Part shown: positions 1 to 64,000 of the stretch, one piece after another | Layout of the letters: each line of letters begins with the position of its first letter | How positions within the stretch are numbered: the first letter of the stretch is position 1 | Origin: Phoenix dactylifera | Lineage: Eukaryota > Streptophyta > Magnoliopsida > Arecales > Arecaceae | DNA: 64,000 bases | Direction of reading: 5' to 3' | NCBI RefSeq assembly: GCF_009389715.1 | Contig: NC_052404.1 | Coordinates: forward strand, 7,648,745-7,712,744 | The notes under the pieces: model-generated | What the model was told of the DNA's origin: nothing | The model's database searches: none | What the model saw: only the letters and a program-made list of their open reading frames with translations | Made by a program: the position numbers and the translations under genes

Positions 1-424
1 ACGAGGCGGTGGCATTTAATTAGATTGGGTTCTCCAATCAGCGCCAAAATTTGGCAATGGACCAAGCTTAATTATGTTAAAGATGGTTTGATATTTTTAT
101 TTCACATAATTGTAGATAAAATCTTATCTATGGAGTAGTGCTATGCTTAATCCTAGATTGATGCAAATTAATTTTTGGAGATGTTCCACTAAGTGATCGA
201 CTAACTACGTATAGAAATAAATTTTATAGAGATTATTATGTAAATATTTTTGACAATAATAAGCCGATCTATAAATCCGCAAAGTAAATTAAGGGTAGGT
301 TCCATTAGAAGAAGGAAAGAATTTTTTATTTTTTTTGAATTGATTATAGGAAAAAAAAAAGAAGAATTGAGGAGCCGACTCAACCGTTAGGCGACAGAAC
401 TCAGAAGTGCCTAAGGCCTCAGCC
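1..424. other. AT-rich intergenic stretch, nothing recognised
   Basis: No coding signal, RNA gene or terminal repeat was found. The sequence is AT-rich, with short A and T runs near 330-360. The window begins inside it. Confidence 0.5.
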
Positions 425-610
425 TAAAAACTCTTAGCTATAAATGCATTGAGGCCTCAAAAGACTCTTAGCTGTAAATGCATTGAGGCTTCTAAATCTA
501 AAAATTCTTAGCTATAAATACAGCATTGAGAGCCCTAAGTCTAAAAACTCTTAGCTATAAATGTATTGAGGCTCCAAAAAATCTTAGCTATAAATATATT
601 GAGATCCCCA
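425..610. repeat. Degenerate minisatellite, about 5 units of 34-43 bp
   Basis: The core cttagctataaatgcattga recurs with small changes starting near 431, 465, 505, 548 and 582. The spacers between cores differ in length, so the array is imperfect. Every unit contains a TATA-like 'ctataaat' string, which comes from the repeat and need not be a promoter. No coding meaning is evident. Confidence 0.75.
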
Positions 611-3550
611 AATAATTTTTAAATATATTTATTATCATTATTAGTGAGTTCGACTTAGGTCCTCAAATTTATTAGGCCGCTTTGAGAGGAGAGATATAGA
701 AAATCCTAATAAAAAGTAACGCAGCCTCGGCCTGCCAAGTTGCCAAATTAAAATTGTGCAGATGACACCCAAGTGTGTCCTCGTGTTAGCTGCTGTCCTT
801 GTTTGCTCCTGCACAGAAGCCAAACGTGGCTCTTTTGGTCTCCGGTTCACCATTCTCCAACCCTACAAGTATAGGGCATTCATACTGCTTTAGCGAAATG
901 AGGGGGTTATGTACCAAAAAGAACAAGATGAGGGGTTTTTTAAAGGGAGAATGCTGTGGCACCACTCGGCAGGGGTTATCATAAGCTTAGTAGTTTAATT
1001 ATATGATTGTACCATGATAAACAAGGTGTTCCCCCGTGTCCCTCTCCTTCCTCCCATTCCATCGCTCTTCAGCCAGTGTCAATGGAGAAGGAAAGCAAAA
1101 ATAGAGATATAGAGGAAGGGCAACCATCCCTCTCACTCCCCACTACCCCCATTTTTATCCAACCCAACACTCAACCTCACTCAATAACATGCATGTCCTA
1201 GTCAGCTGCAACCGCCATAAGTGAGAATTTTGTTCTGGCCCCCTACATGCAGCCATGTGTTCGCTCGAGGCGCCGCCATGTGGCACCGAGAGCAGGTCAG
1301 GTGGTCAAGTCTAGGAAAGGAGTCCTATGAGAGTGACCCCCAACTAATTGAGTAAGTTCATTGGCATTGGATGATTTGTCTGGACCTAGTAGATTTGCTC
1401 CTTGTGGCTTTGGGTCTCCTGAGCTAATTTCTAGTCTTTTGTGAGTGTGCCAAAGTCCAAGAGGTGGATGGATAAGAAAAATATTGCGTGGTTCCACATG
1501 GATGATCTCTTTGCAATCTTTCGTCTTCTTAGCCGCCACCGCCCCTGCCATCGTTGGTCGTTCGCCGGTTCTATACATGTATTCCCCTTTTTCTCGATAA
1601 CAAGAGGGCACGATTCAGATTCGCGTTATTCAGCAATTGATGAGGGGGATGATGAGATGATGATCTATGCTGCAAATCTAACCTTAGTGGAGATGAAAAA
1701 GCTAAGATGGCGATGTATCGGATGGAATTCAAAAAGGATGCTAAGTTGAAATGAGGACAGGAAGCTTGAGAGGTTCGAGTTCTTAGATTGTCTAGATGCA
1801 GTGGCATCTGTCATGATTTAGGTATACCTTTTCAATGGGACCTTCCTTTGGAATCATCTAATTAATTTTGGGCATACTCAACCTCCGGTGACGCCATGAC
1901 ATGTCGTGCCACAGTACCTACCATGTATCATTTTTATCTTCCCTGGTATCCATTTTACAGTCAATTCCTCGTGTCAATTGCTAGTGCCAGTATCAATACT
2001 AAGGTCATGCATCCCGTAATTGATTAAACAACAAAGTTCGTATCTTATATGTCCATGCTCGCTCAAACTGATCCATGATGGCTTCAACGCAGTTCGAAGG
2101 TCATCATGAAGTGCAATTGTGAGCTAATGTTTTGGGACCCTCAAGGTGATGAAGAGTCAAAACAGGTGTTGCCAACTGTGGCTTATCCATGGAGATGTAG
2201 GGATTTGGCCTGCGTCAACTTGCACCATTGCAAAGATCATCTCCAAGTGACATTGGTAGGATTTTGTTTCAATACCATCCATGTCTGAACTGAACTCACT
2301 TTCTAAACTGGTTTACTTACAGAAGACGTGTCAATAGCGAATTCGAGGAAAGGCATTCCAATTCGATTAAGGTAGGTAGAAAGCTGAGCTAAAAAGGAAA
2401 AAAAAAGGGGAAAAAAAGGGACTCGTGGATCATGTTATTAAACGTCAATGAGGTATGAGGGTGCCAAGTGAAGGCTAATGATAGAGTTCCATGTTTTAAG
2501 TAAAAGAAGTGAACAATCATCCAGAGACAGCACAAAAGGATAGTGGTGTAAGCTCACCACTATATTTGCAGTGAACAATATTTGCACGCTTCATATCTTT
2601 TGAGATCTGTTCATATCTTTGTATACCATTGGATTGGATTGACAAAGTTGGTATGAGAAATGGACCATAGGGAGAGCATGGTTCCATCATGAAAACGATA
2701 TTTGCTGCTCTTTTTTGTTGTATGACTGGGGAAAATAGTTGGATAGAGTTGAGACTTCAAAGGGCTGAAATTAAGCACCACAAACTTATGCAGATTTAAA
2801 TTTAGGCGTGGCAGTCCCATGAGCTATTGTTTTGGTCAGAAAAATCAGATAAATTTACAAGAGTAAATCTAAACACCAAATTTAAGTGAACAATGATTTC
2901 ATCTTCTTCTACCCCCTAATCACAGCCCTTTCGAGTGAAGGACATGGCCGTCGCTAGTAAATGACATGACATTCATGATTGAAACCAAATCCAGAACCTT
3001 AAGAAATCGAATTAGTATACTAATTTAACCTAATCTTACTACATCTAAAATGGTCATTATGTAAAGATTATGGGATGTTGGCGAGGCTGCTCGTGATTAA
3101 AAGCCCTTCATTTGCATTACTTTTTTATTTTTTAATTGTTGATATCATCATTTTCAACCTTCTTCTAACAATTCTCGAAAACTAGATGTGCAAATTCTCC
3201 TGCTCAATGCACTTGCCATATGCTCCCATCTGTACTTATAGTTAATCTTTAATTAGTGAAAAAATGCAAGCAGATTGCTTGCACAAATATGTCTCGAATC
3301 CAACTCATGTCCAAAGTTAGACCCATAAATCAAGCATGGGTTATGAACCAAAGATCTAACCATTAGTTGGCTTGTCATGGATCTTGCAAAATCGCACCAT
3401 TAGTTGTCCTCTACATTCATATTGCATGCACTAAGCTAATATCCCACAGAGATCGAACACATCATGAATCAAAATACATGGTAACCAAAATACAAGAATT
3501 TTCTCAATATGATGATCTTATACCGTGCCCTCTATTACTCCTATGTGATC
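611..3550. other. Intergenic region, no gene recognised
   Basis: About 2.9 kb without a convincing gene on either strand. Short open frames, for example near 1,300-1,800 on both strands, show no recognisable domain and no partner exons, so I left them out. The right end is the 3' flank of the minus-strand ECHIDNA gene, so its 3' UTR and polyadenylation site should lie just left of 3,551. No terminal or target-site repeats were seen. Confidence 0.45.
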
Positions 3551-6500
3551 TCACACAACGCTGAAAGCTGATTGTATTGTCGAACTAAAATGTGATGCAA
3601 TTGTCTGAGAAGCAAATTGTTGGATCTGTTTCTTGGCATCTGCAGCCGACAAGGAAAATTAAATATATCAGTCCTACAGAAGGTACTTGCTGCATAGAAA
3701 CAAATGGTGCAATTCCCAACCAGAAAGAACTAGTGAAAAAATTCAGGACAACTGAGCACACTATTATATACAATTGCAAATTATAACTATACATCATTAA
3801 GAAAACAAAAAAAAGCACTAACAAATTGGAATAAATTAGAAAACTCGAATTCCAGAAAGCATATGTGCTGGATCTTCGAATCACTGCAAATTATATTGGA
3901 CAAAAATCACATGGAGGCAGATTTTTGGAAAAGCACAACTGGAAGATCAGACACAGTTTCAGTTCTGGATAGTAACTTTTCTCTAGGACATTTTCCATCG
4001 TGTCTTACCAAGATAAGTAAATTTTTTTAAGTTTTGTAATTTCTTATTCTTTATCTATAATATTATAGATTATTGATCATAAACAAGAAGGCATTACACC
4101 AACAAAAATTCAATGCATCATCTAGGAAGTATTGTTAGCATTCCTTCCACTTGCAGCAGCCCAACTTGAACAGTTGCTCGACTATAGTCTAACTGTCGAA
4201 CTATGACACTGGATTGCTCTACCGAATTCAGATCTGGTCATCACTGTATCCAACGATAGCAACCTTTTCTCATCCAGTAACAACATTAAGGAAAAGCCCA
4301 CCAGATTCTTTTGTTTCTAGCCAGGACTGCATGTACCCTTTTGGTCAAGAAAAAGGAAAAAGAAGAAAAGAAATGGAACACACATGCCCACGGCATGGGC
4401 ATCCCTGTAGACGTATAGAATTGATTCTAACTTGGTTAACCTATGTGATGGTGCGTACCCATCTTTTCACTTACTTCTAACCTGATATTGACACCTTGAC
4501 CATTTGATATACCTCATAATACTTTGAAATCAGAAAAAACCTCCATTCAACATTGCAATGGTCGCCCAAGATCAAATTCAGACAAACTATTCATGACAGG
4601 CCTAGGGATTGGTCGGTCTGCAGTGGACCAAGACTTTGACCAAACCCATTAACATAGGAAGTTCAAATTTAACCACTGCATGTACCTGAACCATCTAAAA
4701 TAAAATCAGACCCTACTGAAAGCTTACCACCGGTGAAATAACAAAAAATCATCAATAAAAAGTTCTTCATTTTCACATGTCACCATAACAGAATTATCAT
4801 CCAATGTCCAAAACTAAATACTTCTTGAGAATAGACATTACTAGGAAGAAAATCATGGTGGGGTACAAGAGATCCATATTTCCGAAAATGCATTGGATTA
4901 ATGGATGTTGGTCTGAAGAAGGACATCTAGAAGGTTGCATTCATTTGAACCCAAACACACCTAACCATGTTAAACATCTTAGAACCATCCAGACCTTAGA
5001 TACAAATGTTGAAGAATGACTGTTATTCATATACTCCCCAACGATTGGAAGGACTGAGCTCCTTTATGCTAGGAGACGAATGTCTAAGTCTTTGCCTTGT
5101 CCATAGGGTCATACACTACCATCAACAAATGTAGCTATAATCAGATATTTAGCTAATAGAGTAACAATCTAACATCATTCTAATTACAGCTTAGAACTAA
5201 TAGCACAATGCACTTTGCTCAGCTCCTAAATCTCTGGGTAATGTTAAATGCTGACTATACAGCATAGGCAAAGTTATGCCAGACTAACCCAGTCCCTCCC
5301 CCACCCCACCACCCTAAAAAAAGGAAAAAAAATGATGCACAGGCTAGCAGAGAAGTTTGGATCATCAAATGTAAAAAAAGTTCAAAAGAGTCAGAGATAG
5401 CATTAGATTGAACAACAACCTTTACGGCATTTTGTGAAGCCAACAATGTTTGCAATGCTGAGGCTCAAACAAACTCCAATAACGAGTAGATAATCTGCTT
5501 GAAACCTTATAAGTGAGAATATCCCAAGGAAAATCCATGCAACAGCCTGCATCAATAAGAAGCACCCTCTCTCAGAACCAATCATAAAATGTCCTGATAA
5601 AGTTAAGTTACCCGTAATGAATATATACTACATGCATCTTTTTCATTGCCATGGCAGTGTTGTTGGAAAATGATGAATTTGTGATGGGTGACAGTGAAGG
5701 TAAGAAAGAAAAATGAAAAAAAGTGGGGAAATGCATGCTTTAGATTGATACAAGAGATTACAGAAAAATAACAATAGGATATCTTGCACAATAAGTAAAA
5801 GAATTAGCCACACAACATTATGTCGACAACTACCAAATCAGCCAAACCTTCTAGCTTTTCACTTCAGTCATAAACCTTAAAAAATGAAAATGGAAATAAG
5901 GGAAATAAGAGATCTAGGATGAGGCATCCAACATGAACATGCTGTATGGTCCACTTTTCTGATCGATATTGTTGTTCTTTCTCTTAAGCATGAAGCATAT
6001 GATCTTCTTAGTCGTCGTAAGCCCACCTCCCTAGTACCACTGTCCTAGGCGCCCAGAGTTAAGCTTTGAAAGTTTGTCCAAAGACCGTCCATCAGGGGCC
6101 AAAATCCAAAGACAACCCATTTACATATGAATTAGACATAGCCAACCCATACCTCACCCAATTATGAAAAGTCCTCATTTAAATCCTATTATTTTAGGCT
6201 GGTTTGAGCAGCCTGGCAGGTCTGGGTCAGAAATTACTAAACTAAATAATAGCAAGTAGAGTCTCATAGGTTCATTGAAACATCTAATGTGTACAACAAA
6301 ACAACCAATGTTCGTAGGCAATTTAGGATACGTATGTCAAAGTAGTGCTTCCTAAGCAATCAAAAAAAGAAGAAGAAAATGCGAGAATTATATCTTTGCT
6401 CCTTGCATGTTTAATTCTAATATGCAATGCTTTATTAGACTAGATAATGCAGCATGTTACACCAGCACTCACCATCGATCTTTTGGTTAAAGGGCAGATC

Positions 6501-7719
6501 TTCTTCCTTTAAGTGATAAAAGATGCATGCTGTGGTTGCTTGAGCGATTGATGGTTGTAATAAGAAATATCCAGAAGGGGAATGGAAAAAAGAATCATGT
6601 AAAAAGCATCCCTTTTGCCTCAGGATAACAACAAAATCCAACAGAACAGTACATGTCGGTTGCATGGTTAGAAACTGATGAAAGGATTTCGATGATATGG
6701 AAGATGGGTCAACAAATCCTACTAATGGCTTGAGTTTGGATTGTCTTTTGGTGATAAAGAGTGGTGTTTGTGCACACCATTTAGACTAAAAGGTCCATAT
6801 GATATCAGACTTGTGTAAAGTGAGGTGCATAAGCACTTCAATAGGTCCACAATAGATCTACAGCAGTATTAGATGGATGAATAGCAGATATAGGCTCTTT
6901 TTTCCTTTTTAAGCTTGAGGATATTATAAAAGAGTATCTTGATATGGCAAATATGGACTTAACATTCATAATTTCATATAGTATATATAACAAGATGCAA
7001 GCAGACAAGGACGAGATTTGATTGCATTGCAGATGATAAATTTTGTACTGACAGAGAGTATGATGTGCCATTTTGGTGTTTGACACTGGATAAATTATTA
7101 AACGCTATAGCTTTTAGCCTTCCTCTCATATAAGTTTTTCTAAATAAAATTTCTATAACCTCACATGCACGAAATCAAGATTCGCTATCTCGGTACCAGA
7201 TCCCGTACCGGTGCCACACTAGCACAGTTTTGGTACGATACATAATTTTTTTAGCGTGCCGAGTATCCGAACGCCACCCATATCGGATACTAGTATGGAA
7301 CCGGCACGGTACGACGCTCCCCGTACCGCCCAGTACAGCATACCTTGCACGAAATCATGTATGCAGGTATGCATCAATTAGCAGACATCTACATTAATAC
7401 ATCTGTGTTTTGCGTGTCTAATCACACATGCAAGTATGTCTTGAACAATGAATAGAGACACGTGCACGCATGCGCGCGCGCATATAATTCTCTAAATAAA
7501 TTTCTATAATCTCGCGTGCAGAAAATCATGTATGCAAGTATGCATCAATTAGCAGACATGCACATTAATACATCTGTGTGTGTGCGCGCGCATGTACGTG
7601 TCTTTATTCATTGTTCAAGACATACAACATGCATGCATGCATGCATACAAACATACATACATACATACACACACACATACATACACACACACACATACAC
7701 ACCACATACATACATATAT

Positions 7720-7795
<76 letters not shown>

Positions 7796-10553
7796 TTGGA
7801 CTGCACACTTTATGTTAACACCTTGAAAAAGAGTTAACAATTTAAAATCAATCATAAATGATAAATGTGTGTAAATAAGTACTTACATATATATATAAGA
7901 TATATATGTACTAGTAAAAAATGCAGGTGCAAATGCACGTAAAACAAAAACCTAAAAAAAGGCAAAATAAAAGAATTCTAGGGCTTATCCAAAAATAGAA
8001 AATTGTTGCACTTCTTTTCATTATAAAACAACAATAAAAAGTATTATTGAATTTTTCATCACATGTCATACAAATTGTTTTCTTAGGTTGTCTTCTAACA
8101 AGATCAGCTATGATGATGATGCCAACACAGATCTCCACAGCAGCTTACTACATCAACAGACTTTAAGAGATCCAAAGTTGATACTTGGATAGTGAATATT
8201 ATGTTCCCTTGTCTTCTAACAAGATCAGCTATTTAGAATGCAATTTAGGCCCATTTGAAATGAAAACATGTTTGTACTTGAGGCTAGGTCTATCTATACA
8301 TGGTGGACTCTAAGATTTGGAAGGATATCTATTAGACTAGACACAGACATGCGCACACACACAAACACCCCAAGTAAGGCTTCTTATACAAACATTAGGG
8401 TTAATGAGAAGCCTTAAGACCAAAGGTCCACAAGTGACACCAAATGTTGTAATATGTACTACTGCACTATAACATTATGTACATATTTATTTTATGTAAA
8501 GAGTTTTTTTTTCCCATTTTGGTCGGTGGGTTGTTGTTAGTTGAACTCCTATTTGAATTTTATTGAGCAAGGTTCAGACATTTTCTATTAGTAATTTTTC
8601 GCTCGAAAAGGGTCTATTTAGGTTCTACTAACTCAGATTCAATTTTATGAGATTTGCCAGACTGTTAAATCTCAATTCTGGGCTTCTACCCACAGTAGAT
8701 CTTACTGGTTGTGTCCAAGTTGGACCACATACATCAATCCATGGCTGAGTCCATGGTCGTTTACTCTCTAGCCCCCAAGGGTTAGGGCATCCTTTTAGTG
8801 TCCAATCTTTTGCCAAGGAATCGATCAGAACAAAATTCTTTGGCATACAGTGCGTTGCAGCCAACAAATCTTATCAACAGACAGCACCAATCTGAACCAA
8901 TCACTGTTTTTTTGGTGAAAGAGGAGGGGATAAAGCCCTGTTAAAAGCATTCAAAAAGGGTACAAGCAGCATGTCCCTGTTTAACTGAATTGGTAGAGTT
9001 GAAGCTTAGTTGAGTTGAGTGGTTGGGATCCATCAAGAATTGCACTCAAGCCTTGAATTGGAGAATGTGAAGAGTCATGAAGATAAACCAGGAGACTATT
9101 TCCATGGCCAGTGGAATTTTAAACATATCTCGTATGATTGTCTAGATGGCCAGGATTGATTTGATAACTAAGAGCTCTTATCGCGTCTTGACAGAAATTA
9201 TTGGTGCATTCATATAAAGCATATACATGCATATATGTACATGGATATACATAATCTACATACACACACACACACACTAATACACACACACACACATAAA
9301 TACACATATATATACATAAATAATGTGCATGTGTACATATACATCTATATACATGTTCAACATATCCATGCCTAATTCTAATAATGCTGGTAACAAACAT
9401 TCTTATACTGCATTTCAATTGCCAAATTTCCAAGTTCTTATGAATCCACTTAATAACTTGTGAGAAGTGACAATTCCCGTATGGGAATATGACAACTAGT
9501 AACTCCATAAAAGTAATGCTTATGCATCAGGGTAACCATTGTTCTTTCTAACTACATATGTAAACCATTTGAAATAATAAACACAAGATTTATTATGAAT
9601 CAATATTCCTCAAAATAACTTACCGTGAGATAAAGCGTCCACCAAAAGAGCCACGAATCCTTCTTATTCATGCGAGCAAGAGACTGAACAAATAGGAAAG
9701 ATAAAAGCATGAGACGCGTGGAACTTTAAGTCAACACAGAAGAAAATATACCTATCAAACAACTTCTAATCCAAACTTGTGCCAATATAAAATTATGAAC
9801 CTCTTGATCCAAGCATTCGAACTTCCACACACTCTCTCCTTGCTCATTTATCTCATTCCACCATCTCAGCCCAACCAATATCCGTCCACTGACATTCTTG
9901 ACAACCCAAAAATCAAGAGCAGCAAGAAGAACAGTAACGACGAAAATGATCACAAAACTATCAATGAAAAGAGCTGAGAGTATATAGAACGCCAATGCTG
10001 CAGCCTATCAACATCAAAAGACGCCAAATTAGAAACTGACTTTAAAAAAAAAAAACACCAATATAAACAGATAGGAGATCCTGGCGAAACAACAAACCTT
10101 GAAGAGAACATGGAAAAAACACGTCTTTGGATTGGCATAGTTTTCCCCTGGAGGCTGCAACAAAAATCGCACACAGCTCATACAAAAAAAAAAAAAAAAT
10201 GCTAACCAAGAATCGCTTGGTTCACATTAAAAAACTCAAGAATCTAATTCTACCACTGAAAGATTACACAATGAATGAGATATTTGGATCCTGATCATTC
10301 TATGATACTAGATCCAGGAATCAAGAACCAGAATTCCGCCCATATCTCGGAGAAAAAGTTTCTGATAATCGAATCAAAATTCCAGATCCGGTTAAATCAC
10401 GTCGACAAAACCCTAGCAGAGCTAATCGATTCGAGATGGTGGGCATAAATTGGTTGTGCCCAACTTCTGGAGATCTAATCGGTGCATGGAATCCATTAAC
10501 TGGAGAGGAGTAACTGAAGAGATTGGTAGAGGGATAACCTGGACTCGATCCAT
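3551..10553 (-). CDS. ECH: ECHIDNA (TVP23 homologue), trans-Golgi network membrane protein
   Basis: The exons, in coding order on the minus strand, are 10553-10539, 10154-10098, 10004-9801, 9683-9624, 5546-5420 and 3639-3551. All junctions are GT-AG and the phases agree. They encode 183 aa, the usual ECHIDNA/TVP23 length of about 185. The protein starts MDRVQPPGENYANPKTC and runs through the hydrophobic segment AFYILSALFIDSFVIIFV, then RILVGLRWWNEIN and SWLFWWTLYL, to IVGFTKCRKDAKKQIQQF and the end QSAFSVV. Four membrane segments are expected. In Arabidopsis, ECHIDNA acts with YIP4 proteins at the trans-Golgi network in secretion and cell elongation (family knowledge). The start is the only ATG that joins in phase to the second exon, through a donor right after CAG. 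Intron 4 is about 4.1 kb and holds microsatellites and repeats; intron 5 is about 1.8 kb. The gene looks intact. Confidence 0.95.
7190..7345. repeat. GTACCG-rich palindromic repeat in ECHIDNA intron 4
   Basis: About 150 bp rich in GTACCG/CGGTAC and GATATC-like words, with 'cggtaccagatcccgtaccg' at one side and 'cccgtaccgcccagtacagc' at the other. The ends are loosely inverted relative to each other, as in degenerate MITEs. No convincing target-site duplication was found, so the class is uncertain. Confidence 0.4.
7346..7625. repeat. Nested direct and inverted repeat next to a CA microsatellite
   Basis: A segment of about 64 bp at 7346-7409 recurs as a direct copy at 7516-7580. Both contain atgcatcaattagcagacat. 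Separately, 7435-7481 is matched in inverted orientation by 7584-7624, with tcttgaacaatgaata in the left arm and its reverse complement in the right. The spacer is about 100 bp. Both arms end in alternating gcgcgc. The whole lies in ECHIDNA intron 4, so the transcript could fold into a hairpin here. Confidence 0.75.
7640..7795. repeat. Compound microsatellite, (TACA)n then (CA)n and (TA)n
   Basis: Tetranucleotide TACA/CATA repeats run from about 7646 to 7723. Next come about 30 uninterrupted CA units (about 7724-7783) and a short TA run. Open frames called here are pure repeat translations. Confidence 0.95.
9258..9318. repeat. Short interrupted (CA)n / (TA)n microsatellite
   Basis: Two short CA runs separated by ctaata, followed by a brief TA-rich stretch, in ECHIDNA intron 4 just downstream of exon 4. 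Confidence 0.8.
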
Positions 10554-11295
10554 CTGGAGACGAGAGGACTTCGGAGTTGCTCACCGAGATCTCTTGGAGT
10601 TCGTCGCCAATCTCATAACGGAAGAGAAGGTGCTCACAAACAGCTCTCTGTGCTCCGTCCCTGCGCGACTTCTAATTTATCCCGTCTGGAACACGCCGGA
10701 CCGGCGGTCCAAGGAGCCTAAAAAATAAAAATGCCCCGAATTGTCCGAAAATGACTAAATTGCCCTGATACTATCCGGTTCGACCCGAGCCGGTTTTCAG
10801 AATATTTTTAACCTGATTTACATTTGGTGATTTCCTGAAGGATTTTGCGTTGTATGAGTAATTTGCACTCGATTTTCATCTCCCATTTTATTAAAGAATT
10901 TATTCATCGTTTAAATGACTCGATAAGTACGTTCATTAGTTGTCAATTTGATTTCGGAGTTAACTATTGAATTAAAATTTTTCATGATAGTAGTAGAGAT
11001 GAACATTCTCAACCTCTAAGAGAAGATAAAGGTGAGAAAAGAAGAAAGAAGAAATGACACGTTAGTTCATGATGTAGGATTTTTATAAAATATTATCATT
11101 TTCATATTCCCATTTTTTTTTTATAAACGCTGGTGCTGCTTCCATTCTATTTTCTTCCCTCCTGACTCATTTGCTATTACCGATTAGTAATGCTAGGAGT
11201 TCTTGCATGAACAACAGTTCTCTTACTGTGTATCATAAAGGATTGGTGCAAATTGGAAAACTTCAATGCCAAATAAAGGGGTTTAGTTGATTACC
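10554..11295. other. ECHIDNA 5' flank and intergenic DNA
   Basis: On the minus strand, the first 150 bp or so upstream of the ECHIDNA start codon are CT/GC-mixed and likely include the 5' UTR and core promoter. I could not fix a TATA box or a start site. Beyond about 10,740 the sequence turns AT-rich, with no gene or clear repeat, up to the LINE fragment. Confidence 0.4.
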
Positions 11296-11299
11296 AAAT

Positions 11300-12295
11300 T
11301 ACCAAATCAGCATCCATGGAAAACACATACACGAATACCCCCAATAAAAAACAAAATATCATGGAGCTCCCGAGACAGCTCCTCATCCCTTATCCACACG
11401 GTGTTGCCGGCATGGTTGGCCATGTAGGCGGCCACTCAGTCTGTAGCCCCATTAGCTTCTCTGAACACATACTTAACCTGGAAAATGCTCCTCCTCATCA
11501 TTATGCAGATGTCACGAAGCAAAGGGTGGTCACCGGCAGTGACCCTCGGACCCTCCTGGATCCAACTGATGACGGTGGCCGAGTCGCCCTCTAAAATGAC
11601 TGAACTGGCTGATAGGACCCGCTGAGCATGTCGAAGACTTGCCCAGGCCGCCCTCAGCTCCGCACCAAAAATCGTGCAATCGAATAACTGACAGCCTTCC
11701 GCAGCCATAACCATGGAGTTCGGATTTTTGATGACGAAACCCGCTCCACCCTTCATACCTTCATTCAGTACCGACCCATTAAAATTGACTTTGAGGAAGC
11801 TAGAGGGTGGGGGCTCCCAGGTGAAAAACACCGTGCAGGATGCTGCCGAGGCAGAGTGAGAACCCCAGATGTTTCGAGCTGTTAAAGGCCCGTCTAAGAA
11901 AGACGCATGACTAATCTCTGCCGCCTGCGCCTGGGCACTCTCCGCCACAAGCCTTGGCGACATTCTATGCTCACCGAAAGTACGAGCATTTCTTGCCAGC
12001 CAGATCTAGTATGCTGTGCAAGTTGCTCTAACCACCTCTTGGCATGCCAGAGAGTTGGCCAACCACCGGTAGATCGTCCCTAAGAACTAGTCCCCCTAGG
12101 ACCAACCCTCTTGCAGCAACCCTACTAAATGTACCATGTCTCCTTTGCCCATGTGCACTGAAATAGTGCATGGTCCACCGTCTCCGCGACCTCACACACC
12201 CTGCACACTGAGAGAATCCTCAATCTTTTCAACAAACTTTTCATGTGTATAATAGATACTCCAAAGTATTTTCCTGTTCACCTACTGGCATGGGA
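11300..12295 (-). mobile_element. L1-type LINE 3' fragment (zinc-binding plus RNase H domain), broken
   Basis: Read on the minus strand, the segment first gives a reverse-transcriptase zinc-binding stretch near 12,230-12,140 (RVCEVAETVDHALFQCTW). An RNase H domain of the plant LINE type follows, from about 11,790 to 11,430, with PPPSSFLKVNFNGSV, FGAELRAAWASLRHAQ, VILEGDSATVISWIQEG and YVFREANGATD. The first catalytic Asp, usual in 'NFDGS', is Asn here. The Glu in AELRAA and the Asp in EGDS are kept. The upstream reverse transcriptase is missing. The fragment lies tail-out against a plus-strand relative at about 12,300. Confidence 0.8.
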
Positions 12296-12309
12296 GGTCA
12301 TTTGTCAAC

Positions 12310-13878
12310 CAACCAGCCGGGGGGCTGGGAGTCCACTCTCTACTTGAGCGCAGGGAGGCATTGGCAACTAGGTTTCTACTGGAGTCGGGGAGCCTCTAGG
12401 CCTCTGTACTGAGGGCGAAGTATGGGGATCCCACTACCTCAGCTGCTTTTCGAGCTGAACGAGGGGCTCATTCATTTGGAGAGAGATATGTGCACATGCC
12501 TCGAGGGTGCTTCCGACGATCAGATGGAAGATTAGGGATGGTCGGACCATTAGTATATTGGAGGACAACTGGCTATCGGTGAGCACACTGCAGGACTAGC
12601 CCACATTGATTGACCATGGGTGGTTGGAGGGTCGCACGGTTAGTGATTTGTTTATTCGGGGGGAGCAGAGATAGGATGCAAATCTGGTCAGGCGGGTGTT
12701 TGATGTGCAGCTTGCTGAGCGGGTATTGTCCTTGCTGGTTTCGATGGAGGCAGTAGCGGACATGAGGGTATGGAGCCAGTCTGGGCGGACGGTAGTGAGC
12801 TCCTGTGACATTTTGAGGATGAGAGGGGGATCGGTGCCTTGGAGATTTCGTGTTCACCCCTGCATCGCACTCTTCGTGTGTAAGGTAGACTGGGGTTGCT
12901 TACCCACTAGGAGTATCCTGGCGAGACGGGGTGTGAGGATAGCTGCAGATTGTGGAGTATGCAAGGGGGCAGAGGAGTCCATCTACCATGTGCTAGTCGA
13001 GTGCCCGCGGGCTTGTCAGATCTGGAGGTGTGCGGGATTCTAGTTTGATCAGGGGCAGAGGTGGTCATCCATTGAGGAGTTCCTGTAGTTTCTGGTGGGC
13101 TCAGTGACAGGGTTTGGGTCGGAGGAGAGAGGGACTCGCATTGCCTACCTGTCTTACCATTCTTGGCTGGAGAGGAATACAAGAGTCTTTGACGATAGCA
13201 GCTCGCCTCCGAGGCGGTGGCGGCCAGAGCATTATCGCATGCGGAGGAGTTTATTAGCACTGCTGAGATTTCACCTACCAGGTTGGCTAGGGATATCTGA
13301 GGCCCCCTTTCTGCTATTGTAGCGTCCAGATATGTCTCCGTATTCCGGGTGCCCCCACCCTCTAGCTTTCTGAAGGTGAACTTTGATGGCAGTGTGGTCG
13401 AGGACAGGCATTGCGGAGGTGCAGGTTTTATCATCAGAGACCATGACTCCAGGTTTGTGGCGGCGGGGGGTCATCAGATCTTCGATTCCTCGGTGGTATG
13501 TGCAAAGCTCAGAGCCGCCTGGGAGAGCATCTCCTATGCCCGACGGAGTTTAGGAGTGGACCGGCTTATTCTAGAGGGCGACTCGGCGACAATCATTGAT
13601 TGGATCCGAGGTCGGGGTTGTGCAGGCAAGGGCAGGCCGCTACTACTTGACATTCGCAGACTACTGCAGGCGTGTAGTACTCATCAGGCCACACATGTTT
13701 TTAGGGAGGCAAATGGTGCTGCTGATTGGATTGCTTCCTATGCGGTGTACCCTTCTGAAGGTTTTGCTTGGAGAGAGCATGACACAGTGCCGAGTTCCTT
13801 TTCTACTTTGTTGTTTTCGAATTTTGTCGGCTGTATTCACACTTGAAGGGTGTGAGCCGCCGAAGTACAAAAAAAAAA
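12310..13878 (+). mobile_element. L1-type LINE 3' fragment with zf-RVT and RNase H, broken
   Basis: It starts at the end of the reverse-transcriptase region with the family-typical RWKIRDGRTISILEDNWL (about 12,520-12,575). A zinc-binding domain follows at about 12,840-13,035 (VDWGCLPTRSILARRGVR, CGVCKGAEESIYHVLVECP). The RNase H domain spans about 13,355-13,770 (PPPSSFLKVNFDGSV, LILEGDSATIIDWI, THVFREANGAADWIASYA). The Glu expected in 'AELRAA' is Lys (AKLRAAWES). In-frame stops split zf-RVT from RNase H, so it is a pseudogene. It ends in a short A run (13,869-13,878), as expected for a retroposed 3' end. No 5' half and no target duplication were found. Confidence 0.85.
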
Positions 13879-13981
13879 GTATTTTCCTACCAATTGTGCC
13901 ACCCAGCCAAAAAAGATGATGCCATCTGCTAGATAATGTTCAACAAAAGCATGATACTGGTTCAAAATTTCTGAAAAATAT

Positions 13982-14460
13982 TAAGGTTGGCGACTGATGA
14001 TCCAACCCATCAATTTGACCCACAAATGATCTGCATGTTTGGATTTGACATAAACATATTGCGGTCATAAAGGGATCAATTCGTCTAGACTTGCTTATTA
14101 AATAGGTTGGATTTAGTTTTAAACTGTTGACCCGTTTAACCCATTCTGATTCGTTTAATAAGTAGGCCGGGTCATCATCCAACTTATTTAACCTATATAA
14201 AATCTGTTTATCTTGTTTGAAACTTGTTTAACCTGTTTCTGACTTATTTAACTCGATCTACTTAGCATGTTTAACCTGTTTAAATCCATCTATCCAATTA
14301 AAAATCAGTTTAACCTTACTTGATTTATTTAATAAATGATTTACGTGGATCGGATCACCTATTTAATCAACATATGGGATTCGGATTGACAATATTTTGA
14401 TGCGACTAGATCTGATCCGACCCATATCTAATCCGATCTAACCAACAATTGCCACTCCTA
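13982..14460. mobile_element. hAT-like MITE, 479 bp
   Basis: Non-coding and rich in repeated 'cctgtttaac' and 'atttaat' words. Degenerate terminal inverted repeats (taaggttggcgac at the left, taggagtggcaat reading inward from the right) are flanked by an 8-bp near-duplication, aaaaatat and gaaaatat. The same family recurs at 19149, 28531 and 42085. An 8-bp target duplication and a TAGGG-like end fit hAT elements (family knowledge). Confidence 0.7.
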
Positions 14461-14839
14461 GAAAATATAGGGTCCTAGTCCAATTTTACTTCCCTCGAAG
14501 TTTCACTAAACCCACTGGAATATTACCAGAAATCTTCAAATTATCCTTCTGTGTGCTGCTGTCTGGATCTCCCATGGAAGCAAAACTATTTCAGCTTCCA
14601 AACAAGTCCAAAAGGGATACCAAGAAAGAGTGGAAGCAGCTTTTTCTGCAACAGCAGAGGATTTACAACAAAACGAAAACAGGAGCATTTTCTTTTCATG
14701 CCCAAAGCATTCATATTAAGTATACAATTGAAGTCAAATGAATTGTATAGTCTCCTCGTAAAGATGTTGCACCTGCACAGTTCCCCTTTGCAAGAGACTA
14801 TATGAACATCTTCAATACAACCTGATGCTGGCTTTGTGT

Positions 14840-14946
14840 CTACTCATCTTCCTCCGCTGGTGGGACATCACTCAAATCCAAACCCTTGACAAGCAACTCT
14901 GATGTAAGGGGCCCTGAAACCCCTGAGGATTGGGAGCCAATCCACT
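14840..14946 (-). pseudogene. Possible orphan terminal exon of an unrecognised gene
   Basis: On the minus strand a good acceptor (ccttttggcag) is followed by an open stretch of 35 codons to a TAG stop. It reads WIGSQSSGVSGPLTSELL and then VKGLDLSDVPPAEEDE. The acidic, proline-containing C-terminus looks like real protein sequence. However, no matching upstream exon was found between here and the repeats beyond 15,490. It may be a leftover 3' exon, a captured gene fragment, or chance. I do not recognise the family. Confidence 0.3.
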
Positions 14947-15485
14947 CTGCCAAAAGGAATAAAAGCAAAGCCAATTTATACATTGCGACTGAAGGAAACA
15001 ATGTAAAATTATTTCTATTTACTAGAGATCTAACTCATATATTGCAACTGTCAATGAAATGCAAAATAGCATGTTATTGTATAGCTCTGGGCAACGCAAG
15101 TGCGAGGATTCACGAGAGTATACGTTTAGTTCCATATCTATTAAGTACTAAGTAGATTTTTGCTAAGAGAAACTGTAGCACGAGCCCATTAGGGCTAACC
15201 ACAAGCCGATCGTAATGTTTGTGAGTAGATTTGAATAGATTTGAATTTTTAGTCTGCCGAGGACATCAGGGCTTAAATGAAGGGAATATTTGATAATCCA
15301 TAATAATACCTTCTAGCTGGTCTTTTCTGCATGATCACTGATGATGGCCACATTACATGGATTGGACCTCTCCCATCCATGCACAAAATTGGTGAGCATC
15401 TGATCTCAAAGAGGATAGAGGAATAGGAAGAGTTTTCATGGAGGGTAAAATATAGGAGAGCGACGGCAAACCATGGGTGACTACA
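14947..15485. other. Intergenic stretch, nothing recognised
   Basis: No domain, RNA gene or clear repeat. If the exon at 14,840-14,946 belongs to a gene, its missing exons should lie here or beyond, but I could not find them. Confidence 0.35.
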
Positions 15486-15489
15486 GACC

Positions 15490-16110
15490 ATGTTGGCCCA
15501 AAATCCAACAATTCGGCTTGGCGGTGAAAGGATTTGGCCCAAGTTAGTTTCAGGCCATTGGAATGGGCCTCAGTTCAAAAATTGAAAACTCAAGCGAGTT
15601 GTACGGGGATTAAATTCGATTAGCCCGACTGGCCTTTTGGTACGTGACTGTACTTATGCTCTTCGAGATAGCAGACTATCTTGCCAGTTCTTCTCAACAA
15701 GCATAGTGTTGAGGTCAAGGGAGATCGGGCTCCGGCCCACGCGTCGAACGCTACGGGAGGATTTTCCGCCCTCCGACCTCACTATTGATGAGATCAAGGA
15801 AGGTCGGCCTTCGGCCCGCGCGTTTAGCGCTATGGGGGGTATGCCGCTCTCCGACCTCATCTCCATCGGTCTCAGACAGCAGAGGTGATTGCTTCTTTTC
15901 AGAGGTATTGTCCGCTTTGGGAAGTACGTACGTATCTCGCAATGCATGTTGTGTGTAGCTCTTAATGGGCAATATTTTCCTCACAAACGGCTTTGTCCTT
16001 TCTTAAAAGGACCCTCTGAAGAGAAAGGGGTTGCTCCCCTCCATATAAGGAACAGATCTCTCCGCTATTTAGTCGATGTGGGACTAAATTCGGATCCTTT
16101 ATTCCCACAA
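15490..16110 (+). mobile_element. Probable solo LTR of an LTR retrotransposon (fossil)
   Basis: The segment opens with tgttggcccaaaatccaaca. It carries a GC-rich internal tandem repeat and has a promoter-like 'ccatataagg' near 16,041. It closes with 'gatgtgggactaaat' and 'cccacaaca', the arrangement common at 3' ends of plant LTRs. No internal coding region or second LTR was found and no target duplication could be confirmed, so the ends are approximate. An old relic, judged by style only. Confidence 0.35.
15715..15872. repeat. Two-unit tandem repeat of about 79 bp, GC-rich
   Basis: The two units begin tcaaggga and tcaaggaa at 15,715 and 15,794. They share 'ggcccacgcgt/ggcccgcgcgt' and 'cgccctccgacctca/cgctctccgacctca' at matching positions. 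They lie inside the probable solo LTR, where short tandem units are common. Confidence 0.65.
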
Positions 16111-16290
16111 CACATCATTTTGGACGAGAATTTTTCTCCTCGTTTGGAGCATCCTCCTTGTGCATATGCTGCAAGTGTTTCTTTCCTTTGATTGTAGTAG
16201 TTATATCACTCCTTGTAACCAAAAAATATAAAAATAGGACTCCTTGCAATCCAATCAAAGACCAAAGCAAATTTTGGCGTGGGCTTGACC

Positions 16291-16663
16291 AAGAATATTA
16301 AACTTTTTTTTTGGTAAAAGAATAGGAGGGGAGGGGGAGGGACCAGCCCACCCGCGTAGCAGCCCCATTACTGAGCCCCCCTTCCACTAGGGAATGTTCG
16401 ATACAGGTCGCAGGTTTCGCGTGCCTTCCCCGACCCGTGGGCTCACCCCACTGGGTTCACCGCCTCACGTGTGGGTACGTCACCCCAGTGCCACCTTGGT
16501 ACAAGTGGAAGGAAAGCATAACCGCCAACAAGCCAGCCGAGCGTGGGGCATCCGGTCCCCTAATTTAATCGACGCCCGTGCGTTTCGAACCCGGGCAACT
16601 TGGGCGGAATTATCGCCCCCTTACCACCAGGCTACTACCTTGGTGGCAAGAATATTAAACTTT
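16291..16663 (-). mobile_element. tRNA-derived SINE with 15-16 bp target-site duplication
   Basis: The element body is about 16,307-16,647 on the minus strand. Its 5' end (high coordinate) reads like a tRNA: an A-box-like tagcctggtggtaag is followed by a B-box-like gggttcgaaacg about 35 bp later. The 3' end is a run of A (a T run at 16,303-16,312 on the given strand). The direct repeat aagaatattaaactt flanks it on both sides (16,291-16,305 and 16,648-16,662), with one more matching T. Pol III promoter boxes, a body of about 340 bp, an A tail and long target duplications together define a SINE. The family (Au-like or other) cannot be set without a library search. Confidence 0.85.
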
Positions 16664-17055
16664 CACTACTTCCTATATTCCAATCATCTATCACTTGGTA
16701 CAGTGCATCTGCCCCGTAAGCATAGCCTTTTACTACCTAAACGTTTTTTTTTTTTTTTGATAAAATCAGCATTTCATAAAACTCTCAAATAGATACAGCC
16801 AACCAAATCAAAAGAAAAAAAATGGTACAAGAAAAAAGAAACATCAACAGCTCTAGTCCAAATAAACTTTCACGGCTTTCATTATGTAAATGCTAAACCG
16901 ACTTCATTAGTTGCCTAATGAATTTTTATTACCCAGTATTTTTTTTTATGCAATGATTATGGCTTATATCATGTTTTTTTCTTTTTGACTCCTTGGCCTA
17001 GTTTAGAGTGATGACCTAATGCCTCAAATTATTATTATTTTTTTTTCCTAAGGTG
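16664..17055. other. Intergenic stretch with poly-T
   Basis: A T run at about 16,745-16,759 followed by gataaaatcagcatttcata resembles the tail of a retroposed element in minus orientation, but no body or target duplication could be assigned. Nothing else was recognised. Confidence 0.35.
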
Positions 17056-17290
17056 GGTGGATCATACCTGACGATTACGGATGCACCCAATAAAATCAAA
17101 AAACAAAATACCGTAAAGTGTCAGGGGCAACTTCCCATCACCAACCCACAAGAAACTACTGAAGTGACTGGCTACATAAGCAGCCACCCAATCTGCAACC
17201 CCATTAGCTTCATGAAATACATGTTTGGCCTGAAAGATCTCTTCATCTCTCACCATTGCTCAGATATCTCGGAGCAAAGAGCGAACGCAA
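17056..17290 (-). mobile_element. Short LINE 3' fragment (RNase H C-terminal part)
   Basis: On the minus strand it reads EIFQAKHVFHEANGVADWVA and then YGILFFDFIGCIRN. That is the last part of the same RNase H type as in the LINE pieces at 11.3-13.9 kb, including the HEAN..ADW motif with the fourth catalytic Asp. Only the tail of the domain is left. Confidence 0.7.
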
Positions 17291-18423
17291 CTATGAGTCT
17301 CTCTACACTATGGAGCTCAAAATACCTCAAAGTATTTTCGAAATCAGCATATCTAACATGGATAAAACATTCCCTATGTCACCTCTACACTACGATTAGA
17401 AAATTAAGTCCACGACGTCTCGTGGCACTTCTACTGCTTTGCCGTAAATTTGAAGCTATCTATAGCTAACCTAGAGTGACACGAGGCGCCCAAATTGCAA
17501 TTCTGGTCTTGAATACACCTAAACCACATCTCCTGCATCCACATCGTCGTTGCTAAGAAATTTCAAGATACAAGGATAAGGGCGGTCCCACAAAAAAATT
17601 ACGTGGCATCGTCAACTTCTTCCCCATGAAGCAACCCTTGGTCTCCTTGCATAAAAATGGACCTACCCCCTTGTCTTTTCTTTTCCAATATGGGAATGCC
17701 TCCACGTCGCTTCGCTTTGTCGGCACCGTCATTCGTCCCTCGAAATATTTTTGCATTTCTCGCGAGGCGGTGACAGTAGCTGGCCTCTCTATCATCATCC
17801 AATTTCGATTCAACGGCAAGATTTTGAGTGTACAGTGGCATTCACGTGTGCCGGATTTAAATATTAAGCAGGGATTGAATTCTTTGGCTTTGAATTCCAT
17901 GGCCGGTGCCCGGATTTTAATGCCGTTTTATATCATGGGTCCCAAAAGAGACTAGGTATAGATGGAATATTCTATCCTCCTGGTCCGATCACCGCATCGT
18001 TCAGTCCATCCAGCGTAATTCTGGATGGTGAACAGGTAAGAAGGGCGGTGGCGGTTGGCTAGCCCCGGTGGTCGGTCACGCGACCGCGACCCCGGGAGAT
18101 CCGCGCGAAGGTGCGGGACTGACACGTGCCATCTCGACAGCCTCTAAGGAATGGAATACATATGCCACGGATCTCGCCGACTAATGTGGACCGCTAGTTA
18201 CGGCGTCCTCGAACCTCCCATGTCTCCCATCCCTCTCGATCTATGTCGCCTTAAAAAAAACCCTCGCGCGGTGATATCGCGCCACGCGTACTGGGCATGT
18301 AGTAGCCTTCGCGCCACCTATTGATCAAGATTCGAATATTGTGATCAGATTTATGTTGGAGATCCAAGGTAGACGGCCATGATCGTCCGTGGAAATCTAT
18401 GGACACCTGAGACTAATCTCGCC
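17291..18423. other. Intergenic stretch left of the tandem duplication
   Basis: Moderately GC-rich between about 17,990 and 18,240. Open frames on both strands at about 17,553-17,955 overlap and show no known domain. No gene is supported. It ends at the left breakpoint of duplication unit A. Confidence 0.4.
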
Positions 18424-18809
18424 GAATCTTACGGCTGGCACGTATTCGAACTACCCATGTCGGTAGACCTTGCACGTCAATTGCAAGCTAACGGCAGGAA
18501 CGTAGAGAGGGACATAAAACTTTACGACCGCAGGTTCAAGTCGACTAACCTAGACCAGCGATACTGACAAATCCAATCTGTTCAAAACAAATATAATTTT
18601 TCAGTTCTGTCTGGTCTTACTTTATTTTTTTATTTTTCAAAAGAAATCCATTTTTTTATTTTTTATTTTTAAATATAAAATATATTTGATGTAATCAATT
18701 ATTTTATAAATATGATCTCCATGGCCTACATGATGATAGTGATGGTAAAGATAATCAATGCTATAGTGATGGTGTTAATAGTGGAGATGAATGTTGGTGA
18801 CGCGGCGAT

Positions 18810-19090
18810 GTAGAAAGAAGAAGTTTCTTTCCCTCGATTACAAGAAGTTCCTTTTCGAAGAACTACTGAAGCATCAACAAGAAAGCTCTTCTGTAGAAAA
18901 GTACACCGTCCGATTCCATGAGTTGATGATTCGCAGCAACCTCATAGAGACGGAGCGATAGTCCCTAACTTGGTACCAATCCGGGCTGAGGGACGACATC
19001 AAAAAGGAGCTGATGACGACGCGTATCTTTAGTCTAGAGGAGGCATACCAACTTGTGTATTTTCATATCCACATTATTGATGATGCATGG
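18810..19090 (+). mobile_element. Gypsy-type gag fossil, copy in unit A
   Basis: This is the counterpart of the gag-like stretch at 28,198-28,480 and is part of the duplicated unit. Broken, with several breaks. No LTRs or other parts of an element adjoin it, so it predates the duplication as a fragment. Confidence 0.5.
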
Positions 19091-19148
19091 CATCAATAAT
19101 GTGGGTATGATGGCAATGATGATGATGGTAATACAGTGGAGGCTCTAG

Positions 19149-19676
19149 TAGAGACGACAATTTATGATTTGAGCCGTCAACTTGATTTGCGAACAATCTG
19201 TTTTAAGCAAGTTTGGGTTTAATATAAATAGGTTTAAATTATAAATGGACTAATTCGTCTAAACTTATTTATTAATTGGGTTGGGTTCATGTTTAAACTT
19301 TTGACCTATTTAACTTATTTAATAATTGGGTCAGGTCATAATCCGATCCATCTAACCTGTTTAAAATATGTTTAACCAGTTTAAAACCCGCTCAATCTGT
19401 TTATAACCTGTTTAACTCAACCCGCTTAACATGTTTAATTTATTTAAATCTATTTAATCAGTTAAAAACCTATCTAATTCGTTTAACCTGACTTGATTTA
19501 TTTAATAAATGAGTTATGTGGACTGGATCGGATTATCTTTTTAATAGATAGGTCGGATTTAGATTTAAAATTTTGATCTATTTAATAAATAGATCGTTTT
19601 GGGTTGATAAAATTTTGGTCTAATCTACATTTAACTCGATCATATCTGACTTGACTCGATCCAATTGTCCCCTCTA
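19149..19676. mobile_element. hAT-like MITE, 528 bp (unit A copy)
   Basis: Terminal inverted repeats tagagacgacaatt and (from the right end) tagaggggacaatt are flanked by a degenerate 8-bp duplication, ggctctag and agctttag. The interior is the 'cctgtttaac'-rich type shared with 13,982-14,460. Unit B holds the allelic copy at 28,531-29,059 with the same flanks, so insertion came before the tandem duplication. Confidence 0.75.
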
Positions 19677-20092
19677 AGCTTTAGGGGGGGCGACAATATG
19701 TGCAGATGGTGGCAAAGATTATAATGGTTGTCGTAGCAACATCGTAGTCGTTATGGTATAGACAATGATGACTAATTATGGTCTTTTTCAAAATAATAAG
19801 AATGATAGTCGTAGCACCAGAAAAATTGTATTGGTGAGGTATAAGTTTTTTATTTTAAACTTAGCAAAATTAATATTTATTATTGTTATTTAAAATATTT
19901 TTAAATAATAAAAATTAGAATATTTTATGCCAGTTCTTATAATTTATTTTATAAATAATAAAAATAATAATAATAATAATGATACCAAACAGCCGTTAAT
20001 CTTGAACGATCCGTTAACCGGTATTGGAGGTCCAGGCGGGAGGGCTCCAAAGTTGTAGCCTTTTCTTTACTTTCCAAAAATATCCCTTTCAC

Positions 20093-20253
20093 GAACATTC
20101 CCGGAACCGTCCTGCAACCGCTCGATCCAACACATCCAACACGTGTACGGTACATCCCAAACCACCGTGAAAAGCTACAGACAAAATAATCCATCTTTCC
20201 GCATTTTCAATTATACGGTGGGCCCTCCCGCTCCTCCTCCCCGCGGTTATTTA
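20093..20253 (+). promoter_or_regulatory. Promoter of GolS copy A: HSE-like, G-box/ABRE and TATA-like sites
   Basis: A heat-shock-element half pair gaacattc (GAAnnTTC) lies at 20,093-20,100, with a near third unit ggaa just after. A G-box/ABRE core CACGTG within acacgtgt lies at 20,140-20,145, and a TATA-like ttattta at 20,247-20,253. All sit 180-340 bp before the start codon and are kept in copy B. Galactinol synthases are known to respond to heat-shock factors, ABA, drought and cold. The link here is an inference from motifs only. Confidence 0.5.
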
Positions 20254-20431
20254 TGACCCCCGAATCCCCCACTTTGAAAGGACACACAGCTCACAAGTTC
20301 CCCGATCCCTTCGAGTTCTTACTACTGCTTCTCTGATCTACTAAAGCTGTCAAGCTTTCTCTCTTTTGTTCGTTCTTCCCGAGCCTCCCCCTCCTCCTCT
20401 TTTCTTTAGTTCTCTTCGTTCGTTTTCTGCG

Positions 20432-21797
20432 ATGGCGCCAGAGATCGTCAGGAAGCTGGCGGCGATGGCCGGCCGATATGGAAAGCCGGCGGCGAAGACG
20501 CAGGCCAGGAGGGCGTACGTGACGTTCCTCGCCGGAGACGGCGATTATTGGAAGGGCGTGGTGGGGCTGGCCAAGGGTTTGAGGAAGGTGAGGTCGGCGT
20601 ACCAGCTGGTGGTGGCGGTCCTGCCGGACGTGCCGGAGGACCACCGCCGGATCCTCCGCTCCCAGGGCTGCCTCGTCCGCGAGATCGAGCCCGTCTACCC
20701 TCCTGAGAACCAGACCCAGTTCGCCATGGCTTACTACGTAATCAACTACTCCAAGCTCCGTATCTGGGAGGTAATCTCACCGCCTCTTCTCCGTCCTTTT
20801 GGCACGTGATATGGGCTGCCGCGTTGCATGCGTCCCTCGTGGCATTTTCGTAATAAAAACAGAATCTTGTAGCCTACGACGACTGTCTTATTCTGAATAT
20901 GGTATTGGTATATGGTGTGCAGTTCGTGGAGTACCAGAAGATGATATACCTGGACGCGGATATCCAGGTATATGATAACATCGACCACCTCTTCGACCTC
21001 CCGGATGGAAACTTCTATGCGGTGATGGATTGCTTCTGCGAGAAGACGTGGAGTCACACGCCGCAGTACCAGATCGGGTACTGCCAGCAGTGCCCGGATA
21101 AGGTATCCTGGCCGGAGGACAAGCTGGGTCCCCCTCCGGCGCTCTACTTCAACGCCGGAATGTTCGTCCACGAGCCCAGCCTCGCCACCGCCGAGTGTCT
21201 TCTCAAGACCCTCAAGTCCACTACCCCCACCTCTTTTGCGGAACAGGTAATCCCGGACTCCTTTTTCGTCTATTACGCAAATCGCAAGGGCTTTTGTGTG
21301 AATTGGTACGAATTTTTATATATTTTCTGGGTGCAGGACTTTTTGAACATGTTCTTTAAGGATATTTACAAGCCGATCGCTGGGGTTTACAATTTGGTCC
21401 TCGCGATGCTGTGGAGGCACCCGGAGAACGTGGAGCTGGAAAAGCTCAAGGTGGTCCACTACTGCGCTGCGGTACGTTTGATGAATTCCTGACCGTCTGA
21501 TAAATCTAATGGTTGTTGCTTTGAGCTTCGCGCTGATGATGATGGGTGAATTTTATTTTTTATTTTTGGATGCAGGGTTCGAAGCCGTGGAGGTACACCG
21601 GGAAGGAGGCAAACATGGACCGGGAGGACATCAAGATGCTGGTGAAGAAGTGGTGGGATATTTATAACGACGAGTCGCTGGACTACAAGGGGCCGGCGGT
21701 GGTGGAGGTGGCGCAGGATGAGTTGAAGCAGCCACTCCTGGCGGTGCTGTCGGAGGCTGGGGTAGTGCATTACGTCACTGCGCCCTCGGCCGCATGA
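20432..21797 (+). CDS. GolS: Galactinol synthase, copy A
   Basis: Four exons, 20432-20770, 20923-21246, 21337-21471 and 21576-21797, joined at GT-AG sites in phase, encode 339 aa. The enzyme (GT8 family, Mn-dependent, cytosolic) moves galactose from UDP-galactose to myo-inositol, giving galactinol for raffinose-family oligosaccharides. The sequence shows AYVTFLAGDGDYWKGVVGLA near residue 28, the metal-binding DxD in YLDADIQVYD (D124, D126), the FNAGMFVHEP motif, and HYCAAGSKPW (H262 to W271). It ends in APSAA, the C-terminal pentapeptide typical of plant galactinol synthases. Length and exon pattern are normal and no lesion is seen. Exons are GC-rich against AT-rich surroundings. Compared with copy B I count 7 base differences in the coding sequence and 3 amino-acid differences (C/S in the LATAE[C/S]LLK context, D/N in KWW[D/N]IYN, V/A in PA[V/A]VEV). 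Confidence 0.97.
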
Positions 21798-22733
21798 CGT
21801 GGAAAATGGTGGAAGTGGATGTAGGTGCAGGGTTGAGCCGCACTTTCCATTTTATATCTCTTTTGGAAAAATAGGATGTTTTTTGTATAGAATATGCTTT
21901 GTGCATTGTGCAGTGAAGCTCGAGTCACTGTGAACATGTGTAATTGATACATAACATATGTTTGTATGTAATAGATTGATACATAACATATGTTCGTATG
22001 TAATGGATTGACAAAAGAAAAGAAAAAAAAATGGTACAACTAATTTTCTTTGATGGTGCAATCAATGATCTTCTTTTCTTTTGGGCAGACTGGGTAATGA
22101 ATGAGCTTTGTTAACAATTTGGAGTTCATGGTGTATGTTATGATCTCCCTTCTCTGATTTAAAATTTATGCGGAAGCGCTGCTCTCAATGAATGTTAATG
22201 ATTTGCACGGATCCTTTGGCCTGAAGCCATGTACAGTATGAGTGATTATAAGTCGTAAGGAGTGATTATTATGAGATTTACTAGAACTTAGGGGGACTGT
22301 GGATTCTATGATTCCCATCTGGGAGGTGATCATCCCTGATGTATATTTTAATCCATTCTTTTCTTTTCCTTCGCCAGGGATCCTTCTTAGTTCTCGCCAC
22401 AAAACATTAGAAACAAACCTTCCATCACAGTTGGTAACTGACTATAACTAAAAACACCGGAATTTTAGTTTTGAACTTGTCACAAATAGTTTTGGAGAAC
22501 AGTGCCAAAACAATGATTCTACCAACTGGCTTTGCCCCAAACTGCTATTTGTTTAGGTGCTAATCCTGTTTGCTAAAGATCGTCTATATGATAATATAAC
22601 CAACAATTGTTAGTTTCACCAAAGGAAAAACCAAAAAAGCAAGGGTTAGATGCATGCAAGGTTGCAACCGGTGAAATCGTTTGATAAGTGTAATTTTTCT
22701 AATGTCCACTATATGTTCATCTATGATTCATGG
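21798..22733. other. 3' flank of GolS copy A
   Basis: It holds the 3' UTR (polyadenylation site not fixed) and a short direct repeat, gattgatacataacatatgt, near 21,945-22,010. It is nearly identical to 31,172-32,113 in unit B. No further gene is seen. The stretch ends at the 5-bp target site catgg of the LTR element. Confidence 0.6.
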
Positions 22734-25700
22734 TGATGGGGGGCGAAATGGATCGTCCAACCCACAGCTAAAAAGCCGCTCAGTTTTGGCCCAACAAATG
22801 TCAGCACCGATCGGTTGAATCCTCGGTCCGGCCTAGAATCAGCACGATCTCGAACTCCACCAAAAGCTTCATCGGCCTCGGATATTCACTGACTCACCCA
22901 ACCAAGTTTGGGGCATCTCCAATGTTCGCCGACCTGCCCCGACCGAGCTCGGGGCGCCCACTTCAGTAGCACGCCTCGGCCCTCGAGCTCGGGGCGCTCC
23001 ACCAAGTACACCTCGGGATCCGAGGAACCGAGCTACCCTCAGCACATGTCCAACCGACCTCGCCAAACACATATGAACACGCCTGCTTTTTGTTCGTAGG
23101 ATAACTCTTGCCTTGCCCCTTTGCGACGTGGATGCGACGACTCTTTCCTTTGAATGAAAGACTGGCGGGATCGGCCCATATCCTTGCTTTTCTATCAATT
23201 TCTAATTCCGATCTTCCCCCCCAATCTGATATTATAGTGCTGGTATAGACAGAAATTCCGTTATTGTCCAATTATTAACGGTAGTAAATACCGGGACTAA
23301 CCTCTCAAAAGGTTCGGCCTCGCCAACAACCGCGCCCATGTGTGCACCCACGCCCTCCTACGTGGCCGTACATTACAACGCCATTACACCACGCTTTGGT
23401 AGCTGGCCCTCGACAGTCAAAGGACAACACCACGACTACTCCGGTCATACCCTGCTACGACTGTCAACACCTTATCGTTCTTGAGAATGGACAGCACCAC
23501 ATGCTACCGGCCAGCCTTAGCTGTGCGCCATTCGACTTAGAGCCACGCCCCCTCTCTTGATGAGGGCGAACAATGCCTCTACTACCTGGGCCTCTCTACC
23601 GGGACTATAAATAGCCCGGTCAGGTAACTTCTAAGGAACGTTTTGGCTAGACTAAATTTACCCAACTTTAACTTAACTGTAGGAGGGCCCTCACCGGAAA
23701 CACCGGTGAGGCTTTGTGCATATTCGCCATCACCGCCGCACGGGAGGTGGCCCCCGTCTTCTTCCTCCAATCATCGGCGGCTCCCTCGACTCCACCGGCG
23801 TGGTGACCCTTGGGCCAAATTCGAACCACAATATTTCTGGCGCTTTTGTAGTCTGAGTCGTGACCACAAGGATAATGAGTCGGAGAGCCCCAAACGCGTC
23901 GAGCGGCCGGAAATCAGCGCTCGACTGCTCCCTCCAAAGTCCACCCCCTGCACCGCATGCACCGGCGGACCAAATTTTTCAGGTCCAGACTCCAGCCTAA
24001 GCAGTTTTATCTGCTCGCCCAGCAAGTCCAAGCTCTTGCCGTGGTTATTCAGATCCTTCATCCGGCCGGAGCTTCATCGATTGTCAAACTCGACAGGAAA
24101 GTCGAGAAAGCAGGGCGGCAAATCCAGATGCTTTGGGATCAGGCTACAAAACTCCGCGATGAGCGTTATCGATCGAGGAGCAGGTCCCCTCGGAGGTCTG
24201 GAAGGCGTGTCTCCCTCCGAAGTTTCGAGAAGTACACTCCTCTCATGTCCTTTCGGACCGAGATCCTCACGAAAATTGAGGATTGCGGCTATCTCCGATC
24301 TCCACCAAAGATGCGACCGTCCAAGTCACGGAAGCATTTGGATAAATACTGCCGCTTCCGTAGGGACCACGATCATAACATGGAGGATTGTTACTAGCTC
24401 CGTGATAAGATTGAAGTGATCGTTCGCCAAGGCCTGCTGAGCCGATTCGTCGGTGGACCAACTGACAGGGTGGAGTTCGATAGACAGACTTCAAGGCCAT
24501 CTAATGGGCCCGACGACAGTCGCCCCAGCGAAGGCACAATCAATGCCCCATGCACATCCTATACGTTAATGCTGCCCTGGCTCCAAGGGGCCGGAAAGAG
24601 GCCGCACTCTCATTGGCCCGGGACTAGCAACTCGAGATGTAAATTACTCCTCTTGGAAAGGACCTTAGCCCCTCCAGGTCAGGGCTTTCTTTTTCCGGAC
24701 TATGTTAATTAATGAAGTTACCCTCTGGGACTTTTCCAAGGCATCTCTGAAACGCCCTAGTGGGCTCGACACACTCTGTATGCCCTGGCAGCACAAGTTA
24801 TATACCGATAAATCTATAAAGTCACCCATTTGAGCTCGCCTCGGGGACTTAGCGAGAGTCCAAGGGCCTCACAACTGCAGGTTCTATTTACAAAGTCATC
24901 CCTCGAACTCAGCTCGGAATGCCCTGCGGCATCAACGGGGAGCCAAGAAAGAGCACCCCCATCCGCAGAATCCTGCAAATACGCCCATGATTTGAGTGGG
25001 GGGCATCTACAAGTCATCCCTCAAGCTCGGCTCGGTATGTCCTACGACATCAATGGGGAGCCAAGAAAGAGCACCCCCGTCCGCAGGATCCTACAAGTAC
25101 GCCCCTGATCTGAGTGGGGGGCATCTACAAAGTCATCTCTCGAGCTCGGCTCGGGATGCCCTGCAGCATCAACGGGGAGTCAAGGAAGAGCACCCCCGTC
25201 CAAAGGATCCTACAAATACGCCCCTGATCTGAGTGGAGGGTATCTACAAAGTCATCCCTCGAGCTCGGCTCGAGATGCCCTGCGGCATCAATGGAGAGCC
25301 AAGGAAGAGCACCTCCATCGGCAGGATCCTACAAATACGCCCCTAATCTGAGTGGGGGGCATCTACAAAGTCATCCCTCGAGCTCGGCTCAAGATGCCCT
25401 ACAGCATCAACGGGGAGCCAAAGAAGAGCACCCCCGTTCGCAGGATCCTACAAATACGCCTCGATCTAAGTGGGGGGCACTACAAAGTCATCCCTCGAAT
25501 TCGGCTCGAGATGCCCTGCGGCATCAATGGGGAGCCAAGGAAGAGCACCCTCGTCCATAGGATTCTGCAAGTACGTCCCTAATCTGAGTGGGGGGCATCT
25601 ACAAAGTTGTCTCTTGAGCTCGGCTCGGCTCGGAAAGTCGTCGGGCACTTGCAGACTTCATTACGTCTGAGAGGTGCGGGTTATCGCCGTTATTGTGCGT

Positions 25701-27295
25701 CCGCCTCGGGGCCAGCTATTGAATGAGGTATTTTCACTCGAAATCCCCCTCTCCAAGAAACTGATAAACTCGATATCGATCACGAGCCTCAGAGCTTCCG
25801 GTACTGCAGGAATCTACCACAACGTCCCTTGAATTAAATTCGAGACGTCCGACCTTATATCGATCGCACACCGAAGGCATCTCCCCTGATTACTATTGCG
25901 ATAGGAGCGAATCGCGCGAGCTCAGCTTGAAAAGCTCGACAATCGCGGTACTTGCCCATAAGAGCGCCTCCTTCGAGCTCGACTCGGGACGCCCGGGAGC
26001 TAAAGAACCCCGCAACTGCATGGTTTGCTCTACCTTCGGGGGGATTCCTACTCTCTGGTGAACGCTCATCTCCGAGCTCACCCCTATTCCCCAGCTGGCG
26101 TCGACCCTCGGACAAGCTTCTATCCTTAAGCTAGTCTCCAGTCGGTTTCTTTTTCCTCCGACTTCGCCCTCCTGGGCAGGGCTTAAAGTGGCCCACGATG
26201 TTGGACAAAGAGCTACAAGCTCGTCCTATGGGAGGGTTATCTCCGAATTGGAGGTATATGCTGTGCTCAAGGACTTCGGCAAATGCCAAACACGGCTCCC
26301 GCTATGCGGGATAGGCTGGGACCTAAGTTACGTAGTTCGGATTTCGATATCCAAGCTTGAAGCGGGACGAGCTCAAATACTTGATCAAAGGCGCAATATG
26401 CTGAAAGAAATGCAGACTTCATTGATGATAAATTAGATCGTCCAGCCCACAGCTAAAAGGCCACCCAGTTTTGGCCCAATAAACGCCAGTACCGACCGGT
26501 TGAATCCTCGGCCCGGCCTAGAATCTGCTCGACCTCGGACTCCGCCAAAAGCTCCATAGGCCTCGGATATTTACCGACTCGCCCGACCAAGTTCGGGGCG
26601 TCTCCAATGTTCGCTGACCCGCCCCGACCAAACTTGGGGCGCTCACTTCAGTAGCACGCCCTGACCCTCGAGCTCGGGGCGCTCCATCGAGTACATCTCG
26701 GAACCCTGGGAGCCGAGCTATCCTCAGCATCCGTCCAGCCGACCTCGCCAAACGCATGATGCGACCTCTCAATGGGTTCGGCCTCGCCAACAACTGCGCC
26801 CATGTGTGTACCCACGCCCTCCTACGTGGCCGTACATTACATCGCCTCTACGCCACGCTTCGATAGCTGGCCCTCGATAGTCAAAGGACAACACCACGAC
26901 TACTTCGGCCATACCTTGCTACGACTGTCAACATCTTACCGTTCTTGAGAACGGACAGCACCACATGCCACCGGCCAGCCTTAGCTGCGCGCCATTCGGC
27001 TCAAAGCCACGCCCCCTCTTATGATGAGGGCGGACAATGCCTCTGCCACCTGGGCCTCTCAACCGGAGCTATAAATAGCCTAGTCAGGTACTTCTAAAGG
27101 ACTTTTTGGCTGGACCAAATTTACCCCACTCTAACTTGACCGTCGAAGGGCCATTGCTGGAAACACCCGTGAGACTTTGTGCACGTCCGCCGTTGCCGCC
27201 GCGCAGGAGGTGGCTTCTATCTTTTTCCTCCAATCATCGATGGTCCTTCGACTCCACCGGCGTGGTCACCCTCGGGCCAAATTCGAACCACAACA
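22734..27295 (+). mobile_element. Gypsy-type LTR element without recognisable pol (fossil), inserted in unit A
   Basis: The 5' LTR is about 22,734-23,833 and the 3' LTR about 26,423-27,295; they are of unequal length. The 5-bp target duplication catgg lies at 22,729-22,733 and 27,296-27,300. The interior has a gag-like region at about 23,960-24,420, with a zinc-knuckle-like KYCRFRRDHDHNMEDCY typical of plant Gypsy gag. A GC-rich tandem array follows. I recognise no protease, reverse transcriptase or integrase, so it resembles a non-autonomous, gag-only Gypsy derivative. It is broken, with several breaks. Over the first 225 or so aligned LTR bases I counted about 30 differences, mostly transitions. 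That suggests an age of some million years, with methylation likely inflating the figure. Confidence 0.85.
24877..25630. repeat. Tandem array inside the LTR element, 118-119 bp period, about 6.5 units
   Basis: The landmark gagtggggggcatctacaaa and its variants begin at 24,994, 25,112, 25,231, 25,350, 25,468 and 25,586. An earlier partial unit starts near 24,877. Each unit includes ctcgagctcggctcg, cggcatcaa and gagcaccccc. The period is not a multiple of three, so the array is not a protein repeat. Confidence 0.9.
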
Positions 27296-28197
27296 CATGG
27301 CATGAGCAATATTTGTGCACCATTGACGACCAAATTAATCAATAAGAGTATATATATATTTCTAAAGAAAAAAATTTTGTGGATTAGAGGTTGGCAAGAA
27401 TTTTTTGCTATGGTCAACAGATTGTGATTGACTCAAGCTAGTGACACGCGTCCAAACCAACTAGTCTTTGCGAGGTCTAACAGACAGTCGAGTGGCACGT
27501 GGAAAAGATCACCGACCTGACATCATTCAGTAAGAAGCACGACACGCAGGCTCTTTTTTGTCTACGTGCCCACTTCCCGTTCGTGCTTGCCGCCACATCG
27601 TACGTGTCATCCGACGGTGTGCGAAAGCTAAAGGGGTAAAGTGCACCAAGAGTACGTTTTCTTTTGCCGCTTTTGGTCGCCCATCACGACTGGGCCCCAC
27701 GAGCTCTCTTGGTCGGTCGGATTTTGTAATGATATTCGGAGTCTGAATTTTGCGGTCTTGCGAGCCTGGCGACCGCCGACTCGTCGAGTAACGGTATATT
27801 CGGAATCTTGCGGCTGGCACGTATTCGAACCACCCATGTCGGTAGACCTTGCACGTCATTTGCAAGCTAACGGCAGGAACGTAGAGAGGGACATAAAACT
27901 TTGCGACCGCAGGTTCAAGTCGACTAACCTAGACCAGCGATACTGACAAATCCAATCTGTTCAAAACAAATATAATTTTTCAGTTATGTCTTGTCTTACT
28001 TTATTTTTTTATTTTTCAAAAAATATCTATTTTTTTTATTTTTTCATTTTTAAATATAAAATAGATTTGATGTAATCAATTATTTTGAATGTATAAATAT
28101 GATCATCATGGTCTACATGATGATAGTGATGGTAAAGATAATCGATGCTATAGTGATGGTGACAATAATGATGATGAATATTGGTGACGCGGTGATA

Positions 28198-28480
28198 TGG
28201 AAGGAGAAGTTTTTTTCTCTTGATTATAAGGAGACCCTTTTCGAAAAACTATTGAAGCATCGACAAAGAAGCTTTTCCGTAGAAAAGTACATCTTCCGAT
28301 TCCATGAGTTGATGCTTCGCAGCAACCTTATGGAGACGAAGCGACAGTCCCTAACTAAGTACCGATTCGAGCTGAGGGACGATATCAAAAAGGAGCTAAT
28401 GACGACGCATATCTTCAGTCTAGAGGAGGCATACCAACTTATGTATTTTCATATCCACATTATTGATGATGGCATCAATA
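28198..28480 (+). mobile_element. Gypsy-type gag fossil, copy in unit B
   Basis: The open stretch contains FSVEKYIFRFHELMLRSNLM and ELRDDIKKELMT, which match the pattern of plant Ty3/Gypsy gag proteins. It is an isolated fragment with no LTRs, pol or env nearby. A relic that predates the tandem duplication. Confidence 0.55.
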
Positions 28481-28530
28481 ATGTGGGTATGATGGCAACG
28501 ATGATGGTGGTAATACAGTGGAGGCTCTAG

Positions 28531-29059
28531 TAGAGATGACAATATATGATTTGACCCATCAACTTGATTCGTGAACAATCTGTTTTAAGCAAGTTTGGGT
28601 TTGATATAAATGGGTTTAAATTGTAGATAGACTAATTCGTTTAAACTTATTTATTAAATGGGTTGGGTTCATGTTTAAACTTTTGACCTATTTAACTTAT
28701 TTAATAATTGGATCGGGTCATAATCCGATCCATCTAACCTGTTTAAAATATGTTTAACCAGTTTAAAACCTGCTCAATCTGTTTATGACCTGTTTAACTC
28801 AACCCGCTTAACATGTTTAATTTATTTAAATCTATTTAATCTGTTAAAATCCTATCTAATCCATTTAACTTGATTTGATTTATTTTAATAAATGAGTTAT
28901 GTGGATTAGATCGGATTATCTGTTTAATAGATAGGTCGGATTTAGATTTAAAATTTTGATCTATATAATAAATCGATCGTTTTGAGTTGATAAAATTTTG
29001 GCCTAATCTACAATTAACTCGATTATATCTTACCCGACTCGGTCCAATTGCCACCTCTA
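28531..29059. mobile_element. hAT-like MITE, 529 bp (unit B copy)
   Basis: Allelic to the unit A copy, with the same flanking pair ggctctag and agctttag and the same ends (tagagatgacaat at the left, caattgccacctcta at the right). In the first 150 bases or so it differs from the A copy at about 12-13 positions. Confidence 0.75.
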
Positions 29060-29461
29060 AGCTTTAGTGGGGGTGACAATATGCGCAGATGGTGGTGGCA
29101 ACGACTATAACGGTTGTCATAGCAATATTGTAGTGGTTATGGTATAGATAATGATGACTAACTATGGTTTTTTTCAAAATAATAGGAATGGTGGTCGAGA
29201 AAAAATGTATTAGTGTGATATAAGTTTTCTATTTTAAACTTAGTAAAATTAATATTAATTTATATTATTTAAAATATTTTTAAATAATAAAAATTAGAAT
29301 ATTTTATGCCGGTTTCTATAATTTTATTTTATAAATAATAATAATAATAATACCAAACAAGCCTTTAATCTCGAACGGTCCGTTAACCGGTATTGGAGGT
29401 CCAGGCGGGAGGGCTCCAAAGTTGTAGCGTTTTCTTTACTTTCCAAAAATATCCCTTTCAC

Positions 29462-29628
29462 GAACATTCCCGGAACCCTCCTGCAACCGCTCGATCCAAC
29501 GCATCCAACACGTGTACGGTACACATCCCAAACCACCGTGAAAAGCTACAGACAAAATAATCCATCTTTCCGCATTTTCAACTATACAGTGGGCCCTCCC
29601 GCTCCTCCCCCCCCCCGCGGTTATTTAA
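29462..29628 (+). promoter_or_regulatory. Promoter of GolS copy B: HSE-like, G-box/ABRE and TATA-like sites
   Basis: gaacattc lies at 29,462-29,469, CACGTG at 29,509-29,514 and ttatttaa at 29,621-29,628, in the same order and nearly the same spacing as in copy A. The TATA-like box is ttatttaa here and ttatttat in A. A longer C run (about 10) lies just before it. Whether the two copies are expressed alike cannot be told from sequence. Confidence 0.5.
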
Positions 29629-29805
29629 GACCCCCCAATCCCCCACTTTGAAAGGACTCACAACTCACAAGTTCCCCGATCCCTTCGAGTTCTTACTATT
29701 GCTTCTCTGATCTACTAAAGCTGTCAAGCTTTCCCTCTTTTGTTCGGTCTTCCCGAGCCTCCCCCTCCTCCTCTTTTCTTTAGTTCTCTTCGTTCGTTTT
29801 CTGCG

Positions 29806-31171
29806 ATGGCGCCAGAGATCGTCAGGAAGCTGGCGGCGATGGCCGGCCGATATGGAAAGCCGGCGGCGAAGACGCAGGCCAGGAGGGCGTACGTGACGTT
29901 CCTCGCCGGAGACGGCGATTATTGGAAGGGCGTGGTGGGGCTGGCCAAGGGTTTGAGGAAGGTGAGGTCGGCGTACCAGCTGGTGGTGGCGGTCCTGCCG
30001 GACGTGCCGGAGGACCACCGCCGGATCCTCCGCTCCCAGGGCTGCCTCGTCCGCGAGATCGAGCCCGTCTACCCTCCCGAGAACCAGACCCAGTTCGCCA
30101 TGGCTTACTACGTAATCAACTACTCCAAGCTCCGTATCTGGGAGGTAATCTCACCGCCTCTTCTCCGTCCTTTTGGCACGTGATATGGGCTGCCGCGTTG
30201 CATGCGTCCCTCGTGGCATTTTCGTAATAAAAACAAAATCTTGTAGCCTACGACGACTGTCTTATTCTGAATATGGTATTGGTATATGGTGTGCAGTTCG
30301 TGGAGTACCAGAAGATGATATACCTGGACGCGGATATCCAGGTATATGATAACATCGACCACCTCTTCGACCTCCCGGATGGAAACTTCTATGCGGTGAT
30401 GGATTGCTTCTGCGAGAAGACGTGGAGTCACACGCCGCAGTACCAGATCGGGTACTGCCAGCAGTGCCCGGATAAGGTATCCTGGCCGGAGGACAAGCTG
30501 GGTCCGCCGCCGGCGCTCTACTTCAACGCCGGAATGTTCGTCCACGAGCCCAGCCTCGCCACCGCCGAGTCTCTTCTCAAGACCCTCAAGTCCACTACCC
30601 CCACCTCTTTTGCGGAACAGGTAATCCCGGACTCCTTTTTCGTCTATTACGCAAATCGCAAGGGCTTTTGTGTGAATTGGTACGAATTTTTATATATTTT
30701 CTGGGTGCAGGACTTTTTGAACATGTTCTTTAAGGATATTTACAAGCCGATCGCTGGGGTTTACAATTTGGTCCTCGCGATGCTGTGGAGGCACCCGGAG
30801 AACGTGGAGCTGGAAAAGCTCAAGGTGGTCCACTACTGCGCTGCGGTACGTTTGATGAATTCCTGACCGTCTGATAAATCTAATGGTTGTTGCTTTGAGC
30901 TTCGCGCTGATGATGATGGGTGAATTTTATTTTTTAATTTTGGATGCAGGGTTCGAAGCCGTGGAGGTACACCGGGAAGGAGGCAAACATGGACCGGGAG
31001 GACATCAAGATGCTGGTGAAGAAGTGGTGGAATATTTATAACGACGAGTCGCTGGACTACAAGGGGCCGGCGGCGGTGGAGGTGGCGCAGGATGAGTTGA
31101 AGCAGCCGCTCCTGGCGGTGCTGTCGGAGGCTGGGGTAGTGCATTACGTCACTGCGCCCTCGGCCGCATGA
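29806..31171 (+). CDS. GolS: Galactinol synthase, copy B
   Basis: Exons 29806-30144, 30297-30620, 30711-30845 and 30950-31171 sit exactly 9,374 bp from those of copy A, with identical exon and intron lengths, and encode 339 aa. The DxD motif (D124, D126), HYCAAGSKPW and terminal APSAA are all kept, so it should be an active GT8 galactinol synthase. Intron 1 shows one difference from copy A in 152 bp by eye, so introns are as conserved as exons. Both copies look intact, giving two near-identical enzymes in tandem on the same strand. Confidence 0.97.
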
Positions 31172-32108
31172 CGTGGAAAATGGTGGAAGTGGATGTAGGT
31201 GCAGGGTTGAGCCGCAGTTTCCATTTTATATCTCTTTTGGAAAAATAGGATGTTTTTTGTATAGAATATGTTTTGTGCATTGTGCAGTGAAGCTCAGAGT
31301 CACTGTGAACATGTGTAATTGATACATAACATATGTTTGTATGTAATAGATTGATACATAACATATGTTTGTATGTAATGGATTGACAAAAGAAAAGAAA
31401 AAAAAAAATTGTACAACTAATTTTCTTTGATGGTGCAATCAATGATCTTCTTTTCTTTTGGGCAGACTGGGTAATGAATGAGCTTTGTTAACAATTTGGA
31501 ATTCATGGTGTATGTTATGATCTCCCTTCTCTGATTTAAAATTTATGCGGAAGCGCTGCTCTCAATGAATATTAATGATTTGCACGGATCCTTTGGCCTG
31601 AAGCCATGTACAGTATGAGTGATTATAAGTAGTAAGGAGTGATTATTATGAGGTTTACTAGAACTTAGGGGGACTGTGGATTCTATGATTCCCATCTGGG
31701 ATGTGATCATCCCTGATGTATATTTTAATCCATTCTTATCTTTTCCTTCGCCAGGGATCCTTCTTAGTTCTCGCCACAAAACATTAGAAACAAACCTTCC
31801 ATCACAGTTGGTAACTGACTAACTAAAAACCCCGGAATTTTAGTTTTGAAGTTGTCACAAATAGTTTTGGAGAACAGTGCCAAAACAATGATTCTACCAA
31901 CTGGCTTTGCCCCAAACTGCTATTTGTTTAGGTGCTAATCCTGTTTGCTAAAGATCGTCTATATGATAATATAACCAACAATTGTTAGTTTCACCAAAGG
32001 AAAAACCAAAAAAGCAAGGGTTAGATGCATGCAAGGTTGCAATCGGTGCAATCTAAATTGACGAGAAGTGTAAATTTTTTACTGTCCACTATATGTTCAT
32101 CTATGATT
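31172..32108. other. 3' flank of GolS copy B
   Basis: Counterpart of 21,798-22,728, with the same gatacataacatatgtttgt direct repeat (near 31,320-31,375). The last part (32,041-32,075) differs from A more than the rest. No further gene. Confidence 0.6.
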
Positions 32109-32622
32109 CATGGCATGAGTAATATTTGTGCACCAATGACCACCAAATTAATCAATAAGAGTATATACGTATCTCTAAAGAAATTTTTTTTGTGGATTAG
32201 AGGTTGGCAAGAAATTTTAGCTATGGTCAACAGATTGTGATTGACTCAGGCTAGTGACACGCGTCCAAACCAACTAGTCTTTGCGAGGTCTAACAGACAG
32301 TCGAGTGGCACGTGGAAAAGATCACCGGCCTGACATCATCCAGTAAGAAACACGACACGCAGGTTCTTTTTTGTCTACGTGCTCACTTCCCATTCGTGCT
32401 TGCCGCCACATCGTACGTGTCTTCCGACGGTGTGCGAAAGCTAAAGGGCTAATGTGCACCAAGAGTACGTTTTCTTTTGCCGCTTTTGGTCGCCCATCAC
32501 GACTGGGCCCCACGAGCTCTCTTGGTCGGTCGGATTTTGTAATGATATTCGGAGTCCGAATTTTGCGGTCTTGCGAGCCTGGCGACCGCCGACTCGTCGA
32601 GTAACGGTATATTCGGAATCTT

Positions 32623-33328
32623 TCTCCGTGTTGGGACCCGCTTTGGATTGCGATGTTAGAATAGGTCAGCGAAAATTTTGAAGCGGATAAGATCACCGAA
32701 TTCATACTAGTCCTCGAATCTAAATCAAATCTTGTTTGATACAAAAGAGTATGTACTTAATTTATTGGATGGTGTAAGTTTTATAGTAATGCGATGCCCT
32801 CTCTTTCCTACAAAAAAAAAGTATTTCTACATAGTGTCACGTGTCAACCAACAAACCAAGGATAACCGAGAATTGTTGGATAGCCAAGCTAATAGAGGTT
32901 AGGTTAGAAGGGCGGTTCGAGGATTGTTTTGGATCGGTGGGTGGGGGATGGGAAGGAAGGTTTTTATATTTATCATGATTTTTTGGAATATAGTAATTTA
33001 TTAAATCACTAATATAGGTTGTTGAGCAATACCAAATCGGCTACTTCAAAATGTATCTAATCGGATCGATTAGAAACCAGCACGATTCAGATTTTTAAAA
33101 TAAAATGGTGCTGATCGACGTAGACTCTCCCCTCTTTTGGTTATTAAATATGGTTCGGCTTGCGTGCGGTAAAGACTCTGATGGGGGCATGGCAGAGGCC
33201 ATGTTATTTTCCTTTTTTTTTTTTAATTTAAAACTCTTACAAGCCATCATAAAGCATGATGAGGTCAAAGAATATCTTGGAGACTACTAAATATTAGCTT
33301 ATCTAAGGTGGAGAATGCTGCTTGGGTA

Positions 33329-33406
<78 letters not shown>

Positions 33407-34043
33407 GTTTCACTACTTCACAAATGGTGATTTTTGTGTCATAACTTGATGGTAGATCTTGATGAGACCAAATTTCTCTAACTTCACATAATGATGTATC
33501 AAAGTTGCTTGATGTATGCTGGTAGACCTGCTAAAAACTTTATATAGGTTTTAAATGTGCAATGTCTGCTGAAAAACCTTGCAAAACAATTCAGTGGGTA
33601 AACTGAGGCCTAATTAAGCTTTCAAGCGGGCAGACTAAATTCTACAAGAGCACCTGGACCTTTATGATTTTGTTTCCACCTTATCATGCAAACGAGGATG
33701 CTTTAACAGTGTAACCACAAAAATTCTAACAAAAAGTTTGCCACTGACTACGTGCATAAATATTGATCTGCAAAGAAACATAATAGAAAACTTTCCATCC
33801 CAAAATGAAATGATGCATGCCTCAATTCAAAAGTATAAGCTGGACAGAACAGGATTAAAAATAATTAACTGATCCAAATCTTGAACATTTCGAAAATTAT
33901 CCACATTAACAAACTCAATTATCCACAACAACAAAAAGTGCTTAGGTTCATTCATATTGATTGACAATACAATTATCCACATTAACAAACTCGATCGAGT
34001 TTGGGAAACGAACAAGTAAAAGATTAAAGTTGGGACTTCTTTT
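32623..34043. other. Intergenic region right of the duplication
   Basis: No gene recognised. It holds a (TA)n run (33,331-33,402) and two near-identical copies of 'attatccaca..aacaaactc' around 33,895 and 33,971. The right end is the 3' flank of the minus-strand TRAPPC4 gene. Confidence 0.45.
33331..33402. repeat. (AT)n microsatellite, about 36 units
   Basis: An uninterrupted AT dinucleotide run of 72 bp, likely length-variable. Confidence 0.97.
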
Positions 34044-35740
34044 TCAACGCCCCAACAGGGGAACACGGTCTTTCTGGATTGCTTGAGAAAGGTTCACATC
34101 AAAAAGTTCACAACGGATTGGCATCTCCATTTCATAGAAAGGGTTCTTCAGAACATAATCCGTATACAACTCATAGATAACTTTTAGCAGACCTTCCATG
34201 TGTAGTGTGCTAGGTTCGCAAACAACAAAAATTTTTGTACCTGTCATATATTTATTGGAAAAAAAATCAACATATCAATATGATTTAAAATTTCTGTTGA
34301 TAATTAAAAGAGATACAAGATCCAGAAGAACATTGACAAAAGGATTATATCATAGAATTTTGAAGACATCGTATCTGGTTAAGGAGTGTGCCAAGCATGG
34401 AAACATGCGAATGGGCATAAAAACATACTGCAGATTTAGGCTAAAATATAGGCACACTGATAATGATGGCCGGTTAAAAGCATTTTAAAAGGACACCAAT
34501 AAGCTAGTAATGTAAGCTTCTCTCAAACTCCATGAATATGACTATCATAAAGATAGCTATGGTGGCAAATAGATTATATCTAATCTCTCATCAGGATCCT
34601 TGAAAAATTTAAGGGCAGGGCTTGGGTATCAAGCATTCTCCGGGACCATAGCAGTGGTACTAAAAAAAGTATGCCCTTTAGCTTTGGACAATTTACTTTT
34701 ACCTAAATCTCAAAGCAACTTGACATAAGAACATGAAATTGCTGGTAAAATATATATGTGAGCTATTAACTTTTACGTGGACAACTATTCCTGCTTGCAG
34801 ACTATAGAAGATAACCTATAAGGGAACTGGTAGGTCAAGTAGTGGTCACAGGTGCGTGAAGCAAATAATTCTCCTTCACACTCCATATGGTGGCTGATAC
34901 ACAATTAACATAAGGGGCAAAAGACTAATATGAACAGAATCCCACAGATACCAAGTTCATTGTCACTCAGCTTCCAAATAAGAAAAGCCTGGATGAAAAC
35001 CTCGCTACCAAAATACATGAAATCTAACTATCAACTTTTGTTTTTCTTCAAAGCATGTCATAAGCCTGTTCTAGGACTTTGGTTGGTCTAACGACTGATA
35101 CATCTGCATATCAAATTGTGAAAACTGATTGTAGAATGTGTTCACCATCGTCCTCCATAAAATTATTATCTTAGGTGGCTTTGGATAGGGAAGGGTTCTG
35201 ATATGGACAATGTAGTAGGAGAAAAAACCATCATGACAGACTCTAGGCTTTACCTTTCCTCAATTGATATGGATTTTCACAAACAAAAATACTTCAAGAT
35301 AATATCAAACAGCATTTGTGGTTGCTTGCAACATCATGCTCATGGAAATGGAAGATGTTATTCTTTGAATTTAGATTATGTCAACCATGCGATTCAACAA
35401 TTTAAGAAACTACAATCTCTTTAAAATCTTCTACTTTGTGAGGAACTTACTAACTTACAATACGTCCGTCTAAGATGTAGGTGAGAATGAAAGAAAGAAG
35501 CTATTGAAGAAATCAAATAACATATAGGATGAACGGCTTCAAGAGTTATGGTTCTAGATTGGTGAGAGCTATCAGTGGAGAATAAGGAGAAGTAGGAACA
35601 ATTCAAATGCCAAAGTTGCAGTGCTGTTAAGTAGAAGTGATGGTATTATGCAACAACCTGCAGGATGCTACTAGTAAACTAATGGATGATGTTACAACAC
35701 TGCTTGAACATAATAATTAGTATCCGTAAGTCCACTCATT

Positions 35741-35772
<32 letters not shown>

Positions 35773-37455
35773 CCTCTCTCTCGGGCTGGGAGTGTTATAA
35801 TACTTCCTTGACTCAATGTTGTGCATCAAAATTTTCAGAGTTACAATGAAGGAAATTTAGGAAACTACACAGCTGGGTTTTACAAGCAAAACCACTATTT
35901 TCTTGAATTAATCAGATTCAAATTGTCACTTTCCTGACAAGTCAAATCACTTTATTGCACTGAGACAAAGCAAGTATTTGTTATCTACTCAACATAACAA
36001 AATTTTCATGCTACCACAAACAGAAAGAGTTTAAAGGTTATTTAATTTCCACCAAAATGAAACAACAGAATCTAGTCAATTAATACTTTTCCTAAAAACA
36101 TCATGGAATCAACCTTTCGCCTAATAAATGACATCCATTAGTTTATCTCACCCATGCAACTGGGTTAGAATATGCTCCTTTCGGTTTGTCTATTGCTGCA
36201 ATATGGCATTGTAATTTTCTAAATGCATCAACCTTTAGTCCCTCATCAATAAACCTCCATTATGAACACCAATATGTAAATAGCCTACCATATTGCTTTT
36301 TGCCTTTTCTTTGTGTTGTTTGGCTTACTGCAACATGGCATTCAAACAGGTACCTGATTAGATCAAAGAAATGAATAGAGACACACATAAACATGTCAAT
36401 TCAATATCTAGCCTTTCATTGGATACCTGCCCTTGGAATTAAGTATAAGAAATGAATAATTCTTGCATCAAAAAAATGTAAAAGAAATAAAAATTGCGTG
36501 TCCCTGAAAATGAAAAGAGAAAAGGTATCAGTGTTTGGCACAATGAATTGAATCAACACTTCATGTTATTTCCCACTAAATCAATTAGGACATTCCAGAG
36601 ACTGTATATTTCAAGACCAAGTCCTCTTTTTCTTCAAATAAATCCCTCCAGTGCAAGACATCCAAATGATAGAATTCGCTACAAAGATCTTTGACTTTTC
36701 CGGTAGTCTTCTCCCATCATAACCTACTAACCCCGCTTCTTGACCTAAATAGGTAACTTAAAAATTGATTATTAGTCCTAGAAAACCTATCAAAGTGAAA
36801 AACCAAGCCAAACAGGTACATTAAATTTCATGATTTCCAAGCCCGCTCTCGAGCATTTAGCTCACAAATCATATAAAATTGCACACTAATCTATATTGGC
36901 AACTCAAATCCATAGTTCCCATGTTTGCTCTCAAACAGTAAGCCCAAGATTTTACCAAAAAAACTAAAATCAATTTAAAGGTCATCTATATCTGCCCTTT
37001 TCTAGTCTCCTCTCATACATCAACCTCAACAATCTAATCAAACTGGGAACAAATCATAGAGATGCGTCGACTTGATACCAGTAAGGGATTGGAAGCAGTG
37101 GAGATCGAAGGTGTCGGCCTGGAGGAGCTCGATCCCGCTGCATCCGGTGGTGGGTGATAGCTGCTGCGAGATCGCATGCATCGAGTGCCACAAGCTCGCC
37201 AGCCTCAAGCTATCGTTCGTGTCCATCCGCCCCGCCGATCCATAATCCTTTCAGCACCCCAAAACTCGATAAAAAAAAATCTAACTCTTTTGCTCAAAAT
37301 TTATCGAATCAACAATTCTTACAAGAACAAAGCAAAAATCTGAGACTACCATTCAAAAAAACAAAAAAATGGTGGAATTAGGGTTTTAAATTTACCTTGT
37401 AGAATATGAGACCGCCGGATTTGTTAATGATGAAGAGACTGTAGATCGCCGCCAT
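34044..37455 (-). CDS. TRAPPC4: TRAPP complex subunit 4 (Trs23 homologue)
   Basis: Exons on the minus strand are 37455-37396, 37247-37079 and 34240-34044, joined in phase at GT-AG sites. They give 141 aa, the normal length of plant Trs23. The protein begins MAAIYSLFIINKSGGLIFYK, continues DYGSAGRMDTNDSLRLASLW and SGIELLQADTFDLHCFQSLT, and ends NLSQAIQKDRVPLLGR. TRAPPC4/Trs23 is a longin-fold core subunit of the TRAPP complexes. These tether vesicles and activate Rab GTPases of the Rab1/Ypt1 class at ER-Golgi and Golgi steps (family knowledge). Intron 2 is about 2.8 kb and carries a CT microsatellite. The gene looks intact. The start is the only ATG in the first exon and matches the conserved N-terminus. 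Confidence 0.96.
35741..35784. repeat. (TC)n microsatellite in TRAPPC4 intron 2
   Basis: About 12 clean TC units followed by imperfect TC/CCTC repeats. Confidence 0.9.
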
Positions 37456-38253
37456 TGCGAAGACGAGATCCAAATTTCGTTCTATTGTCGAAGAAAGATT
37501 TTACGGGAGGAATCTTCCCCCGGATCGAAGGGTAAAAAAACCTGAGATAAGGGAAGGAAAGACTTCGATTCCCGCTCTCGATCCCGCTTCCCAATTGCTC
37601 CCGATATCCGAGAGCACCAAATTTATAGCTACTCATAGAAACTTTATGAGGACGTAAGATCTGCCGTCCGTGGGTTAGCTCCGTGTACACATTAACGGCC
37701 GGATCGGATGGGTACGCATACTATTTTTATGCAAGGCATCAGAAATTTGGCGGGTAATGGCACTCCCCGGAGGGTTGGATGGCCCAATTGGGTGATATTG
37801 CAACACTCCACGTCGCCGCTTGCAAAAGCATCACTGCCTCTTAACGTTGGGACTTGGAAGGTTCGCCGGTTTTGACTTTTGAGTAGGGTGGCACTTTGCT
37901 CAGTTTCATTGGTACTCGACTAATCTTGCATGAGCAAATCCAGCTGAACCACTATAAAGAAGACTACACAGTAGTGGAGGAGCAGAAGCATGCCCAGTCT
38001 AAAGATTTTATGGATAATAGCTTACTTGAATTGTACCTGATTCATTGCTATCTCTAGTTTTGAGAACTCCATGTTGCGAATTATATTAACCCTCGGGATG
38101 AGAAGATTGCTTAGCAGCCACTGTGCTCACCTTTAAGACCCCTTAAGCCTTAAGCTTGCTTCCCTTGAATGAAAGAGAAGTGGGAAGAGGGAGAGAAGAT
38201 GAGGGAGGAGAATGGAGAGGTATTCGTCGGCTGTTGCGTTACTAGGAAATAAT
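37456..38253. other. TRAPPC4 5' flank and intergenic DNA
   Basis: The first 200 bp beyond the start codon likely hold the TRAPPC4 5' UTR and promoter (minus strand); no TATA box could be fixed. The rest shows no gene. Confidence 0.4.
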
Positions 38254-38261
38254 GTTAAAAG

Positions 38262-38842
38262 TAGGGCTGCAAATGGGTCGGGTCGGATCGAGTCAAATTG
38301 GTCGGGTCAACCCGTGACTTGATCTGATCCGACCCGATCCGAATTTTAGGACCCACGGGGCCAGGTCGGGTCCTAAATTTGGACTCGTTCTATTTTTCGG
38401 GTCGGGTCGGGTCCACCCAATTTTGATCCGGACCCAGACCCGACCCGACCTATTTTTTTTGGGTCAGTTTTTTTTTTAGAGAATGTTGCATTGATGCTTG
38501 GAACCAACTTGTTGAATTTAGAGAATGTTGAATTTGAACATGTGAATATAGCTTATCTAATAAAATATCTATTTTCTTTTCCAAAAAGAATTAGGACAAT
38601 AATTGCTTGATGTTATTTACTATTATATAGTAGAACTTTGAATATAAAAATATATAAACCCGGATCCGACCCTATCCGAATGACCCGTCGGTCAAAATTT
38701 GTAGGCATGGATCCGACCCAATCCAACCCGACCCGATTTTCAATCGGGTCATGTTTGGGTCCAAAATTAGGATCCGAACAAGAAATCGGATCGGATGGAG
38801 GACACTCAAGACCCGACCCGACCCGACCCATTTGCAACCCTA
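38262..38842. mobile_element. hAT-superfamily MITE, 581 bp, with perfect 8-bp target duplication
   Basis: The terminal inverted repeats are tagggctgcaaatgggtcgg at the left and tagggttgcaaatgggtcgg reading inward from the right, with one mismatch. The flanks are gttaaaag at 38,254-38,261 and gttaaaag at 38,843-38,850, an exact 8-bp duplication. The subterminal parts are rich in gacccgaccc/gggtcgggtc. The interior is AT-rich and non-coding, so it cannot move on its own. Confidence 0.95.
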
Positions 38843-38850
38843 GTTAAAAG

Positions 38851-39730
38851 TAAACAAAGAACGGAAGGAAAAGAAAAATTACAAAACAAGGAAAGAAACA
38901 AGAACATTAAACTACCAGCAGATTGAAGAAAGCTTATAACTACGACATGGCCACATCAGAGGTGGTTCTTGTCCAATCTTTTTGCCGAACAACCTGTCTA
39001 TTGTCACCAAAATCCGATATGATGATTGGAGACATGGAGGGCACTGATTGATCTATTCTAGTGAAAGATGAAGCACTGATATGCACATAAAGAGAAGAGT
39101 AAATAAGGTTGCCGAAGCTAATCCGATCAGAGATCTTCTGATACTTGATGCAAATAGAGCTCTAAGGAACTGGAGATGTAGAAAAGATAAAGAAAAAGGG
39201 AAAGTAAAGAGTTTGTTGCCTTTATTCATATTTAGGGTCTTGAGCTCTTTTCTAGATGAAAAGTCCTAGTCCTGCTAAAGTTGGACTCTTTAAAGTTCCA
39301 ACTGAAGAATTATCTTTTGATTTTTCTTATCCGGATCAGCCCAGAAATATAAGTCTGACTGAAGCTGGTTTTTGCTATGCCATATGCCAGCTTACGATTG
39401 GTAGATGAGATTTAGCTACATTACTCTCATTCCTTTTTATCCAAATTAACCAGCAAATAACTACGGCAATGGAGAACTACCCCTAATTGCCGGCCCTTTC
39501 TAAGTTCATTTAGTGGCCAGTCAAAGTGTTAAACCATCGAACTTAGAAACTTCTTTGGCTGTGCTGTTTAAGACCTAGTCCAATATCTCACGAAGCCCTG
39601 GAAGTGGCAGTGCAACCAAGAACTAACAAAAATTAACATTCATTATTTTCTTTCAGTTGCAAGGGTGAACGTACTCTATGAGTATTTTAAAGAGAAAGGA
39701 AAACCGAATGTAGTATAAATTGATGTGCCT
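38851..39730. other. Intergenic stretch, nothing recognised
   Basis: No domain or RNA gene found on either strand. A short plus-strand open frame near 39,081-39,269 has no known similarity. Confidence 0.4.
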
Positions 39731-39796
39731 TCATATTTTTTCAGCTGCGTCACTCAGCACAGCATGTTCGATAAGATAAGGCCAATCTTCATGCAC
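39731..39796 (-). pseudogene. Possible orphan terminal exon
   Basis: On the minus strand the acceptor attcttttggcag precedes 21 codons and a TGA stop: VHEDWPYLIEHAVLSD followed by AAEKI. The composition looks like a protein C-terminus and the phase at the acceptor is 0. No upstream exon could be joined to it with confidence. It may be a gene remnant or chance. Confidence 0.25.
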
Positions 39797-41259
39797 CTGC
39801 CAAAAGAATTTAACATTAGCCCATGGTTGAGCCTCTTGTCAATATCCCTTATCAGAGGGTTATTCCGTGCCAAGTATCAGCAGGGCCACATAGGATAAAA
39901 ATTGGTTCCGAAGATAAAAATCAGTCTAACCATTGTCACTAGAGAGCACCTCATCTCACAAAAATGTGTCTCAACTCATTGTCATTGTGGCATTAACTTT
40001 CTACTATTCTGTCCAAAATTTTACCAGATTGTCTGTGAAATTTCTACTATTCTCTATACTTTTTTGCTAGATTAATACTACATAAAGATACCATGTTATG
40101 GCTAGTATTTTTGTCACATCGTCTCGATGAATATTTGACCCTATCATGCATTCTTCGGCGATCTGTACTAACCACCTCTTAAATGCCCTTTAGCAAGGAT
40201 TCAAGTCTCCACGGAACACCTACGGGACACCGGAATGGGGTACCATCCTATATGTTGCTATCATCCAGCATCTGGATCGGTGCATCTTGAGATTTCCTCT
40301 ATCCCAGATGTCGAAATAGGGTTCATGTGAAAAACTTAGACAACTCCATCCCCCGAGATTTAAAACCTTGCCTTTTAGCATCATACTTTGTACCACGACA
40401 AATCGGCAAACCTCATTCACATTCTCACATATGGTTTGCCACATCCATGATTTCTTGTTTGCAATAAACTGACAACCGATATCGAGACCATTAAAGCATT
40501 AAAATTGTGAAGTGCTCAAAGAATAAGGAGAGATATCCACTATCTATACATCTTGCACTCACAATGTCCTTTCTCCTACGACCTCTGTTCGTATTTCATA
40601 TTCCAACCAGCTTGCAGTGCAACCTGATACCTCCTTTAGAAGCATTTATCCAGTTCATAATGTTCCATTGCCGTAATGAACTATAGTTTCACTAAAATAC
40701 TTGGTAGTGAATGTATTCCAATGGGAACAAACATGTCATCAAACTATCACGTTTTGGATAGCATATCAGCGAAACTAGCGTAGCTGGTATTTGACATGCA
40801 AGAGTCATGTGTACATTTATATGTGATGCCCTAATCAATGTGGTGACAACATTTGCGCAACAATAAACATGCTAGCCACCTAATCTGCTTTTAATCTTGT
40901 ATTAGACAAACACAAATCACCATCCACTTCATCCAAGGCAGCCCCTTGATTGTAAAATTATATATACTAACAGAAGCCAGGGGCAACCATTCTCAAGGGA
41001 TATCCCTGATTTCATTGTTCTTTTGTCAAGATGAAATCAATGTCAATCACGTAGATTCAATCTCTAAACCATGAAGGAGTTTGTGATCTGCCCGATCATA
41101 TATTGGCCACGACTTCCCATCAAAGTAGATGGATAGCAAAGCTACATCATCATCGTCGTCGTCATCTTCCTTATCATCTTGAGTGAAAAGAGATAAAGAA
41201 CACCTCTTAAAAACGATACAGGCGTGACCACCAATAACAAAATCTCGTACGATCAAGTT
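39797..41259. other. Intergenic stretch, no gene recognised
   Basis: Minus-strand open frames near 40,220-40,444 and 41,047-41,256 (the latter with a run of Asp codons) have no clear domain. They may be decayed LINE sequence continuing from the RNase H relic on their right. Confidence 0.35.
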
Positions 41260-41263
41260 GTAA

Positions 41264-41551
41264 TCAAACAGCCAACTCTATGTGCATGACAACATTCGAG
41301 AGGATATCACAATCAAAATCGCTACCTACTAGCCAATATGTAGGAAAATTAGATTCTCTGAAAACATGATTGGTATCAAAGAAGTCCAAAGATCCAGAGA
41401 GATGGAGAATATCGAGAAGAAGAAAATATGATGATCGAGAAGAAGATTTTCTGTTGATCCAATTAATGGCAATGCTAGAGTTATCTTCAACCAAAAGTTT
41501 TCTGCACTGTAAAATGTAAAAGACTTTTGCATCCACATACAAAACAATCAC
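41264..41551 (-). mobile_element. LINE RNase H relic
   Basis: The minus-strand translation includes VEDNSSIAINWINRKSS and TNHVFRESNFPTYWLV. These align with the 'EGDSatvInWi' and 'hVfREaN..aDW' parts of plant LINE RNase H. The catalytic Asp positions are partly changed (the D of 'ADW' reads Tyr here), so it is a relic. Its extent to the right, up to about 42,060, is unclear. Confidence 0.55.
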
Positions 41552-42084
41552 TAAGAATCTAATATTCCTTGTTCTTAAAAAAATAATAATAATAATTTCC
41601 CTTAAAGTCTTCTATGAGAATATGCTTCCATGTTTCTTCGAGGGATAGATTGGGGGCAACACATGCACCAACATTTTCTAGTCCATAATTAAATCTACCA
41701 ACCGCTGAACCTTCTTATGTATGCCCTGATTTCTCAGATATTTTCTATTTCCAACAAAACTTATCAAAAACTTTCAAGGTGGGATAACTTAGAAAAAACT
41801 TAATAAAAAGCCCACAGCATAAACTATGAGTAGCAATAATAATAAATACAGGAGTTTAATGTAAAGGACTAGATTTTCGATGACGTGACCACCCGTTTCA
41901 TTCAGAAAATTCTCGACAAAACCCAAATAACTTCCAACGTATGTGCCCCTGCCTCCTAGTTAAAGAAATCCAATATGACCAAGTAGTAAGATATCGTTTT
42001 ATCTTTGGCGGCCAAGATCAGTTGCCACCTCAACATCGAAAGCAATACCTTTTTCATGAATACGACTCACATAGCCTACCTTAA

Positions 42085-42559
42085 AGAACGGCAATTTATG
42101 ATTCGACCTGTCAACTCGATCCATAAACAACTTACTTTAAACAGATTTGTGTTTGATATAAATAGATTTGGACCGTGAATGAATCAATCTATCTAAACAT
42201 GTTTATTAAATGAGCTGGGTTTAGATTTAAATTTTTAACTCGTTTAACCTATTTTGACTCGTTTGATAATTGAATCGGATCATAACTCGGCCCTTTTAAC
42301 CTGTTTATGACCTATTTAACCCAACTCACTTAATTTGTTTAATTTGTTTAAATCTATTTAATCCATGAATAACCCATCTAACCCGTTTAATCTATTTAAT
42401 AAACGGCTCATGTGGGTATGGTCGGGTTACTTGTTTAATAAAAAGTTGGATTCAGATTTGACATTTTGATCTATTCAATGAACAAGTCGGATTTGGGTTG
42501 ATACATTTTTGACTCGATCTGCATCCAACCCGACCTATATCCAATCTAATTGCCACCCG
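42085..42559. mobile_element. hAT-like MITE, 475 bp
   Basis: Fourth member of the 'cctgtttaac'-rich family. The left end runs agaacggcaattt and the right end aattgccacccg, flanked by an imperfect 8-bp duplication, taccttaa and taccttct (6 of 8). Non-coding. Confidence 0.65.
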
Positions 42560-44489
42560 TACCTTCTTCACACCCATGAAATATTTTTGGTTGAACCTGA
42601 CATGGTGATTGCTCGCCATGGGTCCTCTATGTTGCACTAGCAGCACCGCAATACAGCTATAGATGGCTGCCATCAAAAAGATGGATGACCATGAAATAAG
42701 GCAATCTATGAGTGTATGCTATGTCATACATGGTGCGTGTTGTTTGATGGCTATTCATTTTCTGATGGCGGCCATCGAAGGATGTTTAGCACATCGCTGA
42801 GGATCCTCGTTGGAAAGGAAGACAAGCATTGAAAAAAAAGGGTGAAGTGTCCAAAACCTATTGACCTGGACAAGAGAAAAAGCCCACAGGTTGGACCAAA
42901 ATCCAGGGGATTATTGTTTGCAGCCGAATTCATATGAAACCACCTCCACCCACGAGTTCTATGTCGCTCCCCAGCGATAATGAGACAATGGGAATTCCAC
43001 TCCCGCTTTGCAGCAGCAGAGCACAGAGACTTCGCAATCTCATTTACTTGAAGAACAGCTATAGCCCTTCTTTTATAAGGGAAGATGGTTATCGTGTACA
43101 ACAGTACAACTCATGTACAGCTGCAGTATAGGTCATCTACAGCTATAACTACAGTACAAGCTCTAACGGCTAGTTTACAGCTACAGCTAAGCTAACAACC
43201 TTGAACATATGTTTGAGATGAAGCTGCAACCCCACGACAATGGAGCGTCCCAAAAATGGGATGACTGGCAATTTAACATGCGAAATCACAAAGAAAGAAG
43301 GTGTTGCCAATCCCCACACCACCTCATTCTAAATCCGTGAATTGGGCCATCTATTTGGGAATGGCCCATATTAACTCAACACCATTGCAGCCCAATCTCG
43401 TCGGAGGGGTAAAAAAACATGATTAGATGAATAATTATATTTTTAATTGACTTGTTCATCCATTGGTAAATGAGGTACGTAAATTCTTTAAATTTAAGCT
43501 ACTAACGAGAGGGTGGGATGTTGAACCACACCCCCTCCCACTTCCAAAAAAATTCATCTAGCACCTATAAAAAATTAAAGACAGAATTTTGTTAAAGAAT
43601 GAGGACAATTTTGCAGTCTTATGAAAATGACGCAAAACTATAAAGAAACTAATAATGCTGCAGACTAAATTGTGACATATGTAGTTAACTATATTGGTAC
43701 TATTTTTATGGATGGCCATGATAGATATGCCTTGTGAATTGTCGGTTATTTTATTTTTCGATTCCCTTAAAGATATTTATTCTAGACTATTTTAACAAAT
43801 CTGGTTTATCAAAAAAAAAAAAAAATCAAGATTCAATCATAAGTTTAAAGAGCATTACCTTGAAGAACTTTTATTAATAGACTCGTTAATTTTTTTAAAT
43901 TCATTTTAATATATATTTTGTCAATCCTATGTTTACTTCTTAAGTTAGTTATAAATTATATAATTAGACCCTAAACTTTCAATAGTATATCACAGTCAAC
44001 ACACAGGATTAGGGGGAAAAAAATCATGTGCCACCAACTTATATAACCAATGTGATCAATGTAAATGGCAGCATGCAATTTACCATTCTATACCTTCCAA
44101 ATTTAGTTATAGATCCATAGATCAGAAGAACATCTTTATCATTGTTGATCAGATCAGGCACCTATATTTCATCCATCTGTGGTATCTGCGCGAACACGGT
44201 CGGTTGGAGTACGAGCGCCCATTTTTTCGGGACTCTACTTTCCTTTTACGGGAAAAAATCATCGCTTTGAGATTCGTGCAACTCCGATTGCAGCACTCAG
44301 AAAAGAAGCTGCGCACCCTAGTTCCATCATCGAATGACAAATGTACCCTTTCCATTGGAGAGATTTACGCCACGCCCTCTCTTCATAGTCATTTTTCCCT
44401 TGTAATTACAGGGAGAACAAAGGGGTATTTTCGATTTTCAGTTTGCAGTAAAGGAGGCTCTCCGCTCCCCCCATGACGCTTTCCGTTTG
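42560..44489. other. Intergenic region with a possible LTR-like piece
   Basis: On the minus strand, tgttagcttagctgtagctg begins at 43,197, and a TATA-like 'cttataaaagaagg' lies at about 43,070-43,083. This recalls the start and promoter of a Copia-type LTR, but the other end and a target duplication could not be found (fossil, low confidence). The rest shows no gene. The right end is the promoter region of the YTH gene. Confidence 0.3.
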
Positions 44490-44771
44490 GGAATCTCCCT
44501 CCATTCCCCTGCCCCTGCCCCTTCACCTTCCCCTTCCCGTCTCTGCAAATCGCCTTCTGTCCGAGGCTCCTCGCTCGCCACTTTTGTTTCTATGAATTTT
44601 AGGGCGGGTTAGGGATTTTTGGAGGCGCTTCTTTGCACCAGAATTGGTAAATTATGGTGCACGAAATCGCTGCCGCCGTAGAAATTTCCCATCTTTCCCT
44701 CCCCCTAACCCCTCTCCTCCCCCTTTCGGAGTCATTCATGGATTGAGCTAAGGTTGTCTTTCAAATTGCTG
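44490..44771 (+). promoter_or_regulatory. CT-rich core promoter region and 5' UTR exon of the YTH gene
   Basis: A strong pyrimidine patch (ccctgcccctgccccttcac and neighbours, about 44,500-44,545) is typical of plant TATA-less promoters. A non-coding first exon probably ends at a good donor, ttgctg|gtaagc, at 44,771. The next exon begins after ctccatag at 46,505, leaving a 5' UTR intron of about 1.7 kb. The transcription start is not fixed. Confidence 0.5.
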
Positions 44772-46526
44772 GTAAGCTTCCCTCTCTTTCTTTTTTGATC
44801 CTCCTATCTTGTATCCATGGACAAAATATCACCTTTTCACTTACTATGCTGTGTTTTGCTATGTGTTTGGTGTTTAATGGAAGATTTCATGGTTTTCTTA
44901 GGTTCTTTATGGGATTTTGAATTTCTATGGGGGGGCAAATTTGATATTGCTTTGGGTTTATGGTATTTTGTGCTCTTAGATTGCATTTTATTAAGTCGTT
45001 TTGGCTCTATCTTATTAAGTTGTATTGTCTGTTGTTGTGGCTTGTTGATTTATTGATGTTAGCTTCTTATATAAGCGCAGACCTTGTGTCCCGGCTTTTA
45101 TCTTTTAGAAAGGATAACAAGTATGAATATGATGTTTTAATTGCTTGATATATGACTATAATTTGTTTTTGGTGATAAAGGAATAATCTTGCCTTATGAT
45201 ATATGGACGGTTTCGTATTATGATGTTAAAGTTGATGCTTTGGGTTACTAGAGAGGTTCCATCATGTTAAAGTTAGCCTCTGCTTTGATCTAAATGGCAT
45301 CATAGGTAGTACAGCAAACAGGTGGATATTTCATGTTGCTGTGCTGTACATGTTGATAACTTACTCGAGAATAGGTATTATCAGATGCAGAATTACTGAT
45401 TCTCTGACAAAGTTTTCTTTTGAGTGAGATTTTGGAAAGTGCATCCTTTGCCATAAGCTAGAGAATGGATGGCCGCACATAGAAATACATATTTTTGTGA
45501 ATAAATTTAAATTAATTTATGAGAAGAATGATATTATGCTTATCAATGTCATTGCATTCCACATTAATTTCCAGCCAAGACAATTTCAGGACAATTCTAT
45601 GTAGGTATACATAATGTAGTATATTCAAAAGATACTGATTCTTATGTTTGCTTGCTTTATGCCAATCTGATTTTTATACCAAGGGAATTTGAATGATCAT
45701 CCATAGTTGATTTTACACCTATTTTTATATTGAGTGAATTAATTTCTGCAGGTGTTGATTGCCAACTATTTAATCATTTTTCCTCTCCCATGGTAACTCT
45801 TGAATGTGGTTTCACTTTAATAGCCATTATCTACTTTTTGGGGGAAATCATCTTGTTGTTAGATACTGCAATCACGACCAGCATGCCTTGTCTAGATTGC
45901 TTTTTTCTACTTCACGAACAATAATTTTCTATTTGTTCCTACAAATGGTTCTAGTATTACTGCAGAATTATTCAAATCCTTTCAACCAGAGTCTGGTCAT
46001 GGTGGCTTTGGTCTTCCTCTCCTTTTTTAAAGTTCCATCAACACAAGTTTGAGCAGCTCTTCTTACTAAGATATCTGATCTCCTTAGATCTTCATTTGAC
46101 ATGTCAATACCTTTCTAGTTAGTTCTGTATCACTTTGTCTGCAACTTGTGCAATTCCATTCCTTGTAATATACTTGTAGCATTCTATCCTTCGCTGCCCT
46201 CAAAATTCATCTCAACAATTTTCATCATTTAAATGATGCAACCTTGAGGGCCCTATTGCCCTTTAGTTTTATTAGGTTTGGATGATAAAGTTCTTGTAGG
46301 TAGTTGAATGTATTTTCAATAATTCTTCGTATATACAAGGTTCTTTTAAAACTTATGTCATGTTTGATTTTTTTCAAGATTTCTCCAAGAATTGGATTTC
46401 CTGTGAATACATTTTATTTGATTAATTTATTATATATTACGGTTGATGGACATGACTATTTATAAATCCATACTCTTTCATATTTCCTATTGTTTCCTCC
46501 ATAGGGGCAGCTGAGCTGGTGCATAG

Positions 46527-49500
46527 ATGCATGCTGGTTCTGAACGTGGACCTACAGAGACATACACGGTACTCTTGCCTCTCAACAGCATTTAGTTGCA
46601 TTATGCCTTATAATATTCAGAAAAAAATGATCTTGATATCCACAATTTCAGTGAGTCTTGAATGAATCAGTGTTCCTTATTAGTCATGGAATGATTAAAC
46701 TTCAGAAACTAATGAAATATTTACATAATTGATTGAAAACAAGGATCTGTAGAGCTTCAGATCAAGGATTTAAGTGCTGCCAGCATAGGGTGTGCTGATT
46801 TTTTTTTTTAAAGACTTTTTGTTTTGGTGCTGAGCAGCATCAAATTGTATTTATCCTTGCCGAAATGGCATGGGTTGATACAGACCACGACAGGTTGAGA
46901 CCCTGTGACATGCAGGAAATCGCAGCATGCATTTTCTTTTTCTTTTTGCATGAGATCTTAGTTGCTTTTCTATGCTAAGCAGATCTTATTATAATTTTAA
47001 CAAGTATTTTTGGTCATAAGCTTTCCATCTATTAGTAAGAACTGTTCCTGTCCTCTGGCTTACAGATGCCTGGTGGTGGTCCGAACCCCCGTATAGCATT
47101 TGTTCCACCTCCTGGTGGGGTTGATTATATGGGTAATGAAGTGGCACCAGAATATATTTTTGATCGGGGTCTAAACTATCCAGGTGCCAACAATTATGGG
47201 TATTATTGTACAGGTAAATTTTTTAGCTTCAGTGATTTTATTAGGTCATCGACTTAGATAATTATGAAAAAGATTGGGTGTGTCAGTTGCCTGACTGGTT
47301 TACTTCATAAAACAGGATTTGAACCGCCTGGTGAATGGGGTGAGGATCATAGGATTTTTGCATTGGATGGTCAAGATCTTCATTACTCAGTAAGGTTTAA
47401 TTTAAGTGAACTCTGATTAGAATGACTGATATATTTGTTTTATTCAGCACCAATGATCTTGTAATATCTCTGCTCCTTGATCTTACAGGGTATGCAAACT
47501 GATAGTTTGCCATCTGGATATTATACACCTAGCTATGGATATGCGGAGATGCCTCACGGTCAATATAATCCTTACATACCTGGTGCTGTCGTAGGAATTG
47601 ATGGCCCATTTGTAGGAAGCCAGCAGTATCTCAGCAGTCCATACCAGACTCCTGTTTCTTCACCTGCTTATGCTCCAGTCCTTGTTCGCCCTAGTTCAGA
47701 TTTTATGCCTAGTAGCTCTGCAGACCCTCTGTTATTCAGCACTGGTGCATCAATTGCGAGCGGACCTGTTACTGCAGGCACAAAATCTTCACTTCTGCAA
47801 GCATCTATCGGTGCAGCTGCTTCTTCTCAAACAGCTGCCTTAGGGAGTCTGGCACCAGCGTTTGTGCCTTACCGGCCCTCGCATCGGAATCGTACCACAA
47901 CAAAACCATCGGAAGGGCCACAATTTAATATACCACAAAGTAATCAACATTTATTGCAGGACTCCATGATGCATGGTAGTGTCTGTACTACAAATCAGGT
48001 ATTATTACTAAAATTTAAGATAATTCTGGTTTCAGTTGGGGCGGAAGTCCATTAAAGGTCCTTTGTGCAGTTGATTTTTCAAGGGACCTATTTGGCCACT
48101 TAAAATGATGAGTCAAGGGCTTCAATTACTTTATTTTTAACAGTGCCATTATCATTTCATGGTCCTTGTTTTGTTTTCCTCTTTCTTCTTTGTGCATTTC
48201 CACATTGTAGGTCCCGTCAGATTATATTGCTAACCTTTTCCACATTTGTTTTTACTATATTGGGGCTTGTGTTTGAATATATTTGTTCACAGGATGGTCC
48301 TTCTTCTGGTTTGATGCAAGGAACAGATTGCTTCTCACATGGAGTTGCTTTTGTTACTGGTCCGATAAAAGTTACTGCATCTAATGACTTCACAAACACT
48401 GGATCCAATGTTCGTGGATGTGCCTCAGTGGATACATATAGACCAAGGTTTCATTTTAATGGGGTTGCAAACAATGAGAGTGGAAGCCCAAATGTATTAG
48501 TTGAGCAAAATAAGGGACCTAGGACAAACAGGTCAAAGGGTAGGTGGATTTCAGCAGGTTCTGATGGAGCCGAACCGAGTAAAGTAAGTACTAGTACTGC
48601 ACAAGGAAACATCACGATTAATGCCGGCCAATTTAATAGGGACGACTTCCCAGTTGATCATCCAGATGCCAAGTTTTTTGTCATCAAATCTTATAGTGAA
48701 GATGATGTGCACAAGAGTATGAAGTATAATGTGTGGTCAAGCACTCCTAATGGAAACAAGAGGTTGGATAGTGCATATGAAGATGCACACAGAATATCTG
48801 TGGGAAAGTCAGGAAAGTGTCCTGTCTTTCTCTTCTTTTCTGTGAGTGATCTGCCTTTTCATTTGGATGCCTTGTCCGAGGCACTATTCTGTTGACGGGT
48901 GATATGGTGATCCTTAACTAAAAAGAATTCTGCTGTGTGTAGGTTAATGCAAGTGGACAGTTTTGTGGTGTCGCTGAAATGATGGGACCTGTTGATTTCA
49001 AGAGGGACATGGATTTCTGGCAGCAAGATAAGTGGTCTGGGAGCTTCCCTGTGAAATGGCACATCATAAAGGATGTGCCAAACACTAGCTTTCGTCACAT
49101 CATACTAGAGAACAATGAAAACAAGCCTGTAACTAATAGCAGAGATACCCAGGAGGTTTGTGGCAAAACCTTCTTGCTTTACTATTTGCTGCCTTTTTTC
49201 CAGCATTGATTTAATGTTGGCCAAGTGCATGCATGTGAAAATTATTTTTGCATATTGAAGTGTTCCGTTCTATGGCAATGTTAACCAGCTATAGTGTGAC
49301 AGTAGGTTCTGGACACTTGGACAGTTTATGGTCATTGAATTCTCCAAACTCAAAACTAAGGATTCTGGACATGTTTCACATATGTAAATTGTTAATTTTG
49401 TGTAAGTATTTGGATGTAGTTAAATGTTATATTGTTTTCTATTAATTGCAATAGCAGAGATAAAGAAACAGTTCACATATAATCCATATCATGTATTTCT

Positions 49501-51514
49501 GATTAACCAATAACATGGCATAGGTTGTCCATGAGTAGACATGGCTGATCAGTGCAACTAATTTGTCAATATGTTGAAATGCATGTGGACCTATGTTGAG
49601 ACTTTAGGTTTCATTTTGTGTTCTTAGTTTTTCTCAGGTGTTTTTTGTTTATTAATTTTTTTCTAAAAATAATTAAATACGAGTCTAGAGGTGACAAATG
49701 AATGAGAAAGACTTAAGTTCTTTATGATTTGCTTTGTCGAATTTTGAATTCTTTGCCAAGACTGTGAGCATCAGTACACATATGGTTTGATGCTTGTCCC
49801 TACTCTTGCATTTTAGCCAAGTGAAAAACTAGACGTCACATTCAGCAAGTGTAGCTTTTGTTACACTTTTATAATTTGTCTTATCAGGGTATTGTGCATA
49901 GAGTTTCTTACGTGCAGGACTTTAATTAGGCTTTTCTTTATTGATCAACCTGGTCTTTTTATAATTTAAACTTCCATCACAAAGAGTTAAGCATCATTCT
50001 TCCATTTTTGGATGGAAGGTTGAATGATGATATTCTTGTTGCTTCTGTTTAGTTGTTGAAAGATTATTGGACAGGTGGTCTTTGTTTGGTGCTTCAGTTT
50101 CCATTTAGATTTCCATATCAAGTTCCTTGTTGGTTCTATTACTTGGAGAGAGCTCGTAGTGAATTGTATATTTTTGTTATAATATTTGTTCATTTCTTTC
50201 TTTCCTTTTTGTTTTTGCTTCTTTTTTGCTCTATTATCATCAATTAAACTTGTAGCACATCACCTGGTCCGTAATGACTCTCAGCTGCTACATTAACTGT
50301 AGAATGATAATCAGAACTGAATGTTTTACTACTACTTTCTGTTAGCTCATATCTGATGCATCTGTAATGATTATCTTTAAAGTGGAATTCCTATTTACTC
50401 CAATTTGAACTCATTATTTTGCCTCATTTATGTGCAGATACCATATAACTCAGGCATGAATATGCTAAATATATTTAAAAGTAGCCCTCTGAGGATGCCG
50501 ATACTTGATCACTTTATGTTTTATGAGGAGCGTCAGAAGGTGATGCGTGAAGAAAAATACAGGCATCATGGAAGAAGCTTCAGTGGTTCTCCTTATGTGC
50601 CTGTATTTGTTCCTGCAAGCGAACCAGCTGGTACAGCTGAACACCTCCTGAAAGCAGGTGAAAAGCTATCAGTTACAGATCAGTCTTCAAAAGCAGTCAA
50701 TGAAGGGCCTGGCACCGCATCTGGTTGGCCTCCACCTCCAGCTAACAAGGAGAGGCAAACTGATGGTGTAGTTAATCGTCCTCCAAATGGAAAACAGCTT
50801 GGTATTGCAATGGATCAGCTTCCTAAAGCAGTTGGACAACAGTCTTCCAAAGCCGATGGAAAATGTCTGAGGGATGCCTCCAATCAACATCTGGAGGCAG
50901 GCAGAACACAACCAAGCAGTGCTGTTGCTCAGCATTCAAAAGCTGATGAAGAACAACTAAATGCTACTGTTGATCAACATGCTAAAGTTGATGGAAAGCA
51001 ATTAAATGCTGCAGTTGATCAACTTCGGAAAGCTGACATAAGAAAACAAAGTTGTACTATTCATCTGCCTCCTAAGGAAGATGGGACAAGGAATGAAGTT
51101 GATCAGCTTTCAACACCAGATGGTTCTATAAAGACCAAGGATGCTAGGAGTTCAGGTGAGTTACGTCCTAAGAGCGGACAGTTGACAGCAAAGTGGGGTT
51201 CCTCCAAATCATCTTACGATACCACCAGTGCTAAGCATGATGAGGCAGGAGATACAAAGGATGTGAATACTGTAATGAAGATTGGGTTCCTCTCTATTGA
51301 TCCAAGGAAAGGTGATTCTAGAAGCTCTAGGGTGGTGGCAGCCGAGGCCACTCCAACGGATGTTGTCAAAGTTGGTTCAGTGCAAATCAAGGTGAAGGGC
51401 TTTGGTGAATCATCTTCCAGGCTTACAAGTGTAGGGACTCTTCCTATTGAACCTGAAGGACGAAAAGGTAATATGCAGGGATCGATGGCTGACATTCATC
51501 TGCCAAAGAAATGA
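46527..51514 (+). CDS. ECT: YTH-domain m6A reader of the ECT family
   Basis: Seven coding exons: 46527-46568, 47066-47213, 47316-47389, 47489-47998, 48293-48841, 48943-49155 and 50438-51514. All are GT-AG and in phase, giving 870 aa. The N-terminal half is low-complexity and YPSG-rich, with the ECT-typical [27 protein letters not shown] and [16 protein letters not shown]. The YTH domain spans about residues 384-530 ([52 protein letters not shown]). The predicted m6A cage tryptophans are W406, W467 and W472. ECT proteins bind m6A in mRNA in the cytoplasm (family knowledge). Unusually, about 320 residues follow the YTH domain, encoded in the last exon; they include 15-residue repeats. The start ATG follows an in-frame stop; a second in-frame Met opens the next exon. 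Confidence 0.93.
50924..51058 (+). repeat. Three 15-residue repeats in the C-terminal tail of the YTH protein
   Basis: The consecutive units [30 protein letters not shown] and [15 protein letters not shown] are encoded by 45-bp DNA repeats. More decayed units seem to precede them ([18 protein letters not shown]). The composition is hydrophilic, rich in K, D and Q, which suggests a disordered or helical segment. Confidence 0.8.
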
Positions 51515-52859
51515 AATCAAGGATTGCAATAGCAGGCTAATTGCTTTTGTCTTCTTTTATATCATCTCAGTGGGGCCTTTAACAGGGTTGTCAGTCAACT
51601 TACTGAAGCTTGTCTTTCTTTGTTGGTCCTATTCACCCCACTAAATCTCAGAACTTTTGTGGAGATTATTTGCTGCTTGTTTACTGCATTGCTAATTGCC
51701 CTGATTGATCAGTGTTTCGGGGAAATGGTATTGAGTGTTGGGCACTTGTTTTCATCCAGATCTGAAATTTCATTTTGGAAGCTTACAGGATGAATTCTTC
51801 TCTGTTTTTTTTATATCAATAGGCGAAATATTGATACTAAATTGCTGAGTTATTTCCTAGTCTATCTGGCATTTTCTTTCTCCTGCTGTGGTCTGTTAAC
51901 AACTTTGATCCATCAGGCACATATTTGAATGAGTTTGTGGATTTTCTTCTATAGAACGAACCAAAAATCTAAGCCAAAAATATGATGTTGGGGTAGTATA
52001 CTTGTAAATATTGTTCGATGGTGATGGGTCATTATCAAGCTGAATCCTCTGAAATTCTGAAGAAATACCTGAGTCCATGCAAGCTAATTATCCAGTTATA
52101 TAACGGCCGGGGATATTGGCATAAGGCCATGCTTGCTTTCTTGATTAATGGTTAAATCTTTTGATTTTAATCTTGTGGTCCATTGCCCATCAAATGATTA
52201 TATTTCATTGAAAGTAATATTTATTTATTTTTTAATTTCTTGTGCTCCTTGCTTTATGTTGAATGATTACAAAGCCAGTCTAGTAAGCTGCGAATGATAC
52301 ATGATGTTGAGTGCATCAAAGGTGGAGGGTATGAGTTATATTACAAGCTATATAAAAAAAAAAAAGCAGCTTTGAGAAGAGTGATATGGGGCTCTCTGAC
52401 AAAAAAAAGAGGAGTTAGAAGCCAATGCTTCAAAAGAATGATGCCATACCGATGGGATAATTCTCCACAAAAATCATTATTAATCATCGTAACATATGTT
52501 ATTTTCTCAAACTAGCTTGGACAATGATTATGTAGATTTAAAATAATAAAGCTTACAACAGTCATTACTGGCAGAAAAGAATGGTAAATAATGAAAAACT
52601 TACAATGCTAATAAAATTTTTGAATTGCAACATTATATTGGAAAGGTGAGCAAATGACAGACAGCTATTCCTAATGTTTACGGAAGTAGATAGAAGCAGG
52701 CTGATAGCTCTTGAACTTCTGTTTCTTTAATTTTTTTTTAATTTCAGAAATAATTTTATGGGACCTTTTATTTATTTATTTTCTCTCTATTAATTGTACT
52801 ATGATTTCATCAAAAGGCATTATTATCTATAAAAAAAATTCTAGTCATGAGTTATTAAT
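51515..52859. other. YTH gene 3' UTR and intergenic DNA
   Basis: The first 300-400 bp are probably the 3' UTR of the YTH gene; the polyadenylation site is not fixed. The rest is AT-rich with no gene. Confidence 0.45.
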
Positions 52860-53530
52860 TAAGGTTTCAAGTGCCGTTTGAGTATCAGGATCTTTTCGGT
52901 GCACGACCGATGTAGGATTGAACGTAAACAAGAATAGCTCAGGAAGGAAGTAGGAAGAGAGCCGGAGGCGGATAAGCTCACCGGCGGCCGTGCGGAGCGA
53001 GGAAGGCCGCACGTCGGTGATCTCGCCGAGGTTCGGGTGGGCGCGGCCGCAGCGAAAGGCGGCGATGACACCTTTGGAGTCGGGTTCCTCCTGGTTCGCA
53101 GACAACAGTCCGCTGTCGGGTTTTCCGCTACGTCCGGCCGCAGAGTTTTCATTCTGGGGGCGGGTTTACCAAAAAGCACAAAAGGGCAAAAAAACAAAAA
53201 AATCCATCGATTCGACGGCCGTGAACACGAGATTGGCAACCCCGCGAGAAACCGGCGGCTTCGGCGGGATTGGTGGTTTCGGGTGCCCACGGATTAGGAT
53301 GTTACGTGCGGCCTGCGGGCGTTTCATGGAAATTACGACCTTCTGATCTTGACACGTCACCGTGGGACCACCAATTCGTGGCCAGCGTGAGGATCACGGC
53401 GGATGGACGGCCGGGATTTGAAGGGGGCGGACGCCGGCAATGGGGTTACGTAGGATCCACGCGGCCGCCGAAGAAGAAGGTACGGTGGCGAGAAGGGCCG
53501 GAAATGAGTTCGGTTTCTTTCTCTTTTTTT
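52860..53530. other. GC-rich, CpG-rich island of unknown role
   Basis: About 670 bp clearly richer in G, C and CpG than both flanks. Overlapping open frames occur on both strands (minus 52,845-53,290, plus 52,990-53,536). One minus-strand frame reads SKGVIAAFRCGRAHPNLGE and then ITDVRPSSLRTAAG, which could be real protein, but I do not recognise it and found no partner exons. It may be the first exon and promoter of a lost or undetected gene, or a transposon piece. Confidence 0.4.
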
Positions 53531-54551
53531 ATTTAATTTTTGTTCAATGGCTGGCTAAAATTGACTACATGGAGGTAAGGCTAATAATTAAATTGACCCT
53601 CTTTAGTGGGCTTCATGTCTTATTAGCTAGCATTGTCTTGCTATCCTATTCAAGAATACTCAAATATTTCTATCATATATTAGATGTCTTATGTACAAAT
53701 AAAGTTCACAGATGCATCGATGGGAATAATTAACATTTAAAAAACAAATAAACAGAGGGTTTTCATGATTATTTGTCACTCTTTCAAATGTTATAGTCGT
53801 TTGAAATAAGGTGGCGAAACTATTATCATGAAAATGTGGCAATTGTGAATTATTTTTTTTATTTATTGCCACCACAAAAGTTGTCATACATAAAAACGCC
53901 GGCAAATGAGCAATGCTTTAATACTATATTATTTTTAAAAATTTATAGAGTATCTAATAATCACCTCCATAACGTGTCAATTATTTCGTAGAAACCGATA
54001 ATAAATATATACAGCATCTATCTATTAAAGTGATATATCAGGATTCTTAGTATGTATGGCTTTCACTTATAAATACCAATATATTCTTACCTTTCTTATT
54101 CTATGCATTTGTTGTTGCCGCAAAAAATAAGATTTTGCATAAAAACAAAGAGAGATTTTTTTTTTTATTATTTTTTGATGAGTTAAAGGTGGAATTTTGA
54201 CGCATTAATGTTTATTACCGCTCCATACCTTTTTTTTTTTGTGATAAATTTTTCATCCATGATATCTTCAAGGACTCACCAACTTTAATTACTTTCTAAT
54301 ATTCGTTTGACATCTTGATATACTTGCTCTTGTAGGACTAAACTCTAATCTGACATCATATAATAATTTTTAACACCTGGCTCTTATTTTTTTTTGTTGA
54401 CACTCTCTTGAATCTACCAATAGTAATTCTTTTATATAGACTTATTGTAATCAATACTAATTTAATATATGGTTGATAGCTAAGATAAAATTTTTAGAGA
54501 GTGCGATCCACTAATTATATGGAGGCTATGCATCATATGTATATATGGATA

Positions 54552-54613
<62 letters not shown>

Positions 54614-54660
54614 GAATTAAAACAAAAGAAGGGAGAAAAGGAAGTAAGAAAAGCAAGGAA
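53531..54660. other. AT-rich intergenic DNA with (AT)n microsatellite
   Basis: No gene recognised. An (AT)n run lies at about 54,555-54,609, shortly upstream of the 5' UTR of the peptidase gene, so it could affect its promoter spacing. Confidence 0.6.
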
Positions 54661-56173
54661 TCATAACAAATGCGACTCGCAGGTTAATTTGTTCTCTTCC
54701 TCTTCCTTTATCGCTATCTAATCTCGTGTCCTTGATCTCTGCTGCAATCGCTATCCTGTTTGAAAGAGACCCAACACCATCTTCTGTCTGCTCGCTTTTT
54801 ATATCCTCCCCTATCTCCCATCAAGGCGAGTTCTGATCTCGCTCATCGTCACCCACGACGGCCATTTTATTCATATAAAAATCGGTTTTTTCGAATCGTT
54901 TTTCGTTTTCTCCGTCTTTTGAATGGTAAAAGGTGAGAACCTTGACGGGTTGGTCGATGAACTGGTGCTGAAAATTTCTGTCAAAATACTTTTTTTTCCG
55001 TCATGTTTCTTGCGTTTTTTGATCTTCGATTGGATTTGCTAGGCTGCTTCGTGTGTGATGTCCTTTGATGCGTTTGAAATCTTTGATTTTATCGAATTGT
55101 GTCTCTATTTCCATGAATCAGTTCACATGCCCATCCTCATAACTAGAGCAGATTCCCGCCAATTATCGTAAGTAAAAGCTGAAAACTTTCATGATTCTAT
55201 TGTTTTCTAATCTTGGGTTAGTTTCTTTAGTTCGCATCGTCTAATTCCGATGTCAGTGGTGTATTAGGCTTTCTTGAAACTTCCCAACTGGTTGCTGGGG
55301 CTTTTGATCATTGAGGGGATTCATGCTTTCTAATCCATTAAAGAGGGAGTAGTTGTTAGTCCATTCATGGATTTTAGTCTTCTGCTGTGATCAAATGGAG
55401 GCTTTCGATGGCCCAATTTATTGAACTATCTCTGATGCCTAGTTGTATGTTGATAGTCTTCTTTGCTTGCCCTTTAATTTCATTCAATCAAGTGCTGTGC
55501 TATTTTGTGTTATTTCATTTTCCTTTTTGGAATTTCCCTTTTTGTACTCTTAATCAAGTTTCTGTCTCTATGCATATGACTTGTCTCGGAGTTTCTGTAA
55601 GAATACTACGTTTTTTCTTATATTTGCGGCAAATATTTGCTGAGATGGTACCTCTTCCCTTCTATTTTTGGTGATTTTTTGGCAACTGGTCTTGGGTTGC
55701 AAAAAGGAGATGCAGTTATTACTGCAAGGGTATCTCATCATTCACAGGATTTGGCTCTGACAAATTTCTCAGTTTTGATGTCTTTTCCATCTAAATTCTA
55801 CTTGTTTGGCTTTAGAGCGCCCACTGTTTTGGGTTTCTTTATGAAGATTTGTTCTAACTGGCCTGTTCTGAGCTCCTTCTAACTTTTTTGCTTGATCTCA
55901 GCATGTGTTATTGGTTCCAAGTCAACTGAAGTGGTAGCAAGAATTTCTTTTTTTTTTTTTCTTGTACAGTGGAATGCATTTGATATTCACAATCAATACT
56001 GTCTCTGACTTGATTTGTTTCTTCATCATTTTACTTGAATTGATTATCTATTATTTTCTTATCTGAAGCAGTTTGTAGAACAATCAACTACATTTGGTTG
56101 CTGGTACAAAGAGAGCATATATAATTGAACTAATTAAGGATTCATTAGCTTAATATACCTGAAATTACGATAA

Positions 56174-59100
56174 ATGGGTTCGGAAGGGCCTTCAGTGATA
56201 ACTGTTCATGCTACTGGATTCAAGAAATTTCATGGGGTTTCTGAGAATCCAACAGAAACAATTGTCAGTAATCTGAAGAAATTCATGGAAAAGAAAGGAT
56301 TGCCAAAAGGCCTTGTTCTTGGGAACTGCAAGGTTCTTGACACTGCTGGACAGGGAGCACTTGGTCCACTTTATGAACTATTTGAGTCTTCTGTGAGTGG
56401 ACGAGACAATGAATCTTCGAATGTGGGGCCAGTCATTTGGGTCAGTTGCTCAACTTCTCTCTCTCTCTCTCTCTCTCCTAGGATCAATCATCATGTGATT
56501 TAGTGACTATTTGAGGAAATTGTGCAAGAAATAGACATTTTGTCTAAAATTATCCAAAGAAGCATATAAAGAAAATAACTGTCCACCTTTTAATTCATAA
56601 CAGAAAATCCTCTCTTTATAGCCCTCTTGGATTTTTAACTTCTCCAAGTACCTCATTTTGCAGCATTACATATTTAATATGTTGGACATCAGTGTTCTTG
56701 GTAAGGATTCATATTAATGTACTGAATCATACTTTAGATGACAAAACAAGGTGCTCTGAAAAGTATGCATCATTGGAGGCTAGTACCAGGATGGTATTAA
56801 GTAATCTAATAACATCTTTCAAGTGTTATTATTCTCGGGGAACAAATCCTGTTACTCCTCCTTATCTTGTTCTTTTGAGCTGTGATTTTGTAACCAAATA
56901 ACATCAGCAGACATGACAACTTAGCTTGGATATGGCATTGTGACGGTTTAGAGCCGCCAGAAAAGCTTAACTTTAGTTCTATTTCAAAGGATCTATATAA
57001 TGCATTCCATCTAGATTTCATGGCCAGATAGGTTCTATAAGATTCGTGAATTTTACAGTAAATGCTCAGTTAACCTGATTCTTAAACTTGATATGTTGAC
57101 TGTTATTATATCAGTAAGAAAGTGGGTGCTATTTTCTTTATTAGCAGTTTGGTATCTGACCCACTCTAATTGATGAGTTTGGTTGAATCTGCTGCAAAAC
57201 TTGTAATGATTTTTCTTAATAGGCCACTTGATTGTCAACAATGCATTATAGTTCTTTATTTATGTGATTTCAGTCACGTACTGCATCTAGTCAGTCACTA
57301 TCCATTCACATCTCATCATGTACACTATTTCTTTCGCTATCACTTAGTCGTGTTTTTTCTGCTTCATCCTCCCTTAGCTATCCTTGCAGACTTGATTATT
57401 GCTTATTTTTAACATGGTTACCTACCTCCGATTCCAATTTATTTCTTTCATGCATGTTTTTTTTTATCTTGTTTTGATGCTTCATCAGATCCATTTTGGA
57501 GTCAATAGTGGTGCAACAAGGTTTGCCATTGAGAATCAAGCATTCAATGAGGCTACTTTTCGTTGTCCAGATGAGCTAGGATGGAAACCTCAGGTTAAAT
57601 CTGCTTTGCAATGTTGTTCTTTTTATCATTAGTTTCTACATTAATTTTATATATTTTAAATTCTTTGATATCAATTTTTCTTTGTTGTTTGTATTGCAGA
57701 GGCTTCCCATTGTACCTTCTGATGGAAGCATCTCACGAACACGTCAGGTATGCTTGCTTTGATGGCACTTATATTTGTTTCTTTTATGTTGACAAGATTT
57801 GGTGGAGCCTAGTTCATACTGTCAGGTAATAGATAATTTCTTTTCAAAATAATTTTCTAATGATCTTTTTTTGACATATATATGGCCATTGAGAGGCTTC
57901 CAGATTCTATCATATTCTATCATGGTAGATTAATTTGTGGGCATTAATGGGAAACATATAAATAAATGTTGTGTCAGACATTTGGCCGTTTAATTCCCTT
58001 TTCCAGAAGTTGTACCGCAACTGTTGATCAATTTTTCTTGCCAACAGTTACTTTTCCTCAAAGCTTTATAATTTTCTTGTAACATCCATTATCATCAGGA
58101 GCCACAAACTCATTCATTTAGCCTTCTCATATGTTGCAGTGACATGAGCTTGTGTCTGAGGAGCCTGCAGCTCATCCTTGCCCATATTCTTGAGAACTAG
58201 GATGCCTGACTGAAATCGGATGTGGGTGGGATTCGAACCCATGATTCATATCAATGTCACTGGTATCGACAACCAGTGGCTTGACCAACTCAGCCAGTTG
58301 GTTCCCTCATGTCACACTTCATATTAGCAAGTCTTTATCTCAATGGATCTACAAGATTAATGGTTAATTGAGTAGTTAAAAGCTTCAAATGATGTAATGG
58401 GTCTATATCTAGGAATTTATGAGGACCTTTGCCGCACTTGCTGAGATAACTGTTGTTCCCAAGTTGTTGGATGGCCATCATTCATTTTTATTGGCTTGAA
58501 GGCTGAACTAAAGAATGACTTACTTTTTGTATGAAGACATTGAAGTTACTAAATAGCCTATCACAGTTTCACTCATCTCTTTCATCATGTTGTCAACTTT
58601 ATAGTATTATTTCAAGTCTCATACAGACTCCTCGTTCCTTGTTTACAAGAACTCCCTATATCCGTTTTCGCACCTTTTTATTCTTTTTATAACAAGATCA
58701 TTATTCAAGAAGCTAGATCTTAACTTCCTTTACGATATGTCTAGGCCTTTAGGTTACTTATGTTTCTCATTGTTATTATGCAAGGTCTCTAGCTGATCCA
58801 TTGTCATATGCTTTTATGTTAGTCACTCAGATCTAAAACTTCTATAGGATGGGGTGAGTTGCTCATGATCCTACTCATAATATAAATTTGTTTGTTACTT
58901 AGTGTGTCTTACCATTTCTTGGTTAGAAATGACTGGTACTGAGGCATGTAATCATTGTTCTGTGCTGCATTCATTATGTCCTGAAGCTTGATATTTTTAC
59001 TTGTCTCTTTTTTCCATCCGTTATTGACTTCATATTCTGGTGTATCTTGTTATTGTGTGATTGGGTTGCTGATGTCCTTACTCATCTCTATTTGGAGATT

Positions 59101-60350
59101 CTTTTCTCTCTTGAGAAGTTATGAAGCTGAACGTTATTTAGTTTTTGAGTGTCAAGATGGAATATTGTACTATGGTGATACTGCTCTGAACTAGCCATCT
59201 TTCGTGCCTGAGTACATGGGGCTTACTAACACCACTCCAACAACCTTAGTTTGTGACAATGAATAAGCTTATCCGGAACCATCCAAGTCAGCATGTGTCC
59301 CTGGTTACAACTTGTTGATATTTGACTCTTGGAAGTCCACGATGTCAAAATTTATAAACGTAATTAAGTCAATTAGATATGTAAAGAAAACAATGTACTT
59401 CTGAAGCATGATAGAAAATGTAGACATTGTAGCCACGAAGAGAAAATTAATCAGGGAAGATATTTCCTTTCTTTATTTTGGAAGATTTTATAATTTTAAT
59501 CTATATTTTGGAAGATTTTATATTTCCTTTCTTTATTTTGGAAGATTTTATAATTTTAATCTATATTAGTTGATTAGATAAATATGCACTGTAAGGTCTT
59601 GTTCCTAGATCTTGATATCTTGCTTTTACTTGCCAAATTGTCCAACCTGTCTTGAACTCCAAGTTCCTGTCCATGTCTGCGCCATCGTGAAGATATATGG
59701 ATTGAATACCATGTTTGTGATATGATTTCCCTTAAGTTTTCCTTTTAAAAGATTTCCATGTTTCTTCTTGATTATAAAGACATTTATCTAAGAGCCAACA
59801 TATGTAATATCAACAATTACTATCAGACATTTATGGGACACTTGGTTTAGGCATTTAGCTGATACTGGTACTACCTTTGAATAAAAGTCATAATTTACCA
59901 GAAGAAAATTGTTTGGAAGATCATTCAAGAAGGTCGAACCGGAAAATTATTTATGAATATATATGATCACATATGTATATTTTGATAATTTTCCCTTTCA
60001 CTATCTTTATTATTGTGGTTTGAAAAATTTATCAGAGAAAATCTTGCTTTTTCAGTTTCACATATTTTTCAAGCTTTAAGAAGGGTTCCTTTTTCTTGGT
60101 AATTTCACAGACTTCACTTCCTGTTAATGAAATTGTCAATGGCTTAGCCAAGATGGGATATGATGTAATGCCTTCAGATGATGCTGGTCGATTTGTGTGC
60201 AATTATGTCTACTATCAATCTCTCCGGTTTGCAGAGCAACACCGAATCAAATCTCTCTTTGTACATGTTCCTCTCTTCTTGACAATTGATGAGAATTCCC
60301 AGATGCAGTTTGCTGCTTCCCTTTTGGAGGTACTTGCTTCCTTGCACTAG
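56174..60350 (+). CDS. Pyroglutamyl peptidase I (pyrrolidone-carboxylate peptidase, family C15)
   Basis: Coding exons 56174-56440, 57489-57593, 57700-57747 and 60111-60350, all GT-AG and phase 0, encode 219 aa, the usual plant length. The enzyme removes N-terminal pyroglutamate from peptides and is a cytosolic cysteine peptidase. Visible motifs are ITVHATGFKKFHGVSENPTE at the N-terminus, HFGVNSGATRFAIENQAFN, VMPSDDAGRFVCNYVYY and SLFVHVPLFLTID. The inferred catalytic triad is E104 (AIENQAFN), C170 (RFVCNY) and H192 (FVHVPLF), all present. A 5' UTR exon probably lies at about 54,680-54,932, ending at a donor aaaag|gtgaga. It may be joined to a second one from 56,072 (acceptor gaagcag). Intron 3 is 2.36 kb and holds a tRNA-like sequence and a 60-bp tandem duplication. 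Confidence 0.95.
58224..58306 (-). pseudogene. tRNA-like sequence (tRNA pseudogene or SINE head) in peptidase intron 3
   Basis: On the minus strand the A box tggctgagttgg and the B box gggttcgaatccc are both near-perfect. An anticodon-like stem (ctggt/accag) has a 7-base loop. The segment between this stem and the T arm is about 19 nt, as in class II tRNAs. The acceptor strands do not pair and the loop lacks the usual T before the anticodon, so a working tRNA is unlikely. It may head a SINE extending toward 58,130, but no A tail or target repeat was seen. Confidence 0.6.
59461..59567. repeat. 60-bp tandem duplication in peptidase intron 3
   Basis: The 47 bases starting at 59,461 (tatttcctttctttattttg and on) recur without change at 59,521. 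The unit itself contains a shorter repeated piece, attttggaagatttta. The lack of any difference suggests a very recent slippage event. Confidence 0.9.
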
Positions 60351-63300
60351 TACTTCTCTCGTTTCTACGAAGAAAGGTCCCTCTGCAGAAAGCTCTTTTT
60401 TCCATTCGGACCTTTGACATTTCAAGCGGTTGGGTATTTTTAGGCTAAAGAAAATGCGCATTTGTTTGGTAGTCCAAGTCTTTGTATGTCTTGAAGGTAT
60501 GTGCGCAAAGATGGCTGATGAAATCCACTGGAGAAGTTCATATGCTCGTGTTTGTTCCATCCTCGTATGTGCAGAAAGATGGCTGATGAAATTCCTGTAT
60601 GCTTCGTAGGATGCAAAGCAATGCTTGTGTGTATGTATTTTCGTTAGATCTTTCTTGCAGGACATGAATCTTGTAAAGAAGTCTATATATTGCTCTAATA
60701 AATTTCGAGAAAATTGCTGTTGCCACTCATCTCAGTGGGTGTTATTATGGTTGGCATGAAGTTCGCTGCTATCATCATGCCCACCTTGTCCAGTTTCATC
60801 TATTTTGATTTATATCAACGCTTCATGGAGATTGGATACTATTTTTTCTTGTGATAGCATGACAAATTGAGTAGCACTTCAACAACTCGGCCTTCATTAT
60901 CTCACAGACTAGCTTGAATGCTAGAAAGCAGCAAACTTGTTGCCATTAGATTCAAAGTTTTAATAGCATCCATCCAGATGGGATCTTATTCATGATAAGA
61001 CACATTATCTAAATTAAATTCAGATACCCTAATAGATTGCTCTTCGCTTGGTTAACTTTTTGGGCTGAATGGTGGTGCTACCATCCTGGTACCTTATGAT
61101 GATGAGCATTTACATCTATTTATTTCTTATGTACAAGATCCATGAATGCAAGTTTGTGCCTAGCCAAGACATGAGTTGAGATCTAAACAAGAAGAATGCC
61201 AAATTTCAGGTAATGTGGTACAGGATCAAGTCTTGCAGGCTAGAATGACTTTTCAAATCAGTTCTATGGCAAGTCGGGCGTGGCTGGCTGATATGTTGTT
61301 TGGTGAAGTCCATATAACAAGTGTTTCCACCATCAAACCTCAGCTCTGGCAACCAAACTTTTTTCTCAAGTAGAAAAATTTCCCTTCTTTGCATCTTTCA
61401 TCTGACAGTTCAAACTCATCATATAGAAGTACTCAGCATCCATTTTAACAAATTCACCACAAACCTTGTCAAGAGTCCAGCAGAACTATTGATATGCCAT
61501 ACCCTGATGATGTTCAAATTAATCCAGTCTCCATTTAAATCAATAAGCTTCTTGCGATCAACCCTTTTCTCCATGGCATGTAATGCAAGCATATGATGTC
61601 ATGCTTGTTTTCACCTGACATTTGCTTTCTATTTCTTCGGCTGCTCCTCCTTCCTGGTTAAATTTTTAACCGTTGCCATGTTCCGTGCCAAACAGAAAAA
61701 GGATCATCATATTCAAAAAATAAAAGAGCAGATAACAGTGTCTTCATTAGCATTGAAGGAGATTATTGGCTACAAAAAAACATCGTAGGAAATGAATAAT
61801 AAAATCTTCATCAACTCTCATTATCATTTCTTTAAAATGTCCCGGCGCCTCCATACTTCTAATAATTGTTGCTTGCTTCATTCCGCAAATATTTTTTTCT
61901 GAAGTTCTGAACAAGAATCAGCACTATCAACAGAAAACATAAATATGGACATAACCCTGTTGATAATATTATCATTATGGAATTCCAGCAAGTCATGACA
62001 AGATCACTTAAAATTACAAGTTAATAAACTTCATGAATGTTTTGAGCATATGCCCTTCGGTATAAGGGTTCACTTGTCGTGGATTCAATTCTTCATGTAC
62101 ATGCACACTATGAAGTTGGCCACAGGCTTCTTGAGATTTCAACGAGATTTATCCCCAGTCCACAAAGGCAAGAGGTGAATAACCCCTCTCTGGAGGTGGT
62201 CTCAGTGATGGAGGTAACTTGCCCCATGAAACTCCTGTGTGATCTAAGACCATGTCCCCTGTGTATAACCACAAAAGGAAAAAAAATTAATGCACATGGA
62301 TTAGTTATAGAAAAAATTTACTTGTGAGCATTGCCGTCAGGCAGTAATACACAGAAAGAGGATTTAAAGGTTAAGATTACCAATATCCACCGGGAAACTT
62401 TTAATGGAGTTAAAGCGACGTAGAGGGCTCATGGGCAACAGAAGAGCATTGTGACAGAGTAATTGGATGACAAGGAATTATATGGAACACAAAAGAAGCT
62501 ATAATCATATCTATGTATCAGCATGAGGAATCCTACCATACTAGTTCCACACAAGGTCAAATCTTCTATCTGTGAGAATGAAGATGTCATTACTACAATC
62601 CATCGTACTGATAGTAGCAATCAGGTATCATGTAGTAATATATCTAAATTAGTATAGCTTTACAAATGTCATGCACCTATTTCTAAAATAGTAGAAAATG
62701 ATAGCAAGATTTAGCTTCAAAGTATATGCTAATCAAATATGATAACCTGGATAGGAATCCAAAATCATCAATTTTTAATTTAATTTACTTTTGCCTCACC
62801 ATTTACATTTTCTTCCTAGCTATCTCTTTTTGGTATGCTTTATTTTTTATACATGTATGTAAAACCTAGTGTCTGTTGATTTACCTGACAGAATTCGATT
62901 ACCCAAAAAATTAGGTGATTGTACTGTCTCAACAAAATTCAACCCTGCGAAAAGAAAAAAAAAATAATTGTCAAAAGTTAAAGCAGAAATTTTTGCTATA
63001 ACATTTTCAGCGATGGAACATGGATAATTCTATAAAGCAATTGAATAAATGCCGCGTAAAGTCATGAGCATCCTCATTCTTTTTGTTGAAGTTTCAAAAA
63101 TATTCAGATTTCTTTAGATGTTGGCAATGACATGCCAAAAACATTTCTGAAATATCTGTGCATCCTGTTGTGATATCAAGTAATTGTTTCAACTTTTGAA
63201 GAGCACTTCTGATGCCCATTGATTAAGGGACAGACTTTAATTCAATGTCTACTTGAGCCAGCCAGAAGGAACTCGAGCTGTTAAATGAATCTGAGTAACA

Positions 63301-64000
63301 AATAAGTAAATCTAGTAATATCAAGGGTTAGAAGGGGACTCAATGCAGAGAACCAAATATGGCTTCAAGCATCCATCAAAGTATTGAATCCTCCAATATA
63401 GAGTAGCATCAGAACCCCAATGACAAAGCACTACTCATATTTGGACACTCATTTTCAGTAGACGACTAGTAGGTGCTGCCAGATCCCCCAGCGACAGACT
63501 ACTAATAAACTGACATAAACTATCTGGATGCCAGGTGATGTAAACTTGCTAAGGGTGTAGTCAGATATATCCGGTCTACATCTAATCCATATCTGCTTCA
63601 GATATGAACCAGATACAGATAGAGATGTGGATACATAATTATGCAACTCTTTTTTGGATAAAGATATAAGAAGGATAATCCATATTTATATATGGATGCT
63701 GCATAATATTAATGTATACATATGCCTACCCATTCCAATATCAAGTCCATAATTCATGTTTACATAGCTTTAGATCTATATATTTTCCCATCCAGTTTGG
63801 AGTTGATAATGCCCTTCAAACAACATCCTTTTCCCATTCTCTCTCACCTTTCAAACTTCCCCAAGCTTGCATCCGATGCAAATCCTTGTATACTGACATG
63901 TAACATGGATATCGGTTGCCCTCACTTTGTATTTCTCTTAATCACACTAAGCATAAACATGATTTCAAGTATTTGATTAAGTCCTTGTACTCCTAGTTGT
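60351..64000. other. Peptidase 3' flank and intergenic DNA
   Basis: The first few hundred bases likely include the peptidase 3' UTR, with a short direct repeat agatggctgatgaaat near 60,509 and 60,580. Further right I found no gene on either strand. Around 63,560-63,700 there are several 'atatccat/atggatat' words in both orientations, perhaps a decayed MITE. A possible acceptor and short open stretch near 62,510-62,575 (minus) is too weak to call. Confidence 0.45.

Follow-up and report, generated by a model that had tools for sequence, protein, structure and literature searches.

Two tandem genes of the date palm, GolS-A and GolS-B, resemble each other far more closely than much of the DNA around them, raising the question of whether sequence from one copy replaced that of its neighbor or whether the genes simply change more slowly than their surroundings. 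Overwriting of one copy by another is a well-known event in duplicated genes.

Organization of the tandem GolS units

The window analyzed here, a 64,000-nucleotide stretch of Phoenix dactylifera DNA, contains two tandem units, and all features described below lie on its forward (+) strand. The main part of unit A (18424..22733) comprises an old transposon upstream, the promoter, GolS-A and the 3' flank, and is severed by a retrotransposon from its distal segment (27301..27802). The main part of unit B (27803..32113) is contiguous with its own distal segment (32114..32615). Self-comparison aligned 18424-22733 with 27803-32113 at 94.9% identity over 4,336 columns, and 27301-27802 with 32109-32622 at 95.5% identity. 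A 7-bp microhomology, GAATCTT, marks the duplication junction (27803..27809) and recurs at 18424 and 32616, and only two copies above 90% identity were found in this genome. The first-pass annotation had set the extent at 20200..32108, its end stopping 5 bp before the end of the unit B main part (32113).

GolS-A (20432..21797; exons 20432-20770, 20923-21246, 21337-21471 and 21576-21797) is an open reading frame of 339 codons with GT..AG introns, and GolS-B (29806..31171; exons 29806-30144, 30297-30620, 30711-30845 and 30950-31171) likewise comprises 339 codons. The predicted GolS-A protein matches Pfam PF01501 (E=1.3e-43), and the pair are putative galactinol synthases carrying the glycosyltransferase family 8 domain. 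They resemble galactinol synthases in PF01501, length (339 aa), four exons and the ending APSAA, a hallmark of these enzymes, and nothing out of the ordinary was seen in the protein. Glycosyltransferase family 8 includes further enzymes besides galactinol synthase. Judged by title, none of the papers on galactinol synthase and gene conversion addressed GolS evolution, and none of the listed papers on galactinol synthase and date palm addressed this pair.

Divergence along the alignment of units A and B

The divergence mosaic between units A and B is real. Substitutions amount to 134 in 1,564 (8.6%) in the upstream tract (18424-20010), 13 in 363 (3.6%) in the promoter (20011-20373) and 21 in 2,292 (0.9%), together with 3 indels, in the core (20374-22667), while the distal segment differs at 23 of 507 columns (4.5%, the target-site repeat counted), in keeping with the first-pass estimate of roughly 4-5%. 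That annotation had also reported 7 differences in 1,020 coding bases and about one in the 152-bp first intron, and recounting returned the same figures (7, comprising 4 synonymous and 3 nonsynonymous changes, and 1). Against its 12-13 differences in about 150 bases of what it termed a MITE, the count is 15 substitutions in 139 aligned columns over the last 150 bases of the upstream element (19877-20026); a few of these substitutions adjoin an AAT-repeat where the alignment has an 11-bp gap, and may reflect alignment noise. The three introns pooled differ at 2 of 346 positions, introns plus 3' flank at 14 of 1,214, and the Ks of the pair is 0.018, synonymous sites being less extreme than introns.

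A model with one low block inside the unit outperforms a uniform rate whichever events are counted (all, transversions plus indels, or transversions only), each time at p=0.0005, the lowest value attainable with 2,000 permutations, contrary to the uniform divergence along the whole unit that had been named as the refuting outcome. Alignment and breakpoint fits place this block, the candidate conversion tract, at 20374..22667 in unit A, and the A/B alignment places it at 29748..32042 in unit B. Exons, introns and the first 0.87 kb of the 3' flank all fall within it and are low alike, giving a bounded block of lowered divergence between two homologous copies, as expected of ectopic (interlocus) gene conversion.

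With the whole unit fitted, the best breakpoints fall at 20290 and 22668 for all events (support 20010-20398 and 22626-22674), at 20287 and 22674 for transversions (support 19998-20491 and 22157-22679), and at 20287 and 22253 for transversions plus indels (support 20263-20449 and 21130-22677). The 5' step fits best at about 20.28-20.37 kb (support 20.01-20.40), locating this edge within about 0.4 kb. The sharp step anticipated at 20.0-20.2 kb was recovered for transitions, which step at 20009, the edge of the old transposon, but the transversion step is best placed at 20284-20373 (support 19998-20491). The 3' edge owes its sharpness entirely to one 36-bp cluster (22668..22702; 10 substitutions and one 5-bp indel); a search of the rest of the window for a template for its unit B patch, with 10-12-mers, returned only scattered matches, mostly A/T-rich. 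When the transposon is left out, the best two-breakpoint fit sets apart 22666-27641 as a high stretch and leaves the 5' step unplaced, and when the 11-event cluster is dropped as well the breakpoints move to 20375 and 27305, with wide support. By BIC, a three-segment model of transversions is ahead of a uniform one by only 2.3 units, two segments are best for transitions, and five segments bring no improvement on four in any of the other classes (all events, transversions, transversions plus indels).

Transposon sequences and mutational bias

The old transposon sequence upstream of GolS-A (18601..20010) is found in both units and nearly absent from contig C3, which carries a single-copy GolS paralogue; pieces homologous to either side of the element sit 59 bp apart there. 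It belongs to a repeat family with about 1,050 first-look candidates genome-wide, and one portion is similar to a Ty3 capsid, although the match (PF19259, E=0.00038) does not reach the Pfam cut-off.

The LTR retrotransposon in unit A (22734..27295; LTRs 22734-23833 and 26430-27295) is bounded by the target-site repeat CATGG at 22729 and 27296, and begins 66 bp past the 3' end of the low block. Unit B keeps the empty site, a single CATGG at 32109, and the insertion is thus placed after the duplication; it may instead have occurred on one of two haplotypes prior to duplication. The two LTRs are sisters in the family tree (support 0.925; 14 of 21 family loci used, at 12 distinct places, 7 having been removed by a strand and length filter) and differ by 14%. 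A retrotransposon older than the duplication was considered and rejected, since the LTR excess consists of transitions and the site is empty in unit B. Transversions are more frequent between the LTRs than in the core (p=4e-5) and than in its noncoding part (p=0.003), although the element entered a unit whose twin already existed.

Transitions reach 6.2% in the upstream tract and 11.9% between the LTRs, well above the 2.4% of the distal segment. Transversions hardly differ among these three tracts outside the block (2.37%, 2.19% and 2.17%, respectively). Part of the contrast between core and upstream sequence is therefore a mutation effect, with transitions raised in transposon DNA, and the upstream contrast was rejected as sole proof of conversion because its excess over the distal segment consists of transitions, as it does in the LTRs. 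Transversions nonetheless drop about fourfold in the core relative to the upstream element, and core noncoding positions carry 8 in 1,214 versus 48 in 2,071 for upstream plus distal positions (p=2e-4). The distal transversions are clustered, 4 of them lying within one A/T run, and 27407-27802 holds only 3 in 396, a core-like value.

Outgroup comparison

The C3 paralogue served as outgroup in a comparison that excluded columns gapped in any of the three sequences, the upstream element (mostly absent at C3), the CDS and 5' UTR (constrained) and 22668-22733. Distances to C3 are 31% for introns, 33% for 3' flank, 35% for the distal segment and 38% for the promoter, the noncoding alignment to C3 being gappy. 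On all substitutions, the ratio of A/B to A/C3 differences is 11:342 in core noncoding sequence versus 31:246 in promoter plus distal segment (p=7e-5), and 20:158 in the distal segment alone (p=3e-4 versus core noncoding). With neighboring A/B differences merged when 4 or fewer columns apart, a procedure that in the dense upstream and LTR regions also merges independent changes, the test gives p=0.001. For transversions only the ratios are 8:157 and 14:116 (p=0.073), and merged non-transition events compared with core noncoding sequence give p=0.077 for distal segment plus promoter and p=0.22 for the distal segment alone.

These values bear on the possibility that no conversion took place, the duplication having a single age, the gene being slower or more constrained and the surrounding transposons faster. 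Rate differences do exist at the locus, transitions being strongly raised in the upstream element and LTRs, and tests confined both to transversions and to non-transposon DNA are borderline (p=0.07-0.08). Constraint or slow mutation is nevertheless disfavored because the introns and 3' flank of the block match the promoter and distal segment in distance to C3, and the fall in transversions extends the contrast beyond transitions. The outgroup comparison, on all substitutions, argues against constraint or slow mutation as the source of the block, if not beyond doubt, and we regard this explanation as unlikely.

Origin of the low-divergence block

One gene-conversion tract of about 2.3 kb probably explains the low block best. 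In this reading, some 4.8 kb comprising the old transposon, promoter, GolS, 3' flank and distal piece would first have been duplicated in tandem at the 7-bp microhomology. The LTR retrotransposon would next have inserted into unit A, separating the 3' flank from the distal piece. At a later time, non-crossover homologous repair would have replaced about 2.3 kb of one GolS copy with the sequence of its twin, beginning in the 5' UTR region and ending about 0.87 kb beyond the stop codon, and would have reset divergence there to near zero, with the promoter, upstream element and distal segment retaining their older divergence. The layout of the units and their divergence pattern are directly observed; we infer gene conversion as the copying process, the sufficiency of one event and a 3' limit set by the retrotransposon. 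The first-pass annotation had proposed repeated conversion of the GolS core, of which conversion is the best-supported element (p=7e-5 on all substitutions, p=0.073 on transversions), but repetition is needless because the spacing of the 21 differences within the block matches chance (longest gap 366 bp, p=0.49), and five segments bring no gain over four.

Two unequal crossovers, the first giving three copies and the second reducing them to two, with breakpoints close to 20.3 and 22.67 kb, should by reasoning yield an identical final sequence, and PMC2686159 describes plant tandem repeats expanding and contracting in this manner; this route requires two events and is without trace at the locus, the genome search having found only two copies above 90% identity, and seems to us distinctly improbable. 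An assembly artefact, in which polishing equalized the two cores, deserves hardly any credence: the suspected assembly, if correctly identified, was polished with Arrow and then with short reads by Pilon, in a species described as highly heterozygous (PMC6794320), but 21 substitutions and 3 indels survive in the block, evenly spread, and short reads should still map to a single copy if the two originally diverged by 4-5%.

The probable gene conversion at the GolS pair has parallels in other plants. The maize P1-wr repeats, as portrayed in PMC2686159, are likewise tandem plant genes that conversion or unequal crossover has homogenized, and their cluster also contains an inserted retroelement, but they number many copies rather than two, and the bz conversion tracts quoted there measure 1-1.5 kb, compared with about 2.3 kb here. 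Arabidopsis RPP8 (PMC6771003) has three copies, including a tandem pair, that undergo intergenic conversion; unlike the GolS pair, its tandem copies hold fixed differences and much of the sharing involves a third copy 2 Mb distant, and population data were available in that case.

Compact as it is, the GolS locus allows dating by several routes, through the outgroup-tested block, the post-duplication insertion and two clocks, and the transition and transversion clocks disagree in its transposon DNA. It carries a warning that, where plant duplicates are flanked by transposons, mutation accounts for part of the contrast between core and flank, and an age taken from the genes of this pair (Ks 0.018) would seem too young. 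A more doubtful extension is that the retrotransposon might act as a homology barrier confining exchange, so that the gene and 3' flank would evolve in concert up to 66 bp from the element and the promoters, immediately beyond the opposite end, would be free to diverge. If this were true, two copies of a stress-sugar enzyme would keep one protein and gain two controls.

Two tandem GolS units and a single-copy outgroup

Self-comparison of the window revealed a pair of tandem units, A and B, each ~4.8 kb long, with main parts at 18424-22733 and 27803-32113 and distal parts at 27296-27809 and 32109-32622, unit A being interrupted by an LTR retrotransposon at 22734-27295. The motif GAATCTT, a 7-bp microhomology, is present at all three duplication edges (18424, 27803 and 32616). 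Each unit carries one gene that we take to encode galactinol synthase (GolS), the name given by the first-pass annotation, which agrees with the sequence. Both reading frames are intact (339 codons, four exons); the GolS-A introns (152, 90 and 104 bp) are all GT..AG, and a glycosyltransferase family 8 domain was detected in its protein. A 32-bp tandem repeat (2.2 copies) lies just 3' of the GolS stop in both units (21943-22011 and 31318-31386).

A search of the genome (773 Mb, 2,391 contigs) identified four more GolS-like loci, on contigs C3, C176, C4 and C11. The C3 locus is collinear with the window through the upstream sequence, GolS and the distal segment and onward across 33.9-36.6 kb, interrupted by an inverted piece near 33.4-33.6 kb; it contains a single GolS and lacks nearly all of the upstream element. 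This block (L009-L010, C3:6050630-6061700), which may stem from a whole-genome duplication, is a usable outgroup for the whole region and served as such in the A/B comparison. Nei-Gojobori Ks is 0.018 for A/B versus 0.386 for A/C3. Polarised by C3, four of the seven coding differences changed in A and two in B, the replacements being S to C at codon 205 in A, and D to N at codon 294 and V to A at codon 308 in B.

Divergence between the units

Between A and B, the upstream stretch (18424-20010), which includes an old transposon element (18601-20010), shows 97 transitions and 37 transversions in 1,564 positions, and the promoter (20011-20373) 7 and 6 in 363. The core (20374-22667) shows only 10 and 11 in 2,292, distributed among coding sequence (4 and 3 in 1,020), introns (1 and 1 in 346) and 3' flank (5 and 7 in 868). 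Values rise to 3 and 7 in 66 at 22668-22733, and to 12 and 11 in 507 in the distal segment (27301-27802 in A, 32114-32615 in B, counted together with the adjoining target-site repeat); the two retrotransposon LTRs (22734-23833 and 26430-27295) differ by 103 and 19 in 866. By permutation the low block far exceeds chance, whether all events, transversions plus indels, or transversions alone are counted.

Outside the block, transversions are similar (upstream 2.37%, distal 2.17%, LTR 2.19%) and transitions unequal (6.2%, 2.4% and 11.9%). In the transposons, transitions are elevated in every cytosine context (CG 25-28%, CHG 21%, CHH 17%; distal segment 4-6%). Against the two LTRs, 14 other LTR loci of the family (of 21 tried, in 12 places) show 11.9-16.5% transitions and 1.3-3.0% transversions. 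Deamination of methylated cytosines is the likely source of the transition excess. The single step placed at 20.0-20.2 kb by the first-pass annotation seems to merge two: transitions step at 20009, on the boundary of the upstream transposon, and the transversion step fits best at 20284-20373, 3' of a TATA-like box at 20248, with a support interval reaching back to 19998.

Within the so-called MITE of unit B, 28099-28527 holds a 143-aa open frame with a sub-threshold Ty3 capsid match (PF19259, E=0.00038); by eye, its unit A counterpart contains stop codons. Self-comparison also found another partial copy of the upstream repeat at 42298-42511, 75-77% identical to 19394-19617 and 28776-29000.

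Gene conversion or slow evolution

Under constraint or a low mutation rate, the block would be expected to resemble C3 closely as well, and it does not: divergence from C3 is 31% in introns and 33% in 3' flank, versus 35% in the distal segment and 38% in the promoter. The ratio of A/B to A/C3 differences is 11:342 in core noncoding sequence versus 31:246 in distal plus promoter (p=7e-5), or 26:246 for the latter with neighbouring differences merged (p=0.001). The contrast is borderline for transversions only (8:157 versus 14:116, p=0.073) and for merged non-transition events of core noncoding sequence versus distal plus promoter (p=0.077). Distal transversions are bunched near the segment start, four in one A/T run, with only three in the 396 positions of 27407-27802, so that the transversion signal comes mostly from the upstream transposon. 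The case for gene conversion of the core, built on one genome, is good but not closed. The core A/B:A/C3 odds amount to 0.255 times the value for its non-transposon flanks, which would place the block's last likeness at roughly a quarter of the duplication's age.

Order of events around the retrotransposon

The element is flanked by the target-site repeat CATGG (22729 and 27296), and unit B retains a lone CATGG at 32109, the empty site; insertion into A therefore postdates the duplication, or predates it on one of two haplotypes. In the family tree (14 of 21 loci) its two LTRs pair as sisters (support 0.925), as expected from a single insertion. Transversions are more frequent in the LTRs than in the core (p=4e-5) or in core noncoding sequence (p=0.003), so the element was probably already present when the block was levelled, provided that transposon and gene transversion rates are similar. 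Only 66 bp separate the end of the block from the element, which may have halted the presumed conversion tract. The sharp 3' edge depends on a cluster at 22668-22702 for which no template was found within the window. Against 32043-32082 this cluster shows 10 substitutions and a 5-bp indel within ~36 bp, and ~31 identical bases lie between it and the insertion site. The element's family is large, with about 1,500 first-look candidates in the genome; the element's own 5' LTR holds ~230 additional bases (about 23073-23293) missing from the 3' LTR, and a 119-bp repeat (6.2 copies) occupies 24889-25628.

Comparison with known tandem genes

At ~2.3 kb, the GolS block is somewhat longer than the conversion tracts of bz, quoted as 1-1.5 kb in PMC2686159. 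The same paper describes homogenised tandem genes at maize P1-wr, with stretches of several kb carrying common polymorphisms, and PMC6771003 infers intergenic conversion at Arabidopsis RPP8. Homogenised tandem genes are already known from plants, and the GolS pair calls for no new mechanism.
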